From Phenylobacterium sp. (lineage in GTDB: Bacteria; Pseudomonadota; Alphaproteobacteria; Caulobacterales; Caulobacteraceae): DNA of 64,000 nt. Position numbers and translations under genes: made by a program. The stretch spans positions 434,001 through 498,000 of the forward strand of contig NZ_JAUSCJ010000022.1 of the NCBI RefSeq assembly GCF_030651185.1. Reading direction: 5' to 3'. A model generated the notes under the pieces. That model saw only the letters and a program-made list of their open reading frames with translations. It was not told the origin of the DNA and searched no databases. This document shows, one piece after another, positions 1 to 64,000 of this stretch (its first letter is position 1; every line of letters begins with the position of its first letter).

Positions 1-111
1 AAGGCGCGCCGCGGCCGCAACATCGCCCTGGCGCTTGGCCTGGCGCTGTTCATGGTGCTGGTCTTCGTGGTCACCATCGTGCGCCTGGGCGCCAGCACCG
101 CCAATGGCTAA
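1..111 (+). CDS. Small membrane protein, 3' end only (CoxF-like position)
   Basis: The window opens inside this gene; the last 36 residues and a TAA stop at 109-111 are visible. The fragment has basic residues followed by one hydrophobic segment of about 20 residues and a short polar tail, so it is a single-pass membrane protein with a tiny C-terminus. It overlaps the next gene, ctaG, by 8 bases, so the two are translationally coupled. A short hypothetical membrane protein commonly sits between the heme O synthase gene and ctaG in alphaproteobacterial aa3 oxidase operons, and this fits that slot. The 5' part is outside the window, so the family assignment rests on position and topology only. 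Confidence 0.6.
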   Translation, partial: KARRGRNIALALGLALFMVLVFVVTIVRLGASTANG

Positions 112-730
112 GCCGCAGCTTTCCCCCCAGGCCCGTCGCAACCGCAACCTGGGCGCCATCTGCGCCATCGGGTTCCTCGGCATGGTGGGCGCGGCCTACG
201 CCTCGGTCCCGCTCTACAAGGCCTTCTGCCAGCTCACTGGCTTCGACGGCGTGGTGCGCAAGGCCGAGGCCGCCCCCGACACCGTCCTGGACCGCCAGCT
301 GCTGATCCGCTTCGACACCAATGTCCGGGCGCTGCCCTGGACCTTCAAGGCCGAGCAGACCAGCCAGAGCGTGCGAATCGGCGAGACCGGGCTGGCCTAT
401 TTCAAGGTCACCAATAACGGCTCGGCGCCGATGACCGGCCGGGCCATGTACAATGTCGTGCCGGAGTCGGCCGGCGCCTATTTCCAGAAGCTGGAATGCT
501 TCTGCTTCTCCGACCAGACCATCGCGGCCGGAGAAACCATCGAGTTTCCCGTGGTTTACTTCGTCGACCCGAAATACGCCGACGATTTCGAGACCAAGGG
601 CAAGCCCGAGGTGACGCTGTCCTACACCTTCTTCCCGTCCGTCGACGCGGAGAAGGCGAGCCGGCGCGCCGATGCATCGCAGGCCAAGGTTCCTTCGGCC
701 CTTGGCGGACACACCAACGCGGGGCTATAG
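104..730 (+). CDS. ctaG: Cytochrome c oxidase assembly protein CtaG/Cox11
   Basis: This 208-residue protein is the Cox11/CtaG copper chaperone that delivers copper to the CuB site of oxidase subunit I. It has a short cytoplasmic N-terminus, one membrane anchor at about residues 17-36, a cysteine just after it (C42), and a periplasmic domain carrying the family's CFCF copper motif at residues 132-135. The reading frame is open upstream to base 35, but the ATG at 104 gives the normal family N-terminus and overlaps the preceding gene by 8 bases. The neighbours (ctaE, a DUF983 protein, SURF1) are all oxidase subunit or assembly genes, so it is part of the aa3 oxidase operon. Confidence 0.95.
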   Translation: MAKPQLSPQARRNRNLGAICAIGFLGMVGAAYASVPLYKAFCQLTGFDGVVRKAEAAPDTVLDRQLLIRFDTNVRALPWTFKAEQTSQSVRIGETGLAYFKVTNNGSAPMTGRAMYNVVPESAGAYFQKLECFCFSDQTIAAGETIEFPVVYFVDPKYADDFETKGKPEVTLSYTFFPSVDAEKASRRADASQAKVPSALGGHTNAGL

Positions 731-745
731 CCTCCGCCAATGCCT

Positions 746-762
746 TTGCTTCCGTGAAGCAA
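746..762. terminator. Small hairpin after ctaG
   Basis: A perfect 7-bp inverted repeat (TTGCTTC / GAAGCAA) with a 3-base loop lies 15 bases after the ctaG stop. No clear T-run follows, so it may be an RNA-processing or attenuating hairpin within the operon rather than a true terminator. Confidence 0.35.
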
Positions 763-778
763 GGGCGGCGATTAAAGT

Positions 779-830
779 TAGAACGTGACGGGCGCCGAAA
801 CCGGTTCCCACTTTCGGCTGTCACGTTCTA
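779..830. repeat. Long inverted repeat between ctaG and ctaE
   Basis: The outer arms are a perfect 11-bp inverted repeat (TAGAACGTGAC at 779-789, GTCACGTTCTA at 820-830). Inside them is a second 7-bp pair (GCCGAAA at 794-800, TTTCGGC at 812-818). The result is one long, nearly continuous stem in a 164-bp gap in the middle of the oxidase operon. Its TAGA...TCTA ends resemble the hairpins at 31425-31528, so it may belong to a dispersed intergenic palindrome class. It could act as an RNA stability or processing element that sets the ratio of assembly to structural subunits; that role is inference. Confidence 0.6.
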
Positions 831-894
831 GGACGGTTGTGGGACGCGGAGAGGCGCCCACGGCTTTGAGATTTGAGAGGGGTTAGGACCGACT

Positions 895-1773
895 ATGTCT
901 GCCGGCGACGTCAAGCACGACTACCATCTGGTGAATCCCAGCCCCTGGCCCCTCGTCGGGTCCATCTCCGCGACGGTGATGGCGCTGGGCGGCGTGATCT
1001 GGATGAAGGGCCTGTTCGGCCTTCCCGAGGGCACGCCGTGGGTCTTCTACGCGGGCTTCGCCGGCGTGCTCTACACCATGCTCGGCTGGTGGATGGACGT
1101 GGTGAAGGAAGCCAATGCCGGCGACCACACCCCGGTCGTGGCCATCGGGCTGCGCTACGGCATGATCATGTTCATCGCTTCGGAAGTGATGTTCTTCGTG
1201 GCCTGGTTCTGGATCTTCTTCGAGATGGCCCTGTTCCACGAGGCGCGCACGCTGTCCTCCATCGAGGAAGTCCGCACCGCCTGGGCCACCTGGCCGCCGG
1301 CCGGCGTCGAGCTGGTCCCGGCCTGGAACCTGCCCCTGGTCAACACCCTGACCCTGCTGCTCTCGGGCACCACCGTCACCTGGAGCCACCACGCCCTGCA
1401 GACCGGCGACCGTAAGGGCGCGAAGATTGGCCTGGCCCTGACCATCGTGCTGGGCGCGATCTTCACCGCCATCCAGGCCTACGAGTACCACCACATCCTG
1501 GAGCATAAGTACTTCTTCAGCGAAGCGGCCACCAACGCCGGCCTCTACGGCTCCTCCTTCTTCATGGCCACGGGCTTCCACGGCTTCCACGTGCTGATCG
1601 GCACCATCTTCCTCGCGGTCTGCCTGATCCGCATGATGGGCACGGGCCTCACCCCCAAGCAGCACTTCGGCTTCGAGGCCGCCGCCTGGTACTGGCACTT
1701 CGTGGACGTGGTCTGGCTGTTCCTGTTCGCCTTCATCTACGTCGTGTTCGGCGGAGCGGCGGGCGCCCACTAA
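895..1773 (+). CDS. ctaE: Cytochrome c oxidase subunit III
   Basis: This 292-residue protein is the seven-helix subunit III of an aa3-type cytochrome c oxidase in the inner membrane. The N-terminal HDYHLVNPSPWP stretch and the long conserved helices, including the FFEMALFHEA and HGFHVLIG segments, are typical. The ATG at 895 follows a purine-rich GAGAGGGG ribosome-binding site. It is preceded by a palindrome-containing gap and followed after 4 bases by the DUF983 gene. Subunit III binds lipids and stabilises subunit I during turnover; it carries no metal cofactor. Confidence 0.96.
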   Translation: MSAGDVKHDYHLVNPSPWPLVGSISATVMALGGVIWMKGLFGLPEGTPWVFYAGFAGVLYTMLGWWMDVVKEANAGDHTPVVAIGLRYGMIMFIASEVMFFVAWFWIFFEMALFHEARTLSSIEEVRTAWATWPPAGVELVPAWNLPLVNTLTLLLSGTTVTWSHHALQTGDRKGAKIGLALTIVLGAIFTAIQAYEYHHILEHKYFFSEAATNAGLYGSSFFMATGFHGFHVLIGTIFLAVCLIRMMGTGLTPKQHFGFEAAAWYWHFVDVVWLFLFAFIYVVFGGAAGAH

Positions 1774-1777
1774 TCCG

Positions 1778-2143
1778 ATGAGTAGTCACAATCCGCTGCT
1801 GGCGGGGCTTGCGGGCCGCTGTCCCAACTGCGGAGAAGGACCTCTCTTCTCGGGCTTCCTGAAGGTGGCCGCACGCTGCGAGGCGTGCGGCTACGATCTG
1901 GCCAAGGCCGACTCCGGCGATGGGCCCGCGGTCTTCGTGATCCTGATCGCCGGGTTCCTCGCCTGCTTCGGCGCGCTCTACACCCAGTTCGCCTTCGATC
2001 CGCCGATCTGGCTGACGATGGTGATCTGGCTGCCCATCACCCTCTTCCTCTGTCTGGGCCTGCTGCGTCCCTTCAAGGGCGTGATGCTGGCCGCGCAGTT
2101 CGCCAACAAGGCCTCCGAGGCGCGGCATGACGGCGAGCACTGA
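1778..2143 (+). CDS. DUF983 zinc-ribbon membrane protein
   Basis: This 121-residue protein belongs to the DUF983 family, which recurs beside cytochrome oxidase genes in Alphaproteobacteria. Two CxxC pairs (C15/C18 and C34/C37) form a probable cytoplasmic zinc ribbon, and two hydrophobic segments at about 51-70 and 78-96 make a hairpin in the membrane. It begins 4 bases after ctaE and its end overlaps the SURF1 gene by 17 bases, so it is tightly co-translated with oxidase assembly genes. Its biochemical role is not known; a part in oxidase assembly is inferred from context. Confidence 0.85.
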   Translation: MSSHNPLLAGLAGRCPNCGEGPLFSGFLKVAARCEACGYDLAKADSGDGPAVFVILIAGFLACFGALYTQFAFDPPIWLTMVIWLPITLFLCLGLLRPFKGVMLAAQFANKASEARHDGEH

Positions 2144-2867
2144 CACACCCTCCCGCAAGGCCTTTCCCCTCGGCCTGACCATCCCCACTCTCATCGCGGC
2201 CGCCATCCTGGTCTGGCTGGGCGCCTGGCAGATGCAGCGCCTGGCCTGGAAGAGCGACCTGCTGGCGCGCGTCGCGGCCCTGCAGGCCGCCCCGGCCCGT
2301 CCGCTTGGCCCCGTCCTCGACAGCCTGGCCGATGGCGGGCAGGGCGATTTCATCCGGGTGACGGTGGACTGTCCGGGCCTCGGCGCGGCCCCCTATCTCG
2401 AGCTCTATTCGGTTCGCGAGAGCGGCGCCGGCCTGCGGCTGATCTCGGCCTGCGCGGTGCGGAGCGCCCGGTACCGCACCATCCTGGTGGACCGCGGGTT
2501 CGTCGCCGACATCATTTCGGTGCGGCCGCCGGTGAACTCCGACGACAAGACCCCGGTCGCCCTGGTGGGGGTGCTGCGCGCGCCGGACAAGGCGACCTTC
2601 GTGACCCCGCCCAACGACCTTGAAGGCAATCACTGGTACTCGCGCGATATCCCCGCCATGGCCGCGCGCCTGAATGCGCCTAGCCCCGCGCCGATCATCC
2701 TGGCGGCGGAGACCAGCTCCAACCCCGGCTGGCAGGCCCTGAAGCCCGAGCCGCTCCCGGCGGAAATCCCCAACCGCCATCTCGAATACGCCCTGACCTG
2801 GTTCGGCCTTGCGGGGGCCTTGGTCGCCGTCTATGCCGCCATGCTCTGGCGATGGTGGAAGGCTTGA
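2127..2867 (+). CDS. SURF1 family cytochrome oxidase assembly protein
   Basis: This 246-residue protein has the SURF1 layout: an N-terminal membrane helix at about 14-33 followed by the LGAWQMQRLAWK segment, a periplasmic domain, and a second helix near residues 225-243. SURF1 proteins help insert heme a into oxidase subunit I. The gene overlaps the DUF983 gene by 17 bases at its start. Its TGA stop shares the final A with the ATG of thrC. It is the last oxidase-related gene of the cluster. Confidence 0.92.
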   Translation: MTASTDTPSRKAFPLGLTIPTLIAAAILVWLGAWQMQRLAWKSDLLARVAALQAAPARPLGPVLDSLADGGQGDFIRVTVDCPGLGAAPYLELYSVRESGAGLRLISACAVRSARYRTILVDRGFVADIISVRPPVNSDDKTPVALVGVLRAPDKATFVTPPNDLEGNHWYSRDIPAMAARLNAPSPAPIILAAETSSNPGWQALKPEPLPAEIPNRHLEYALTWFGLAGALVAVYAAMLWRWWKA

Positions 2868-4258
2868 TGCGGTACGTTTCTACGCGGGGGCAGTCGCCCT
2901 CGGTCGGCTTTGTCGATGCGATCCTGGCGGGCCTGGCGCCCGACGGCGGCCTCTATGTTCCGGAGGAATGGCCGAGCCTGACCCACAGCGAGCTCGCCGC
3001 CTTCGCCGGCAAGCCCTATGCCCATGTGGCCACCGAGATTCTGACCCGCTTCGTCGGCGACGAGATTCCGCGGGAGACCCTGGCCGAGATGTGCGCCGAG
3101 GCCTACGGCACCTTCACCCACGCCGCCGTGGTGCCGGTGAAGCAGCTCTATCCGGGCGGGTTCATGGCCGAGCTGTTTCATGGCCCGAGTCTGGCCTTCA
3201 AAGATGTTGCGATGCAGCTGCTGGCCCGGCTGAGCGACCACGTGCTGTCGGCCCAGAACCGCACCCAGACCATCCTCTGCGCCACCTCGGGCGACACCGG
3301 CGGGGCGGCGGTGGAGGCCTTCCGCGGCCGCGCCAACACCCGCATCGTGGCCATGTTCCCGGACGGCCGCATCAGCGAGGTGCAGCGCCGCTTCATGACC
3401 ACGGCGGCCGAGGACAACGTCCGCTGCGTGGCGGTCTCGGGCACCTTCGACGACTGCCAGGCGATCCTGAAGAACGCGCTGGGCGATCAGAGCCTGAAGC
3501 AGTCGGTGGGCCTGTCGGCGGTAAACTCCATCAACTTCGCCCGCATCGTCGCCCAGGCGGTCTACTACTTCACCAGCGCCGTCGCGCTGGGCGCGCCGCA
3601 CCGACCGGTGGCCTTCGCCGTGCCGTCGGGCAATTTCGGCGACGGCTTCGCGGGCTTCATGGCCAAGCGCATGGGCCTGCCGATCTCCAAGATCATCGTG
3701 GCCACCAACTCCAACGACATCCTGGCGCGCGCCTTCCAGGACGGCCGCTACAGCCGCGGCGCGGTGGCCCAGACCCAGTCGCCGGCCATGGACATCCAGT
3801 CGGCCTCCAATTTCGAGCGGCTGTACTACGAGGCCGTCCGCCGCGACGGCGTCGAGACCGCGCGGGCCTTCAAGGCCTTCGGCGACACCGGGGTGATCGA
3901 CATCCCGCCGGGCGCCCTGGCCATGATGCGCGAGACCTTCGTGGGCGTGACGATCAACGAGCGCGAGACCAGCGGCTCCATCGTCGCCACCCTGAACGAG
4001 ACCGGCGAGCTGATCGATCCGCACACCGCCGTGGGCATGGCCGCTTTCCGCCGGGCCCGTGAGATCACCGATCCCATCGTGGTGCTGTCGACGGCCCACG
4101 CCGCCAAGTTCCCGGAAGCCGTCAGCGCCGCCTGCGGCGAGACCCCGGTGATGCCGCGCAGCGCCCAGAACCTGGCGGGCAAGCCGGAGCGCTTCGACCG
4201 GCTGCCGGCCGACGCCGAAACCATCAAGGCCTACGTTCAGGCCTTCGCGGAAAGCTGA
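2867..4258 (+). CDS. thrC: Threonine synthase
   Basis: This 463-residue enzyme converts O-phosphohomoserine to threonine using pyridoxal phosphate. The PLP lysine is in the GPSLAFKDVA motif (K112), and the N-terminal MRYVSTRG is characteristic. I chose the ATG at 2867 because it gives that N-terminus and shares a base with the SURF1 stop; an in-frame ATG at 2852 would only add five residues. The PLP-phosphate loop is seen in ATSGDTGGAAVEA. Coupling of thrC to oxidase assembly genes, with an M16 peptidase behind it, matches the order I recall from Caulobacter. The homoserine kinase gene thrB lies far away at 31978. Confidence 0.95.
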   Translation: MRYVSTRGQSPSVGFVDAILAGLAPDGGLYVPEEWPSLTHSELAAFAGKPYAHVATEILTRFVGDEIPRETLAEMCAEAYGTFTHAAVVPVKQLYPGGFMAELFHGPSLAFKDVAMQLLARLSDHVLSAQNRTQTILCATSGDTGGAAVEAFRGRANTRIVAMFPDGRISEVQRRFMTTAAEDNVRCVAVSGTFDDCQAILKNALGDQSLKQSVGLSAVNSINFARIVAQAVYYFTSAVALGAPHRPVAFAVPSGNFGDGFAGFMAKRMGLPISKIIVATNSNDILARAFQDGRYSRGAVAQTQSPAMDIQSASNFERLYYEAVRRDGVETARAFKAFGDTGVIDIPPGALAMMRETFVGVTINERETSGSIVATLNETGELIDPHTAVGMAAFRRAREITDPIVVLSTAHAAKFPEAVSAACGETPVMPRSAQNLAGKPERFDRLPADAETIKAYVQAFAES

Positions 4259-4260
4259 TC

Positions 4261-5520
4261 CTGGCCACCCTGCACACCCTCTCCAACGGCGTCCGCGTCG
4301 TCTGCGACCCGGTCCCGGGACTTGAAACCGTGGCCCTGTCCGTCGTCGCCGGCCGCGGCGCGCGGTTCGAGGACGAGGCCCGGTCGGGCTGGTCGCACCT
4401 TCTTGAGCACATGGTGTTCAAGGGGGCCGGAGATCGCTCGGCCCGGGAGATCGTCGAGGTGGTGGAGGCCCAGGGCGGCTCCATCAACGCGGCCACCGGC
4501 TATGAGCGCACCAGCTTCCAGATCCGCGCCCTGGCCGGCGGCCTCGACCTTGGCTCGGCGGTGCTGGCCGACCTGATCCAGCGGCCGGCGATCGAGCCCA
4601 CCGATCTCACCCGCGAGAAACAGGTGGTGGGGCAGGAGATCGCCGAGGCCACCGACACTCCCGACGACGTGGTGTTCGAGATGGCCCAGGGCGCGGCCTT
4701 CCGCGACCAGGCGCTGGGCCGGTCGATCCTCGGCACCGACGCCTCCATCGCGCCCGCCACCCAGGAGACTCTCGCCGACTGGCGCGCGGCGCTCTACGCC
4801 CCGGAGACCCTGATCTTCTCGGCCTCGGGCGCGGTCACCGAGGACGAGGTGCTGAAGCTCGCCGAGCGCGACTTCGGCGGGGCGGTCGGCAAGCCGATCA
4901 CCGACGCCGCGCCGGGCGTCTTCACCGGCGGGACGCAGACGGTGTCGAAGTCGCTGGAGCAGGCCAACCTGGTCTTCCTGCTGCCCGCCGTCGGCGTTCG
5001 CCATGACGACTATTTCGCTCTGCGGCTGTTCGCCGAGATCCTCGGCGGCGGCATGGCCTCGCGGCTGTTCCAGGAGGCCCGCGAGAAGCGCGGCCTGGCC
5101 TATGCCGTGGACGCCTATTCCGAGACCTATGCCGACACCGGCGTACTCGGCGTGTTCGCCGGCTGCGCGGCCAAGGACGCCGCGGAACTGGCCAAGGTGG
5201 CGGCCGGCGAAATCCAGGGCCTGGCCCAGGGCGTCGAACCCGCTGAACTGGCCCGCGCCAAGGCCCAACTGAAGGCCGGTCTGTTCATGGCGCGCGAGTC
5301 GCTGCAGTCGCGCACCGAGCAGGCCGCCGGCCAGGTGCTGCTGTTTGGCCGCCTGCTGTCCACCGCCGAGATCGCCGAGCAGATCGACGCCGTCGAGGCG
5401 GGTGACCTGGCGCGGCTGGGCGCGTCGCTGCTGGCGCCCGGCAAGGCCGCCGTCAGCGTGCTGGGACCCAAGGCGGCCTTGAAGGCGGCCGATGCATTCC
5501 AGAAGGCGCTGTTCGGGTAG
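4261..5520 (+). CDS. M16 family zinc peptidase, probable CTG start
   Basis: This is a mitochondrial-processing-peptidase-like M16 protease of about 419 residues. It has the inverted zinc motif HLLEH at residues 46-50 counted from 4261. The first standard start in frame is GTG at 4330, but that would remove the TLxNGVRVV first strand that nearly all M16 proteins keep and that is encoded just upstream. The reading frame continues back to the thrC stop, and the best candidate is CTG at 4261, six bases after a GGAAAG ribosome-binding site inside the end of thrC (ATC at 4258 is less well spaced). Substrates are unknown; relatives process small peptides or presequences. Confidence 0.85.
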   Translation: MATLHTLSNGVRVVCDPVPGLETVALSVVAGRGARFEDEARSGWSHLLEHMVFKGAGDRSAREIVEVVEAQGGSINAATGYERTSFQIRALAGGLDLGSAVLADLIQRPAIEPTDLTREKQVVGQEIAEATDTPDDVVFEMAQGAAFRDQALGRSILGTDASIAPATQETLADWRAALYAPETLIFSASGAVTEDEVLKLAERDFGGAVGKPITDAAPGVFTGGTQTVSKSLEQANLVFLLPAVGVRHDDYFALRLFAEILGGGMASRLFQEAREKRGLAYAVDAYSETYADTGVLGVFAGCAAKDAAELAKVAAGEIQGLAQGVEPAELARAKAQLKAGLFMARESLQSRTEQAAGQVLLFGRLLSTAEIAEQIDAVEAGDLARLGASLLAPGKAAVSVLGPKAALKAADAFQKALFG

Positions 5521-5530
5521 CAATACCTAG

Positions 5531-5624
5531 GTCATCCCGGGCGACCGCAGGGAGACCCGGGACCCAGGGGGTTTGAACGCGGCCCCTGCCTCCCGGCTGT
5601 CCGCTTCGCTGCGACCGGGATGAC
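5531..5624. repeat. Dispersed GTCATCCC palindromic element, copy 1 (divergent)
   Basis: The element begins GTCATCCCGG and ends CCGGGATGAC, so its ends form a perfect outer stem. The inner CCGGG...CCCGG arm on the left resembles the other copies (7987, 54394, 61561), but the central GGGACCCA has no matching TGGGTCCC, so this is a shortened, divergent member. It fills the gap between the M16 peptidase and rimJ-like genes. Confidence 0.7.
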
Positions 5625-5678
5625 GTGGGGGGCATCCCCCCACTTGACGCCCCCCGCTCCAAGTCCGACCCTCCCCCC

Positions 5679-6290
5679 ATGGCCCTGCTGGACTGGATCG
5701 CGCCGGAAAGCGGCCTACGCGTCGAGGGCGAGGGGGTCTTCCTGCGGCCGGCCCGCAACGCCGACTTCGAGGAATGGCGTGAACTGCGGTCGGCCTCGCG
5801 GGATTTCCTGCAACCGTGGGAGCCAACCTGGCCGGTCGATGATCTGAGCCGCGCGGCGTTCCGACGCAGACTGACCGCCTATGCCCGTGATCGCGAGGCG
5901 GGTTGCGCCTATCCCTTCTTCGTTTTCCGCTCGAGCGACGAAGCCCTGACCGGCGGCATCACGCTGTCCAACGTCCGCCGGGGCGTCGCCCAGATGGGCT
6001 CGGTGGGCTACTGGTGCGGTCAAGCCTTTGCCCGGCAAGGACAAACCCTGGCCGCCGTGCGGGCGCTGACCCTATTTTCCTTCCGCACGCTGGCCCTCCA
6101 TCGCCTGGAGGCCGCCTGCCTTCCCACCAACGAACCCAGCCGGAAACTGCTCAACCGTGCCGGGTTTGGCGAGGAAGGATATGCGAAGGCTTATTTGAAA
6201 ATTAACGGCGTTTGGCGAGATCATGTCCTGTTCGGGCTTGTCTCGCCGCTTCGCGCGGCGCTGGAGCCTGATCAGGGAGTGTCGGTCTAG
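5679..6290 (+). CDS. RimJ-like GNAT N-acetyltransferase
   Basis: This 203-residue protein is a GNAT acetyltransferase of the ribosomal-protein-alanine type. Typical features are the VFLRPARNADFEEW start of the fold, the GSVGYWCGQAFARQG acetyl-CoA loop and the LHRLEAACLPTN segment with a late asparagine. The frame is open from 5625, but the ATG at 5679 gives the conserved MALLDWI opening. It precedes pdeA by 30 bases on the same strand and may share its transcript. RimJ modifies the N-terminus of ribosomal protein S5 in E. coli; the target here is not shown. Confidence 0.85.
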   Translation: MALLDWIAPESGLRVEGEGVFLRPARNADFEEWRELRSASRDFLQPWEPTWPVDDLSRAAFRRRLTAYARDREAGCAYPFFVFRSSDEALTGGITLSNVRRGVAQMGSVGYWCGQAFARQGQTLAAVRALTLFSFRTLALHRLEAACLPTNEPSRKLLNRAGFGEEGYAKAYLKINGVWRDHVLFGLVSPLRAALEPDQGVSV

Positions 6291-6320
6291 CCGGCGCGTG
6301 GCCAGAGTTAAGTCGAGGCG

Positions 6321-7979
6321 ATGCCGAACGACCGTTGGATCTGGGACGCCACGACGACGCTTGAGGCGTTGGGCGCCGCCGACGTGGCCCTCTGGCTATG
6401 GGAGCCGGAACGCGACCGGCTGCGCATCACCGGCGCGTCGCGCGCCCTGGGCCTTGGCCCCCTTGCCCCTGAATGTTCGTCGGCCGCCATGCGCGCGCTG
6501 GCCATGCCCCAGGACCGGGCCCTGGCTGAAGACGTGCTGCGCGTGCAGGAGCCGGGCAGCGAGATCGCCGTACGCCTGCGGATGCGCTCGGGTGGCATCT
6601 GCATCTGGCGCGGTGTCTGGCTGGAGGAAGGGCTTCGCGCCGCCGGCGTCGTGGCGCCGGAGACCAAGTTCGCCGCCTCCGACGTCGACAAGCTGACCGG
6701 CCTGCTGGACCGCAAGAGTTTCATCGCCCAGGCCCGCGAGCGCCTGCAGACCCCGGGCCTCCACGAACTGGTGGTGGCCGACCTCGACCGTCTGCGCCGC
6801 CTGAACGAGGCCCTGGGCCACGAGCGCGCAGACCTGGTGCTGGCGGCGCTGGGCTCACGCATGGCCGCGGCCTTCCCGCCCGGCGTGCTGATGGCCCGGA
6901 TCGGCGAAGACGAGTTCGCCCTGCTGACCCCTATCCGCGCCATCAGTGCGGCCGAGACCCTGCGCAAGGCCCTGGAGCAGCCCCTGCGGGTGGCCGGCTT
7001 CGATATCCACCCCACCCTCTCCATCGGCGCCGTCGAGGCCATGGGCGGCGACGAGGCGCCCGAGGCCGCCGAACTGCTGCGCCGGGCTGAGTTGGCGGTG
7101 GAATCGGCCAAGAGCAACGGCCGGGGCGGCGGGGCCGCCTATGGCCGCACCATGGAGACCGACGGCCTCTCGCGCCTGGCCCTGGAGAGCGACCTGCGCG
7201 GCGCCATCGGGCGCGGCGAACTGACGGCTTATTACCAGCCGATCGTGCGCCTCTCGACCGGGGCGCTGTCGGGCTTCGAGGCCCTGGTGCGCTGGAAGCA
7301 CCCGCGCCTTGGCCTGCTGACCCCCGATCAGTTCCTGCCGCTCTGCGACGAGATGGGGCTGATGAGCGAGCTGGGCGCCCTGATGATGCGCCAGGCCGCC
7401 GAGCAACTGGCCGTCTGGCGCCGCGACCACCGGGCCGCCGGCGACCTGACCGTGGCGGTCAACCTTTCCACCGGCGAGATCGACCGGCCCGACCTGGTGT
7501 CCGACGTCATGCGCATCCGCCGCGACACCGGCCTTCCGCCGGGCGCGCTGAAGCTGGAGGTCACCGAGGGCGACGTCATGCGCGACCCCGACCGGGCCGC
7601 GGTGATCCTGGGCAACCTGCGCGAGGCCGGGGCGGCCCTGGCGCTGGACGACTTCGGCACCGGCTTCTCGTCGCTCAGCTACCTGACGCGGCTACCCTTC
7701 GACACCCTGAAGATCGACCGCTACTTCGTGCGCACCATGGCCACCAACGAGGGTTCGGCGAAGATCGTCACCTCGGTGGTGAAACTGGGCCAGGACCTGG
7801 ACTTGGAAGTCGTCGCCGAGGGCGTGGAGAACGCCCAGATGGCCAAGGCCCTGCTGGCGGTGGGCTGCGACTACGGCCAGGGCTTCGGCTACGCGCCGGC
7901 CCTGTCGCCGCAGGAGGCCGAGGTCTATCTCAATGAAAGCTATGTCGACGGCGCGGCGCCGGTGAAGGCGCGGGGCTGA
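6321..7979 (+). CDS. pdeA: Cyclic-di-GMP phosphodiesterase PdeA (PAS-GEDEF-EAL)
   Basis: This 552-residue cytoplasmic protein degrades cyclic di-GMP. An N-terminal PAS-like region (about 10-110) leads into a GGDEF domain whose signature is GEDEF (195-199), then an EAL domain with EAL at 320-322, LEVTE at 412-416, DDFGTGFSS at 443-451 and AEGVE at 499-503. All main EAL metal-binding motifs are present, so hydrolysis is expected; the altered GEDEF site is as in C. crescentus PdeA, where it binds GTP and activates the EAL domain instead of making cyclic di-GMP. The protein ends in Arg-Gly, the residues described as the ClpXP degron of C. crescentus PdeA, whose PAS domain binds the adaptor CpdR. 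I infer the same cell-cycle-timed proteolysis here. Confidence 0.9.
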   Translation: MPNDRWIWDATTTLEALGAADVALWLWEPERDRLRITGASRALGLGPLAPECSSAAMRALAMPQDRALAEDVLRVQEPGSEIAVRLRMRSGGICIWRGVWLEEGLRAAGVVAPETKFAASDVDKLTGLLDRKSFIAQARERLQTPGLHELVVADLDRLRRLNEALGHERADLVLAALGSRMAAAFPPGVLMARIGEDEFALLTPIRAISAAETLRKALEQPLRVAGFDIHPTLSIGAVEAMGGDEAPEAAELLRRAELAVESAKSNGRGGGAAYGRTMETDGLSRLALESDLRGAIGRGELTAYYQPIVRLSTGALSGFEALVRWKHPRLGLLTPDQFLPLCDEMGLMSELGALMMRQAAEQLAVWRRDHRAAGDLTVAVNLSTGEIDRPDLVSDVMRIRRDTGLPPGALKLEVTEGDVMRDPDRAAVILGNLREAGAALALDDFGTGFSSLSYLTRLPFDTLKIDRYFVRTMATNEGSAKIVTSVVKLGQDLDLEVVAEGVENAQMAKALLAVGCDYGQGFGYAPALSPQEAEVYLNESYVDGAAPVKARG

Positions 7980-7986
7980 TCCCCGA

Positions 7987-8098
7987 GTGTCATCCCGGTT
8001 TCGCGCAGCGAAGACCGGGACCCATACTCATTGATCTTTCCGGCACGCCCCGTGCGTCTGGGTCCCGGACAAGTGCTACGCGCTCTCCGGGATGACAC
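7987..8098. repeat. Dispersed GTCATCCC palindromic element, copy 2
   Basis: This 112-bp intergenic element has matching ends (GTGTCATCCCGG / CCGGGATGACAC). Within it are a left hairpin built on CCGGT/ACCGG with TTCGC/GCGAA, a central stem GGGACCCA / TGGGTCCC around a loop of about 33 bases, and a right hairpin built on CCGGA/TCCGG. It starts 8 bases after the pdeA stop and ends just before the convergent algH stop. Confidence 0.85.
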
Positions 8099-8110
8099 CT
8101 TTGGTGCGCG

Positions 8111-8677
8111 CTACGCCCGGCCCGCCTCCGCCGTCAGCAGGCTCGCATCGACGCCCAGCTTGGCCAGGGCCTTGGTCCATTTTCGGTCGTGGTCGGGGTC
8201 GAAGATCAGGCCTTCGTCGGCGGGACAGGTGAGCCAGACGTTTTCGCGGATCTCATATTCCAGTTGGCCTGCCCCCCAGCCGGCGTAGCCGAGCGCCAGC
8301 AGGGCGCGGCGCGGGTGATTCTCGGCGCCCATGGCCTCCAGGGCCTCGCGGGTGGGGGTGAGCGCGACGCCGCCGCCCAACTCGATGCTGTGGTCGCCGG
8401 CGCTGTAGTCGTCGGTGTGGACCACGAAGCCGCGCTCGCGCTGCACGGGCCCGCCGATCAGCACCAGGTCGGGCGGGATCTCGATCTGCGCCTTCACGTC
8501 GAGGCGTTTCAGCAGGTCGGGCACGGTCAGGCCCTCGACGGGCCGGTTCACGGCGATGCCCATGGCGTGGGTCTCGTCGTGGGCGCAGACCAGCACCAGG
8601 GCGCGCTCGAAGCGCGGGTCGCCGATGCCGGGCATGGCGATCAAGAGCTGGCCGCAAAGGAAGGTGGCGTCGTCCAT
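8111..8677 (-). CDS. algH: YqgE/AlgH family protein
   Basis: This 188-residue protein belongs to the YqgE/AlgH (DUF179) family. It shows the family opening FLCGQLLIAMPGIGD with the early PGIGDPRFERAL block and the GGPVQRERGFVVH motif in the middle. The fold is known but a biochemical function is not established; AlgH affects alginate production in Pseudomonas. It is convergent with pdeA across a palindromic repeat and divergent from the peroxiredoxin gene, with a 115-base gap. Confidence 0.92.
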   Translation of the reverse strand: MDDATFLCGQLLIAMPGIGDPRFERALVLVCAHDETHAMGIAVNRPVEGLTVPDLLKRLDVKAQIEIPPDLVLIGGPVQRERGFVVHTDDYSAGDHSIELGGGVALTPTREALEAMGAENHPRRALLALGYAGWGAGQLEYEIRENVWLTCPADEGLIFDPDHDRKWTKALAKLGVDASLLTAEAGRA

Positions 8678-8792
8678 CTTCCCTAGTTTGAAGGCGAACG
8701 CGGCGCTTTCAAGTCTCGACCCCAGAAGTTCTGCGTTGAACGCCGCCCTGGCGGGTTTATCTGGTTTCCAACGCCATCACGGGAGAGAGACC

Positions 8793-9275
8793 ATGACCAT
8801 CAAAGTCGGCGACAAGCTGCCCAGCGCCAACCTCATCGCCGGAACCGCCGAAGGTCCCAAGCCCACCACCACCGACGAGATTTTCGGCGGCAAGAAGGTG
8901 GCCTTCTTCGCCGTCCCCGGCGCCTTCACCCCCACCTGCTCGGCCAAGCACGTGCCCGGCTACAAGGACCTGGCGGGCGACATCAAGGGCAAGGGCGTTG
9001 ACGCCATCGTCTGCCTGTCGGTGAACGACGCCTTCGTCATGAAGGCCTGGGGTGAGAACCAGGGCGTGCTGGACACCATCCAGATGATCGCCGACCCGGC
9101 CGGCGACTTCACCAAGGCCGTGGGCCTGGACATGGACGGCTCCAAGTTCGGCCTGGGCCTGCGTTCGCAGCGCTATTCGATGATCGTCGAGGACGGCGTG
9201 GTGAAGGAGCTCAACGTCGAGGCGCCCGGCGAATTCAAGGTCTCGGCCGCCGACTACCTGCTGGCCCAGCTCTAG
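8793..9275 (+). CDS. Prx5-type peroxiredoxin
   Basis: This 160-residue peroxiredoxin reduces hydrogen peroxide and organic peroxides with thiol reductants. The peroxidatic cysteine is C49 in PGAFTPTC, the signature of the Prx5/AhpE-like atypical class, and the RSQRYSMIVEDG segment supplies the conserved arginine. The ATG at 8793 follows GGGAGAGAG, a strong ribosome-binding site; the longer open frame upstream is not needed. Its TAG stop overlaps the stop of the convergent mpg gene within a shared CTAG. Confidence 0.93.
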   Translation: MTIKVGDKLPSANLIAGTAEGPKPTTTDEIFGGKKVAFFAVPGAFTPTCSAKHVPGYKDLAGDIKGKGVDAIVCLSVNDAFVMKAWGENQGVLDTIQMIADPAGDFTKAVGLDMDGSKFGLGLRSQRYSMIVEDGVVKELNVEAPGEFKVSAADYLLAQL

Positions 9276-9871
9276 ACCGACTTCGGGAACGGCCGGCTCA
9301 GGAATTTCGAGCCGGCCAGACCGTAGCGCCAGGGGGTCTGCACCCCCTTGGTGAGGCCGATCCGTGGGCCCACCACGATCTGCCAATCCTGCATCGAAGG
9401 TTCCAGGGCGAAGGGCGGTTTGTCCAGCGGCGCCTCGTCGTGCTCACGGGAGATGGCCAGGGCCTGGCACAGGCGTCCCGGCCCGGCGCAGAGCAGGCGC
9501 GCGGCTTCGGCACCGCGCCGTTCACGCATCAGATCGAGGCCGCTCATCGGCTCCAGGGCGCGGATCAGCACCGCGCTGCCCGGCGTGTCGCCGCAGACGA
9601 AATTCAGGCACCAGTGCAGGCCGTAGGCGCGGTAGACATAGGCTCGGCCGATGGGACCGAACATGGCGGCGTTGCGCGGCGTCGGGCCATTGAAGGCGTG
9701 GCTGGCGGGGTCCTCGTGGTGATAGGCCTCGGTCTCCACGATGCGGCCGCCGACCCCGTCCACGGTGAGGATCGTGCCGATCAGGTCCCGCGCCACGGCC
9801 GCGGGATGCCGCGCGAACAGCTTGACGCCGGGTTCGCTTGGGTCCGAACTGGGGACAAGAAAAGAACTCAT
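9272..9871 (-). CDS. mpg: 3-methyladenine DNA glycosylase (AAG/Mpg family)
   Basis: This 199-residue protein is an AAG-type glycosylase that removes alkylated purines from DNA. The motif RIVETEAYHHEDPASHAFNG, with the catalytic glutamate in VETEAY, and the AYVYRAYGLHWCLNFV block are diagnostic. Its stop overlaps that of the peroxiredoxin gene. The window also encodes an unrelated Tag-type glycosylase at 60052, so the cell has two routes for alkylated-base repair. Confidence 0.93.
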   Translation of the reverse strand: MSSFLVPSSDPSEPGVKLFARHPAAVARDLIGTILTVDGVGGRIVETEAYHHEDPASHAFNGPTPRNAAMFGPIGRAYVYRAYGLHWCLNFVCGDTPGSAVLIRALEPMSGLDLMRERRGAEAARLLCAGPGRLCQALAISREHDEAPLDKPPFALEPSMQDWQIVVGPRIGLTKGVQTPWRYGLAGSKFLSRPFPKSV

Positions 9872-9885
9872 CAGGGAAGAACGCC

Positions 9886-11070
9886 ATGCCTTATGTTGAG
9901 GGCCAGACCATCCACGACGCCGACAGTCATGTCATGGAGCTTCCCGGGGCCATCCTCCCCTATGTGGAGGCCAAGCACCGCGACGAATTCGCCGCCAAGA
10001 CCGCCAAGAAGAACACCCTCGTCGAATGGTCGGCCAAGGCCCAGGCCCTGCACGACGACCCGGAGTTCCGCGCGGGCGACGAAGCCAACCTGCTGCTGCG
10101 CAAGAACTTCCAGGCGATGGGGTCGTTCCGCAACGCCGACCGGCCCAAGGCGCTGGACCTGCTGGGCTTCACCAGCCAGCTGGTCTTCACCACCGCCGCG
10201 CTCGGAAACTACGGGCTGGAGGAGATGGGCGAGGTGGAGCTCGCCGTCGCCGGCGCCCGGGCCCACAACCGGATGATGACCGACTTCTGCGCGGTGGACC
10301 GCCGCCTGCTGGCCACCGGCTATGTCACGCTCGTCGATCTCGACCGGGCCGCCGACATCGCCCGCGAGGCCATCGAGATGGGCTGCAAGGGTCTGATCAT
10401 CCCCTCGCGCCACCCGCCGCACCATTCCCCCAGCCACAGCGGCCTCGATCGCCTGTGGGCGGTGGCCCAGGAGGCCGGCGTGCCGATCCTGTTCCACGTC
10501 GGCGGCGAGGAGAAGATGCACGAGGCCTATCTGGAGAACGGCGGGGCCCGCGTGCTGGACTTCCACGGCGGGGCGGAGAACTTCACCTCGCTGACCTTCA
10601 TGGCGATCCCGCTGTCGGTCTGGCAGAGCCTGTCGGCCCTGGTGATCGACGGGGTGTTCGACCGCTTCCCGAACCTGAAATTCGGGGCCATCGAGCTGGG
10701 GGCCTCGTGGCTGCCCAGCCTGATGCGGTTCATGGACTCAGGCGCCGCGGCCTTCGGCAAGGAGGAGCGGCTGCAGAAGCTTTCAGGGAAACCCAGCGAA
10801 ATCCTGCGCCGCCAACTGCGGGTGACCCCCTATCCGCACGAGGACACCGCCTGGATCATCGCCAATTCGGGCCCGGAGATGTGCCTGTTCTCCTCGGACT
10901 TCCCGCACATCGAGGGCGGCCGCAATCCGCTGAAACGGTTCAACGATGCGCTGGAGGGCGCCTCGGACGCCGCCAAGCGTGGCTTCTACCGCGACAACTT
11001 CATCGACCTGATGGGCAAGGGACTCGACCCCAGCCTGCGCGATCACCCGGCGCTGATGGCCGCGGAGTAG
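9886..11070 (+). CDS. Amidohydrolase 2 family protein
   Basis: This 394-residue protein is a PF04909-type metal-dependent hydrolase related to ACMSD and other decarboxylases/hydrolases. The N-terminal HDADSHVME carries the metal-binding DxDxH motif (D11, D13, H15), a later FHVGG holds a histidine ligand, and FSSDFPHIEGG supplies the C-terminal aspartate. I start at the ATG at 9886 (MPYVEGQTI), which follows a CAGGGAAG ribosome-binding site; the frame is open from 9838 but those codons overlap the start of mpg. Proteins of this size and type act in aromatic or other catabolic pathways; the substrate is not evident. Confidence 0.85.
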   Translation: MPYVEGQTIHDADSHVMELPGAILPYVEAKHRDEFAAKTAKKNTLVEWSAKAQALHDDPEFRAGDEANLLLRKNFQAMGSFRNADRPKALDLLGFTSQLVFTTAALGNYGLEEMGEVELAVAGARAHNRMMTDFCAVDRRLLATGYVTLVDLDRAADIAREAIEMGCKGLIIPSRHPPHHSPSHSGLDRLWAVAQEAGVPILFHVGGEEKMHEAYLENGGARVLDFHGGAENFTSLTFMAIPLSVWQSLSALVIDGVFDRFPNLKFGAIELGASWLPSLMRFMDSGAAAFGKEERLQKLSGKPSEILRRQLRVTPYPHEDTAWIIANSGPEMCLFSSDFPHIEGGRNPLKRFNDALEGASDAAKRGFYRDNFIDLMGKGLDPSLRDHPALMAAE

Positions 11071-11099
11071 GCCGAGGCCGCGGGCTCCGCTAGGCTGGC

Positions 11100-11125
11100 G
11101 TAACCAATCCTCCCGGCCCTGCGTA
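11100..11125 (+). promoter_or_regulatory. Predicted SigF-type autoregulatory promoter
   Basis: GTAACC at 11100-11105 is followed after exactly 16 bases by CGTA at 11122-11125, 13 bases before the sigF GTG codon. The C. crescentus SigF promoter consensus, as I recall it, is GTAACC-N16-CGAA, so only one base differs. This suggests SigF drives its own operon. Confidence 0.7.
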
Positions 11126-11138
11126 CCTGAGACGACAC

Positions 11139-11684
11139 GTGGACCAGACCGAAGCACGACTGCGGGCCTTGATGCTCGCCGGCCTGGCCGGCGACGCCGC
11201 GGCGCATCGCGCTCTGCTGGCCGAGCTGGGCCGGCTGCTGCGGCGCTACTATGCGCGGCGGCTGGGCTTCGGAGCGCCGGAGGCCGAAGACCTCGTCCAG
11301 GAAACCTTGATCGCCGTGCATACCCGTCGCGCCACCTATGATCCGCAGCAGCCCTTCACCGCCTGGGCCTATGCGATCGCGCGCTACAAGATGATCGACC
11401 ATCTGCGGCGAATGAAGGTGCGGCCCTCTTCGCCCCTGGAGGAGGCCGGCGACCTGTTCACCGACGGCGGCGCCGAGGACCTGGTGGTCAAGCGCGATCT
11501 CGACCGCGTGCTGGCGCAGGTCTCGGCCCGCACCGGCGCCCTGATCCGCGACGTGAAGGTCGAGGGGCTGTCGACCCGCGAGGCCGCCGAGAAGCATGGT
11601 CTGTCAGAGACCGCGGTGAAGGTCGCCGTCCATCGCGGCCTGAAGGCGCTGACCTCCAAGTTCGGAGGCGGCCGTGAAGACTGA
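11139..11684 (+). CDS. sigF: ECF sigma factor, SigF type
   Basis: This 181-residue extracytoplasmic-function sigma factor has region 2 (about 15-85, with the AEDLVQETLIAVH and FTAWAYAIARYKMIDHLRR segments) and region 4 (about 125-175, ending in the TAVKVAVHRGLKAL helix-turn-helix). The GTG start at 11139 lies just downstream of a SigF-type promoter. The gene overlaps the NrsF-type anti-sigma gene by 11 bases, the arrangement of the C. crescentus sigF-nrsF pair that responds to chromate and cadmium. The assignment as SigF rests on this partner and promoter as well as the protein. Confidence 0.85.
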   Translation: MDQTEARLRALMLAGLAGDAAAHRALLAELGRLLRRYYARRLGFGAPEAEDLVQETLIAVHTRRATYDPQQPFTAWAYAIARYKMIDHLRRMKVRPSSPLEEAGDLFTDGGAEDLVVKRDLDRVLAQVSARTGALIRDVKVEGLSTREAAEKHGLSETAVKVAVHRGLKALTSKFGGGRED

Positions 11685-12315
11685 CGACCTGATCGAAAAG
11701 CTGTCGGCTGGGCTGGAGCCCGCGTCCCCTTGGTGGGTGACGCGGCGCATCCTGATCGGCCTCGGTTGCGGGGCCTTGTTCTCGGCCCTGCTGATGATCG
11801 TCTGGCTGGGGGTGCGGCCCGATCTGATGGACGCCATGACCGGGACGATGTTCTGGATGAAGTTCGGCTACACCCTGGCCTGCTCGGCGGTGCTGGTCGC
11901 GGCCCTGATCCGGGTGGCGCGGCCGGGCGGATCGATGGGCTCGCTGGCCTGGGCCCTGGCGGCGCCCTTCGCCCTGGTGGGGGGCATGGCGCTGTGGCGG
12001 CTGGCCAACGCCGAGCCGGTCATCCGCTATGGGATGCTGATGGGGGATTCCGCCGAGGTCTGTCCCTGGCGGATCGCCGTCCTCAGCCTTCCGATCTTCG
12101 CGGGCGCGGTCTGGGCGCTGCGGGGACTGGCCCCCACGCGACTGGTGCTATCGGGCTTCGTGGCCGGCGGCTGCGCCGGGGCCATGGGCGCCTGGATCTA
12201 CGCCTTCCACTGCAACGAGAGCGCCGCGGCCTTCGTGGCCCTCTGGTACACGGCGGGTATGGCTGTGGTGGCGTTGCTGGGGGCGCTGGCGGGGCGGCGG
12301 TTGCTGCGGTGGTGA
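11674..12315 (+). CDS. nrsF: NrsF-type membrane anti-sigma factor (DUF1109)
   Basis: This 213-residue protein has a short cytoplasmic N-terminus and about six membrane helices, as in the DUF1109/NrsF family. NrsF holds SigF at the membrane until heavy metals act on two cysteines. In C. crescentus those are, as I recall, C131 and C181; here the only matching pair is C130 (AEVCPWR) and C180 (AFHCNES), offset by one residue. The GTG start overlaps the end of sigF, so the sigma and anti-sigma proteins are made in a coupled ratio. Other cysteines (C32, C70, C167) lie in predicted helices. Confidence 0.87.
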   Translation: MKTDDLIEKLSAGLEPASPWWVTRRILIGLGCGALFSALLMIVWLGVRPDLMDAMTGTMFWMKFGYTLACSAVLVAALIRVARPGGSMGSLAWALAAPFALVGGMALWRLANAEPVIRYGMLMGDSAEVCPWRIAVLSLPIFAGAVWALRGLAPTRLVLSGFVAGGCAGAMGAWIYAFHCNESAAAFVALWYTAGMAVVALLGALAGRRLLRW

Positions 12316-12479
12316 GCCAACTCGCCCCCCGTTGACCCTCCCACGGCGACGCCGTAGCCTCGCCGCATGTCAACCATTGCGTGACCCTGACGCCGTGCTC
12401 CGCACGGTGTCGCCAGCCTCCATCGCGGACCGCGCAAGCGGCCGCATTGCTGCGTCATGCCCGTTGAAGGACTTCCCCA

Positions 12480-13013
12480 TTGAAAACCAGCCCACCGTCT
12501 GGCGTGGAGCGCCTGCGCATTGAGCCCGAGCGTCCCGGTGACGCGAACGAGATCAGCCAACTCACGACCACGGCCTTCGCGCCGATGCCGTTCAGCGACG
12601 GCGACGAGGCCCGCGTCATTGACGACCTGCGCGCGGCCGGGGCCCTGACCATCTCCCTTGTCGCGGTCACCGCCGAGGGCGAGCTGGTTGGCCATATCGC
12701 CTTCTCTGGTGTCCGTATCGACGGCCAACCAGGCGACTGGTACGGGCTCGGGCCGGTCTCGGTCGCGCCGCCGATGCAAGGGCAAGGGGTCGGCAGCGCC
12801 CTGATCGCCAACGGATTGGATCGCCTGAGAGGCTTGGACGCCGCGGGATGTGTTCTGCTGGGAAACCCGGACTACTACCGCCGCTTCGGGTTTCTGAGCG
12901 ACCCCACGCTCACCTATCAGGGCCAACCCAATCGGTACTTCCAGCAGCTCGCCCTGAAGGGCCCGCCCGCGAGAGGGGACGCCAGCTTCCATCCCGCGTT
13001 CGATCCGCCCTGA
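12480..13013 (+). CDS. GNAT family N-acetyltransferase (YhbS-like)
   Basis: This 177-residue protein is a GNAT acetyltransferase of the YhbS type: IAFSGVRI, then GLGPVSVAPPMQGQGVGSALI with the acetyl-CoA loop QGQGVG, then GNPDYYRRFGF. I use the TTG at 12480, which follows GAAGGA by 8 bases; a GTG at 12504 is possible but lacks a ribosome-binding site. The 164 bases before it carry short GC-rich repeats but no gene. The substrate is unknown. Confidence 0.82.
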   Translation: MKTSPPSGVERLRIEPERPGDANEISQLTTTAFAPMPFSDGDEARVIDDLRAAGALTISLVAVTAEGELVGHIAFSGVRIDGQPGDWYGLGPVSVAPPMQGQGVGSALIANGLDRLRGLDAAGCVLLGNPDYYRRFGFLSDPTLTYQGQPNRYFQQLALKGPPARGDASFHPAFDPP

Positions 13014-13040
13014 TGGGTCTCGCCGGATCGTGAGTCCGCC

Positions 13041-14783
13041 CTAGCCGCCCAGGGCATGCGCGCTGACCGCCTCATAGTCGGCCGCGCCTTCCATGACCCC
13101 TTCGGCCAGGCCCGGCGCCTGGGCCAGGACCTGGGCTGAGTAGACGCGGGCCAGGGCGGCCTTGCTGGCCGACCAGTCGTCAGTGGCGTCCACGAGGGCG
13201 AGGGCCTGGAGGCCCAGCATCCAGCCGCCCAGCACATCGCCGGCCAGCTTCAGATAGGGCGTGGCGCCCGACAGGGCGTTGGGGCCCTTGTTGGCGAGGA
13301 TCCAGTCGGTGGCGCGTTCCAGGGCCGCGACGCCGGCCTCCAGACGGGCGCCGACGGTCTCGAGACCGGGCATGCCGGACAGCGCGTTCGCGGTCTCGTG
13401 CATCTCGGCGGCCAGGGCGTCCATGACGCCGCCGTTCTCCATCGGCGCCTTGCGGCCCACCAGGTCGATGGCCTGGATGCCATTGGTGCCCTCGTAGATC
13501 GGGGCGATGCGGGCGTCGCGATAGTGCTGCGCCGCGCCGGTCTCCTCGATGAAGCCCATGCCGCCGTGGATCTGCACCCCCATGGAGGCGACCTCCACGC
13601 CGATATCGGTGGACCAGGCCTTGGCGATGGGGGTGAAGAGTTCGGCGCGGGCCTTGGCCACGGCGCGGGCGGCCTCATTGGGCGCCAGCCGGGCCACGTC
13701 GTTCAGCACGCCGGTGGACAGGCAGATGGCGCGGGCGGCCTCGATCTTGGCCTTCATCAGCAGCAGGGAGCGGCGGATGTCCGGGTGGCCGTAGATGGCG
13801 CCGTCGGACGTCCAGGCGGCGCGGCCCTGCTTGCGTTCCTGTGCGAAGGCCAGGGCCTGCTGGAAGGCGCGCTCGGCGATGGCCACGCCCTGGACGCCCA
13901 CCTGCAGGCGGGCGGCGTTCATCATGACGAACATGTGGGCGATGCCATTGTTGAGCTCCCCCACCAGCTCGGCCTGGGCGCCTTCGAACAGCATGACGCA
14001 GGTGGGCGAGCCGTGAATGCCCAGCTTGTGCTCGATGGAGCCGGCCCGCAGGTCGTTGGGATCGCCGAGGTTCCCCTCGTCGTCCACCAGCCGCTTGGTG
14101 GCCAGGAACAGGCTGATGCCCTTCACCCCCGCAGGCGCGTCGGGCAGGCGGGCCAGGACCAGGTGGCAGATGTTGTCGGCGGCGTCGTGGTCGCCCCAGG
14201 TGATGTAGATCTTCTGGCCGTGCAGGCGGTAGCCGCCCTGGCCGTCGGGCTCGGCCCGGGTGGTGACGGCGGCGAGGTCGGAGCCCGCCTGCGGCTCGGT
14301 GAGGTTCATGGTGCCGGTCCACTCGCCGGAGACCAGCTTGGGCAGGACCAGACGCTTCTGCCGCTCGGTGCCGTGCAGGGCCAGGGCCTCGATGGCGCCC
14401 TGGGTCAGCATCGGGCAGAGGCCGAAGGCCATGTTGGCGGCGTGGACCATCTCGAAGACCGCCAGGCCGAGCGCGCCGGTCAGCCCCTGGCCGCCATATT
14501 CCGGATCGGCCGACAGGGCGTTCCAGCCGCCGGCCACAAAGGCCTGATAGGCGGCGGCGAAGCCCGGCGCGGCGGTCACCTTGCCGTTGGCGTACTTGGC
14601 GCCCTGCGTGTCTCCCGTGCGGTTGAGGGGGGCGAGCTCGCTCTCAACGAAGGCGCCGGCGGCCTCCAGCACGGCGACAACGGTGTCCTCGTCCAGGTCG
14701 GGGAAGGCCTCCCCCATCAGGGCCGAGTGACCCACCGTCTTGAGGGCGAAGGCGAGGTCGCGGACCGGGGCGCGGAAGGTCAT
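13041..14783 (-). CDS. Acyl-CoA dehydrogenase
   Basis: This 580-residue flavoprotein is a long-form acyl-CoA dehydrogenase that oxidises acyl-CoA to the 2-enoyl form in fatty-acid breakdown. It carries the NLTEPQAGSDLAAV and KIYITWGDHD flavin-domain motifs and the QIHGGMGFIEETGAAQHYRDARI block near the catalytic base. Its extra C-terminal domain of about 120 residues is normal for this class (PF12806 type). It stands alone, convergent with the GNAT gene and divergent from the b561-YceI gene. Confidence 0.92.
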   Translation of the reverse strand: MTFRAPVRDLAFALKTVGHSALMGEAFPDLDEDTVVAVLEAAGAFVESELAPLNRTGDTQGAKYANGKVTAAPGFAAAYQAFVAGGWNALSADPEYGGQGLTGALGLAVFEMVHAANMAFGLCPMLTQGAIEALALHGTERQKRLVLPKLVSGEWTGTMNLTEPQAGSDLAAVTTRAEPDGQGGYRLHGQKIYITWGDHDAADNICHLVLARLPDAPAGVKGISLFLATKRLVDDEGNLGDPNDLRAGSIEHKLGIHGSPTCVMLFEGAQAELVGELNNGIAHMFVMMNAARLQVGVQGVAIAERAFQQALAFAQERKQGRAAWTSDGAIYGHPDIRRSLLLMKAKIEAARAICLSTGVLNDVARLAPNEAARAVAKARAELFTPIAKAWSTDIGVEVASMGVQIHGGMGFIEETGAAQHYRDARIAPIYEGTNGIQAIDLVGRKAPMENGGVMDALAAEMHETANALSGMPGLETVGARLEAGVAALERATDWILANKGPNALSGATPYLKLAGDVLGGWMLGLQALALVDATDDWSASKAALARVYSAQVLAQAPGLAEGVMEGAADYEAVSAHALGG

Positions 14784-14971
14784 GGGCGGCTCCTGAGAAG
14801 TACGGTGGGTGTCTACCCCGATGCCCTGGGGTGCGCCAAGGCGGAGGTGTCACGGCTTCGTGAGGCCCGCGCCGCTTTTCAGCCGCGCTCGGCTCGGACC
14901 ATCCTCTGGGCTGGCAAGGAAAACGCGATGATCCCGGTGACGCCTTCGATCTGCTGTTCGAGGTGGGGTTC

Positions 14972-16234
14972 GTGAAGACCCAGGATCGCTACAGAACCCC
15001 CGCCATCGTCCTGCACTGGCTGATCGCCGCGGCGATCCTGTTCCAGATGCAGCTGCCCTGGCGCTTCCACGGCCTGAAGACGCCGGAAGCCTTCGCGCTG
15101 ATCCAGCTCCACAAGTCGGTGGGGATCACCATCCTGGTGCTCAGCCTGGCGAGGCTCGGCTGGCGCCTGGCCAACCCGCCGCCGCCGGAGCCGGAGACCC
15201 TGGCGCCCTGGGAGCGGTGGCTGTCGCAGACCGTCCACTGGGGCCTCTACGTCCTGATGATCGGCATGCCGATCACCGGCTGGATCATGGTCTCCACCAG
15301 CAAGACCGGCATTCCGACGGTGCTGTGGGGCGCGATCCCCTGGCCGCACGCGCCGGGCTTCGCCGCGATGGCGTCTGCGGGCCGCGAGGTCTGGAACGGC
15401 GTCGCCCAGGAGACCCACGAACTGCTGGGCTGGGGCTTCTACCTCCTGATCGGCCTGCACGTGGCCGGCGCCCTGAAACACCAGCTGTTCAGCCGCGACG
15501 AGCCGGTCCTGGCCCGCATGGTGCCGGGCGCGGTGGCCGGCCGCTGGCTGGAGCCACGCCTGGCGCTGATCGCTCTGGGGGTCGTCTTCGCCATCGGCGG
15601 CGCCTGGCTGATCCATCCGAAGCCCACCGCCTCCGCGCCCCTGCCGCCGCCTCTCGTCCAGACCGCCGAGCCGGTGACGCCCGTCGTCACGCCGGCCGCG
15701 GTTCCGGCGCCGATCGCCGAGGTGGCCGCAGCGCCGGCCGAGGCTTCGAAGTGGACCGTCGCCAAGAGCTCGACCCTTGGCTTCTCCACCTCCTGGGGCG
15801 GCCAGGCGCTGGAGGGCCGGTTCGACCAGTGGACCGCCGACATCGCCTTCTCGCCGGACGCGCTGGACCGCAGCCACGTCAAGGTGACCATCGACCTGGC
15901 CTCCGTCGCCACCGGCGATCCGCAGCGCGACGTGGCCCTGCCGGGCGCCGACTTCTTTGACGTGGCGCAGCATCCCAGGGCGATCTTCACCGCCGACCGG
16001 TTCGAGGCCGCCGGTCAGAACCGCTATGTCGCCCACGGCAAGCTCGCCCTGCGCGGGGTCACCAAGCCGGTGCGGCTGCCCTTCACCCTGAAGATCGACG
16101 GCGACAAGGCGCGCATGAGCGGTGTAACCAGCCTCGACCGGACCGCCTTCGGCGTGGGGCAGGGCGAGTGGCAGGCGACCGATCAGATTCCAGCTCAGGT
16201 GAAGGTGAGCGTGCAGCTCACGGCGACGCGCTAG
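14972..16234 (+). CDS. Cytochrome b561-YceI fusion protein
   Basis: This 420-residue protein joins two families. Residues 1-about 185 form a four-helix cytochrome b561 domain with histidines suited to heme ligation (IVLHWLIAA, IQLHKSVG, TVHWGLY, IGLHVAG). After a further helix and a proline/alanine-rich linker, residues about 245-420 form a YceI-type lipocalin domain (SHVKVTIDLASV, HPRAIFTADRF, GVTKPVRLPF). YceI domains bind polyisoprenoids such as ubiquinone precursors, so the fusion may bring a lipid quinone to the membrane cytochrome; that is inference. GTG at 14972 follows GAGGTGGGG; GTG at 14963 is an alternative. Confidence 0.88.
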   Translation: MKTQDRYRTPAIVLHWLIAAAILFQMQLPWRFHGLKTPEAFALIQLHKSVGITILVLSLARLGWRLANPPPPEPETLAPWERWLSQTVHWGLYVLMIGMPITGWIMVSTSKTGIPTVLWGAIPWPHAPGFAAMASAGREVWNGVAQETHELLGWGFYLLIGLHVAGALKHQLFSRDEPVLARMVPGAVAGRWLEPRLALIALGVVFAIGGAWLIHPKPTASAPLPPPLVQTAEPVTPVVTPAAVPAPIAEVAAAPAEASKWTVAKSSTLGFSTSWGGQALEGRFDQWTADIAFSPDALDRSHVKVTIDLASVATGDPQRDVALPGADFFDVAQHPRAIFTADRFEAAGQNRYVAHGKLALRGVTKPVRLPFTLKIDGDKARMSGVTSLDRTAFGVGQGEWQATDQIPAQVKVSVQLTATR

Positions 16235-17139
16235 ACGCGGCGCTCGCGGCTTTGCGCGCGGGCGCGCTGGTCATCCTGCCCACCGAGACCGTCTACGGCC
16301 TGGGCGCAGATGCGGCCAACCCCGCCGCCGTGGCCGCCATCTATGAGGCCAAGGGCCGACCGCGGTTCAATCCGCTGATCAGCCACGTGGCCGATCTCGC
16401 GACAGCCGAGCGGCTGGCGGTGTTCGACGACCGGGCGCGCAAGCTGGCGGCGGCCTTCTGGCCGGGGCCGCTGACGCTCGTCTTGCCCATCGCGACCGAC
16501 ACCGTGGTCTGCGACCTGGCCCGCGCCGGGCTGGAGACCGTGGCGATCCGCGTCCCCGCCCATCCGGTGGCCCGGAAGCTGCTGGTTCGGTTCGGTGGCC
16601 CGGTGGTGGCGCCGTCGGCCAACCGCTCCGGACGGCCCAGTCCCACCACCTTCGCCGACGCGGTGGACGAGACGGGCGACAAGGCCGCCGCCGCCCTCGA
16701 TGGCGGTCCCTGCGCCGTGGGTCTGGAATCCACCGTCGTCGCCCTGCTGGACCGGCCGCGCCTGCTGCGGCCGGGGTCGGTGACCCGCGACCAGATCGAG
16801 GCGGTGATCGGGCCGCTGGCCGAAGCGCAGGACGACGCCAAGCGCTCGCCCGGTCGGATGGCGCGGCACTATTCGCCGGAGGCCCCGGTGCGCCTGAACG
16901 CCGACGCGCCCGCGCCGGGCGAGGCCTATCTCGCCTTCGGGCCCACGAGGGCGACCGGCAATGTCCTGAACCTCAGCGCCTCGGGCGACCTGCGCGAGGC
17001 CGCCGCCAACCTGTTCGCCTTCCTGCGCGCCGCCGACCGCACCAAGCCCGCGGCCATCGCCGTCGCGCCCATCCCCGCCGAGGGCCTGGGGGAGGCCATC
17101 AATGACCGCCTGATCCGCGCGGCGGGCTTTGTCGGCTAG
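16168..17139 (+). CDS. L-threonylcarbamoyladenylate synthase (Sua5/YrdC/YwlC)
   Basis: This enzyme makes threonylcarbamoyl-AMP for the t6A37 modification of tRNAs reading ANN codons. The VILPTETVYGLGADA block, RPRFNPLISHV and APSANRSGRPSPTTF are YrdC-domain motifs, and the extra C-terminal region with RSPGRMARHYSPEAP marks the long Sua5 form. The only standard start upstream of the conserved region is GTG at 16168, which overlaps the previous gene by 67 bases; the conserved protein begins near LDAALAALRAG, so the true start may be a nearby non-standard codon. Coordinates of the start are therefore uncertain. Confidence 0.88.
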   Translation: MAGDRSDSSSGEGERAAHGDALDAALAALRAGALVILPTETVYGLGADAANPAAVAAIYEAKGRPRFNPLISHVADLATAERLAVFDDRARKLAAAFWPGPLTLVLPIATDTVVCDLARAGLETVAIRVPAHPVARKLLVRFGGPVVAPSANRSGRPSPTTFADAVDETGDKAAAALDGGPCAVGLESTVVALLDRPRLLRPGSVTRDQIEAVIGPLAEAQDDAKRSPGRMARHYSPEAPVRLNADAPAPGEAYLAFGPTRATGNVLNLSASGDLREAAANLFAFLRAADRTKPAAIAVAPIPAEGLGEAINDRLIRAAGFVG

Positions 17140-17164
17140 GGCCTTCGGGAGTAGGCTGAGCGCC

Positions 17165-18574
17165 ATGACCATCTCCGTTCCTGCCGATGTCCTGTCCCGC
17201 CTGAAGGCCGTGCTCGGCGAGGGCGGGTGGAGCCAGGACCCTGAGCGCCTGGCGCCCAAGCTGCTGGAATGGCGCGACCGCTGGAAAGGAACCACGCCCT
17301 TCCTGGCCCTGCCGAAAACCACGGCGGATGTTTCTGCGATCGTCGGCGTCTGCCATGAGGCGGGCGTGCCGATCACCACCCAGGGCGGCAACACCGGTCT
17401 GGTGGGCGGCCAGATTCCGCAGGGCGAGATCCTGCTCTCCACCGAACGGCTGTCGACCATCCGCGATGTGGACGCCTTCGACGACGTGATCGTGGCCGAG
17501 GCCGGGGTGACCCTGGCCGCGGTGCATGAGGCGGCGCTGAAGGTGCGGCGGCGGTTCCCCATGGGCCTGGCCTCGGAGGGCACGGCCACCATCGGGGGGA
17601 TCGTCTCCACCAACGCCGGCGGCACGGCGGTGCTGCGGTATGGCAACACCCGGGACCTGGTGCTGGGGATCGAGGCGGTCCTGCCCAATGGCGAGATCTG
17701 GAACGGCCTGAAACGGCTGCGCAAGGACAACACCGGCTATGACCTGAAGCAGTTGTTCATCGGCGGGGAGGGGACGCTGGGGGTCGTCACCGCAGCGTCC
17801 CTGAAGCTGTTCCCGATCCTGTCCAGCCGCGCCACGGCCGTGGCGGCGGTGGAGTCGCCGGAGGTGGCGATCCAGCTGCTGGTGCGCGCGAAAGAGGAGG
17901 CTGGCGGCGCCGTCGAGGCCTTTGAACTGATGGGCCGGCGCGGGGTGGCGTTCGTGCTGAAGAATATTCCGAACCAGCGCGACCCGCTGCACCGCGAGTA
18001 TCCATGGTATGTGCTGATCGAGATCGCCTCGGGCGAACCCGGCGCGGCGGAATCGGCCATGGAGCGGCTGCTGGGCAAGGCCCTGGAGGACAGCCTGATC
18101 CTCGACGCCGCCATCGCCCAGAGCGAGGCCCAGGCCCAGGCCTTCTGGTCGGTTCGCGAGAACCAGTCGCCGGGCCAGAAGCCCGAGGGCGCGACCTGGA
18201 AGCACGACATCTCGGTCCCCGTCAGCCAGGTGGCCAAGTTCATCGGTGAGGCGACGGCGGCCATGGAGGCCTTCGCCCCCGGCTGCCGCATCACCGCCTT
18301 CGGCCACGTCGGCGACGGCAACATCCACTACGACGTGATCCGCCCCGAGGGCGGCGACGACGCGGCGCACTCGGCCAAGCGCAATGAGGGCTCGCGGATC
18401 GTCCACGATATCGCCGCGGGCATGGGCGGCTCGATCTCCGCCGAGCACGGGCTGGGGGCGATGAAGACCGAGGAGGCCCGGCGCTACAAAAGCCCGGTGG
18501 AGGTTGCGGCGCTGAGCGCGATCCGGCAAAGCCTGGACCCCAAGCGGATCATGAATCCCCGCGTCTTCTTCTGA
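17165..18574 (+). CDS. FAD-linked oxidase (D-lactate / D-2-hydroxyglutarate dehydrogenase type)
   Basis: This 469-residue flavoprotein has the PCMH FAD domain (TTQGGNTGLVGGQIP, then SEGTATIGGIVSTNAGG and YGNTRDLVLGIEAV) and the C-terminal domain with GHVGDGNIHYDVIRP and the SISAEHGLGAMK segment that holds the metal-binding histidines. It belongs to the GlcD/D2HGDH group that oxidises D-2-hydroxy acids and passes electrons to the respiratory chain or a flavoprotein. The ATG at 17165 gives the usual N-terminus. The exact substrate cannot be read; D-2-hydroxyglutarate or D-lactate are both plausible. Confidence 0.88.
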   Translation: MTISVPADVLSRLKAVLGEGGWSQDPERLAPKLLEWRDRWKGTTPFLALPKTTADVSAIVGVCHEAGVPITTQGGNTGLVGGQIPQGEILLSTERLSTIRDVDAFDDVIVAEAGVTLAAVHEAALKVRRRFPMGLASEGTATIGGIVSTNAGGTAVLRYGNTRDLVLGIEAVLPNGEIWNGLKRLRKDNTGYDLKQLFIGGEGTLGVVTAASLKLFPILSSRATAVAAVESPEVAIQLLVRAKEEAGGAVEAFELMGRRGVAFVLKNIPNQRDPLHREYPWYVLIEIASGEPGAAESAMERLLGKALEDSLILDAAIAQSEAQAQAFWSVRENQSPGQKPEGATWKHDISVPVSQVAKFIGEATAAMEAFAPGCRITAFGHVGDGNIHYDVIRPEGGDDAAHSAKRNEGSRIVHDIAAGMGGSISAEHGLGAMKTEEARRYKSPVEVAALSAIRQSLDPKRIMNPRVFF

Positions 18575-18580
18575 GCCGCC

Positions 18581-19381
18581 ATGCTGATTGTCCTGTCCCC
18601 CGCCAAGGCGATGAACTTCGCCGCGCCGGACAAGCCCCTGCCGATGACCACGCCGCAGATGGGGGAGGATATCGCCCTGCTGTCGGAGACCACCCGCAAG
18701 CTGACGGTGGCCCAGCTGAAGCGGCTGATGAGCCTGTCGGACAATCTGGCCGAGCTGAACCGCGAGCGTTTCCAGGCCTTCGATCCGGCCATGGAGGAGG
18801 GGCTGCAGGCCGCCTTCGCCTTCAACGGCGACGTCTATATGGGCTTCAAGGCCCGTGAGTTGGACAAGAAGGCGCTGGCCTTCGCCCAGAACCACGTCCG
18901 CATCCTGTCAGGACTTTACGGTCTGCTGCGGCCCCTCGACGGCATCCAAGCCTACAGACTTGAGATGGGGACGCGGCTGAAGACCCAGCGCGGTCCCAGC
19001 CTCTACGCCTTCTGGGGCGACAAGGTCGCCCTGGCGCTGAACGAACAGTCCGCCGGCCACCGGGATCCGACCCTGGTGAACTGCGCCAGCCAGGAATATT
19101 TCGGCGTGGTGGATATGAAGGCCCTGACGCTGCCCGTCGTGAATGTCCGCTTCGTGGAAGAGAAGGACGGTGAGTCCCGGGTGATCAGCTTCTTCGCCAA
19201 GCGGGCCCGCGGCGCCCTGGCGCGCTACGCGGTCGACCACCGGATCACCAAGGCCGCCGACCTGAAGGCCTTCGACACCGACGGCTACAAGTTTCAGCCT
19301 CAGGCCTCCAGTGAGGCTGAGTGGGTGTTCGCCCGCCCGCAGCCGCCGCTGGTCAAGGCGAAGGCCACCGCCGACGCTTGA
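18581..19381 (+). CDS. yaaA: Peroxide stress protein YaaA
   Basis: This 266-residue protein is YaaA (DUF328), recognised by its opening LIVLSPAKAMNF and the central RILSGLYGLLRPLDGIQAYRLEMGTRL block. YaaA lowers free iron and limits Fenton damage under peroxide stress in E. coli. It follows the FAD-linked oxidase by 6 bases and is probably in the same transcript. Confidence 0.95.
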   Translation: MLIVLSPAKAMNFAAPDKPLPMTTPQMGEDIALLSETTRKLTVAQLKRLMSLSDNLAELNRERFQAFDPAMEEGLQAAFAFNGDVYMGFKARELDKKALAFAQNHVRILSGLYGLLRPLDGIQAYRLEMGTRLKTQRGPSLYAFWGDKVALALNEQSAGHRDPTLVNCASQEYFGVVDMKALTLPVVNVRFVEEKDGESRVISFFAKRARGALARYAVDHRITKAADLKAFDTDGYKFQPQASSEAEWVFARPQPPLVKAKATADA

Positions 19382-19446
19382 CGCAGCGTCCGGCGCGCCG
19401 GATGTTCTTTCTAGGGGGCAGTATGGCTCCCGAAGGGGAGAACGCC

Positions 19447-20949
19447 ATGAGTAAAGCCGCCACGCTCGACGCCACGGTCAAGACAAACGCCGGCTGGGTC
19501 GAGGGGCTGACGCGCGGCCGACACATGGCTTTCTACGGCATCCCCTATGCCGCCGCGCCCACCGGCCAGACCCGGTTCCGCGCGCCCAAGCCGGCCGGCG
19601 CCTGGGCGGGCGTGCGCAAGGCGACGGAGAAGGGCTATGCGGCCTTGCAGACCGCGCACTTCATTCCGGGCTTCGCGGCCAGCGGACCCCAGGATGAGGA
19701 CTGCCTGAACCTCAACGTCTTCACCCCGGCGGCCGACAGCGGCAAGCGGCCGGTGATGGTCTGGATTCACGGCGGCGGCTTTACCCACGGGGCGGGCTAT
19801 GAGCCGCTCTATGACGGCGGCCCGCTGGCCGAGCGCGGCGACGTCGTGGTGGTGTCGCTGAACTATCGCCTGGGGGCGCTGGGCTTCCTGTCGATCCCCG
19901 AGGCGGGCATTCCCGGCAACGCCGGCCTGCTGGACCAGGTGGCGGCGCTCAAGTGGGTGGCCGACAATGTCGCCGCCTTCGGGGGCGATCCCGACCAGGT
20001 GACCATCTTCGGCGAGTCGGCGGGGTCGGCGGCGGTGGCCTGCCTGGTGGCCATGCCGGCGGCCAATGGGCTGTTCAAGCGCGCCATCCTGCAGAGTGGC
20101 GTGGGCCGTGCCGGTGCGCCCGAGGTCGCCGCCAAGGCGGCCGACAAGCTGCTGGCGTGCCTGGGGCTGGACCGCAGCCAGGTGGTGGACCTGTTCGAAC
20201 TGCCCGCCGCCAAGATCCTGGAAGCTCAGGCTTCCGGCGGCTTCGGGCCTGGCATGGGCTTTGGTCCGACGCGCGATCCGTCCACCCTGCCGCAGGACCC
20301 GATGAAGGTGGTTCGCGACGGCGGAGCCGCCGACATCGGCCTGTTGATTGGCTCCAACCGCGACGAGGTGAAGCTGTTCGTGCCCGGCCGGCGTGAGCCG
20401 CTGACCGACGAGGCGCTGGCGGCCGCTGTGCGTGTCCGTCTCCCGAAGGCAAGCGAGGATCAGGCTCGCGAGCTGATCGAGGTCTACCGCGCCTCTCGCC
20501 AGACCAAGGGCCTGCCCGCCGACAATCTCGACCTCATCGACGCCATCGGCAGCGACCTGCAGTTCCGCATCGCGTCGACCAAGTTCGCCGCGTCCCAGAC
20601 GCCGCACAACCCGGCCTGGCTCTATCTCTTCACCCATGTGTCCCCGGCCCGCCGCGGCGCGCTCGGCGCCTGTCACGCCCTGGAGATGCCCTTCGTGTTC
20701 GGCACCACCAAGATCGAGGGCCAGGTGAATTTCGCCGGCGCGGGCCCGGAGGTTGAGCGGCTGGAGGGCGAGATCATGGACGCCTGGATCGCGTTCGCCC
20801 GCACCGGCAATCCCAACCACCGGGGCCTGCAGGCCTGGCCGGCCTACGACGCCGCCACTCGGGACACCATGGTGTTCGACACCGCCGCGGCCACCGTGCA
20901 GTCCGATCCCTTCGGGGAGGAGCGCAGAGCTCTGGAGGCGCTGCTCTAG
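19447..20949 (+). CDS. Type B carboxylesterase
   Basis: This 500-residue alpha/beta hydrolase is a type B carboxylesterase. The oxyanion-hole motif HGGGF is at 108-112, the nucleophile S191 sits in FGESAGS, an ESE-type SNRDEVK segment follows, and the histidine is in GACHALEMPFVFG. The ATG at 19447 follows GAAGGGGAGAA; upstream in-frame codons from 19321 overlap yaaA. No signal peptide is evident, so it is likely cytoplasmic. The ester substrate is unknown. Confidence 0.9.
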   Translation: MSKAATLDATVKTNAGWVEGLTRGRHMAFYGIPYAAAPTGQTRFRAPKPAGAWAGVRKATEKGYAALQTAHFIPGFAASGPQDEDCLNLNVFTPAADSGKRPVMVWIHGGGFTHGAGYEPLYDGGPLAERGDVVVVSLNYRLGALGFLSIPEAGIPGNAGLLDQVAALKWVADNVAAFGGDPDQVTIFGESAGSAAVACLVAMPAANGLFKRAILQSGVGRAGAPEVAAKAADKLLACLGLDRSQVVDLFELPAAKILEAQASGGFGPGMGFGPTRDPSTLPQDPMKVVRDGGAADIGLLIGSNRDEVKLFVPGRREPLTDEALAAAVRVRLPKASEDQARELIEVYRASRQTKGLPADNLDLIDAIGSDLQFRIASTKFAASQTPHNPAWLYLFTHVSPARRGALGACHALEMPFVFGTTKIEGQVNFAGAGPEVERLEGEIMDAWIAFARTGNPNHRGLQAWPAYDAATRDTMVFDTAAATVQSDPFGEERRALEALL

Positions 20950-21003
20950 CCGCGCTAGGGTTCCCCCCGCGTGGCCGAACCGAGCCGCCGAGGGGGATAT
21001 CAG

Positions 21004-21852
21004 ATGGCGAAAGACAGCAGCGGACCGGTGGTGCTGATCACCGGGACCTCCACGGGCGTGGGCCTGCACACCGCCATCGCCTTCGCCCGCGCCGGCTATG
21101 TGACCATCGCCACCATGCGCGACACCTCCAAGAAGAAGGCGCTGCTGGCGGAGGCCAAGGCCGCCGGGGTGAAGGTCAAGGTGGAGAAGCTCGACGTCCA
21201 GAAGAGGAAGTCCATCGAGGCCTGCGTCGAGAAGGTGATCCGCAAGCATGGCGGCATCGACGTCCTGGTGAACAACGCCGGGGCCGGCTTCCTGGGCAGC
21301 CTGGAGCAGACCACCGACGCCGACCTGGAGCGGACCATGGGGGTGAATTTCTTCGGGGTCTGGCGGATGACCAAGGCGGTGTTCCCGCACATGCGCGAGC
21401 GCGGTTCGGGGCGGATCATCTCGGTGACCAGCGTTGGCGGCCTGATCGGCCAACCCTTCAACGACGCCTACTGCGCCGCCAAGTTTGCCGTCGAGGGGAT
21501 GATGGAGTCCCTGGCGCCCCTGGCGCGGCGCCTGGGCGTGCAGGTCAGCCTGATCGAGCCTGGCCCCATCAACACCGAGTTCGTCAACAGCGTGCGGTCG
21601 GTGAGCGACCTTTCGGCCTATGCCCCGCCCTATGACGCCATCGTCGCGAAATACATGGGCGCCAGCACCGGAGTCTTCGCCCAATACGGCCAGACGGGCG
21701 CCGAGGTGGCCGAGGTGATCCTGGGCGCCGCCACCGCCGAGACGCCGGACTTCCGCTACATCACCTCGGACTTCGCCAAGCAGGTGGTGGGGCCCAAGGT
21801 CGTGGACCCCACCGGCAACACCGTGGTCGAGGCCTTCGCCAGCAGACTGTAG
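21004..21852 (+). CDS. SDR family oxidoreductase (retinol-dehydrogenase-like)
   Basis: This 282-residue short-chain dehydrogenase has the cofactor motif TGTSTGVG (13-20), NNAG at 90-93 and the catalytic set S143, Y156, K160 (YCAAK). The R40 after the second strand suggests NADP(H) preference. It belongs to the classical SDR group with an extended C-terminus. The ATG at 21004 follows GAGGGGG. It lies behind the carboxylesterase on the same strand. The substrate cannot be told from sequence. Confidence 0.88.
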   Translation: MAKDSSGPVVLITGTSTGVGLHTAIAFARAGYVTIATMRDTSKKKALLAEAKAAGVKVKVEKLDVQKRKSIEACVEKVIRKHGGIDVLVNNAGAGFLGSLEQTTDADLERTMGVNFFGVWRMTKAVFPHMRERGSGRIISVTSVGGLIGQPFNDAYCAAKFAVEGMMESLAPLARRLGVQVSLIEPGPINTEFVNSVRSVSDLSAYAPPYDAIVAKYMGASTGVFAQYGQTGAEVAEVILGAATAETPDFRYITSDFAKQVVGPKVVDPTGNTVVEAFASRL

Positions 21853-21853
21853 A

Positions 21854-22417
21854 CTATTTCTTCAGGCCATCGACGGCCGCCAGAACCACGTCGACCGGCG
21901 GACGAGTCTTGTAGCCTTCCTCGGCCAGCTTGGCCTGGACGACACCGCGCGGTGAGATGACGAAGATCGCCGGCACGGGCACGCCGTAGGCGAAGCTTTC
22001 GGGCTTGTACTGCGGGTCGCGCAGCTTGAAGGCGTCGATGGTCGCTGAGCCCGTATCGGAGAGGAAGGCGTAGGGGATCTCCCGCTGTTCGGCGAAGCGA
22101 GTCAGGACCTCGGGTGAATCGTAGCTGAGGGCCACCAGCCGGTAGCCGCGCTCGGCCAGGGGCGCCTTGGCGGCCTTCAGGTCGATGAGTTGCTTCTGGC
22201 AGTAGGGGCACCATTTCGCAGACCGGACGAAGACCAGGACCACACCGTTCCTGTCCGACAGGCCGGCGACGGTCACCGGCTTGCCCGCCAGGTCGCGGGC
22301 CGAGATCGGCGGAACCCTGGACCCCACCGCGGGGCCGGGATCAAAGGCGGCGGCGGCGGCGGCGGCGGCGGCGGGCCAGGCCAGCAGCAGGGCGGCGAAC
22401 AAAGGTGCGAGCTTCAT
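21854..22417 (-). CDS. Periplasmic thiol redoxin (AhpC/TSA type)
   Basis: This 187-residue protein has a cleavable signal peptide (about 1-24) containing nine consecutive alanines, then a thioredoxin-fold redoxin domain with C70/C73 in KWCPYCQKQL. Peroxiredoxin/TlpA relatives with this motif act as peroxide reductases or thiol reductants in the periplasm. ATG at 22417 is chosen because it begins the signal peptide; the open frame extends upstream but has no export signal. The alanine run is encoded by a GGC repeat (22346-22374 on the + strand). Its stop lies 2 bases after the convergent SDR gene. Confidence 0.8.
   Translation of the reverse strand: MKLAPLFAALLLAWPAAAAAAAAAFDPGPAVGSRVPPISARDLAGKPVTVAGLSDRNGVVLVFVRSAKWCPYCQKQLIDLKAAKAPLAERGYRLVALSYDSPEVLTRFAEQREIPYAFLSDTGSATIDAFKLRDPQYKPESFAYGVPVPAIFVISPRGVVQAKLAEEGYKTRPPVDVVLAAVDGLKK
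22346..22374. repeat. GGC trinucleotide run inside a signal peptide
   Basis: About nine perfect GGC units (GCC on the coding strand) encode the poly-alanine core of the redoxin signal peptide. Unit loss or gain would keep the frame and alter only signal-peptide length. Confidence 0.85.
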
Positions 22418-22565
22418 CGGGTGTCTCCGGCCGCCAACAGGGCGGGTCACATCCTGGTTCGCGCCGAGGCCAGCGAAGGTTTCAACGCGACCTCGGCGCT
22501 TGACGGACCGGGCGTCAACCCGGCCTCTGTCCTCCCAACAAACAAGACAAATGGGAGCAGACGCC

Positions 22566-23351
22566 ATGGCCTACAAACCCTTCGACCTGACCGGCAAGGT
22601 GGCCCTTGTCACCGGTGGCAATGGCGGCATCGGCTTCGGCATGGTCGAGGCCCTGGCCCAGTCCGGCGCCGACGTGGTGATCTGGGGCTCCAACCCCAAG
22701 AAGAACGCCGACGCCGAGGCGAAGCTGAAGGGCGTCGGGGTCCGGGTCCTGACCCAGGTGGTGGACGTCGCCGACGAGCATGCGGTCAAGGCGGGCATGG
22801 CTCAGGCGATCGCCAAGATGGGTCGCATCGACACGGTGATCGCCAATGCCGGGATCGGCGGCGGCGCGCCCTCGTTCTCGGAGTTCTCCACCGAGATGTA
22901 CCGCAAGGTGCTGTCGGTGAACCTGGACGGAGTGTTCTTCACCTTCCGCGAGGCCTGCAAGCACATGGTCGAGCGGGCCGGCTCCGGCGACAAGGCCGGT
23001 GGTTCGCTGGTGGTGATCTCCTCGCTGTCGGCCCTCGACGGCGCCCCGAAGAACGAGGCCTACGCCGCCACCAAGGGCGCCGTGATCTCCATGATTCGCG
23101 CCATCGCCGTGGAGCACGCCCGCTACGGCGTGCGGGCCAACGCCATCCTGCCCGGCTGGATCGCCACCGACATGACGGCCGGCGCGCAAGGCAACGACAA
23201 GTTCAACGACGCGGTGATTAAGCGGGTCCCGGCCCGCCGCTGGGGCCAGCCGGCGGACTTCGGCGGCATGGCGGTCTACCTGGCCTCGGACGCCTCGTCC
23301 TTCCACACCGGCGACAGCTTCCTGATCGACGGTGGGTACGGCGTCTTCTGA
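22566..23351 (+). CDS. SDR family oxidoreductase (FabG-like)
   Basis: This 261-residue classical short-chain dehydrogenase has TGGNGGIG (16-23), NAG at 94-96, S152/S153 and the YAATK motif (Y166, K170), ending with the DGGYGVF tail typical of 3-oxoacyl reductase-like enzymes. The ATG at 22566 follows GGGAGCAGACGCC; open frame upstream overlaps the divergent redoxin gene's start region. It is followed after 13 bases by an APH-type kinase gene. The substrate is unknown. Confidence 0.9.
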   Translation: MAYKPFDLTGKVALVTGGNGGIGFGMVEALAQSGADVVIWGSNPKKNADAEAKLKGVGVRVLTQVVDVADEHAVKAGMAQAIAKMGRIDTVIANAGIGGGAPSFSEFSTEMYRKVLSVNLDGVFFTFREACKHMVERAGSGDKAGGSLVVISSLSALDGAPKNEAYAATKGAVISMIRAIAVEHARYGVRANAILPGWIATDMTAGAQGNDKFNDAVIKRVPARRWGQPADFGGMAVYLASDASSFHTGDSFLIDGGYGVF

Positions 23352-23364
23352 GGATGCGGCGCGG

Positions 23365-24369
23365 ATGAGCCCACGCGCCTACTCCGCCCGCCTGGGGGAG
23401 ATTTCTGACGCCCAGTTCCAGCAGGCGCTCGACCGGCTGGGCCTGGGCGAGATTCGCCAGGCCCGCGCCGTGCCCTTCGGCCTGTTCGGACAGAACGTCT
23501 TCCTGACCACCTCGCGCGGTGAATTCATCTTCCGCGGCGCTCAGCACGGCGACTGGCAGTTCGCCAAGGAGGTGTTCTTCGCGCGTCTGTTGGCGGAGCA
23601 CACCACCGCGCCGGTCGCCTGGCCGCAATGGCTGGAGACTTCGCCGGAGACCTTCGGCTGGCCCTACATCCTCGCGCCGCGCCTGCCGGGATTGGCTCTG
23701 GCCGACCCGCAGGTGATCGCAGCCTTGTCGATGGACGACCGGCTGCAGATCGCCCGCGCCCAGGGTGAGACCCTGGCGGCGCTGCAGGCCCTGACCTGGG
23801 CGGCGGCGGGCGATTTCGACCTCGCCGCGGGTGGCGTCGTGCCGTTCGAGGGCGGTCACATCGGGCATCTGGTCGGCGAGGTGCGAAAGCTGATCGCCGA
23901 CGCGGACGTCTCCGGCTCGCTGACCGCCGAGGACCACGCCTGGATCGAAGGCGTATTGGACCAGGCCGCCTCCGCGCGCGACGCCGAGCCTTCCGTATAT
24001 CTGCACAATGATTTCAGCCTCAACAATGTGCTGGCTGAGCGGCGCGACGGCGCCTGGGCGATCACCGGCGTCGTGGACCTGATGACCTCGACCTTCGGCG
24101 GCGGCGAGGCCGACCTCTGCCGTCAGGCCGCCAACTATCTGGACCAGGACCCGGCCCTGACGGCGGCCCTGATCGGGGCCTATCGTGGGGCGGGCGGCGG
24201 CGGCCTGGACGCGCAATCCCGCGCGCCTTTGTACGTGGTCTATGAGCGCCTGCTGCTCTGGGAATACTTCACCCGCCCGCCGCAGCGCGCCGACTGGACG
24301 GCTGGCAAGACCTTCAGCGGCTGGGCGCGGCGATATGTGGACCGGCTGAGCGCCCTGCTCCGAGCCTGA
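23365..24369 (+). CDS. Aminoglycoside-phosphotransferase-fold kinase
   Basis: This 334-residue protein has the APH/choline kinase fold: the FIFRGA and WPYILAPRLPGLAL N-lobe segments, the catalytic loop HNDFSLNNVL with its aspartate and asparagine, and VVDLM for the metal-binding aspartate. Most chromosomal members phosphorylate metabolites or are uncharacterised rather than giving drug resistance, so I do not call a resistance gene. It sits 13 bases behind the FabG-like SDR and ahead of a nitronate monooxygenase. Confidence 0.82.
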   Translation: MSPRAYSARLGEISDAQFQQALDRLGLGEIRQARAVPFGLFGQNVFLTTSRGEFIFRGAQHGDWQFAKEVFFARLLAEHTTAPVAWPQWLETSPETFGWPYILAPRLPGLALADPQVIAALSMDDRLQIARAQGETLAALQALTWAAAGDFDLAAGGVVPFEGGHIGHLVGEVRKLIADADVSGSLTAEDHAWIEGVLDQAASARDAEPSVYLHNDFSLNNVLAERRDGAWAITGVVDLMTSTFGGGEADLCRQAANYLDQDPALTAALIGAYRGAGGGGLDAQSRAPLYVVYERLLLWEYFTRPPQRADWTAGKTFSGWARRYVDRLSALLRA

Positions 24370-24441
24370 CCCAGGGTCATGGTTTCCTTCGCAACGCTGC
24401 GGCGCCATCCTGCGATCAACGAGATTTCGGGAGAAGACGCC

Positions 24442-25416
24442 ATGACCCTGCACACCCCACTTTGCGACCTCCTGGGGGTCAAGCATCCAATCATGCTGGC
24501 CGGCATGGGGGGCGTCTCCTATGCCGAGCTGGTGGCCGCGGTCTCCAATGCCGGGGGCTATGGCGTGCTGGGCATGGCCGGCCGATCGCCGGAGTTCATC
24601 CGCGACGAGATGCGCAAGGTCAAAAGCCTGACCGACAAGCCCTTCGGCGTCGACCTGCTGGCGGCCTCGCCTGAGAGCCTGACGGCCTCGGTGGAGATCA
24701 TCATCGAGGAGGGCGCCTCCAGCTTCGTGGCCGGGCTGGGCGTGCCCATGCCGATCATGGAGAAGCTGAAGAAGGCCGGCCTGACGGTCATGGTGGTCTG
24801 CGGGGCGGTGAAGCACGCGGTGAAGGCCGAGCAGGCCGGCTGTGACGCGGTGATCTGCCAGGGCGGCGAGGGCGGCGGCCATACCGGCCTGGTGGGCACC
24901 ATGCCCCTGGTGGCCCAGGCGGTGGAGGCCGTGAAAATCCCGGTCGTGGCGGCCGGCGGCCTCTATGACGGCCGTGGCCTGGCCGCGGCCCTGACCCTGG
25001 GCGCGGTCGGCGTCTGGATGGGCACCCGCTTCATCGCCAGCGACGAGGCCCATGCCGGCGAGCTCTACCGCCAGACTATCGTGGAAGCCGCCGACGAGGA
25101 CACCGTCCGCACGCGGTCCTATTCCGGCAAGCCGATGCGGGTGCGCAAGAACCCCTATGTCGAGGACTGGGAAACCCGTCCCCAGGACATCCAGCCCTTC
25201 CCCATGCAGGCCATGCTGTCGAGCCAGGCCGGCGTCATGGGCGGCATCGGCGGCCAGATCGAGGGCCTCGACCCTGACAAGTCCTGCTTCGCCATGGGCC
25301 AGTCGGCGGGGGGCATCCACGAGGTGCTGCCGGCGGCGCAGATCGTGGCCAACCTGATCTCAGAGGCCGAGACCGCGCTCAGCCGGGCGAGTAGGCTGGT
25401 GAAGGTCACCGCCTGA
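24442..25416 (+). CDS. Nitronate monooxygenase (2-nitropropane dioxygenase family)
   Basis: This 324-residue FMN-dependent TIM-barrel enzyme oxidises nitronates. It shows KHPIMLAGMGGVSYAELVAAVSNAGGYGVLG at the N-terminus, GCDAVICQGGEGGGHTG in the phosphate-binding region and VVAAGGLYDGRGLAAALTLGAVGVWMGTRF. The ATG at 24442 follows CGGGAGAAG; an upstream ATG at 24379 would add 21 residues without family support. Many homologues act on lipid-derived or unknown substrates. Confidence 0.92.
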   Translation: MTLHTPLCDLLGVKHPIMLAGMGGVSYAELVAAVSNAGGYGVLGMAGRSPEFIRDEMRKVKSLTDKPFGVDLLAASPESLTASVEIIIEEGASSFVAGLGVPMPIMEKLKKAGLTVMVVCGAVKHAVKAEQAGCDAVICQGGEGGGHTGLVGTMPLVAQAVEAVKIPVVAAGGLYDGRGLAAALTLGAVGVWMGTRFIASDEAHAGELYRQTIVEAADEDTVRTRSYSGKPMRVRKNPYVEDWETRPQDIQPFPMQAMLSSQAGVMGGIGGQIEGLDPDKSCFAMGQSAGGIHEVLPAAQIVANLISEAETALSRASRLVKVTA

Positions 25417-25575
25417 TTTTCACGCGCCCGTCGTGGGGAGGACGTGAGGTCAGGCCCGTGTCCTGACCATGCGGTTTGGCCTCGCCTTCCAGACCCAGCC
25501 GAACCGTTGCCTGACGCGACCGAACGCCCCCCGCAGCCGCGCCCGAGATATACCCAGGGTTTCCGAAATCCGGCG

Positions 25576-25788
25576 AGCATCGATCCTAGGCTGAAGGAGG
25601 CGGTCTATGGCGAGCACGCGTCCAGCCTGCTGCTGGTGGACTATGACCTGCTGGCCGCGCCGGCCAAGGTCATGGACCTGATCTACGACTTCCTGGGCGC
25701 GCCGCGCTTCGCCCACGACTTCGACAACGTCCCTGATCCGGGGCTGGATCGCGGGCTGGACTCCAAAGGTCATCGCAGACTGCGATCA
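25576..25788 (+). pseudogene. Sulfotransferase C-terminal remnant
   Basis: In the 491-base gap between the nitronate monooxygenase gene and wrbA, one frame encodes LLLVDYDLLAAPAKVMD, then IYDFLGAPRFAHDFDNV, then SKGHRRLR. This matches the C-terminal region of bacterial sulfotransferase-family proteins, where a DYDLL motif is followed by an LGxxxFxHDFDNV block and a HRVR-like segment. No start codon, PAPS-binding N-terminal motif or adequate upstream length is present, and the downstream sequence is not sulfotransferase-like. The remainder of the gap (25417-25575 and 25789-25907) shows no gene. It looks like a gene fragment left by deletion. Confidence 0.65.
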
Positions 25789-25907
25789 GGGTGGAGGCGC
25801 GGGTGTGTGCGCGCGCCTCCACCCCTCGCGGGCCGCCGGGCTGGGGGTCAGCCTGGGCGGCGGGGGCCGTCATCCTCCCGGGGGAGGTCGGAACGACGGC
25901 CTGTCGG

Positions 25908-26507
25908 TCAGGCCGCCAGCTTGGCGGCGGTCTGGGCGATCTTGCGGCCCTGATAGCGGGCGCCGGTGAGTTCGTTCTCGCTGGGCTGACGCGAACCGTC
26001 GCCGCCGGCGATGGTGGAAGCTCCGTAGGGGCTGCCGCCGGTGATCTCATCGACGGTCATCTGGCCGGCGTGGCCGTAGTCGAGGCCGACGATCACCATG
26101 CCGAAGTGCAGCAGGTTGGTGATGATCGAGAACAGGGTGGTCTCCTGGCCGCCGTGCTGGGTGGCCGTCGAGGTGAAGGCGCCGCCGACCTTGCCGTGCA
26201 GGGCGCCCTTGGCCCACAGGCCGCCGGCCTGGTCGAGGAAGGCCGCCATCTGAGAGGGCATGCGGCCAAACCGGGTGCCGGCGCCGATGATGATGGCGTC
26301 GTAATTGGCCAGGTCCTCGATCCTGGCGATGGGGGCTTCCTGGTCGAGCTTGAAGTGGGCGCCCTTGGCGATCTCTTCCGGCACGGTCTCGGGGACGCGC
26401 TTGATGTCCACCGTGGCGCCGGCCTCGCGGGCGCCTTCGGCCACGGCCTTGGCCATGGTTTCGATGTGCCCGTAGGCGGAGTGATAGAGGACGAGGACCT
26501 TGGTCAT
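25908..26507 (-). CDS. wrbA: NAD(P)H:quinone oxidoreductase WrbA
   Basis: This 199-residue flavodoxin-like enzyme reduces quinones by two electrons, avoiding semiquinones. The [20 protein letters not shown] start binds FMN phosphate, and [25 protein letters not shown] and [13 protein letters not shown] are WrbA motifs. ATG at 26507 (MTKVLVLY) is the family start; the open frame extends further upstream. It lies 63 bases behind the pirin gene on the same strand, downstream of a predicted LysR operator, so both are likely co-regulated. Confidence 0.95.
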
Positions 26508-26570
26508 GGCGATGTTCCTGGGGAGAGGAAGGGGAGGGGCCGCCCCGGTTTTCACCGGGGCGGGAAGGAT

Positions 26571-27269
26571 CTAGGCTGCGTCGACGAGGACGAGTTCGGC
26601 GTCCTCCAGGGCGGTGACGCGGACCGTGGCCTCATCGCGGATGGCGGCGCCGTCGCGGGCCTGCAGCGTGACGCCGTTGACCTCCACCGAGCCGGTGGCG
26701 GGCACCAGGTAGCCGAAGCGGTCGGCGCCCAGCTGGTACTCGGCGGTCTCGCCGGCCTTCAGGGTGGCGGCCACGACGCGGCCGTTGGTGCGGATCGGCA
26801 GGACATCGGTGTCGCCTTCGACGCCGCTGGCCAGGGTCACGAACTTTCCGGCCCGATCACCCTTGGGGAAGGGCTTGGCGCCCCAGCTGGGGGCTCCGCC
26901 GGTCTTGTTGGGCTGGATCCAGATCTGGAACAGGGTGGTGGGTTCGTTCTCCAGGTTGAACTCGGCGTGGCGGATGCCCGACCCCGCGCTCATCACCTGG
27001 ACGTCGCCGGCCTCGGTGCGGCCTTCGTTGCCCAGGCTGTCCTTGTGGGTGATGGCCCCGGTGCGGACATAGGTGATGATCTCCATGTTCGCGTGGGGGT
27101 GCGGCGGGAAGCCGGAGTTGGGCGCGATCTTGTCGTCGTTCCAGACCCGCAGCGGGCCCCAGCCCATGCGCTTGGGATCGTGGTACTCGGCGAAGGAGAA
27201 GTGGTGCTTGGCGTCGAGCCAGCCGTGGTTGGCGCCGCCGAGCGAGTCAAAGGATCTGCGTTCGATCAT
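26571..27269 (-). CDS. Pirin family protein (quercetinase-like bicupin)
   Basis: This 232-residue pirin has the HPHANMEIITYV cupin metal motif, the GDVQVMSAGSGIRHAEFN block with a further metal histidine and ends in a second cupin domain. Bacterial pirins of this type (YhhW-like) can oxidise quercetin. ATG at 27269 follows GGAGACC. It is divergent from a LysR regulator across 119 bases holding a perfect inverted repeat and is followed by wrbA. The pirin-WrbA pair suggests handling of flavonoid or quinone compounds under LysR control; that is inference. Confidence 0.92.
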   Translation of the reverse strand: MIERRSFDSLGGANHGWLDAKHHFSFAEYHDPKRMGWGPLRVWNDDKIAPNSGFPPHPHANMEIITYVRTGAITHKDSLGNEGRTEAGDVQVMSAGSGIRHAEFNLENEPTTLFQIWIQPNKTGGAPSWGAKPFPKGDRAGKFVTLASGVEGDTDVLPIRTNGRVVAATLKAGETAEYQLGADRFGYLVPATGSVEVNGVTLQARDGAAIRDEATVRVTALEDAELVLVDAA

Positions 27270-27354
27270 CTCGAGGTCTCCTGTGTCTGGTGAGGAACGC
27301 GTCGGCCGCGTCGCTGTCGAGATCAAGGTAGCCATCCCTGGGCATTCTGAAATA

Positions 27355-27378
27355 GAAACGATGGAAACAAATCGTTTC
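27355..27378. promoter_or_regulatory. Predicted LysR operator
   Basis: GAAACGAT (27355-27362) and ATCGTTTC (27371-27378) form a perfect 8-bp inverted repeat with an 8-base spacer, 10 bases before the lysR ATG and 86 bases before the divergent pirin start. This placement and dyad match a LysR-type binding site that would control both directions. Confidence 0.7.
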
Positions 27379-27388
27379 AGGAATCGTC

Positions 27389-28321
27389 ATGGCTAAACTT
27401 CCCGACTTCGAGGCCTGGGCGGTGTTCGCCAAGGTGGCCGAGACCGGCGCCTTCTCCCGCGCCGCCACGGAACTGGAGCTTTCGAAGGCCACGGTCTCCA
27501 AGGCCGTGTCACGGCTGGAGCAGCGGCTGGGGACGACCCTGTTCCACCGGACCTCGCGCAAGCTGGCCCTGACCGAGAGCGGCCGCACGGCCCTGGAGCG
27601 CGCGTCCCGCATCCTGGCCGAGGGGGAGGCGGTGGAGGCCGAGGCCGCCGCCCAGTCGGCGACGCCCCAGGGCTTGGTGCGGCTGGCCGCGCCGATGTCT
27701 TTCGGCACGCGGCACCTGGCGCCCCTGCTGCCGGAGTTCCTGCGGCTGTATCCGGAGGTCTCCATCGACCTCAGCCTCAGTGACCAGAAGGTGGACCTGG
27801 TGGGGGAGGGCTTCGACCTGGGCCTACGGATCGGCAACCTGGCCGACTCCTCGCTGCTGTCGCGCAAGCTGTGCGGCGTGCGGCTGGTGCTTGTGGGATC
27901 GCCGGCCTATCTGGCCCAGCACGGGCGGCCCGAGCATCCCCGCGACCTGCTGTTCCACAAGGCCCTGACCTACGCCTACGTCCTGACGCCGGAGGTCTGG
28001 ACCTTCGTCCACCCGACGCAGGGCACGCAGTCGGTGACGGTTTCCGGCCCGCTGAAGGTCAACAATGCTGACGCCCTGATCCCGGCCCTACGCGAGGGGA
28101 TGGGCCTGGCCCTGCAGCCGGAATTCATCGTCTGGCCCGAGCTGGCGGACGGATCCATAGAGTCGGTGATGTGCGAGTGGCGGACCCCACCCATCGCCCT
28201 GCACCTGGTCTCGCCGCCAGGACGGCTGCGGCCGGCGCGGGTGCGGGTGCTGTACGACTTCCTGGCCGCACGGCTGTCGACGGCGGCCTGGGCGGTGGTC
28301 GAGGAATTGGAGGGAGCCTAG
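27389..28321 (+). CDS. LysR family transcriptional regulator
   Basis: This 310-residue regulator has an N-terminal winged helix ([18 protein letters not shown], then [24 protein letters not shown]) and a periplasmic-binding-like effector domain (about 90-300). It is divergent from pirin and wrbA with the candidate operator between them, so it most likely controls those genes and itself. The effector is probably a quinone or phenolic compound, judged from the neighbours only. Confidence 0.92.
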
Positions 28322-28325
28322 CCCC

Positions 28326-28814
28326 TCAGTCCCCCACCGTCTTTGTGAACGCGCCGAAGTTCCCGAGGCACCCCTGCCAGACGCCCACGTGCTGCTTCAC
28401 CTCCTCGGCGGTCATCCGCAGGTTCACCAGGGTGGCGTAGGCGACGTTGGGCTTGCCGTCGTCGGCGAGGAAGGCGCGGCAGGCGACCTGATCCTTGTTG
28501 AAGCTGTTGATCTGGCCAAGCGACACGCCCTTGGTCGAGAAGGCGGTGGAGAAGATCAGGGCGCGGCAGGCCTTCCCCCTGGCGTCGCAGTCGACGTACT
28601 GGGCGCCGAAGTCGCCGCCCGGCGTGGTGACGTTGAGAAAGACCACAGTGGCCTCCGTCCTGGCGATCTGCGCCTTGGCGTCCATCGTCTTCAGCAGGGT
28701 GATCAGGGCCGCAGGATCGCGCACATCGAAGGGCCCCGCGGGCTTGGCCGGCGTTGCGGCGTGGGCGGCGACCGCCAGGGCGGCGATGGCGGTGGCGAGG
28801 AGGGCGGTGCGCAT
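28326..28814 (-). CDS. Secreted YbjN-domain protein
   Basis: This 162-residue protein has a signal peptide (about 1-19) and a YbjN-like domain ending in VNLRMTAEEVKQHVGVW, GCLGNFGAF. Four cysteines (in YVDCDARGKACRAL, VACRAFL and GCLGNF) could form disulfides in the periplasm. YbjN-type proteins are uncharacterised in Caulobacterales. It is convergent with the LysR gene (4-base gap) and divergent from the next small secreted protein. Confidence 0.72.
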   Translation of the reverse strand: MRTALLATAIAALAVAAHAATPAKPAGPFDVRDPAALITLLKTMDAKAQIARTEATVVFLNVTTPGGDFGAQYVDCDARGKACRALIFSTAFSTKGVSLGQINSFNKDQVACRAFLADDGKPNVAYATLVNLRMTAEEVKQHVGVWQGCLGNFGAFTKTVGD

Positions 28815-28940
28815 GACAGGTCCTTGGATCGACTCGACCGGGATTTAGCCGTTTTCCGCGCATCCGGCGGCAGGAGAATGGCGCTCGCCTTGTGCGCGCG
28901 ACGGGATGACAAAATCGTCGATCTTCCCTTAGATGAGCCC

Positions 28941-29372
28941 ATGCGCCGTCTGCTGCTCATCCTCGCGCTCAGCGCCGTGGCCTTCCCGGTCGTCGCCCAG
29001 GATCGCAGCCCGGCCCTGCGCCAAAACCTTGTGGACCTGGCCTATGTGCTGGGGGAGAGCCACGCCCTGCGTCAGGCCTGCGCGGGCCCCGAGGATCAAT
29101 ACTGGCGCACGCGGATGATGAACCTGGTCAGCAACGAGAAGCCTGATGCGGCCCTCGACGGCCGGCTGAAGGAAAGCTTCAACACCGGCTTCGCCTCCCG
29201 CCAGAGCGAATTCCAGGCCTGCACCCCGGCCAGCCGCCGCGCCGAACTGGCCGCCGCCAACCACGGGCTGGATATCTCCAAGCGCCTGGCCAAGGTGATG
29301 ATCAAGACCGAGCGCGAGCCGCTGCCCACCATCTTCGAGATGAACGCGACAGGCGAACAAGCTCCGCGCTAA
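28941..29372 (+). CDS. Secreted TIGR02301-family protein
   Basis: This 143-residue protein has a signal peptide ([20 protein letters not shown]) and a helical domain with [27 protein letters not shown], a block typical of the alphaproteobacterial TIGR02301 family. Two cysteines (in RQACAG and FQACTP) may pair in the periplasm. The open frame extends back to 28389, but the ATG at 28941 gives the signal peptide. No function is known for the family. It precedes the stomatin gene by 32 bases. Confidence 0.82.
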
Positions 29373-29404
29373 ACTCCCCGGACGTACAGTCGGGAGATCT
29401 CGTC

Positions 29405-30376
29405 ATGGCCGCCGCGACCATCGCGTCTATCGCCTTCCTCATCCTGGCCCTGGTCATTGTGCTGGGCGCCATAAAGATCGTGCCCCAGGGGCGCGAGTAC
29501 ACGGTGGAGCGGTTCGGCCGCTACACCCGCACCCTCAAGCCCGGCATCTCCTTCCTCACCCCCTTCGTCGAGGGCGTGGGCCGGCGCATCAACATGATGG
29601 AGCAGGTGCTGGACGTGCCGCGCCAGGACGTGATCACCAAGGACAACGTCTCGGTCCAGGTGGACGCCATCGTCTTCATCCAGGTGATGGACGCCGCCGC
29701 CGCCGCCTACCGGGTGACCAATCTCGACTACGCCATCACCCAGCTGACCATGACCAACCTGCGCACCGTGGTGGGCAACATGGAGCTGGACGAGGTGCTG
29801 AGCCAGCGCGACCAGATCAACACCCGCCTGCTGGACGTCATCGACCAGGCCACCAGCCCCTGGGGCGTGAAGGTGGCGCGCATCGAGATCAAGGACCTGC
29901 AGCCGCCGCCGGACATCACCAACGCCATGGCGCGTCAGATGAAGGCCGAGCGCGAACGCCGGGCGGTGATCACCGAGGCTGACGGCGAGAAGCAGGCGGC
30001 CATCACCGTGGCCGAGGGCGCCAAGCAGGCCGCCATCCTGCAGGCCGAGGGCCGCCGCGAGGCGGCCTTCCGCGACGCCGAGGCCCGCGAACGGGCGGCG
30101 GGCGCGGAGGCCGAGGCCACCAAGCTGGTGTCCGACGCCATCGCCAGCGGCGACGTCAACGCCATCAACTACTTCGTCGCCCTGAAATACGTCGAGGCCT
30201 TCGCCAAGCTGGCCGAAAGCCCGCAGCAGAAGACCGTCATCGTGCCCGCCGACATGGGCTCGCTGGTGGGCTCCATCGCCGGGATCGGCGAGCTGGTGAA
30301 GTCGATCTCGTCCGACAGCCCGCCGCCGCGTCCGCCCGCGCCCCGCGCCACGGCGGTTCCCAGGGCGGGGAGCTGA
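29405..30376 (+). CDS. qmcA: SPFH/stomatin membrane protease-associated protein (QmcA-like)
   Basis: This 323-residue protein has one N-terminal membrane helix (about 5-24), an SPFH/band-7 domain (about 25-190, with [22 protein letters not shown]) and an alanine/glutamate-rich coiled coil (about 180-260). SPFH proteins form ring scaffolds that organise membrane proteins and proteases. ATG at 29405 starts the helix. It is followed after 4 bases by an NfeD-type gene, its usual partner. Confidence 0.92.
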
Positions 30377-30380
30377 TCGG

Positions 30381-30845
30381 ATGGAGGGCCTGATCCAACT
30401 GGTGATGGAAAATCCCTTCTGGGTCTGGGCCGCCATCGGCGCCCTGATCCTGGCGACCGAGGTCTCGACCGGGTCCGGCTGGCTGCTGTGGCCGGCGGCC
30501 AGCGCCGCGGCCGTCGCCGTGGCGGCCCTGCTGTTCCCGCAGCTGGGCTGGGTCGGGGCGGTCGGCCTCTATGCCGGCCTGACCATCGTCACCACCCTGA
30601 TGGCGCGCCGCTTCTGGCCGTCCCGGCAGCCGGGCGACGCCGAGGACATCAACGACAACAACGCCCGGCTGGTGGGCCATCACGGCAAGGCGGTCGCCGA
30701 TTTCCGTGACCGTTCGGGCCGGGTGTTCATCGACGGCAAGGAGTGGGCGGCCGAACTGGATGACGACGCGATCCTCACCTCCGGCGGCCCGGTGGAGGTG
30801 ACCGGCGTCAGCGGGGCGCGGCTGCGGGTGCGCCCAGCTCGCTGA
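30381..30845 (+). CDS. NfeD-like OB-fold membrane protein
   Basis: This 154-residue protein has two or three membrane helices (about 13-75) and a C-terminal OB-fold domain (about 90-154, VGHHGKAVADF and SGGPVEVTGVSGARLRV). NfeD proteins pair with SPFH scaffolds, here encoded just upstream. The end overlaps the convergent marR gene by 38 bases. Confidence 0.88.
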   Translation: MEGLIQLVMENPFWVWAAIGALILATEVSTGSGWLLWPAASAAAVAVAALLFPQLGWVGAVGLYAGLTIVTTLMARRFWPSRQPGDAEDINDNNARLVGHHGKAVADFRDRSGRVFIDGKEWAAELDDDAILTSGGPVEVTGVSGARLRVRPAR

Positions 30846-31305
30846 TTTCCGACAGGAAGACCCGCAGAGCCTTGAGGAACGGCGTCACCGCGCGGAACTC
30901 GTCATCGGTGAAGCCCTCGCGCAGGGCCTCGGTCTTGGCCTTCATGTCCTTCATGATGGCGTTGGAGGCCTCGAGTCCGGCACGGGTGATTTTCACACGC
31001 TTCTTGCGGCCGTCGTCACAGTCGGCGAGCACCACCACAAAGCCCATCTTCTCCAGCTTGTGGAGGATGTTGGTGATGGCGCCCTTGGTCAGCAGCATCA
31101 AGCGGGCGAGTTCGGCCGGGGTCTGGCCATCGCCGTAGCGCAGGAACCATTGCAGCATCTCGAACTGCGCGTGGGTCATACCCTCGGGCAGGTGCTTGGT
31201 CACCGCCGCGCGCAGATAGTGCTCAATGGCGCCGATCTCCGTGAAGACCTCCACATAGGGCTGATCCTGCACGGCGGGTGTGTGGCGAGGGGTTGGCGTC
31301 GGCAT
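30808..31305 (-). CDS. MarR family transcriptional regulator
   Basis: This 165-residue winged-helix protein has the MarR DNA-binding region QTPAELARLMLLTKGAITNILHKLEKMGFV and the DGRKKRVKITRAG wing. ATG at 31305 is preceded by GGAGG six bases upstream, so I prefer it over ATG 31317 or GTG 31326. A palindrome at 31320-31335 just upstream is a likely autoregulatory site. No divergent target gene is adjacent, so other targets lie elsewhere. Confidence 0.88.
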   Translation of the reverse strand: MPTPTPRHTPAVQDQPYVEVFTEIGAIEHYLRAAVTKHLPEGMTHAQFEMLQWFLRYGDGQTPAELARLMLLTKGAITNILHKLEKMGFVVVLADCDDGRKKRVKITRAGLEASNAIMKDMKAKTEALREGFTDDEFRAVTPFLKALRVFLSEISELGAPAAAPR

Positions 31306-31319
31306 CCGCGCCTCCATAA

Positions 31320-31335
31320 CGTTCACTGTTGAACG
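31320..31335. promoter_or_regulatory. Candidate MarR operator
   Basis: CGTTCA (31320-31325) and TGAACG (31330-31335) form a 6-bp inverted repeat with a 4-base spacer, 15 bases upstream of the marR ATG. MarR dimers bind such short dyads and often repress their own gene. Confidence 0.55.
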
Positions 31336-31424
31336 ATATGGGTGGACGCTGCTCCAGCTTCAATAGGCGCCTGCAACAATGCGCGTCGGGCGGGTGAACC
31401 GGCCTCCACTTGAGCCTGACGCGC

Positions 31425-31475
31425 TAGATCACGATGCGCTCAGATGGAATCGTCTGAGCGTTGAATCGTGATCTA
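31425..31475. repeat. Long hairpin element with two GANTC sites
   Basis: Arms TAGATCACGAT (31425-31435) and ATCGTGATCTA (31465-31475) enclose a second pair CGCTCAGA (31437-31444) and TCTGAGCG (31453-31460). GAATC occurs at 31447-31451 in the loop and 31463-31467 across the arm, which are CcrM methylation sites. It lies in the 220-base gap between rnhA and marR. Confidence 0.8.
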
Positions 31476-31487
31476 ATTTCAAAGTTA

Positions 31488-31528
31488 TAGAGCCGGATTC
31501 AGGCTTCGAGAGAAGCCAGCCGGCTCTA
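31488..31528. repeat. Second long hairpin overlapping the rnhA stop
   Basis: Arms TAGAGCCGG (31488-31496) and CCGGCTCTA (31520-31528) enclose GGCTTC / GAAGCC with a GAGA loop. A GATTC site is at 31496-31500. The right arm includes the rnhA stop codon, so the hairpin forms immediately at the end of the rnhA transcript and may terminate or stabilise it. Confidence 0.75.
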
Positions 31529-31981
31529 GGCCCGCGCTTTCATCAGGGCTTCCTTCAGCCCCTTGCCCGCCAGGAAGTCGGCGTGCTCGTTTAGTTCGTG
31601 GCCGGCGTGGCCCTTGACCCAGCGCCAGTCGACCGTGTGGCGGTCACGGGCGGTGTCGAGCCGGCGCCACAGGTCCTCGTTCTTCACCGGCTTCTTGTCG
31701 GCGGTCTTCCAGCCGCGCTTCTTCCAGCCGTGGATCCACTCCGAGATGCCCTTCATGACGTAGGTGCTGTCGGTGTGCAGTTCGACGACGCAGGGCTTGG
31801 TGAGGGCCTCCAGCGCCTGGATCGCCGCCATCATCTCCATGCGGTTGTTGGTGGTGTCAGGCTCCCCGCCGCAGATGTCCTTGCGGTGGCCGCCGGAGAT
31901 CAGCACCGCGCCCCAGCCGCCGGGCCCCGGATTCCCCGAGCAGGCGCCGTCGGTATAGATCACCACCTTGCTCTCGCTCAC
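31526..31981 (-). CDS. rnhA: Ribonuclease HI
   Basis: This 151-residue nuclease cleaves the RNA strand of RNA/DNA hybrids. The acidic catalytic residues are D11 ([17 protein letters not shown]), E49 (NNRMEM), D71 (HTDS) and D135 (EHADFLAG), and the basic protrusion ([18 protein letters not shown]) is present. It overlaps thrB by 4 bases (ATGA). The window also encodes RNase HII at 59417. Confidence 0.97.
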
Positions 31982-32943
31982 GCCTGATCTCCGAAGAGGA
32001 CGAGGTCGGGCGCCTCGCGGTGAACCGCCAGCTTGCGCTCATACTCCAGCGGGTCCTTGGGGCGCACCAGGGCGCCGGCCGGGGTCGAGCCCCAGGCCTC
32101 GAGCCGGGTCAGGAAGAACCGCATCGCCGCGCCATGGGCCAGGACCGGCAGGGCCTGACGCTCGGCGGCGCTCAGCGGCCGGTGGGTCTCGTAGCCCGCC
32201 ACCAGGGCCCGGGCGCTGGTGATGTTGAAACTGCCGTCGGCCTCGAAGCACCAGGCGTTCAGGGCCACGGCGATGTCGTAGGCCAGGGTGTCGACGCAGG
32301 CGAAATAGAAGTCGATGGCCCCGGCGAACCTACCCCCTGAGAAGAAGACGTTATCGGGGAAGTAGTCCTCGTGGATGATCCCCTGCGGCAAACCTTTCGG
32401 CCAGGCCTTGGCCAGCCGGTCCAGGTCCGCCCCGATGGTGGCGGCGAGGCCGGGCTTCAGGGCCTCGGCGTCGGCCTTGAGGGTGGCGAACAGCGGCGCC
32501 CAGGCCGCCTGGCCCAGGGCGGGCGCTCGCGTGCCGGGGAAACCCTGGGCGGCCAGATGCAGCCGCGCCAAGCCGTGGCCGGCCTCGCGGCAGTGGGCGG
32601 CGGTGGGGCGGCGGACCGATAGGCCGGGCAGAAATTCGATGATGGCGGCCAGCTTGCCACGGACGTGCTTGATGGTCTCGCCGTTGCGGTCGGCGACCGG
32701 GGCGGCGCACGGGTAGTCGTGCTCGGCCAGCCAGCGCATCAGGTCCAGGAAGAACGGCAGTTCTTCCGCCTTCATGCGCTTCTCGTAGACGGTCAGGAAA
32801 TAGCGCCCGACCGTCGTCTCCAGCATGAAGTTGGAGTTCTCCACCCCCTCGGCGACGCCCTTGAACGCCACGGCGGTCCCGAGGTCGAAGTCGGCGAGCA
32901 GGAGGGCGAGCTCCTCATCGTTGATGTCGGTATAGACGGCCAT
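31978..32943 (-). CDS. thrB: Homoserine kinase (APH-fold type II)
   Basis: This 321-residue enzyme phosphorylates homoserine ahead of threonine synthase. It is the APH-fold ThrB common in Alphaproteobacteria: opening [22 protein letters not shown], the catalytic loop [13 protein letters not shown] and [12 protein letters not shown] at 32943 gives the family start; the open frame extends upstream. It overlaps rnhA. In many alphaproteobacteria ispH directly precedes thrB-rnhA; here a methyltransferase and a toxin-antitoxin module lie between. The product feeds ThrC, encoded at 2867. Confidence 0.95.
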
Positions 32944-32977
32944 GCGGGGCTCGGGATGGGGGAGCCCGCGCCGGGCG

Positions 32978-33745
32978 TCAAGCCTTGGCGACCACCCAGA
33001 GGTCCTGGCCGCCGTCATAGTCGGCCGGCGCCGCCCAATTGCCCTTGTGAACCGAGACCACCTTCAGGCCGGCGTCGTCGATGGCGTGGTTCAGGGCGTG
33101 GAGCTCGTGGGCGATGGCGCGCTCGGGGCTGCGGGGGTCCACCACGCTGGAGGTGGCGTCGTAGTCCTGGAAGACAAATTGCGGGTTCTCGGCGCGCCGG
33201 GGGGAGAAGGCCGTGAAGGCGAATCGCCCGCCGGGCTTCAGGGTCCGGGCGGCCTCCTTCAGATAGTGGCTCATGCCTCCAAACCGCATGTGGGTGAAGA
33301 CCGACATGGCGAAGGCCACGTCCACCGAAGCGGTCTGCGCCGGGAAGACCACCTGGTCCTCCGCGACGGCGCCGCCGCGGTTGTAGTCGCCGTTCCAGAC
33401 ATCGAGATGGACGAAGGTCAGTCCGGGGTAGCGGCGCTTGCACATCCCGATCGCCGCCTTGGAGAGATCAAAGCCCGTATAGGGATGGTCGGTCAGGTGG
33501 CGGGCCATCCGGCCCGTGCCGCAGCCGATATCCAGCACCGCGTCGCCGGGTTTCAGGCCGGCATAGGTCTTCAGCCAGCCCACGGCCTGCAGGCCGATGG
33601 CGTCGTGGTCGCCGTTGCCGACATTGTGGATCACGCTCCACGGATCGCCCGCCCGCCGGGTCGGCAGGCTCTTGATGTCCAGCCACAGGCCCGAGAGGGC
33701 GCGGCGGAGAGGGGGCGGAGCGTAGGCGGCGAGAGCGCGGATCAT
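32978..33745 (-). CDS. Class I SAM-dependent methyltransferase
   Basis: This 255-residue protein has the Rossmann SAM motif VLDIGCGTGRMARHL, TGFDLSKAAI for motif II and a later LKPGGRFAFTAF strand. ATG at 33745 gives a short basic N-terminus; longer open frame upstream would overlap the TA promoter. It stands 34 bases before thrB on the same strand and is divergent from the toxin-antitoxin operon. The substrate is not evident. Confidence 0.85.
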   Translation of the reverse strand: MIRALAAYAPPPLRRALSGLWLDIKSLPTRRAGDPWSVIHNVGNGDHDAIGLQAVGWLKTYAGLKPGDAVLDIGCGTGRMARHLTDHPYTGFDLSKAAIGMCKRRYPGLTFVHLDVWNGDYNRGGAVAEDQVVFPAQTASVDVAFAMSVFTHMRFGGMSHYLKEAARTLKPGGRFAFTAFSPRRAENPQFVFQDYDATSSVVDPRSPERAIAHELHALNHAIDDAGLKVVSVHKGNWAAPADYDGGQDLWVVAKA

Positions 33746-33810
33746 GGTGTGAGGATATCGATCGGAGCGGGCGCTGTCTGCGGGCCAGGGGTCGGAGTTT
33801 GTATTACGTG

Positions 33811-33820
33811 CGTTATAACG
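33811..33820. promoter_or_regulatory. Candidate toxin-antitoxin operator
   Basis: CGTTATAACG is a perfect 10-bp palindrome 13 bases before the antitoxin ATG. AbrB/MazE antitoxins usually bind palindromes at this position and repress their operon. Confidence 0.55.
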
Positions 33821-33833
33821 ATAAGATCGGTGA

Positions 33834-34061
33834 ATGATCACGCTCAAGCTCAGCCAGATCGGCAACTCCGTCGGACTGATCCTACCGAAGGAAGCCTTGC
33901 TACGGCTGGGCGTCGCCAAGGGGGACACCCTCTATCTGACCGAGGGGCCAGGCGGTGAGATGCGACTGTCGGCCTACAGCGCCGAGGTCGCCGAGGAGAT
34001 CGCGCTCGGCGAAGACTTCATGGACCAGTATCGCGACACCTTCCGCGCCCTGGCCAAGTGA
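33834..34061 (+). CDS. AbrB/MazE-type antitoxin
   Basis: This 75-residue protein has a swapped-hairpin AbrB DNA-binding domain (about 3-48, LKLSQIGNSVGLILPKEALLRLG) and an acidic, probably flexible tail (about 50-75) for toxin binding. It overlaps the toxin gene through GTGA. A palindrome lies just upstream. With the Doc toxin it forms a type II module. Confidence 0.9.
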   Translation: MITLKLSQIGNSVGLILPKEALLRLGVAKGDTLYLTEGPGGEMRLSAYSAEVAEEIALGEDFMDQYRDTFRALAK

Positions 34062-34447
34062 AGCGCGAACCCCGCTGGGTCACCAAGGAAGGTCTGATCG
34101 TCCTTCATGACCGCAGCATCGCGCTGCATGGCGGCGCGCCGGGTTTGCGGGACGAAGGCCTGCTGGAGTCCGCCTTGGCCAGGCCCGCCAACCTCTTTCA
34201 CTATGAGGGCGTGGACGATGTCTGCGCCCTGGCGGCGGCCTACCTTGTCGCGGTGGCCAGCAACCATCCCTTCGCGGACGGCAACAAGCGCGCCGCCTAT
34301 CTGGCGATGGGTCTCTTCCTGATGAAGAATGGCCGGCGATTGACGGCCCAGCCCGCGGAGGCGGCGCTCATGGTGCTGTCGGTCGCAGGCGGGGAACGAG
34401 ACCTTGACGCCTTGACCGCCTGGATCCGCGCCCGCTCGGTCCCTTAG
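34058..34447 (+). CDS. doc: Doc-type death-on-curing toxin
   Basis: This 129-residue protein is a Fic/Doc-fold toxin with the motif HPFADGNKR at residues 70-78. P1 Doc phosphorylates EF-Tu and stalls translation; its motif has alanine before NKR, while here the glycine of Fic enzymes is present, so either kinase or AMP-transfer activity is possible. GTG at 34058 overlaps the antitoxin stop. Its stop overlaps that of ispH on the other strand. No transposase or integrase is adjacent. Confidence 0.9.
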
Positions 34448-35406
34448 CCTTCCACCAGCACCCGGGGCAGCTTGAAGCTGACGGTCTCGCGCACGGCGTC
34501 GACCTCCTCTACGGTGACGTCGAAGACCGCGCTGAGGGCTTCGATCACGCCCTGAACCAGGACTTCAGGGGCAGAGGCGCCGGCCGTGACGCCCACGGTC
34601 TGGGCGCCGTCGATCCAGGCGAGGTCCAGGAAGGACGCATCGTCGATCAGGTGGGCCTGGGCCACGCCTTCCCGCTTGGCGACTTCCACCAGCCGCACCG
34701 AGTTGGAGGAGTTGGCTGAACCCAGCACCAGCAGGACGTCGCTGCGCGCGGCCACGCTCTTCACCGCCTCCTGGCGGTTGGTGGTGGCGTAGCAGATGTC
34801 TTCCTTGTGCGGCGCCGAGATCTCCGGGAACCGCTCGCGCAGGGCCGCCACGATGGCGGCGGTGTCATCCACCGACAGCGTCGTCTGGGTGGCGAAGGCG
34901 ACATTGGTCGCGTCCTTCGGCGTGAAGGCGCGCGCGTCCTCCACGGTCTCGATCAGGGTCACGGCGCCGTCTGGCAGCTGGCCCATGGTGCCGACGACCT
35001 CGGGATGGCCGGCGTGGCCGATCAGCACGATCTCCATGCCCGCGTCGTAGTGGCGCTGGGCCTCAACGTGGACCTTGGAGACCAGCGGGCAGGTGGCGTC
35101 GAGATAGAGCATGTTGCGCGACTTGGCGTCGGCGGGCACCGACTTGGGCACGCCGTGGGCGGAGAACACCACCGGGCGGTCGGTAGGGCACTCGTCCAGT
35201 TCCTCGACGAAGATGGCGCCCAGCGCCTTCAGCCGGTCCACCACATGGCGATTGTGGACGATCTCGTGCCGCACATAGACCGGCGCGCCGTACTTTTCGA
35301 GCGTGCGCTCGACGATCTGGATGGCGCGGTCGACCCCGGCGCAGAATCCGCGAGGGGTTGCGAGCAGGACCTTCAGGGGGCGGCGGGCGCGAGTGGGATC
35401 GGACAT
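34444..35406 (-). CDS. ispH: 4-hydroxy-3-methylbut-2-enyl diphosphate reductase
   Basis: This 320-residue iron-sulfur enzyme makes IPP and DMAPP in the last step of the MEP isoprenoid pathway. The three cluster cysteines are C22 ([10 protein letters not shown]), C105 (DATCPLVSK) and C204 ([10 protein letters not shown]). The substrate-binding HEIVHN and SAHG motifs are also present. It is convergent with doc (stops overlap) and divergent from a secreted hypothetical gene. Confidence 0.96.
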
Positions 35407-35527
35407 GGCCCCAAACTAGGCGTCCGGAGCTTCCACCGCCAGCCGCGTTGCGGCCTCAATCGATAGCCAGTAGTACAGGGCCGACCGCGCGAACCTCCGC
35501 GCCCCGTTTCTCTGTCTGGACGACCCC

Positions 35528-36217
35528 ATGCGCCGTTCCCTTCTGCTCGCCGCCTGCGCCTTCATGGCCACCGCGATCGCCCTGCCCGAAATCGCCCTGG
35601 CCCAGGCCTCGCCTCGCCGCGACGAGCAGCGCCAGCAGCAGGAGGCGGCCAAGAAGAAGAAATCCAAGGAAGAGTGGAACAACGTCCAGGCGCCGCTGGC
35701 CGCCCTGCGCAACGCCGGGCCGTGCCCCTTCGTGAAGGTCCTCTACGACGCCGGCCGCTACATCGAGTTCAAGGACGCCAAGGAGGCCTCGGCCAACGTC
35801 GCCTACACCGGCGAGATCCAGGGCATCTCCGCCGGCTGCCAGTACAAGGACGACGAGCCGATCCAGGTCGAGATGGAAGTGCTGTTCGAGCTGGGCCGGG
35901 GTCCGCAGGCGGAGGGCTCGTCCAAGAGCTACCGCTACTGGGTGGCCGTGACGAAGCGCAACGAGGCGGTCATCGCCAAGCAGTACTTCGACCTGCCCAT
36001 CAGCTTCGGGCCCGGCCAGGACCGGGTCTACGCCACCGAGAAGATGGCCCAGATCACCATTCCGCGCGCCAAGGACACCACCAGCGGCGCCAATTTCGAG
36101 ATTCTGGTCGGCTTCGACGTGACGCCGCAGATGGCCGCCTTCAACCGTGACGGCAAACGCTTCCGGGTGAACGCAGGCTCCGCGGTCGCCGCCGCGGGGA
36201 CGACCGACCGTCAATGA
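35528..36217 (+). CDS. Secreted hypothetical protein upstream of argS
   Basis: This 229-residue protein has a signal peptide (about 1-25, ending near ALAQA), then a lysine/glutamine-rich stretch ([18 protein letters not shown]) and a beta-rich domain with two cysteines (in GPCPFV and AGCQYK). I do not recognise a named family; similar proteins appear in Caulobacterales beside argS. It overlaps argS by 4 bases (ATGA), so the two are coupled. Export to the periplasm is expected. Confidence 0.8.
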
Positions 36218-38013
36218 GCGATCTGAAACGGGGCCTGAGCGAAGCGGTCGCCGCCGCCTTCGCCGCCGCGGGCCTGCCGGCTGAACTCGGACGCGTGACG
36301 CCGTCCGACCGGCCCGATCTCGCGGATTTCCAATGCAATGGCGCGCTGGCCGCGGCCAAGACCGCGCGCCGCGATCCGCGTGAGATCGCCGCCGGCGTCA
36401 CCGCGACCCTGGCCGCCGATCCGCGCCTGTCGGCGGTGGAGATCGCGGGCCTGGGCTTCATCAACATGCGGGTCTCCGACACCGCGCTGTCGGAGCGCGC
36501 CAACGAGATCGCCGCCGATCCGCGTCTGGGCGCCAGTTCGGTCGCGGCCATGCGCCGGATTCTGGTGGACTATGCTGGCCCCAACGTGGCCAAGCCGATG
36601 CACGTCGGCCACCTGCGCTCTTCGATCATTGGCGAGGCCATCAAGCGCATCTATCGGTTCCGGGGCGACATGGTGGTGGGCGACGCCCACTTCGGCGACT
36701 GGGGCTACCAGATGGGCCTGCTGATCGGCGCGGTCATGGACGAGAATCCGTTCGTGAAGGCGCTGATGGAGCAGCTTAACGGCCGCACGACGCCGATCAC
36801 CTCGGAAGAGGAAAAGACCGCCTTCGCCGCCCTGGAGAGCCGGGTCAGCCTGGACGATCTCGACCGGCTCTATCCGGAGGCCGCCGCCAAGGGCAAGGCC
36901 GAGATCGAGTACCGGGAACGGGCACGCAAGCTGACGGCCGAGCTGCAGTCCAAGATGCCGGGTTACCACCTGCTGTGGCGCCACTTCGCCCGGGTGACCA
37001 AGGTCGCCCTGGAGCGGGACTTCCATGCCCTGGGCGTCGATTTCGACCTCTGGAAGGGCGAGAGCGACGTCGACGACCTGATCGCCCCCATGGTCAAGGA
37101 ACTGGACGACAAGGGCCTGCTGGTCGACGATCAGGGCGCCCGGATCATCCGGGTCGCCCGCCAGGGCGACAAGCGCGACCTGCCCCCCCTGCTGGTGGTG
37201 TCGTCCGAAGGCTCGGCCATGTACGGCACGACCGATCTGGCCACCGTGCTGGACCGCAAGACCAGCTTCGATCCCGACCACGTCCTCTATGTGGTGGATC
37301 AGCGTCAGGCCGACCACTTCGAGGTGGTGTTCCGCGCCGCCTACCTGGCCGGCTATGCGGCCGAGGGCAGCCTGGAGCACATCGGCTTCGGCACCATGAA
37401 CGGCATCGACGGCAAGCCCTTCAAGACCCGAGAGGGCGGGGTGTTGAAGCTGAACGACATGATCGAGATGACCCGCACCAAGGCGCGCGAACGGCTGCGG
37501 GAAGCTGATCTGGGCGCCGAGCTCGACCCCGACACCTTTGACGACACCGCCCACAAGGTGGCCGTTGCGGCCCTGAAGTTCGCCGACCTGCAGAACTTCC
37601 GCGGCACCTCCTACGTCTTCGACCTGGACCGCTTCTCCAGCTTCGAGGGCAAGACCGGCCCCTATCTGCTTTACCAGGCCGTGCGGGTGAAATCCCTGCT
37701 GCGCAAGGCGCAGGGCGAAGGGGTCAAGACCGGCCCGATCACCGTGGCGGACCCGGCTGAGCGGGACCTAGTGCTGCTGCTGGACGCCTTCGACCAGGCG
37801 CTGACCGACGCCTACGAAAAGCGCGCCCCGCACTTCGTGGCCGAGCATGCCTTCAAGCTGGCCCAGGCCTTCAGCCGCTTCTACGCCGCCTGCCCGATCC
37901 TCTCGGCCGAGCCGGTGTTGCGCGCCTCACGCCTGGCGCTCGCCGACACCACCCTGCGCCAGCTGGAGCAGGCCCTGGACCTGCTGGGCATCGCCGCGCC
38001 GGAGCGGATGTAG
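36214..38013 (+). CDS. argS: Arginyl-tRNA synthetase
   Basis: This 599-residue class I synthetase charges tRNA-Arg. It has the ArgRS additional N-terminal domain, the HIGH-equivalent [12 protein letters not shown] in the [11 protein letters not shown] block, the FKTREGG region in place of KMSK, and a C-terminal DALR anticodon-binding domain ending in [10 protein letters not shown]. It overlaps the preceding secreted protein gene. Confidence 0.97.
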
Positions 38014-38037
38014 CCGCGCGCTCACGAAGGCCTCGAC

Positions 38038-38727
38038 TCACGCGGGGCCAGGTTCGGGAACGATGCGGCCGTCGAGCATGTGGATGCGGCGGTCGGCGGC
38101 GGCGGCGACACCCATGTCATGGGTCACGCAAACCACCGCGCGGCCCTCCTCGTGGGCGAGCCGCTGAAACTCCTCCACGATCAGCCGGGTGTTGGCGCTG
38201 TCCAGATTGCCGGTGGGCTCATCGCCAAGGATGATGGCGGGGTCATTGGCCAGCGCCCGGGCGATCGCCACCCGCTGGCGCTGTCCTCCGGACATCCGAT
38301 CGGGTCGACGGTGGGCCTCGCCCTTCAGACCCAGCTTCGCCAGCAGTTCGTGCGCCCGGTCGTCGGCCTGGCTCCGGCTGAGGCGGCCCAGGCGACGGAT
38401 CGGTAGGGCGACATTGGCCTCCGCGGTGAGCTCCGGCAGCAGGAAGTGGAATTGGAAGACAAAGCCGATGCGCTCCAGGCGCAGGTGTGTCCGTTCAGCG
38501 TCCGACAGGCCGTCGGTGAGGATTCCGTCGATCCGCACCGAGCCGGTGTCCGGGCGGTCGAGCAGACCCAGCAGATAGAGAAGTGAGGACTTCCCGCAGC
38601 CGGAAGGCCCGACCACGGCCACGAACTCCCCAGGCTGAATCTTCAGGCAGGCGTCGTCGACCAGGGTCACGGTCTCCGGGTCTATCAGCCGGCGCGTGAC
38701 GTGGGCGGTCTCGATCAGCGCCGTCAT
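38038..38727 (-). CDS. ABC transporter ATP-binding protein (MacB/LolD type)
   Basis: This 229-residue ATPase has Walker A GPSGCGKS, the signature MSGGQRQR, Walker B ILGDEPTGNLD and the switch histidine in CVTHDMG. Such proteins energise FtsX-like permeases. It overlaps the permease gene by 4 bases and is the last gene of a three-gene export operon read from 41113 leftward. Confidence 0.95.
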   Translation of the reverse strand: MTALIETAHVTRRLIDPETVTLVDDACLKIQPGEFVAVVGPSGCGKSSLLYLLGLLDRPDTGSVRIDGILTDGLSDAERTHLRLERIGFVFQFHFLLPELTAEANVALPIRRLGRLSRSQADDRAHELLAKLGLKGEAHRRPDRMSGGQRQRVAIARALANDPAIILGDEPTGNLDSANTRLIVEEFQRLAHEEGRAVVCVTHDMGVAAAADRRIHMLDGRIVPEPGPA

Positions 38728-39980
38728 GCGGCGCCCCGCAGGATATCGACGGGATCGACCCCGGCGGCCTTGCGGGCCGGAAGCCAGGCCGCGACCAGGG
38801 CCGAGGCTAGGGAGGCGGCGCCGGCGATCAGGTACTGTCGCAGGCCACGGTCCAGCGGTAGCTCCAGAGGCTTGCCCTGGACGGTGATTGGCAGGCGAGC
38901 CAGGACCTCCAGCAACACGCTGCCGAAGGCGAAGCCGACCAAGGCGCCGGCCACGCCCACCACCAGGCCCTCGATCAGGAACACCCCCTCAACGTCGCCC
39001 TCGGTGAACCCCATGGCCCGCAGGATGGCGATGTCCCGGCGCTTGTCGGTGACGCTGGTGGAGACAGAGGTGTAGATGCCGAAACTCGCCACCAGCAGGA
39101 TGGCCGCGATCACCGCGTACATGATGACATTGCGCACCACGAGCAGGTTGCGGATGTCGCGCGACCGCTCCTGCCAGGACACCCACTTGTAGCCCCAGCG
39201 GGCCTCAAGCGTCACCGCGACGCCCTCTGCCGCCTGGGGGTCGCCCAGCTTTATGTGCAGTTGGTTGACCACATTGGGGCGGGCGAACAGCACCTGGGCG
39301 GTGCGCAGCAGGCCGTAGGCGGCGTTGTCGCCGGCGTAGAAGCCGGCGCGGGCGTCCGGTTCGATCAGGGCCAGGATCCGCATGCGCTGGAGAACACCGG
39401 CCGAGGACGACACCAGCAGGGTGTCGCCCAGGCGCGCGCCGACCCGGTTGGCGAGGGGGCGCGAAATGATGATGCCGTCGGGCCGCGCCTCCAGGTCGGT
39501 CAGGTGGCCCCCGACCAGAGAGGCCTCGATCTTGGTCAGCTGACCCTCGATCCGCGGGTCGATTCCATTAAGCGAAAGGGGCTCTGTTCGGCCCGCGAAG
39601 CGCACCGCGACGGCGCCGGACAGCGAAGGCGCGGCCACGGCTCCCGGCTGGGTGCGCGCGGCGGCCAGCATGGCGGGCCAGTCCTTCAGGCCCCGGACCT
39701 CATCCTGGGGCCTCACGCCTCGAACCGCGACGGCGGCCTGAGGCCAGGCTGTCACGGCCGGCTGACGGGCGGGGTTGCGCTGCTCGTCCTGGACAATGAT
39801 GTGCGGCGCCGTGTCGATCAGGGTGCGAATGAAATCGGTCTGCGATCCGGTCATCATCCCCGACACCGCCAGGAAGAAGCCGACGCCAATGGCCACCCCC
39901 AGTATCGCCACCAGGGTCTGGCGCGTGCGAACCGCCAGGTGGGCGAAGGCGATCCCGGCCAGGACGCCGATCCCGTTCAT
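38724..39980 (-). CDS. ABC transporter permease (FtsX/MacB type)
   Basis: This 418-residue protein has an N-terminal membrane helix, a large periplasmic MacB-like domain (about 45-270) and three C-terminal helices, ending in the PARKAAGVDPVDILRG motif of MacB-type permeases. It overlaps both the ATPase and the HlyD-type adaptor genes by 4 bases, so the three are co-translated. The substrate is not evident; similar systems export lipids, peptides or antibiotics. Confidence 0.92.
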   Translation of the reverse strand: MNGIGVLAGIAFAHLAVRTRQTLVAILGVAIGVGFFLAVSGMMTGSQTDFIRTLIDTAPHIIVQDEQRNPARQPAVTAWPQAAVAVRGVRPQDEVRGLKDWPAMLAAARTQPGAVAAPSLSGAVAVRFAGRTEPLSLNGIDPRIEGQLTKIEASLVGGHLTDLEARPDGIIISRPLANRVGARLGDTLLVSSSAGVLQRMRILALIEPDARAGFYAGDNAAYGLLRTAQVLFARPNVVNQLHIKLGDPQAAEGVAVTLEARWGYKWVSWQERSRDIRNLLVVRNVIMYAVIAAILLVASFGIYTSVSTSVTDKRRDIAILRAMGFTEGDVEGVFLIEGLVVGVAGALVGFAFGSVLLEVLARLPITVQGKPLELPLDRGLRQYLIAGAASLASALVAAWLPARKAAGVDPVDILRGAA

Positions 39981-41113
39981 CGGCCGGGTTCCGGTCGTGG
40001 GGCGATGCGGTCGCCGTCCTTGAGGTCGGCGGGCGGGTCGAGCACCAGGCGCTCGCCGACCTTCACCCCTGCCAGCACCTCGGTACGTTCCGCGCCCTGG
40101 ACGCCCAGGGTGACCGCGCGGCGATGGACCCGTCCGCCGGCGGCGATCCAGACCGCGCCCTCGCGCAGGGACGGGGTCGGGACCAGGATGGCCGCGGGCC
40201 GCCTTGCGATCACCAGATTGGCTTCGACGGTCATGCCGGGTCGCAGCACCGTGGCGGGATCCAGGCTCAGCCGCGCGCGGAACACGCGCCCCGTGGCGTC
40301 GCCCTGGGGGGTGATTTCGGCGATGCGGGAGGCGAAGACCTGTCCTGGAAAGGCGTCGGCGCGGATCACCGCTTCCCTGCCCACGGCCAGCCGGCCAACA
40401 TCGCGCTCATCCACGCCGGCGGTCACCCGCAGGGCGCCGGGGACCGCCACCACGAAGAGAGGTACACCGGCCGCCGCCAGATCACCGGGCTCGGCCTCGC
40501 GGCGCAGAACCTGACCCGCGAAGGGCGCGCGAAGGCGGTAGTCTTCCAGCCGTACCCGGGCGCTGCGGGCCGCCTGCTGGGCGGCGTCCACCTGAGAGCG
40601 GGCGTCCTCATCGGCGGCGCGGGCGGCGAACCCGACGGCGTAGAGGCGCGCGATGCGCCGCGCCGCGGCGCGGGCCAGACCCGCCTGCGCCTCGAGTTGC
40701 AGGGCGGTGGCGGCCTGCGGACCATCCTCGAGCTGGGCCAGGGGCTGGCCTGCGGCGACCGCCTGGCCTTCGGTCACCAGAACCTGGCGAATCGGGGCGG
40801 TGACAACCGGTGCGATACGGGCCTGTCGGACATATTCGACGACCCCCGAGGCATAGACGGTGTCGACCGCTTCGCCGCGGGTGGCCGCGGCCAGGGTCAC
40901 CGGAAGCGGCCGCAGCAAAGCCCAGGCGGTCCCGGCAGCCGCGCCGAGGGCGGCGAGGAGGAGGGAGGCCGACAGCCAGGTTCGCCGACGCCGCTTGCGC
41001 AGGTCCCGGGCGGAGCCTGCGGCAGGGGATGGGGCGGGAGAGGTCTCGACGGCCAAGGGCGCCTCGGGGGGATGCACGCGCGGCCGGGGGGCTGGCCTAC
41101 CGGTGGGTCGCAC
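39977..41113 (-). CDS. RND/HlyD-type periplasmic adaptor of an ABC exporter
   Basis: This protein has a basic N-terminus, one membrane helix (about 47-66), a barrel-sandwich domain (APIRQVLVTEGQAVAAGQPLAQLED) and a coiled coil (about 135-190), then beta domains, as in MacA/HlyD adaptors. The first start in frame is GTG at 41113; GTG at 41077 or TTG at 41056 may be the real start. It links the permease to the outer membrane. It is divergent from the glycine riboswitch. Confidence 0.85.
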   Translation of the reverse strand: MRPTGRPAPRPRVHPPEAPLAVETSPAPSPAAGSARDLRKRRRRTWLSASLLLAALGAAAGTAWALLRPLPVTLAAATRGEAVDTVYASGVVEYVRQARIAPVVTAPIRQVLVTEGQAVAAGQPLAQLEDGPQAATALQLEAQAGLARAAARRIARLYAVGFAARAADEDARSQVDAAQQAARSARVRLEDYRLRAPFAGQVLRREAEPGDLAAAGVPLFVVAVPGALRVTAGVDERDVGRLAVGREAVIRADAFPGQVFASRIAEITPQGDATGRVFRARLSLDPATVLRPGMTVEANLVIARRPAAILVPTPSLREGAVWIAAGGRVHRRAVTLGVQGAERTEVLAGVKVGERLVLDPPADLKDGDRIAPRPEPGR

Positions 41114-41261
41114 GGCGCGCGGGGGCGGGGAATGATGCGGATCAAAGAGGCCGCTCGCCCCAGCCTGGCCGTCAGGCCGCCGGCTGGGACGGCAATCCTA
41201 CTAGTCCCGTCGCAGACGCGATCTGGCGCATTGACTCAGCCCGGGCCTTCGAACAGGTTCC

Positions 41262-41497
41262 GCCTCGACTCTCGCGGGAGAGACCGGGCCTCGAGCCCGG
41301 AGCCGAAGGCGCAACCGCCCCGGAAACGCTCAGGCAAACGGACCGCGAAGGCTGATGAACGCTGGAAAGTAGCGCCCCCTCGGGAGCGCTCGCCGAAGGA
41401 GCAAGGGGCTGTCCCACGATCGGGGCGACCTGAAATCTCTCAGGCCCAAGGACAGCGGGGGCAGGGCGACGGCGGAGCTTTTTCCGTCGGCGCCTGC
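41262..41497 (+). promoter_or_regulatory. Tandem glycine riboswitch with expression hairpin
   Basis: Two glycine aptamers lie in tandem before gcvT. Aptamer I (about 41270-41348) has GGGAGAGACC, GCCGAAGG and GCTCAGGCAAA; aptamer II (about 41359-41458) has GCCGAAGGAGCAA and ATCTCTCAGGCCC. Both show the conserved GCCGAAGG and CUCAGG elements of RF00504. A hairpin follows at 41461-41497 (GCAGG/CCTGC with CGACGG/CCGTCG), the likely expression platform before the gcvT ribosome-binding site GGAG. Glycine binding is expected to turn the operon on. Bases 41114-41261 should hold the promoters of both directions; I could not pick them out. Confidence 0.92.
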
Positions 41498-41520
41498 AAT
41501 CGTCAGCCGGAGTCTAACAC

Positions 41521-42633
41521 GTGTCCGATGAAGTCCTGAAGACCACCCCGCTCGCCGCCGCGCATGTGGAAGCCGGCGCGCGCATGGTGCCATTCGCCGG
41601 CTATTCCATGCCGGTCCAGTACAAGGACGGCGTGCTGAAGGAGCACCTCTGGACCCGCGAACACGCTGGCCTGTTCGACGTCTCCCACATGGGTCAGGCC
41701 CGGCTGCGGGGGGTCTCGCCGCTCTCGGCCTTCGAGGAGATCACGCCTGGCGACTTCATCGGCCTGAAGCCCGGCAAGCAGCGCTATTCGGTCCTGCTCA
41801 ACAAGAAGGGCGGGGTGATCGACGACCTGATGGCCGCGCGGCCCGACGACGATGGCCTGTTCGTGGTGGTCAACGGCGCCTGCAAGGACAACGACTTCAA
41901 GGTCATCGACAACGAGCTGGCCGGCCAGGTCACCATCGAGCGCCTGGAGAACCGCGCCCTGCTGGCGATCCAGGGTCCCGAGGCCGCCGCCGTCATTGGC
42001 CGCCACCTGCCCGCGGCCCTGCGCATGGTGTTCATGGATAGCCGCGCCATGCCGGGCTTCGGGACCAACATCCTGATCTCCCGCTCGGGCTATACCGGCG
42101 AGGATGGCTACGAAATCTCCGTGCCCAACCATCAGGCGCAGGCGATCTGGAACCTGTTGCTGGAGGACGAGCGCGTCCGCCCCATCGGCCTGGGCGCGCG
42201 GGACTCCCTGCGCCTGGAGGCCGGCCTGCCGCTCTATGGCCATGACGTCGACGAGACGGTCAGCCCCATCGAGGCCGACCTCGCCTTCGCCGTCTCGGTG
42301 AAGCGCCGCGACGCCCGCGACTTTCCCGGCGCGTCCCGCATCGCCAAGGAGTTGGCCGAGGGCCCCTCGCGCAAGCGGGTCGGCCTGAAGGTGCTGGAAG
42401 GCGCCCCGGCCCGAGAGGGCGCCGAGATCGCCGACGGTTCGGGCGCCGTGGTCGGTGTCGTCACCTCCGGCGGCTTCTCGCCGAGCCTGGGCTACCCCAT
42501 CGCCATGGGTTTCGTGCCGCCGGCCCTGGCCGCGCTCGGGACTCAGCTGAAGGTCATCGTCCGAGGCAAGCCGCAGGCCGCCGAGGTCGTGGCCATGCCC
42601 TTTGTTCCCACCCGCTACGTCCGCAAGATCTGA
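41521..42633 (+). CDS. gcvT: Glycine cleavage T protein (aminomethyltransferase)
   Basis: This 370-residue protein transfers the methylene group from the aminomethyl-lipoyl H protein to tetrahydrofolate. It begins [27 protein letters not shown] and carries LFDVSHMGQ and [11 protein letters not shown], all GcvT motifs. The GTG start at 41521 follows the riboswitch and a GGAG site. It heads gcvT-H-PA-PB. Confidence 0.96.
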
Positions 42634-42646
42634 GGAGATCACCCCT

Positions 42647-43012
42647 ATGCGTTTCACCAAGGATCACGAGTGGGTCGCGCTCGACGGCGACGTGGCCACC
42701 ATCGGCATCACTGCCTATGCCGCCGAACAGCTGGGCGACGTGGTGTTCGTCGAGACCCCTGAGATCGGTAAGACCGTGAAGGCCGGCGACGGCCTGGCGG
42801 TGGTGGAGAGCGTCAAGGCGGCCTCCGACGTCTACGCCCCCATCTCCGGTGAGGTGGTCGAAGCCAACACCGAACTGGGCGACGCGCCCGAGACGGTCAA
42901 CGCCGTGCCGGAATCGGGCGGCTGGTTCGCCAAGCTAAAGATCGCCGACAAGGGTCAGTACGACGCCCTGATGGACCGCGACGCCTACGAAACCTACCTC
43001 GGGACCCTGTAA
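42647..43012 (+). CDS. gcvH: Glycine cleavage H protein
   Basis: This 121-residue lipoyl protein shuttles the aminomethyl group between P, T and L proteins. The lipoylated lysine is in [11 protein letters not shown] at 42647 follows GAGGAG and gives the usual [10 protein letters not shown] start. It lies 13 bases behind gcvT. Confidence 0.96.
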
Positions 43013-43018
43013 GCACCC

Positions 43019-44362
43019 ATGCGCTATCTGCCCCTGACCCCGGCCGACCGGGCCGAGATGCTCGGTGTCATCGGCGCGGCCACCATCGATGACCTGTTCG
43101 TCGACGTGCCCCCCGCCGCCCGCAAGGCCGACCTCTTCGACCTGCCGCTGCACGCCGGGGAGATGGAGGTGGAGCGCGAGCTCTCCGCCCTGGCCGCCAG
43201 GAACCGTCCGGCCGGCGCCGGGCCGTTCTTCTGCGGGGCAGGGGCCTACAAGCACCACGTGCCGGCCACGGTGGATCACATCATCCAGCGGTCTGAGTTC
43301 CTCACCAGCTACACGCCCTACCAGCCGGAGATCGCCCAGGGCACCCTGCAGGTGCTGTTCGAGTTCCAGACCCAGGTGGCGGCCCTGACCGGCCTGGATG
43401 TGGCCAATGCGTCGATGTACGACGGCTCCACCGCCTGCGCCGAGGCGGTGATGATGGCCCAGCGGGTCACCCGCCGGAAGAAGGCGGTGCTCTCGGGCGG
43501 CCTGCACCCGCACTATGCGGCGGTCACCCAGACCATCGCCCATGCCGAGGGCATGGACATCACCCGCCAGGCCGTGGCCATCGACGCCGAGGCCGCCGTG
43601 CTCTCGGCCATCGACGCGCAGACAGCCTGTGTCGTGGTCCAGACCCCCAACGTGTTTGGCGTCGTCACCGACGTGAGCAAGATCGCCGAGGCGGCGCACG
43701 CCGCCGGCGCCCTGCTGATCGTGGTGACCACCGAGGCGGTCTCCTACGGCCTGCTGAAGTCGCCCGGCGAGATGGGCGCGGACATCGCCGTGGGCGAGGG
43801 CCAGTCCATCGGCGTCGGCCTGAACTATGGCGGCCCCTATGTCGGTCTCTTCGCGGCGCGTGAGAAGTTCGTGCGCCAGATGCCGGGGCGGCTCTGCGGC
43901 GAGACCGTGGACGCCGACGGCGCGCGGGGCTTCGTGCTGACTCTCTCGACCCGCGAGCAGCATATCCGCCGCGAGAAGGCGACATCCAACATCTGCACCA
44001 ACTCCGGGCTCTGCGCCCTGGCCTTCACCATCCACATGACCCTGCTGGGGGAGCGCGGCCTGCGCGAACTGGCGGCCCTGAACCACAGTCGGGCCCGCGA
44101 GCTGCGCGAGGCGCTCGCCGCCGTGCCCGGGGTGGAGATCCTGTCGCCGCGCTTCTTCAACGAGTTCGCGATCCGCGTTCCGGGCAAGGCCACCGAGGTC
44201 GTCGAGGCCCTGCTGGCCGACGGGGTGGTGGCCGGGGTGCCCTTCAGCCGTCTCGATCCCAAGGCCGGGATGGACGACGTCCTGCTGGTGGCCGCCACCG
44301 AGACCACGACGCGCGATGATATCGCCGCCTTCGCCAAGGCTCTGAAGGGGAGGACCGCCTGA
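43019..44362 (+). CDS. gcvPA: Glycine dehydrogenase subunit 1 (P protein, N-terminal half)
   Basis: This 447-residue protein is the first half of the PLP-dependent glycine decarboxylase, encoded as two genes here. [19 protein letters not shown] and [24 protein letters not shown] are family motifs. Its stop overlaps the start of gcvPB by one base, so the halves are made in equal amounts. Confidence 0.96.
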
Positions 44363-45945
44363 TGGCCATGTCCAATATCGGCCGCCCGACCCAGCCCCAG
44401 GCTGCCGGCGCCAGTTCCGTCCACACCTCTCTGACCGGCGCCCGCGGCCTGCTGCAGGACGAGGCCCTGATCTTCGAGATGGATGGCTGGGACAAGACCG
44501 GCGTCGATTTCGACCTGCCGGCCCTCGACGCCTCGGACCTCGGCGACCTGGTCCGCACCGCGCCCATCGGCCTGCCGGGGCTGTCGGAGCCCGAGGCCAT
44601 GCGCCACTTCGTGCGCCTGTCCCAGAAGAACCACGCCATCGACCTGGCCCTCTACCCGCTGGGCTCGTGCACCATGAAGCACAACCCGCGCCTCAACGAG
44701 AAGATGGCCCGCCTGGCGGGCTTCGGCGACCTGCATCCGATGTCGCCGCAGTCGACCACCCAGGGCGCCCTGGAGCTGATGGACCGCCTGGCCCACTGGC
44801 TGAAGACCCTGACCGGCATGCCCGCCGTGGCCCTGTCCCCCAAGGCCGGCGCGCACGGCGAGCTGTGCGGCCTGCTGGCCATCAAGGCGGCTCATGAGGC
44901 CAAGGGGCAGGGCCATCGCCGCACGGTGCTGGTGCCCACCTCCGCCCACGGCACCAACCCGGCCACCGCGGCCTTCGTCGGCTATGACGTGGCCGAGATC
45001 GCCCAGACCGCCGACGGCCGGGTCGACCTCGCCGACCTGGAGGGCAAGCTGTCGCCTGACGTGGCGGCGATCATGGTCACCAACCCCAACACCTGCGGCC
45101 TGTTCGAGCGCGACATCATCGAGATAGCCCGCCTGACCCACGCGGCCGGAGCCTATTTCTACTGTGACGGCGCCAACTTCAACGCCATCGTCGGCCGGGT
45201 GCGCCCGGGTGACCTGGGTGTCGACGCCATGCACATCAATCTGCACAAGACCTTCTCCACGCCCCACGGCGGCGGCGGGCCGGGCGCGGGTCCGGTGGTG
45301 CTGTCGGCGGCGCTCGCCGCCTACGCTCCCACCCCCTGGGTGGTGAGCGCCGGCGAGGGCTTCAAGCTGGTGGAGGAGGCCGAGGACGAAGCCGCCGCCA
45401 CCTTCGGCCGCATGGTGGCCTTCCACGGCCAGATGGGCATGTTCGTCCGCGCCTATGCCTACATGCTCAGCCACGGCGCCGACGGCCTGCGCCAGGTGGC
45501 CGAGGACGCCGTGCTCAACGCCAACTATATCAAGGCCAAGCTCTCGCCGGTGATGACGCCGGCCTTCCCGGACGGGCCCTGCATGCACGAGGCCCTGTTC
45601 GACGACAGCTGGCTCGAAGGTACCGGGGTCACCACACTGGACTTCGCCAAGGCGATGATCGACGAGGGTTTCCACCCCATGACCATGTACTTCCCGCTGG
45701 TGGTGCACGGGGCGATGCTGATCGAGCCGACGGAGACGGAGTCCAAGCAGGAGCTGGATCGCTTCTGCAACGCCCTGACCCTGTTGGCCCAGGCGGCCAA
45801 GGCTGGCGATGTGGAGCGGTTCACCGGCGCGCCATACCTCGCGCCCATGCGGCGCCTGGATGAAACCCTGGCAGCCCGCAAGCCTCGCCTGACGTGGCGC
45901 CCAGAGCCCACAACTGTGGCTCCGGCGCCGATGGCGGCTGAATAG
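44362..45945 (+). CDS. gcvPB: Glycine dehydrogenase subunit 2 (P protein, C-terminal half)
   Basis: This 527-residue protein carries the PLP lysine in HINLHKTFSTPHGGGGPG. YPLGSCTMKHNPRLNEKMA and SAHGTNPATAAFVGYDV are further GcvP motifs. It pairs with GcvPA to decarboxylate glycine. It is the last gene of the riboswitch-controlled operon; no L protein gene is near. Confidence 0.96.
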   Translation: MAMSNIGRPTQPQAAGASSVHTSLTGARGLLQDEALIFEMDGWDKTGVDFDLPALDASDLGDLVRTAPIGLPGLSEPEAMRHFVRLSQKNHAIDLALYPLGSCTMKHNPRLNEKMARLAGFGDLHPMSPQSTTQGALELMDRLAHWLKTLTGMPAVALSPKAGAHGELCGLLAIKAAHEAKGQGHRRTVLVPTSAHGTNPATAAFVGYDVAEIAQTADGRVDLADLEGKLSPDVAAIMVTNPNTCGLFERDIIEIARLTHAAGAYFYCDGANFNAIVGRVRPGDLGVDAMHINLHKTFSTPHGGGGPGAGPVVLSAALAAYAPTPWVVSAGEGFKLVEEAEDEAAATFGRMVAFHGQMGMFVRAYAYMLSHGADGLRQVAEDAVLNANYIKAKLSPVMTPAFPDGPCMHEALFDDSWLEGTGVTTLDFAKAMIDEGFHPMTMYFPLVVHGAMLIEPTETESKQELDRFCNALTLLAQAAKAGDVERFTGAPYLAPMRRLDETLAARKPRLTWRPEPTTVAPAPMAAE

Positions 45946-45959
45946 CTACAGTCTGGACG

Positions 45960-46088
45960 AAATTTAACCCGCCCGAACCTTTACGAGTCGCTCGGACGTT
46001 CTCATACCTGTTGGTGCGCGGTGGCCGAACGACCTCCCCAGATCGGGCGGGCCGCGCATTCCAGGTTGAATCTCTAGTCCTACGCCAT
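45960..46088 (+). repeat. Diverged leader duplication, copy A
   Basis: AAATTTAAC at 45960, CCTTTACGA with a GAGTC site at 45985-45989, CGTTCTCATA to 46006 and GTCCTACGCCAT at 46077-46088 recur in the same order and spacing in copy B (46213-46342). Copy A has TAG where copy B has the GTG start, and ATC for the following ATG, so no protein begins here. The 383-base gap between gcvPB and the gene at 46329 contains little besides the two copies. Confidence 0.7.
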
Positions 46089-46212
46089 CTCTGGTGGGCG
46101 CATCTTCGCGCACGTCAGTGACGGATCGGCCGAACCTGGCTCGCCGGGGTTTGGGCTCGGGGGAAAGTGTGGCTCTGGCGCCGCGCGATCCCCGAAATGA
46201 GCATAAACCTTA

Positions 46213-46342
46213 AAATTTAACGCGGACGTCGCCTTTACGACTCTCTTGTGCGTTCGCATATGCGCTTAACGACGACCGCCTGTCCTCCCCCGAACAGGCG
46301 CACGTCAGAACCCCTGGTTTGAACCAAAGTGTCCTACGCCAT
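46213..46342 (+). repeat. Diverged leader duplication, copy B, probable promoter of the gene at 46329
   Basis: AAATTTAAC at 46213, CCTTTACGA leading into a GACTC site (46239-46243), CGTTCGCATA to 46260 and GTCCTACGCCAT at 46331-46342 match copy A with nearly the same offsets (118 against 117 bases from first to last block). The GANTC position is kept in both copies though its middle base differs. This copy leads into the GTG start at 46329, so it likely contains that gene's promoter, possibly methylation-sensitive. Confidence 0.65.
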
Positions 46343-46730
46343 GCCCAGCGTGCGCGCCCTGCGCGCCTCCGATGAATTCGCCCGCGAGGTTGTGGGACGG
46401 ATTGTGCGCGTTGGTCTGGCGTCGCTCGGCGTGCTGATCGTGCTGGCCGGGATCGCCGTGGCGCCCCTGCCGGGTCCCGGTGGTCTGCCGGTGATCGTGG
46501 TCGGCCTGATGCTGCTACTGCGCAATTCCTTCAAGGCCCGGCGGACCTTTGTCCGTTTCCAGCACGCTCACCCGAAGATGGTGTTTCCGATCCGCCGCCT
46601 GCTGCGGCGCGAACCGGAGATCCTGCTGGTGGCCTGGCAGCAGGCCCTGCGCATTGAGCGTCTGATCGTGCCGCGCAAACTGCGCTTTGCGGTCAAGACC
46701 CGCCGGCGCTTCCGCCGCCGTCCTTCCTGA
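46329..46730 (+). CDS. Small PGPGW-like transmembrane protein
   Basis: This 133-residue protein has two hydrophobic segments (about 25-65) around PLPGPGGLPVIVVGLMLLL, resembling the PGPGW-type putative membrane family, followed by a strongly basic C-terminal tail (RKLRFAVKTRRRFRRRPS) that would lie in the cytoplasm. GTG at 46329 or ATG at 46341 may be the start. The function is unknown. A hairpin at 46740 ends the transcript. Confidence 0.75.
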   Translation: MSYAMPSVRALRASDEFAREVVGRIVRVGLASLGVLIVLAGIAVAPLPGPGGLPVIVVGLMLLLRNSFKARRTFVRFQHAHPKMVFPIRRLLRREPEILLVAWQQALRIERLIVPRKLRFAVKTRRRFRRRPS

Positions 46731-46739
46731 AACCGAAAA

Positions 46740-46759
46740 CCCCTCCCGCGAGGGAGGGG
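46740..46759. terminator. Bidirectional hairpin terminator candidate
   Basis: CCCCTCCC and GGGAGGGG form a perfect 8-bp stem with a GCGA loop, between two convergent genes (ends at 46730 and 46800). AAAA precedes it, giving a T-run for the left-going atp transcript. Confidence 0.7.
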
Positions 46760-46799
46760 CTATCGCCGAGCATAGATGTCGGACGCCCGAGGGCGGCGG

Positions 46800-47303
46800 C
46801 TATTGCAGCTTGGTGGCCAGTTGGCCGAGCGCGCCGTCGATCAGCGGATCGCTCTTCATGCCGGCCAGGCGCTTGGTTAGCACCACCTCGGCGGCGGCTG
46901 CGGCCAGGTCTGCAGCCGCGGCGCGAACCTCGGTGGCGGCCTGGGCCTCGGCATTGGCGATGCGGCGTTCCGCCATCTGCTGGCGGCGAGCCAGGCTCTC
47001 CTCCAGCTTGGCCTTGGCTTCGGCGGCGTAGAGTTTCGCCTGTTCCTCGGCGGCGGCCATCATTTCCTGGGCCTGGGCCTCGGCCTCGGCCCGCTCGATC
47101 TTGAGTTGAGCCAGCAGGTGCTGGGCCTCCTCGCGGATGCGGGCGGCCTCGTCGAGGTCGGACTGAATCTTGGCGGTCTGGGCGTCAAGGCTGGCGTTGA
47201 TCAGCTTGGGCGCCTTGGCCCCGAAGATCACGATGCCGAGGAAGATCAGCAGGCCGACGCCGACCCACATCTCCGCTTCGGCGGGGTTCAGGAAGGCGGG
47301 CAT
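46800..47303 (-). CDS. atpF: ATP synthase F0 subunit b
   Basis: This 167-residue protein has an N-terminal membrane helix (about 12-30) and a long charged helix forming the peripheral stalk. It overlaps the b' gene by one base and ends the F0 operon. Two different b-type subunits are normal in Alphaproteobacteria. Confidence 0.94.
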
Positions 47304-47926
47304 CAGGCGGCTCCTTGGGCGGTCATGGCCGCGTCGACCTCGGCCGTGGTCATCTTCTGACCGGTCAGCTTCTGGACGATGGCCTGCGACGTTTCCACGG
47401 CGATACCGCGGACGTTGGTCATGGCCTGGTCGCGAAGACCGCGGATGCGGGCCTCGGCCTCGTCCATCTGCGCCTGGAGGCGCGCGTCCTCGGCCTTCTG
47501 GCTCAGGGCCAGATCGGTGGCGGCCTTGGCCTTGGCGTCGGCGGCGACCCGCCGGGAGCGGTTACGGGCTTCGGCGATCTCGGCCTGGGCGGCGGCGGCG
47601 TGCGACTCCGCTTCAGCCTGGACGCTGCGAGCCTGGGCGACCGCCGCGGCGATGGTGGAGGCGCGCTCGTCCCGGATCCGGCGCAGCTTCGGTACGAAGA
47701 CCTTGGCCAGCAGGACATAGAGGACGGCGAAGATCAGGAAGAGCCAGACGATCTGGCCGCCCCAGTACTCGAACCTGAACTGGGGCAGTCCGCCGCTCTC
47801 GCCGCCGTGGGCGGCGGCCTCCGTGGTGCCGGCTGAGCCATGGCCCTGCGCGGCGCCTTGGGCGTCAGCGGCGGTGTGGCCGTCGCGGAGGTCCGCGGGC
47901 GGCGGTGATGTGGTCTCGGCGGCCAT
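47303..47926 (-). CDS. atpF': ATP synthase F0 subunit b'
   Basis: This 207-residue protein has a longer hydrophilic N-terminal extension of about 50 residues, a membrane helix (about 57-76) and a stalk helix rich in alanine and charged residues. It pairs with subunit b. The extension before the membrane helix is typical of alphaproteobacterial b' subunits. Confidence 0.92.
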
Positions 47927-47998
47927 AAGGCTTGATCGTCCCTAAAACGCAGGCTGAGGACGCCCGGAGGGCGTCCCCATGACCCTGCGGATCTTGGC

Positions 47999-48223
47999 TT
48001 AGGAGAACAGGATGAGCAGGCCGAGCACGAAGGCCAGGATGCCCAGGGCTTCGGTCAGGGCGGCGCCCAGGATCAGGTTGGTGAACTGGCTGCCGGCGGC
48101 CGACGGGTTGCGCGTGGCGCCCGCCAGGAAGTGGCCGAAAATGGTGCCAACGCCGATGCCCGCGCCGATCATGCCGAGGGTCGCGAGGCCCGCGCCGATG
48201 TACTTAGCCGATTCCGCGTCCAT
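47999..48223 (-). CDS. atpE: ATP synthase F0 subunit c
   Basis: This 74-residue double-helix protein forms the rotor ring. The GAGIGVG motif (20-26) is in helix 1 and the ion-carrying carboxylate E58 is in helix 2 (LTEALGI). The polar loop RNP is at 38-40. It lies between the a and b' genes. Confidence 0.97.
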
Positions 48224-48272
48224 AGTTTTCAGTCCCGTTTGGATGTTGAGAGAGGTTGTTTGTATTCGGCGA

Positions 48273-49058
48273 TCAGTGGTGATGGCCGAGGTTGACCACG
48301 TCGTTGAGATAGACGCAGGCCAGAACCGCGAAGACGAAGGCCTGGAGGAAGGCCACCAGGAATTCCAGCGCCGTCAGGGCCACGACACCGCCCAGGGAGA
48401 GGGCCGCGCCGGGGATACCCAGCAGGCCCAGTCCGCCGCCGGCCGCCATGGCGCCCAGGGAGACGACGAAGCCGGCGAAGACCTTCAGGGCCACGTGGCC
48501 GCCCAGCATGTTACCGAACAGACGCAGGGCCAGGGTCACCGGGCGCAGGACGAAGGAGATGATCTCGATCGGCGTCACCAGGATCAGCATGTACCAGGGG
48601 ATGCCGGCCGGCACGAACAGCTTGTACATGTTCGCGCCGTTGCGCAGCACGCCGTAGCCGATCACCAGCAGCATGGTCATCACCGCCAGGGAGGCGGTCA
48701 CCGCCAGCTGGGAGGTGGCCGTGAACACCAGGAACAGACCCAGCACGTTCATCGCCAGGATGAACAGGAACAGGGTGAAGACGAAGGGGAAGAACTTGCG
48801 GCCCTCGGGACCGATGATCCCGGCCACGAGGTCGTCGATATAGCTGAAGACGCCCTCGCCGATCACCTGCATGCGACCGGGCACGACGGCGGCCTTGGCG
48901 GTGGCGACCGCGAAGAACGCCACGACCAGAGTCGCGGCGAGCATCATCGCCATGACGGAATTGTTGATCGACAGATCGATCGCGCCAAGACCGGGGATAT
49001 TGACGGTGGGCAAAGGGAGAACCTGTTGGATCTCGAACTGATGCATCGGGCTGGCCAT
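48273..49058 (-). CDS. atpB: ATP synthase F0 subunit a
   Basis: This 261-residue membrane protein forms the proton half-channels beside the c ring. The essential arginine is in [13 protein letters not shown]. It follows atpI by 16 bases in the order atpI-atpB-atpE-atpF'-atpF. F1 genes are not in the window, as usual for Alphaproteobacteria. Confidence 0.96.
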
Positions 49059-49074
49059 GCCGCCGCGAACTCCT

Positions 49075-49425
49075 TCAATCTTCCTGGTCGTCGAAAGGGA
49101 GGTCCTGTGGGGGGCCCCATTCTTTCGCCGCTTCGGCAGCCATACGCTGAGCCGAATTTACGGCCATCCAAATCGAAATACCGAAGCCCAGGAGGACGCC
49201 GACAATCATCCCCCAGGGCGCTGTCTTTAGGACAGCGTCCGCCCCGGCGCCCAACCCCAGCCCCACAAACACCCCGCCTATCAGCACGCCCATGAGGCGA
49301 TAGCCATAGCCGGCGGCCTGCGAGCCGTAATCCCGCGGTATCTGGACCGTTCGCGCCTCAAGCGCGGCGGCCCTTTCGTCGAGGCGTCGAATGTCCTCGG
49401 CGCGCGAGTTTTCCGGATGCGGCAT
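49075..49425 (-). CDS. atpI: AtpI-like ATP synthase accessory protein
   Basis: This 116-residue protein has a charged N-terminus (about 1-45) and two membrane helices (about 48-68 and 76-98) around ADAVLKTAPWGMI, as in alphaproteobacterial AtpI. It is the first gene of the F0 operon; the promoter should lie in the 188-base gap to smc, where AT-rich GTTATGAATTAACACG stands out from the GC-rich background. Confidence 0.88.
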   Translation of the reverse strand: MPHPENSRAEDIRRLDERAAALEARTVQIPRDYGSQAAGYGYRLMGVLIGGVFVGLGLGAGADAVLKTAPWGMIVGVLLGFGISIWMAVNSAQRMAAEAAKEWGPPQDLPFDDQED

Positions 49426-49613
49426 CTGTTATGGCCTATGTGACCACGACAACGCCCGCCGCGGCCGGGGCTTCAAGTCGCGGCGGAACCTATAGAGCCG
49501 TGTGTAGTGCGTCAAGGCTGGGAAGTTATGAATTAACACGTTGAATTCAATCGTCTTTTGTTGTCGCCCTCAGGGTGGGCGCGGAGATTCGGGAAGCGCT
49601 CGCCATGGCGCGC

Positions 49614-52600
49614 CTACTGCGCCGCCATAGCCTCGGCCTGGCGCAGGTCCACCGAGACCAGCTGGCTGACGCCGCGCTCGGCCATGGTGACCCCGAACAG
49701 CCGGTCCATGCGGGCCATGGTCACCGGGTTGTGGGTGATGGCGATGAAGCGGGTCTGGGTCCGCCGCCGCATCTCGTCCAGGAGGTTGCAGAAGCGGTCG
49801 ACATTGGCGTCGTCCAGGGGCGCGTCCACCTCGTCCAGCACGCAGATGGGCGCGGGGTTGGCCAGGAACACCGCGAAGATCAGGGCCGCCGCCGTCAGGG
49901 CCTGCTCGCCGCCGCTCATCAGGCTCATGGTGGCCATGCGCTTGCCGGGCGGGCATGCATAGATCTCCAGCCCCGCCTCCAGCGGATCGTCGCTCTCCAC
50001 CAGGCGCAGCTCGGCGACCCCGCCCTCGAACAGGCTCTCGAACAGGGTCTTGAAGTGCGCGTTGATCACCTCGAAGGCGGCCACCAGGCGTTCGCGGCCC
50101 TCGCCGTTCAGCTCGTCGATGCCTTGGCGCAGCTTGCCGATGGCGCCGGTCAGGTCCAGGCGCTCGGCCTGCATGGTTTCCAGGCGCGTGGCGTGCTCGG
50201 CGGCCTCTTCCTCGGCCCGCAGATTCACCGGGCCGATGGCGTCGCGCTGGCGTTCCAGGTTGTGGAGGTGGGCCTCCATGCCGCCGGCGTCGCCGGGGAT
50301 GGCGATGGCCGCGTCGGCCAGGCTCTGGGCCAGGTCGGCGGGTTCGACCCGGGCGGTCTCGCGAATCTGGGTGGTGATCTCGGCCAGTCGCTCGGCGGCG
50401 GCCTCCAGCCTGGCCGACAGGCTGGCGCGCAGCTCCCGGGCCTGGCTGGCGGCGGCGTCGCTGGCGCGGACGGCGCGGTCGGCCTCGGCGCGGGCCCCCT
50501 CGGCCTGGGCGAGCGCATCGCTGCTCTTGGCGCGGCGGGCCTCGGCGGTGGCCAGTTCGTCCAGCAGCTTCTCGAATCGGTCCTGGTGGGTGGCCGGCGC
50601 CTCGTGGGCCTTGTCCAACAGGCCCTTGGCCTTGGCGCGCGCCTCTTCCAGGTGATCCAGGCGCTTGGCGGCGCCCTGGGCCCTGCGGGTCCAGTCGTCG
50701 CGGTCGCGGGTCAGGTTCTCCAGGCGCCGCGCCCGACCCTCGCGCTCGCGGGTCTCGATCTCCATGGCGCTGCGGGCCTCGGCGGCGGCCTCGCGGGCCG
50801 GGCCGGCGGCGAGGCGGGCGGCGGCCAGCTTAGCGGCCAGGTCCCCGATCGCGGTGTCCTCGGCCGATTCCGACTGCGCGACCCGCAGGATCGATTCGGC
50901 GTCGGCCAGCTCGGCCTCGAAGCGGCGGATGACGTCGTCCAGGGACTGGGCGTGGGCCTCGCGCCGGGTGGCCTCGCGGTCCAGCTTCTCCAGCACCAGG
51001 CGCGCGTCGGCCACCTTCTGCTCGGCGGCCTGGGGCTGACGGCGGGCGTCGCGCAGGGCCTCCTCGGCGGCCCGCACCCGGGCGTTGGCGGCGGTCTGCA
51101 CCTCGCGGGCGGCCTTGGCCCGGGGCTCCAGCGTCTCGATCTCGGTCTCGACCTCGGTCAGCCGGGTCTTCTGCTCCATCCGCACGGCGGCGGGCTTGGG
51201 CGCATCGGCCCGGGCGGTGAACCCGTCCCAGCGCCAGAGGTCGCCCTCCTTGGAGACCAGCCGCATGCCGGGCGCCAGGGCCGGCTGCAGCCGGTCACCG
51301 TCGGCGCGGGCGGTCAGGGCCACATAGGCCAGGCGGGCGGCGAGGGCGCCGGGCGCCTTCACCAGCGGCCCGAGCGGGGTCGCGCCGTCCGGCCACTTCG
51401 GCGCCTGTGCATCGCGGCCGCCCCAGAAGGCCGGGGCCTTGGGGTCCAGGGCGGCGTCCAGGTCATCCCCCAGGGCGGCGGCCAGGGCCTGTTCGTAGCC
51501 GCGGTCGGGGGAAACCTCGTCCAGGGCCGGCGTGAACCCGCCGCGCTTCTGTTGCGCCACGATGCCGGCCAAGGCGCGGGCCTCGGCGGTCAGGCGGCCC
51601 AGCTGCTCGTCGGCCTTGCGGGCGGCTTCCCGCGACGCCAGCTCGGCCTCCTGGGCCTTGCCGCGTTCGTCCTCGGCGGCCTCCAGGGCGGCGCGCAGGG
51701 CGACAAGCGTCGCCTCGGCCCGCTCCAGTTCGGTCTTGGCCTCGGCGGCGGCGGGATTGACCGCCGGGCCGATCTGTTCGCGTTCGTGTTTCGCCTGCTC
51801 CAGCGCCCGGCGGGTGCGGTTCACTCGGCCCTGGGCCTCCTCGACGCGGGCCGCTCCGGCCCGGCGGCGGGCCTCCTCGGCGGCGGCCTGGGCGGCCAGG
51901 GCCTCCACGGCGGCGTCGGCCTCCACGCGGGCGGCCTCGGCGGCGCGGGACGCGGCCTCCAGTTCCGGGGCGCGCTCCGGCGCGGCGGCGATGGCGGCCT
52001 CCAGGGCCTCCAGGTCGCCGGCCATGCGGGAGAGCGCATGCTGGGCGTCCTCCACCATCTGGGTCTCGCGGGCCCGGTCGGCCTCGATGCGCGAGACGTC
52101 GCCGGTCAGCCGCTCCACCTCGGCGGCCAGGGCCTCGCCCTCCCGCTCCAGCCGGTCACGGTCGATGGCCAGGCGGTGCAGCACGGCCGCCGCAATGGTC
52201 TCGGCCTCCCGCAGCGGCTTGATCTGTTCCTCGGCGGCGGCGGCCCGCGTGGTGGCGCCGGCGGCCTCGCGGGCGGTCTCCTCCACCGCGCGGATGGCGT
52301 CGGCGGCCTCGGCCTGCAGCCGCTCGGCCGCGCCGCGCGCCTCGTTCCAGCGGGCATAGAGCACGGCGCCCTGCAGGGCTCGGATCTCCGCCGACATCTT
52401 CTTGTAGCGGTCGGCCTGGCGCGCCTCGCGACGGAGGCGGTTCAGGGCGCTCTCCAGCTCCTTGGCGACGTCCTCCAGCCGGGTGAGGTTGGTCTCCGCC
52501 GCCCGCAGCCGCAGCTCGGCCTCATGGCGCCGGGTGTGCAGGCCCGAGACCCCGGCCGCCTCCTCCAGGATCATCCTCCGGTTCTGCGGCTTGGCGGCGA

Positions 52601-53057
52601 TCAGCTCGGAGATCTGCCCCTGGCGCACCAGGGCCGGCGAGTTCGAGCCCGTCGAAGCGTCCGCAAACAGCAGCTGCACGTCGCGGGCGCGGACCTCGCG
52701 GCCGTTGATCCGGTAGGTGGAGCCCTCGCCCTTGTCGATGCGCCGCACCACCTCCAGCACCGGGTGGTCGTTGAAGGCGGCCGGCGCCCTGCGGTCGGCG
52801 TTGTCGATGGTCAGCGTCACCTCGGCGTGGTTGCGCGAGGCGCGTCCGCCGGAGCCGGCGAAGATCACGTCGTCCATCCCGCCGGCCCGCATGGCCTTGG
52901 CGGAATTGGCCCCCATCACCCAGCGCAGGGCTTCCAGCAGGTTCGACTTGCCGCAGCCATTGGGTCCGACGATGCCCGTGACTCCGGGCTCGATGCGGAA
53001 CTCGGTCGCATCGACGAAGGACTTGAAGCCCGAAAGGCGAAGCCGCTGGAAGTGCAC
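49614..53057 (-). CDS. smc: Chromosome segregation protein SMC
   Basis: This 1147-residue protein is a full-length SMC: Walker A GPNGCGKS (31-38), a long coiled coil, a hinge near residues 500-640, the return coiled coil, and the C-terminal head with [19 protein letters not shown] and Walker [20 protein letters not shown]. It organises and segregates the chromosome with ScpA/ScpB, whose genes are not here. It follows the DsbA-like lipoprotein gene by 18 bases. Confidence 0.97.
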
Positions 53058-53075
53058 TTGTGTGCGGGGTCCTTC

Positions 53076-53693
53076 CTACTTCTTGGCTTGGGCGGCGGCG
53101 ATGGCGGCGTCGAACTCGGCCAGGGTGGCCTCGCCCTCCTTCATCTTCTCGCCGTTGATCAGGAAGGTCGGGGTGGCGGTGATCTTCTCGTCGCGGGAGG
53201 CCTTTTCCACGCGTTCGTTCAGGGCCTTGAGGGCCGCCTCATCGGTGATGCAGGCGTTGAACTGCGGTTCAGTCATCCCCGCCGACTGGGCCACCCGCAG
53301 CAGGACGCCGCGCATGTCGCCGGTGGTGAACATCTCGTTCTGGGCCTGGAACACGGCGTCCAGCACGCTGAAATACTTGTCCTTGCCGGCGCAGCGGGCG
53401 GTCAGGAAGGCGGCGGCGGCCACCTCCACCGGCGGGGTCAGGAATTCCTTGAAGGTGTAGTGGACCTTGCCGGTGTCGATGTACTTCGCCTTCAGGGCCG
53501 GGAAGACCTCATTGTTGAAGGTGGCGCAGTGGGTGCAGGAGGCCGAGGCGTACTCGGTGATCTTCACCGGCGCCTCGGGATCGCCCAGGGTCATGTCGGC
53601 GGCGTCGATCTTCGCGCCCCCCTTGGAACAGCCGGCCAGGGCGAGCAGGCCCACGGCGGCGACAACGAGGAGGCGACGGCTGAAGTTCGGCAT
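53076..53693 (-). CDS. DsbA-like thioredoxin-fold lipoprotein
   Basis: This 205-residue protein has a lipoprotein signal peptide with lipobox LALAGC (C22) and a DsbA/DsbG-like thioredoxin domain with C53-T-H-C56. It should work on the periplasmic face of a membrane, making or shuffling disulfides. It lies between smc and the DciA-like gene, on the same strand. Confidence 0.9.
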   Translation of the reverse strand: MPNFSRRLLVVAAVGLLALAGCSKGGAKIDAADMTLGDPEAPVKITEYASASCTHCATFNNEVFPALKAKYIDTGKVHYTFKEFLTPPVEVAAAAFLTARCAGKDKYFSVLDAVFQAQNEMFTTGDMRGVLLRVAQSAGMTEPQFNACITDEAALKALNERVEKASRDEKITATPTFLINGEKMKEGEATLAEFDAAIAAAQAKK

Positions 53694-53757
53694 TGGACCC
53701 TCTGCGGAATTCCGAATGAAAGATTAAAGCGCGATTCCCCCCAGGCCGGGGGCAAAG

Positions 53758-54309
53758 TCAACGGGTGCGGCGATCGCGCAGCACGCCCCGACCCAAGCTC
53801 AGCAATGCGGCCTTCAGAGGGCCGTCCGGCTCGGCGGCCAGGCTGGCGGCCAATTCGGCCTCCTTGCCCGCGTCCAGCGGGGGCAGGGGGCGGCGCACGG
53901 GCCGCACCGACTCGGGGTTCACGTTGCGCAGGGGGCCCTGGACGATCCGCAGCTTGTTCACCGCGCCCGCGCCCAGGAACAGGTTCACCCGCGCCACGAT
54001 CTCCGGCGCCTGGTGCTGGATCAGGGCGGCGGCGGCGCCGGCCACCCGGATCTCCAGGGCGGCGGGCTCCCCGGCCTTCACCTTCGACAGCTTCACCGGC
54101 TCGGTGCGCTTGGCGATCTGCTCGCCGACGATTTCCTTCCAGCGGGCCTGCAGGGCGCCGGGACCCTGGCCGAACCGGGCGTCCAGGTCCTTCAGCAGCT
54201 TGGACAGACCCCGCCCAGCCGCAGGTGGCGGCCGCCGCTGCGGCCGCGTCCGCTTCCGCGACAGGATGAAGGCCGCCTCCGCGGAGGTGGGCAGGGGGCG
54301 CTTGGGCAT
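53758..54309 (-). CDS. DciA/DUF721 family protein
   Basis: This 183-residue protein has a basic, proline-rich N-terminus and a DUF721 domain (about 45-140, ARWKEIVGEQIAKRTEPVKL, then VARVNLFLGAGAVNKLRIVQGP). DUF721 proteins related to DciA load the DnaB helicase in bacteria without DnaC/DnaI, and they carry a similar KH-like domain. The role here is inferred from the family. It is divergent from the MFS gene across a composite palindrome. Confidence 0.85.
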   Translation of the reverse strand: MPKRPLPTSAEAAFILSRKRTRPQRRPPPAAGRGLSKLLKDLDARFGQGPGALQARWKEIVGEQIAKRTEPVKLSKVKAGEPAALEIRVAGAAAALIQHQAPEIVARVNLFLGAGAVNKLRIVQGPLRNVNPESVRPVRRPLPPLDAGKEAELAASLAAEPDGPLKAALLSLGRGVLRDRRTR

Positions 54310-54366
54310 GGAGGTATCTTATAGGCTCAGGGCCCTGTCGGTCATCAGTCGGAAGAAGATCAACCA

Positions 54367-54552
54367 CGAACCTCACGAACGACACGAACACCTGTGTCAT
54401 CCCGGAAAGCGCGCAGCGCTTGTCCGGGACCCAGAAGCGCGGGGCGTGCAGGATGGATCGGAACGTATGGGTCCCGGTCTTCCGCTTGCGCGGAAACCGG
54501 GATGACACCGCAGGTGCGCCGCCGTTCTTGTTCGTGTCGTTCGTGAGGTTCG
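54367..54552. repeat. Perfect 24-bp inverted repeat enclosing a palindromic element
   Basis: The arm at 54367-54390 begins CGAACCTCACG, and the arm at 54529-54552 is its exact reverse complement ending CGTGAGGTTCG. They enclose copy 3 of the GTCATCCC element, making a nested structure of 186 bases. The 326-base gap 54310-54635 holds nothing else I can identify except the start region of the MFS gene with its GGGGGAG ribosome-binding site. Confidence 0.9.
54394..54508. repeat. Dispersed GTCATCCC palindromic element, copy 3 (inverted)
   Basis: The element runs GTGTCATCCCGG to CCGGGATGACAC over 115 bases. Its left hairpin matches the right hairpin of copies 2 and 4 in reverse complement, and its loop also aligns in reverse, so it lies in the opposite orientation. 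It has the same GGGACCCA / TGGGTCCC central stem. Confidence 0.88.
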
Positions 54553-54635
54553 GGGTTCCTCTCTTCCCCCACCCGCCTTGACGCCCCCGCCCTCAGGTCG
54601 CAATCACCAGCCGCTACACCCGGGGGAGCTCACCA

Positions 54636-55904
54636 ATGTCCGACACCAAGCCAGCGGCCTCGCATCGCCGCATCCTGGCCGCCAGCCTGGTGGGCACCGC
54701 CGTCGAGTTCTACGACTTCTACATCTACGCCACGGCCGCCTCCCTGGTGTTCGGCAAGCTGTTCTTCCCCGCGGCCTCGGCCTCGGCCCAGCTGATGAGC
54801 GCCTACGCCACCTTCGCCCTGGCCTTCTTCGCCCGGCCCCTGGGCGCTGCCGTGTTCGGTCACTTCGGCGACCGGCTGGGGCGCAAGTCGACGCTGGTGG
54901 CCTCGCTGATGTTGATGGGGGGCTCGACGCTCGCCATCGCCTTCCTGCCCACCTACGCCCAGGCCGGCTGGGTCGCGCCCTTCCTGCTGTGCGTGCTGCG
55001 CTTCGGCCAGGGCTTCGGCCTCGGCGGGGAATGGGGCGGGGCGGCCCTGCTGGCGGTGGAGAACGCGCCGCCCGGCTGGCGCGCCCGCTTCGGCATGTTC
55101 CCGCAATTGGGCGCTCCCGTAGGCTTCATCGCCGCCAACGGCCTCTTCCTGCTGCTGGGGGTGCTGCTGACGCCCGAGCAGTTCCTGGCCTGGGGCTGGC
55201 GCATTCCCTTCCTGCTCAGCATCGTCCTGGTGGGGGTCGGCCTGTGGGTCCGGCTGAAGCTCACCGAGACGCCCGCCTTCGCCGAGGCCATGAAGGAAGC
55301 CCCGCCGGCCAAGGCGCCGCTGGGCGAGCTGCTGAAAACCTACCCGCTGCAGACCCTGGCCGGCACCTTCGCCGTGGTCTGCTGCTTCGCCATCTTCTAC
55401 CTGACAACCGCCTTCGCCCTCGGCTATGGCACCACCAAGCTGGGCTACAGCCGAGAGACCTTCCTGGGCGTGCAGCTGGGCGCCATCGGCTTCATGGCCG
55501 CGGGCATCATCGCCGCCGGCTACTGGGCCGACGCCACCAGCCCCAGGCGCGTGCTGATGGCCGGCTGCATCGCCACGGTGGCGCTGGGCTTCCTGCTGCC
55601 CGTCATGATGGGATCGGGCTCGCTGTGGCTGATCTGGGGCTTCCTGTCCCTGGCGCTCGTCATGATGGGCCTGGTCTACGGACCCCTGGGCGCCTTCCTG
55701 CCCGGCCTGTTCCCGGCCCGGGTCCGCTACACCGGCGCCTCGGTGGCCTTCAACGTTGGCGGCATCCTGGGCGGGGGCCTGGCCCCCATGATCGCCCAGG
55801 CCCTGGCCGACCAGGGCGGCCTGGTCCCGGTGGGCTACTATCTCAGCGGCGCGGCCCTGATCAGCCTGACCGCGCTGTTCTTCCTCAAGCGCCAGGCGGA
55901 ATGA
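54636..55904 (+). CDS. MFS transporter, metabolite:H+ symporter family
   Basis: This 422-residue protein has about 12 membrane helices. TAVEFYDFYIYATAA and FGDRLGRKSTLV are MHS-family signatures, as is GEWGGAALLAVENAP. Such carriers import organic acids, proline or betaines with protons. The ATG at 54636 follows CGGGGGAG. Its stop overlaps the ATG of mutY (ATGA). Confidence 0.92.
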   Translation: MSDTKPAASHRRILAASLVGTAVEFYDFYIYATAASLVFGKLFFPAASASAQLMSAYATFALAFFARPLGAAVFGHFGDRLGRKSTLVASLMLMGGSTLAIAFLPTYAQAGWVAPFLLCVLRFGQGFGLGGEWGGAALLAVENAPPGWRARFGMFPQLGAPVGFIAANGLFLLLGVLLTPEQFLAWGWRIPFLLSIVLVGVGLWVRLKLTETPAFAEAMKEAPPAKAPLGELLKTYPLQTLAGTFAVVCCFAIFYLTTAFALGYGTTKLGYSRETFLGVQLGAIGFMAAGIIAAGYWADATSPRRVLMAGCIATVALGFLLPVMMGSGSLWLIWGFLSLALVMMGLVYGPLGAFLPGLFPARVRYTGASVAFNVGGILGGGLAPMIAQALADQGGLVPVGYYLSGAALISLTALFFLKRQAE

Positions 55905-56947
55905 ACCCCGAGGCCCTCCGCGCCCGATTGCTGGCCTGGTACGACGGGCAGGCGCGCGACCTCGCCTGGCGGGTGGGGCCTGCGGGCGGTCGGGTGGGTG
56001 TGCGCCAGGACCCCTACCGGGTCTGGCTGTCGGAGGTGATGCTGCAGCAGACCACCGTGCCGCACGCCACGCCCTATTTCCTGAAATTCACCGCGCGATG
56101 GCCCACCGTCTCGGCCCTGGCCGCCGAACACGACGGCGAGGTGATGGCCGCCTGGGCGGGGCTCGGCTACTACGCCCGCGCCCGCAACCTGTTGGCCTGT
56201 GCGCGGGCCGTGGCCAACGACCACGGCGGGGTCTTCCCCGACACCGAGGAGGGACTGCGCGCCCTGCCGGGGCTCGGCCCCTATACCGCCGCCGCCGTGG
56301 CCGCCATCGCCTTCGACCAGCCGACCAACGTCGTGGACGGCAATGTCGAGCGGGTGATGTCGCGGCTGTTCGCGGTCGAGACCCCGCTGCCCGACGCCAA
56401 GCGGGAGCTCAAGCGCCTGGCCCAGACCCTGGTCGCCGACGACCGCCCCGGCGACTGGGCCCAGTCCCTGATGGATTTGGGCGCGACGATCTGCAAACCG
56501 AAGTCGCCGCTCTGCGACCGCTGCCCGGTAGCCGTCTATTGCGCGGCGCTGGCCACCGGGGCGCCCGAGACCTATCCGCGGAGGACCGCCAAGGCGGTAC
56601 GACCCCATCGCCACGGCGTGGCCTACATCCTGACCAAGGGCGACCTGGTGGCGCTGGTCCGCCGCCCGCCCAAGGGGCTGCTGGGCGGGATGCTGGCCCT
56701 GCCCACCAGCGATTGGCGCGCCGCGGCCTACACCGATGGCGAGGCCCGCGCCGAAGCGCCGGCGCCTGCCGACTGGCGCCATGTCGGCGAGGTGGAGCAC
56801 GGCTTCACCCACTTCACCCTGACCCTGAAACTCTACCGCGCCGAGGGCCAGGCCGACGGCGTGATCTGGTCTCCGAGGCGTGACCTGGACGGCCTGCCCA
56901 GCGTGTTCCTGAAGGCGGCGAGGGCGGCGCTGACCAACCTGCTCTAG
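55901..56947 (+). CDS. mutY: A/G-specific adenine glycosylase
   Basis: This 348-residue enzyme removes adenine mispaired with 8-oxoguanine. It has E45 in SEVMLQQT, the helix-hairpin-helix ALPGLGPYTAAAVAAIAF with catalytic D146 in VVDGNVERV, and the iron-sulfur cysteines C198, C205, C208 and C214. A NUDIX-like C-terminal domain (about 235-348) reads the 8-oxoguanine. It overlaps the MFS gene at its start and the convergent MFS gene at its stop. Confidence 0.96.
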   Translation: MNPEALRARLLAWYDGQARDLAWRVGPAGGRVGVRQDPYRVWLSEVMLQQTTVPHATPYFLKFTARWPTVSALAAEHDGEVMAAWAGLGYYARARNLLACARAVANDHGGVFPDTEEGLRALPGLGPYTAAAVAAIAFDQPTNVVDGNVERVMSRLFAVETPLPDAKRELKRLAQTLVADDRPGDWAQSLMDLGATICKPKSPLCDRCPVAVYCAALATGAPETYPRRTAKAVRPHRHGVAYILTKGDLVALVRRPPKGLLGGMLALPTSDWRAAAYTDGEARAEAPAPADWRHVGEVEHGFTHFTLTLKLYRAEGQADGVIWSPRRDLDGLPSVFLKAARAALTNLL

Positions 56948-58143
56948 GTTTTCGCCGCCTCCGCCTTGGCCTCCGCGACGGTCGCGGCCCGGGGGAACAG
57001 GAAGGTCAGGGTGATCAGCGCCGTCAGCGACATGGCCAGCGCCGCCGCCGGGATGGCCGGGACGCCGTAGGTGGCCAGGGCCGCGCCGCCGACCGTCGAG
57101 CCCAGGGCCTGGCCCACCGAGATCACCGAGCCGTTCAGGGCCAGGGCGACGGGGGCGCCGCCGGTGGCCTGGATCAGGCTCGACTGGATCACCGGGGTGA
57201 TGGAGAACAGCGCCGTGGCGGCCAGGAAGATGCCCAGCGCCACCAGGGCCGCGCTGGGCCAGCCGGCGGGCAGGACCTGATGGGTGGCGGCGAAGTGGAC
57301 GCTCATGGCGGCGGCCTGGATGATGAAGCCCTGCAGGATCCAGGACCGGCCGGCGTTGCGGTCGGCGGCCCGCGCCCCCAGCCAGAGGCCGGCGATTGAG
57401 CCCACCCCGATCATCGCCTGGAAGGCGCCGATCCCCGCCCCGGTGACGCCCGCGCCGACCCGCACGATGGGGGCGATGTAGAGGTTCAGGGTCATGTTGG
57501 CGGCGAAGGTCAGGAAGGTGGTCAGATAGAAGGGCCAGATGATCGGCAGCAGGACCTTGACCGTGTCGCCGCCGCCCTCGCGCTTCGGCGGCGCCGGAAC
57601 CTTGGGCAGGAAGAAGATCACCGCCACCAGGGCGAAGAGCGACAGGCCTGCAGCGAACAGGAAGGTGGCGCGCCAGTCGAAGACCGAGCCGATGATGCTG
57701 CCCAGCGGGATGCCCACTACGAAGGCCAGGGTCATGCCCCCCGACACCATGGCCAGGGCCGAGCCCCGGCGCTCCGGCGGCGCCAGGGCGGCGGCGGCCA
57801 CGCTGGCGGCCGGTCCCGACATGGCGCCGGCCAGGCCCGCCAGGGCGCGCAGGACCATCAGGACCTCGAAATTGGGGGTCAGGGCGCAGGCGATGTGCAG
57901 CAGGGCGCCGAGACCCAGGGCGGTCATCACCATGATCTTGCGGTCGACCCGCGCAAACAGCCAGGCCGCCACCGGTCCCAGCACCGCCGAGGTCAGGACG
58001 AACACGGTCTGCAGTTGCCCCGCCAAGGCGGTGGTCACGCCCAGGTCGGCGGCCAGACTCTCCAGCAGACCGGCGAAGATGAAAGCCCCCGACCCGAAGG
58101 CGAAGGTCACCAGGGTCAGGACATAGATGCGCGGATTCATCAC
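56944..58143 (-). CDS. MFS transporter, DHA1-like
   Basis: This 399-residue protein has about 12 membrane helices and the AraJ/DHA1-type motifs GPVAAWLFARVDRKIMV and ALAPPERRGSALAMV. Such carriers export drugs or sugars. It is convergent with mutY with overlapping stops (CTAG). The substrate is unknown. Confidence 0.9.
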   Translation of the reverse strand: MMNPRIYVLTLVTFAFGSGAFIFAGLLESLAADLGVTTALAGQLQTVFVLTSAVLGPVAAWLFARVDRKIMVMTALGLGALLHIACALTPNFEVLMVLRALAGLAGAMSGPAASVAAAALAPPERRGSALAMVSGGMTLAFVVGIPLGSIIGSVFDWRATFLFAAGLSLFALVAVIFFLPKVPAPPKREGGGDTVKVLLPIIWPFYLTTFLTFAANMTLNLYIAPIVRVGAGVTGAGIGAFQAMIGVGSIAGLWLGARAADRNAGRSWILQGFIIQAAAMSVHFAATHQVLPAGWPSAALVALGIFLAATALFSITPVIQSSLIQATGGAPVALALNGSVISVGQALGSTVGGAALATYGVPAIPAAALAMSLTALITLTFLFPRAATVAEAKAEAAKT

Positions 58144-58205
58144 CCGAGCTTAACCACCACCGTACCGACCGCCAGACAATTTGGCGGCCGGGGTGATTTT
58201 CCGGG

Positions 58206-59400
<1,195 letters not shown>

Positions 59401-59416
59401 CCCACGCGGGGAGGGC

Positions 59417-60052
59417 TCAATCTTGAGTCAGCAGATCAAGCTCGCTGTTCACCAGTTCACCGGCCATCGCCAGCTTCACCGGCGCCCAGCCCATGCGGTG
59501 GATCTCGCAGGGGCCCAGGGTGCGCAGGGCCTCCACGTGGATGGGGGCGTGGTAGCCCTTGTGGGCGGCGAAGCCGTAGCCCGGATAGAGCCCGTCCATC
59601 TCGGCCATCAGCCGGTCGCGGGCCACCTTGGCGAGGATCGAGGCTGCGGCGATGGAGGAACTGATCCCGTCGCCCTTGATCACCGTCTTGATGGGGCAGG
59701 GCAGCTTGAAGGCGTAATTGCCGTCCACCAGGGCGAAGGCCGGCGTGACCGACAGCTCGCCGATCGCCCGGCACATGGCCAGGCCCGCGGCGTGCAGGAT
59801 GTTGAGCTCGGCGATCTCCTGGACGCTGGCGAAGCCGACGCCCCAGGCGAGCGCCATGTCCTTGATCTCGATCTCCAGGGCCTCGCGCTGCTTGGCCGAG
59901 AGCTTCTTGGAGTCGTTCAGGCCCTTGGGCACGCGGTCGGGATCGAGGATCACCGCCCCGGCCGAGACTGGCCCCGCCCAGGGGCCACGACCGGCCTCGT
60001 CGACGCCGCAGACCGGCCCCGGACAGGCGCTCTCCAGCAGCATGTCTGGCAT
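59417..60052 (-). CDS. rnhB: Ribonuclease HII
   Basis: This 211-residue nuclease removes single ribonucleotides and RNA primers from DNA. The [12 protein letters not shown] motif carries the first two acidic residues, and NDSKKLS and LVDGN follow. ATG at 60052 overlaps the tag stop by one base (TGATG). It lies upstream of ccrM on the same strand. Confidence 0.95.
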
Positions 60053-60642
60053 CAGGCGCTCATCCGGTCGGTGGGAGCGTGGCGATGGCAGCAGGTGAGG
60101 TGGTCGTTCACGAAGCCGGTGGCCTGCATGAAGGCGTAGACGATCACCGGGCCCACGAACTTGAAGCCCTTCTGCTTGAGCCCCTTGGCCATCTGCTCGG
60201 CGACCTCGGTCTTGGCCGGGACATCGCCGATGGCTTCCCACCTGTTGTGGATCACCCGGCCGTTGGTGAAGCTCCAGAGGAACTGGGAGAAGTCCTCGCC
60301 CGCATCACGCATGTCGAGATAGACGCGCGCGCCATTGATGGCGGCGTCGATCTTGGCGTTGGAGCGCACGATGCCGGCGTCGGCCATCAGCCGGGCGCGA
60401 TCCTCATCGCCGAAGCGGGCGACGATCTCCGGATCGAAGTCGGCGAAGGCCGCGCGGAAAGCGTCGCGCTTCCTCAGGATGGTGATCCAGGAGAGCCCGG
60501 CCTGGAACCCGTCCAGCACCAGCTTCTCCCAAAGGGCGCGGGAATCGTATTCCGGCACGCCCCATTCCGTGTCGTGATAGGCCTCGTACAGGGGATCACC
60601 CTGCATGCCGCGCCAGCCGCAACGAATCGGTTCGGAAGTCAT
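60052..60642 (-). CDS. tag: DNA-3-methyladenine glycosylase I (Tag)
   Basis: This glycosylase excises 3-methyladenine. It has [24 protein letters not shown] with the zinc-binding cysteine, the [26 protein letters not shown] block with catalytic glutamine region, and the C-terminal [10 protein letters not shown] zinc ligands. ATG at 60642 ([10 protein letters not shown]) is the family start; GTG or ATG further up would overlap the divergent hydrolase. It overlaps rnhB. Confidence 0.95.
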
Positions 60643-60694
60643 GACCGATCTTTTCGCAGGCGGGGCGGCGGCCAATCAAGCGGGACCGAAGCGG

Positions 60695-61558
60695 ATGGCG
60701 TTCGAAGGCTTCCAACTGTCGCGGGTCGATCTGGGGGAAGTGACCGTTCGGGTTCGGCGCGGCGGCTCGGGCCCGCCGCTCCTGCTGCTGCACGGCTACC
60801 CAGAAACCCACATGATGTGGAGCCGGGTGGCCGACGACCTCGCCCGCGACTTCACCGTCATCGCGCCCGATCTGCGCGGCTACGGCGAGAGCACGGCGCC
60901 CCCGACGACGCCCGACCACGAGACCTATTCCAAGCGGGCGATGGCGAGAGACGCCGTGGCCCTGATGCGCCACTTCGGCTTCGACCGCTTCAACCTGGCC
61001 GGTCACGACCGGGGCGGGCGGGTCGCCTATCGCCTGGCCCTGGATCACCCGGACGTGTTGCTGAAGCTCTCCATCCTCGACATCATCCCGACGGCTGATG
61101 TGTGGAAGCGGGCCAACAAGGCCTTCGCCCTTGCCTACTGGCACTGGTCGTTCCTGGCCCAGGCCCATCCGTTCCCGGAGACGGTGATCGGCGCAGATCC
61201 GGACTTTTTCCTGTTCCGGGGTTCGGGCGGGATGTTCGATTCCGAAGCCTATGCCGACTATGTCCGCTGCCTGTCCAACCCCGCCATGGTCCACGCCATC
61301 TGCGAGGACTACCGCGCCGGCGCCTCCTATGATGTCGCCGCCGACGAGGCCGATCGTGGCAAGCTCAGGATCAAGGTCCCGGTCCAAGTGCTGTGGGGCT
61401 CGAAGGGCGCGCTGGCCGCCTGGTACGACGTCCTGGCGATCTGGCGCGAGTGGGCCGACGACGTGCAGGGCCACGCCATCGAGAGCGGCCACTTCATCCC
61501 CGAGGAAAACCCGGCGGAGACGCTGAAGGCGCTGCGGGAGTTCTTCCTCACCTCTTAG
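60695..61558 (+). CDS. Fluoroacetate/haloacetate dehalogenase-like hydrolase
   Basis: This 287-residue alpha/beta hydrolase has every key residue of the fluoroacetate dehalogenase FAcD at constant spacing: nucleophile D105 in GHDRGGR, carboxylate-binding R106 and R109, acid D129, halide-binding H150, W151 and Y212, and catalytic H266. The YWHWSFLAQ and VIGADPDFF blocks also match that family. Cleavage of the carbon-halogen bond of haloacetates is therefore likely, fluoroacetate possibly. The ATG at 60695 gives the family N-terminus; an ATG at 60641 overlaps the tag start and would add 18 residues. No haloacid transporter is adjacent. Confidence 0.85.
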   Translation: MAFEGFQLSRVDLGEVTVRVRRGGSGPPLLLLHGYPETHMMWSRVADDLARDFTVIAPDLRGYGESTAPPTTPDHETYSKRAMARDAVALMRHFGFDRFNLAGHDRGGRVAYRLALDHPDVLLKLSILDIIPTADVWKRANKAFALAYWHWSFLAQAHPFPETVIGADPDFFLFRGSGGMFDSEAYADYVRCLSNPAMVHAICEDYRAGASYDVAADEADRGKLRIKVPVQVLWGSKGALAAWYDVLAIWREWADDVQGHAIESGHFIPEENPAETLKALREFFLTS

Positions 61559-61560
61559 CT

Positions 61561-61670
61561 GTCATCCCGGTTTCGCGCAGCGAAGACCGGGACCCAGAAG
61601 CACCGATCTCTCCTGCACGTCCTGCGCGTCTGGGTCCCGGACAAGCCCTGCGGGCTTTCCGGGATGACAC
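61561..61670. repeat. Dispersed GTCATCCC palindromic element, copy 4
   Basis: The element starts 2 bases after the dehalogenase stop. The left hairpin is identical to that of copy 2 (CGGTTTCGCGCAGCGAAG core), the central stem is GGGACCCA / TGGGTCCC, and the right hairpin is CCGGACAAG...CTTTCCGG. It ends 6 bases before the convergent ygfZ stop, so it may serve as terminator for both. Confidence 0.88.
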
Positions 61671-61676
61671 GGGTGG

Positions 61677-62483
61677 CTAGAGCGGCAACCACTCGGGCCG
61701 ATCCACCCGCACGGCCTTGCCGTCCGCCGTGAGATCGCCGTCGATGCGGTCGAGGCGCACCAGCGCCATGGCCCGGCCGTCCTGCCCCGAGAGCACCTCG
61801 CCCGCGCGCCGGTCGCCCAGCAGGACCTCGGCGTCGAAGGCCGGCGCCGCGCCGTCAAAGGAGAGCGGCAACATGCGGTTCTTGATCTGGCCCCGGCGCT
61901 TCATGCGCGAGGTGGTCTCCTGGCCGACGAAGCACCCCTTGTGGAAGTCGATGCCGTTCAGCAGGTCGAAATTGGCCTCGATGGGATAGGTCTTTTCGCT
62001 ACCCCAGTCGGCGGGGCCGGGCACGCCCAGCGCCAGGCGGTGCGACTCGTAGGCGGCTTCATCGACCTGCGCCGCCTCGGCGGGCGGCGCTGCGCCGTAG
62101 CCGCGCCAACCGAGGGTCGAGAGCCTCGGATCAACGATCCAGCCCGCCGGCGCCGCGCCCTGGCCGAACAGGGCGGCCACGGGGGTGTCGTCAGCGGCGA
62201 TCACCACCTTGGCCCGCAGGCGGTACATGGTCAGCCGCATCGTCAGGGCCGCGCGATGCTGGGCCTCGACGTCCAGCCAGCAGCCATCCGCGCGGCCCAC
62301 GACGAACAGGTCGAACAAAAGCCGTCCTTGCGGGGTCAGTAGGCCTCCGAACCGCGCTTCGCCCGGCTGGAGCGTCGCCACATCCTGGGTGATCAGGCCC
62401 TGCAGGAACTCGCGCCAATCCTCGCCCGAGAGCGAGATCAGGGCTCGGCTGTTCAGGACGGCGTAGGAGAAAGCTTGCGGCAT
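61677..62483 (-). CDS. ygfZ: Folate-binding protein YgfZ
   Basis: This 268-residue GcvT-related protein has the KGCFVGQETTSRMKRRG motif with the conserved cysteine of YgfZ. YgfZ binds tetrahydrofolate and helps assembly or repair of certain iron-sulfur enzymes such as MiaB. It is divergent from the glycosyltransferase gene. Confidence 0.95.
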   Translation of the reverse strand: MPQAFSYAVLNSRALISLSGEDWREFLQGLITQDVATLQPGEARFGGLLTPQGRLLFDLFVVGRADGCWLDVEAQHRAALTMRLTMYRLRAKVVIAADDTPVAALFGQGAAPAGWIVDPRLSTLGWRGYGAAPPAEAAQVDEAAYESHRLALGVPGPADWGSEKTYPIEANFDLLNGIDFHKGCFVGQETTSRMKRRGQIKNRMLPLSFDGAAPAFDAEVLLGDRRAGEVLSGQDGRAMALVRLDRIDGDLTADGKAVRVDRPEWLPL

Positions 62484-62544
62484 GATGTCGAAGTTAGGGA
62501 CGCCATGGGTGGAGCGCCAGCGCGCGGAGCCTTATAGAGGGACG

Positions 62545-63519
62545 ATGACCCCCGGGTCCTTCCCGATTCTGTTCATCACCGCCACGCGGATTGGCGACGC
62601 CGTGCTCTCTTCCGGGCTCATCCGGAAACTGCTGGCCGAAATCCCCAGCGCCCGTTTCACCATCGTGGCCGGGCCTGTTGCGGCGCCTCTGTTCCTGGAC
62701 GTTCCTAACCTTGAAGAGATCATCGTCTTCGAGAAGGCCAAGGACGGCCGCCATTGGTTCCGGCTGTGGCGACAGGTGCGCAAGCGTCATTGGGGCCTGG
62801 TGGTGGACCTGCGCGGCTCGGCGATCTCCGGCTTCCTGAAGCGCGACCGCCGCGCGGTGTTCCGGCGGCCGTCGACCCCCATGCACAAGGTGGTGGAGGC
62901 CGCCCGCGTGCTGCAGATCGAGGACGATCCGCCGTCGCCCCATCTCTACACCTCGCCTGAGACCGAGGAGATGGCCGCCGAGCTGACCGCCGGTGAAGGC
63001 CCGATCCTGGCGCTCGCACCGTCGGCTAACTGGGTCGGCAAGACCTGGCCGGTGGAGCGCTTCGCCCAGACCGCCATCCAGCTGCTGGGGGATGAGGGGC
63101 CGCTGGCCGGGGCGCGGCTGATGGTTCTGGGCGGGCCCGCGGACGCCCAGGCGACCCAGTCCCTGCGCAACGTGGTCCCCAAGAGCCGCTTCATCGACCT
63201 GGTGGGCAAGGTGGACTTGCTGACCGCCCATGCCTGCCTCAAGCATGCGCGGCTGTTCATCGGCAACGATTCGGGCCTGATGCACATCGCCGCGGCGGCC
63301 GGCGTGCCCACGATCGGCCTGTTCGGACCGTCGGATGAGACCCTCTACGGTCCCTGGGGCGCCGACACCCGGGTAGTGCGGGGCCCTCGAGATTTCGCGA
63401 CCATCGCGGCGGTTGACCCTGGCTTCCAGCAGGCGCTCTGTCACATGATGGATCTCCCCGTCGATACCGTGGTCTCCACGGCGCGCGATCTGCTGGCGAA
63501 GACAACCGGGACAAGATGA
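62545..63519 (+). CDS. Glycosyltransferase family 9 (heptosyltransferase-like)
   Basis: This 324-residue GT-B enzyme has ILFITATRIGDAVLSSGLIRKL for the N-terminal Rossmann fold and FIGNDSGLMHIAAAAGVPTIGLFGPS for the nucleotide-sugar site, both GT9 marks. Such enzymes add heptose or related sugars to lipopolysaccharide core. ATG at 62545 follows AGAGGGA. Its stop overlaps the ATG of the dihydroorotase gene. Confidence 0.9.
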   Translation: MTPGSFPILFITATRIGDAVLSSGLIRKLLAEIPSARFTIVAGPVAAPLFLDVPNLEEIIVFEKAKDGRHWFRLWRQVRKRHWGLVVDLRGSAISGFLKRDRRAVFRRPSTPMHKVVEAARVLQIEDDPPSPHLYTSPETEEMAAELTAGEGPILALAPSANWVGKTWPVERFAQTAIQLLGDEGPLAGARLMVLGGPADAQATQSLRNVVPKSRFIDLVGKVDLLTAHACLKHARLFIGNDSGLMHIAAAAGVPTIGLFGPSDETLYGPWGADTRVVRGPRDFATIAAVDPGFQQALCHMMDLPVDTVVSTARDLLAKTTGTR

Positions 63520-64000
63520 GCGAGACCTACGACCTAATCATCCGGGGCGGCGAAGTGGTGAACCACGCCGGCCGAGGCCTTTCCGACGTCGGCGTCCGCG
63601 CCGGCAAGATCGTCGCCATCGGCGACCTCTCCCAGGCGTCGGCCGGCGAGGTGTTCGACGCCAAGGGGCTGGCGGTGCTGCCCGGCGTCATCGACACCCA
63701 GGTCCACTTCCGCGAGCCCGGCCTGGAGTGGAAGGAGGACCTGGAAAGCGGGTCCCGCGCCGCCGTCCTGGGCGGGGTCGTCGCCGTGTTCGAGATGCCG
63801 AACACCGAGCCCACCACCACCGATCCGGATGCGCTGGCCGACAAGCTGGTGCGCGCCAAGGGTCGCATGCACTGCGACCACGCCTTCTATGTCGGCGGCA
63901 CCCACGAGAACGCCGTCTTCCTGGGCGAACTGGAGCGCCTGCCCGGTTGCTGCGGGATCAAGGTGTTCATGGGCGCCTCGACCGGCAGCCTGCTGGTGCA
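63516..64000 (+). CDS. pyrC: Dihydroorotase, 5' part (cut by window end)
   Basis: The first 161 codons are visible. YDLIIRGGEVVN and the metal motif DTQVHFREPGLEWKED are those of the multifunctional-complex dihydroorotase class; TQ replaces the usual first histidine of HxH, which may mark a variant or an inactive PyrX-like form. ATG at 63516 overlaps the glycosyltransferase stop. Ring closure of carbamoyl aspartate in pyrimidine synthesis is the expected role if active. Confidence 0.85.
   Translation, partial: MSETYDLIIRGGEVVNHAGRGLSDVGVRAGKIVAIGDLSQASAGEVFDAKGLAVLPGVIDTQVHFREPGLEWKEDLESGSRAAVLGGVVAVFEMPNTEPTTTDPDALADKLVRAKGRMHCDHAFYVGGTHENAVFLGELERLPGCCGIKVFMGASTGSLLV

Follow-up and report, generated by a model that had tools for sequence, protein, structure and literature searches.

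A promoter and leader very probably left behind by a deleted tandem paralog between the gcv and atp genes of Phenylobacterium

The window considered here is a stretch of 64,000 nucleotides from Phenylobacterium sp., within which all positions are counted; its genome is referred to as G000 and its two sister genomes as G075 and G055. On the plus strand gcvPB (44362-45945), encoding glycine dehydrogenase subunit 2 (Pfam GcvP2_C 8e-22), is the left neighbour of an interval leading to a gene termed D (46329-46730, plus strand), which encodes a PGPGW putative transmembrane protein of 133 amino acids (Pfam PGPGW 4.1e-06) and is followed by the atp genes. Within this interval lie two similar blocks, A and B, which an earlier note made from the sequence had taken for a diverged duplication of a leader region. 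The repeat is real, with AAATTTAAC starting at 45960 in copy A and 46213 in copy B, CCTTTACGA...CATA at 45978 and 46232 (79% over 29 nt) and GTCCTACGCCAT at 46077 and 46331, a constant offset of 253-254 nt. The local alignment of A with B scores 34, against a mean of 16.1 and a maximum of 27 for 1000 pairs of dinucleotide shuffles, so a chance repeat is ruled out (0/1000 as good).

Both blocks, on the plus strand, have the same layout. The AAATTTAAC element (45960-45968 in A, 46213-46221 in B) stands upstream of the -35 box of a promoter predicted from the sequence, which in copy A (45980-46008) consists of TTTACG (45980-45985), a 17-nt spacer and CATACC (46003-46008), and in copy B (46234-46262) of TTTACG (46234-46239), a 17-nt spacer and CATATG (46257-46262). 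Between the predicted boxes of both copies is a GANTC site, which as previously described differs in its middle base and is kept, being GAGTC in A (45985-45989) and GACTC in B (46239-46243). Each leader then contains a hairpin (46015-46062 in A, with the loop CCUCCCC; 46268-46314 in B), after which copy B leads into D and copy A into no gene, again as had been noted, with TAG (46075-46077) at the position of the start codon. The hairpins and the TAG go beyond the earlier description, as does the finding that the repeat begins further left, in the tail of gcvPB (45912-45930 and 46165-46183, 89%).

The promoter pattern TTTACGANTC-N13-CATA, allowing up to 2 mismatches, occurs twice in the window against 0.06 expected, and twice in the entire 4.1-Mb assembly, both times at this locus, with 0 matches for a reversed-pattern control. 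It is confined to the same locus in all five genomes searched (G000, G055, G075, G050 and G026), and a covariance model of the hairpin likewise matches this locus alone in G000, G075, G055 and G050 (E up to 1, 150 first-look candidates scored per genome), which rules out a repetitive element.

The comparison with related genomes that the earlier note had proposed accounts for copy A. A PGPGW gene was found in 98 of 101 genomes of the genus, the three without a PGPGW match being dropped and one locus being counted for each of G014, G031 and G042, from which two had been retrieved. A tandem pair of PGPGW genes lies behind gcvPB in 10 of the 98 (G003, G006, G014, G017, G026, G031, G036, G050, G060 and G068), and in G050, G026, G017 and G036 an intact upstream gene, U, was located at the place of copy A between gcvPB and the atp genes. 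Alignment with G050 and G026 puts U behind a leader of the copy A type and D behind one of the copy B type. The body of U is deleted in G000, G075 and G055, in all three of which its GTG start has become TAG, with the promoter, the leader and about 12 codons retained. The suggestion that copy A may be a decayed gene start is thus borne out by an intact paralog at the same place. As the repeat includes the last codons of gcvPB, and as the second copy of the gcvPB tail in G017 and G036 still extends to GCCGAATAG, the duplicated unit was the gcvPB tail together with leader and gene.

The remnant of U (46075-46111, plus strand) begins with the TAG, and 46077-46111 aligns to positions 3-38 of U in both G050 and G026 (1/500 shuffles as good in each case). 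It is followed by a junction segment (46112-46163) which is present at the locus in G000, G055 and G075 only and is perhaps a strongly diverged part of U. Locally aligned to U, this segment gives nothing significant (41-175 of 500 shuffles did as well), although a global alignment does put parts of it onto U, and no origin was found for it among matches elsewhere, which are weak (best E 9.6e-5). From 46164 on, similarity to what follows U in G050 and G026 returns (local alignment, 0/500 shuffles as good), and 46164-46212 corresponds to the stretch downstream of U in these two-gene relatives, with the second gcvPB tail copy within it.

The trees agree with this arrangement. In a protein tree of 137 columns, with many weak forks, all 10 U proteins of Phenylobacterium fall into a single clade (SH-aLRT 96). 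The protein of the window joins the D proteins (81), in a small group made up of the D proteins of G026 and G050 and the proteins of G055, G075 and the window (94), so that D is the surviving downstream paralog. In a gcvPB tree, made without G060 and one genome lacking a gcvPB match and with G011 as a rogue row, the two-gene genome G050 falls among G000, G055 and G075 in one group (98); G026 is placed away from G000, which suggests recombination there. Over 46164-47794, which runs from D to the atpF genes, the similarity of the window to G050 or G026 falls to about 70%, with 84-92% on either side, and the atpF-type protein is 55-57% identical, which points to replacement of this stretch in one lineage through recombination. 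A pair of PGPGW genes behind gcvPB also occurs in the Caulobacter loci L107, L109, L110, L114, L115 and L119, without the TTTACGANTC pattern; in the four of these loci tested the copies fall outside the Phenylobacterium U clade of the protein tree, and the pair may therefore have another origin.

Each block therefore comprises the promoter, the leader and the initial codons of one of two tandem PGPGW paralogs, and the probability that copy A is the promoter-leader of a deleted tandem paralog is put at about 0.95 to 0.97. An ancestor duplicated in tandem a unit of gcvPB tail, promoter-leader and PGPGW gene, most of U was deleted in the ancestor shared by G000, G075 and G055, and its promoter, leader hairpin and first codons survived as copy A. 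Seen in the window alone, where copy A leads into no gene, it could be supposed that there never was one and that promoter and leader alone were duplicated as a tandem promoter. This is very improbable, since relatives with the same neighbours have an intact gene behind the copy-A-type leader, copy A retains the first codons of U, and what lies behind U in those relatives is taken up again at 46164. Nor were other genes accepted here. A 39-aa frame with a GTG start running from copy A is open in G000 and G075, a 2-nt gap leaving G055 with only an in-frame piece of 31 aa. On the minus strand, 46080-46259 forms a frame that all three genomes keep open, but it spans promoter B and has a differing far end, with lengths of 59 aa in G000 and G075 and 84 aa in G055; it is probably a by-product of conserved promoter DNA.

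The promoter type is not peculiar to the three genomes. Among 108 PGPGW gene copies in the 98 genomes, 76 have TTTACG-N17-CATA, and the spacer is 17 in 76/76 although 15-19 were allowed; these promoter counts treat related genomes as independent. As exact TTTACG was demanded, the 32 copies outside the count include near misses, for example in G034 and G051, and some of the 32 have a different upstream sequence. AAATTTAA lies upstream of 53 of the 76 promoters, and 59 of the 76 have a GANTC site that shares the last G of TTTACG. This is in a window in which GANTC is depleted, with 91 sites found and 255 expected. In G000, G075 and G055 both copies have preserved the promoter boxes and the GANTC site.

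In Caulobacter crescentus, transcription starts with GANTC between the -10 and -35 boxes are reported as activated at 40-60 min, and the sigma-70 promoters influenced by GcrA and CcrM include ctrA P1 with GANTC at -29 and podJ P2 at -24 (PMC4287350). Changing GAnTC to GCnTC crippled mutant promoters by 60-80%, with the CCNA_00697 promoter as an exception (PMC3667746), and genes with conserved GANTC are over-represented among those misregulated without CcrM (PMC3973325). Copies A and B resemble these promoters in having the site between the boxes, at about -30 to -26 from the predicted start, in its being kept in relatives and in the equipment of the host, with GcrA and a CcrM-type (RAMA-type) methylase encoded in 6/6 genomes tested; that of the window, outside the duplication, lies at 58206-59375 on the minus strand (Pfam N6_N4_Mtase 3.9e-72, RAMA 2e-16) and is likely the GANTC methylase. 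They differ from the C. crescentus class in that the TTTACGANTC-N13-CATA pattern is single-locus in the five genomes searched. The idea that GANTC here marks control by CcrM and GcrA, which was already put forward in the earlier note, is supported by comparison. The site is kept in both copies of G075 and G055 and in the 59 promoters, and GcrA and the methylase are encoded in the genomes tested, but the downstream copy of the close relative G050 has GAGGC instead, 16 further promoters of the 76 have no GANTC at that place (17/76 in all), and 12 single-gene genomes of a second clade keep the boxes without it. By position, copies A and B would belong to the GcrA/CcrM promoter class, and it is possible that copy A is part of a methylation-sensitive tandem promoter.

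The leader that follows the promoter is equally distinctive. The leader set comprised 79 sequences, from the 76 promoter-bearing copies and copy A of the three genomes, of which 71 contain CCTCC and 8 do not. When folds are anchored on a CCTCC loop, 62 of 64 distinct leaders (identical flanks among the 71 being counted once) are better than with shuffled flanks, with a mean z of -1.7 and with values of -2.1 to -2.5 for the three copies A. In a plain fold copy B in the window has a z of -2.4; the copy A leader does not outdo shuffled sequence there (z +0.44 and +0.92), and so the case for a copy A hairpin rests on homology, covariation and the anchored test. Nor does the fold of 46105-46175 do better than shuffled (z +0.96), and RNAalifold returned no structure when given all 79 leaders in a plain MAFFT alignment. 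In place of that alignment a covariance model, R1, was built from 12 U and copy A leaders. Across 98 loci (325 kb, both strands) it yields 33 matches at E up to 0.5, and in the window, having been built without any copy B leader, it finds copy B at E 0.0011, the next match being at 0.067; its match to copy A (62.4 bits, E 1.5e-11) is to a sequence that contributed to it. A second model, R2, built from the 33 matches, gives 59, and a check of every one placed 56 at most 40 nt upstream of a same-strand PGPGW start, the other three being copy A of G000, G055 and G075.

The hairpin has 13 pairs, a CCUCCCC loop that is exposed in predicted structures, and compensatory changes. In the unfitted alignment of 12 rows, 10 cells are changed on both sides against 4.1 in shuffled alignments (0/500) and 6 pairs against 3.1 (4/500). 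The 53 distinct rows fitted to the model, fitting which itself favours structure, give 107 such cells against 39.2 (0/500) and 12 pairs against 9.6 (5/500). A known Rfam element was rejected, there being no gathering-score match at the A/B region in the window or in nine loci, and at E up to 5 the stretch 45940-46340 has one chance match only (E 3.1); it is a leader hairpin without a match in Rfam 15. In 53 named loci R2 has 30 matches at E up to 0.5, with 0 in the 11 of them titled genus Caulobacter. By conserved structure and location, as read from sequence, it is a structured mRNA leader of one gene family. It resembles the cis-regulatory leaders of Rfam in being a hairpin between a predicted start site and a start codon, genus-wide and with compensatory changes, and departs from them in the missing Rfam match, in the CCUCCCC loop and in that the downstream gene is gone in three genomes.

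A promoter and hairpin without a gene are also found in a second lineage. The single gene of twelve genomes (G007, G030, G035, G039, G043, G048, G049, G062, G065, G079, G091 and G094), which form one clade of the gcvPB tree (100) apart from G000, groups with D. All 12 have TTTACG-N17-CATA 36-48 nt into the interval from gcvPB to D, followed 15-19 nt past the promoter by GGGAG[T/C]G in a predicted hairpin with no gene directly behind (locus L074 included), and 0/12 have GANTC at the -35 edge. The loop differs, being GGGAG rather than CCUCCCC, with a mean fold z of only -1.1; R2 finds nothing in G007, and Rfam has no match in the seven loci of this clade that were scanned. From position and promoter, promoter and hairpin are inferred to be what is left of U, in which case U was likely lost twice and its coding part appears to have gone, with promoter and hairpin retained, in two Phenylobacterium lineages.

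The divergence of the sister genomes bears on whether copy A is decaying; figures are given for G055 first and G075 second, each against G000. The copy A leader (46009-46076) differs at 2/67 and 3/68 sites and the junction (46123-46164) at 2/42 and 1/42, with the codon remnant between them (46077-46122) at 6/44 (and 2 gapped positions) and 10/46. The copy A promoter block has 3/31 and 1/31 and the sequence upstream of it 5/32 and 3/32, those of copy B having 0/31 and 1/31, and 0/19 and 0/19, respectively. Over the whole block, copy A (45946-46164) has 18/216 and 18/219 and copy B (46165-46328) 2/164 and 4/164. Fourfold sites differ at 45/218 and 41/223 in gcvT, 10/73 and 11/76 in gcvH, 57/279 and 58/275 in gcvPA and 75/307 and 63/307 in gcvPB, or 187/877 and 173/881 for the pooled gcv genes (14-24% per gene), at 26/85 and 12/94 in D, and at 20-29% and 9-16% in the atp genes except atpE. 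This atpE-like gene (c subunit, named from sequence and neighbours; 47999-48223, minus strand) stands out on its own account, with 0/50 in both sisters beside neighbours at 9-29%. Two intergenic stretches have 21/66 and 14/65 (46731-46799) and 50/175 and 14/188 (49426-49613), and two of the atp operon 5/72 and 1/72 (47927-47998) and 5/49 and 0/49 (48224-48272). The leader upstream of the gcv operon, with a glycine riboswitch (RF00504, 41265-41355, plus strand, 67.8 bits), has 18/260 and 21/271.

Leader and junction of copy A together (4/109 and 4/110) are less changed than the gcv fourfold sites (Fisher about 1e-6 and 4e-6) and than the remnant (Fisher 0.034 and 0.0008, for blocks picked after the alignment was viewed). 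The leader of copy A has thus changed about as little as leaders of known function, unlike the remnant, with copy A as a whole less constrained than copy B, and the low divergence of the leader favours some function. This orphan leftover has changed less than most comparable nearby DNA, which suggests that it may still function. The opposite view, that copy A is a dead relic in decay and that the similarity of the three species comes from chance, recombination or short time, has in its favour the TAG at the start codon position in all three genomes, the free divergence of the codon remnant, the lesser constraint on copy A overall and the little change also seen in the two intergenic stretches of the atp operon. 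Yet it sits badly with the G055 figure of 4/109, against 71/241 in two other intergenic stretches, and with promoter boxes, GANTC and hairpin stem that are intact in all three genomes. As the more divergent remnant sits between two conserved stretches, one recent recombination tract is no explanation, and a dead relic is considered rather unlikely.

A function could lie in the RNA itself. Copy A would then be a small RNA gene, with a promoter and an anti-Shine-Dalgarno-like CCUCCCC hairpin and an end before D. Small RNAs with CCUCC loops exist in alphaproteobacteria, and the PGPGW leader is like them in carrying CCUCC in a hairpin loop and unlike them in being mainly an mRNA leader for which no terminator was found. 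Within copy A the hairpin has changed least, the loop is predicted to be exposed, copy A has, judged by sequence, a promoter of its own and a conserved structure, and all 12 second-clade genomes retain a promoter and a hairpin with no gene directly behind. Set against this are the hairpin's position as mRNA leader in 56 of 59 matches, the missing Rfam match, the different loop in the second clade, the absence of an R2 match in G007 and the lack of any intrinsic-terminator-like site on the plus strand of 45700-47000, and a small RNA gene is judged unlikely. The broader proposal, that the leader of the PGPGW family is an RNA with its own function which persists as a small RNA gene once the coding part of U is lost, is likewise doubtful. 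If true, a small RNA would have arisen from an mRNA leader that had lost its gene; in the window lineage it would have a promoter timed by GANTC and a CCUCCCC loop resembling an anti-Shine-Dalgarno sequence.

The reading preferred here is that copy A, given its identity as the promoter-leader of a deleted paralog, may be kept as a distal promoter of D, for which the odds are about even. Copy A most likely still starts transcription, GANTC methylation and GcrA would influence its timing, and its transcript would read through into D, since there is no intrinsic terminator between A and D. None is seen between U and D in G050 either; ends that depend on Rho are not visible from sequence. With such read-through D would now have two promoter-leaders of the same type. 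Counted against a distal promoter are the greater divergence of the whole of copy A compared with copy B, a deletion carried by three genomes only, the lower fourfold divergence on the atp side in G075 (9-16%, atpE 0/50) and the plain folding of copy A.

In the literature no study of the gcvPB-PGPGW-atp locus in Phenylobacterium was found, which is no proof of absence. The locus defines a leader hairpin absent from Rfam 15, and it presents a GANTC site in phase with the -35 box upstream of a membrane protein gene that is conserved and little studied and stands between gcv and atp genes; this promoter is a candidate for control by CcrM and GcrA. It is also an instance of a promoter-leader outliving its gene, and because the intact and deleted states occur in close species, it can be asked of Phenylobacterium whether such a leftover goes on to serve as a second promoter or as a small RNA, or has no further role.
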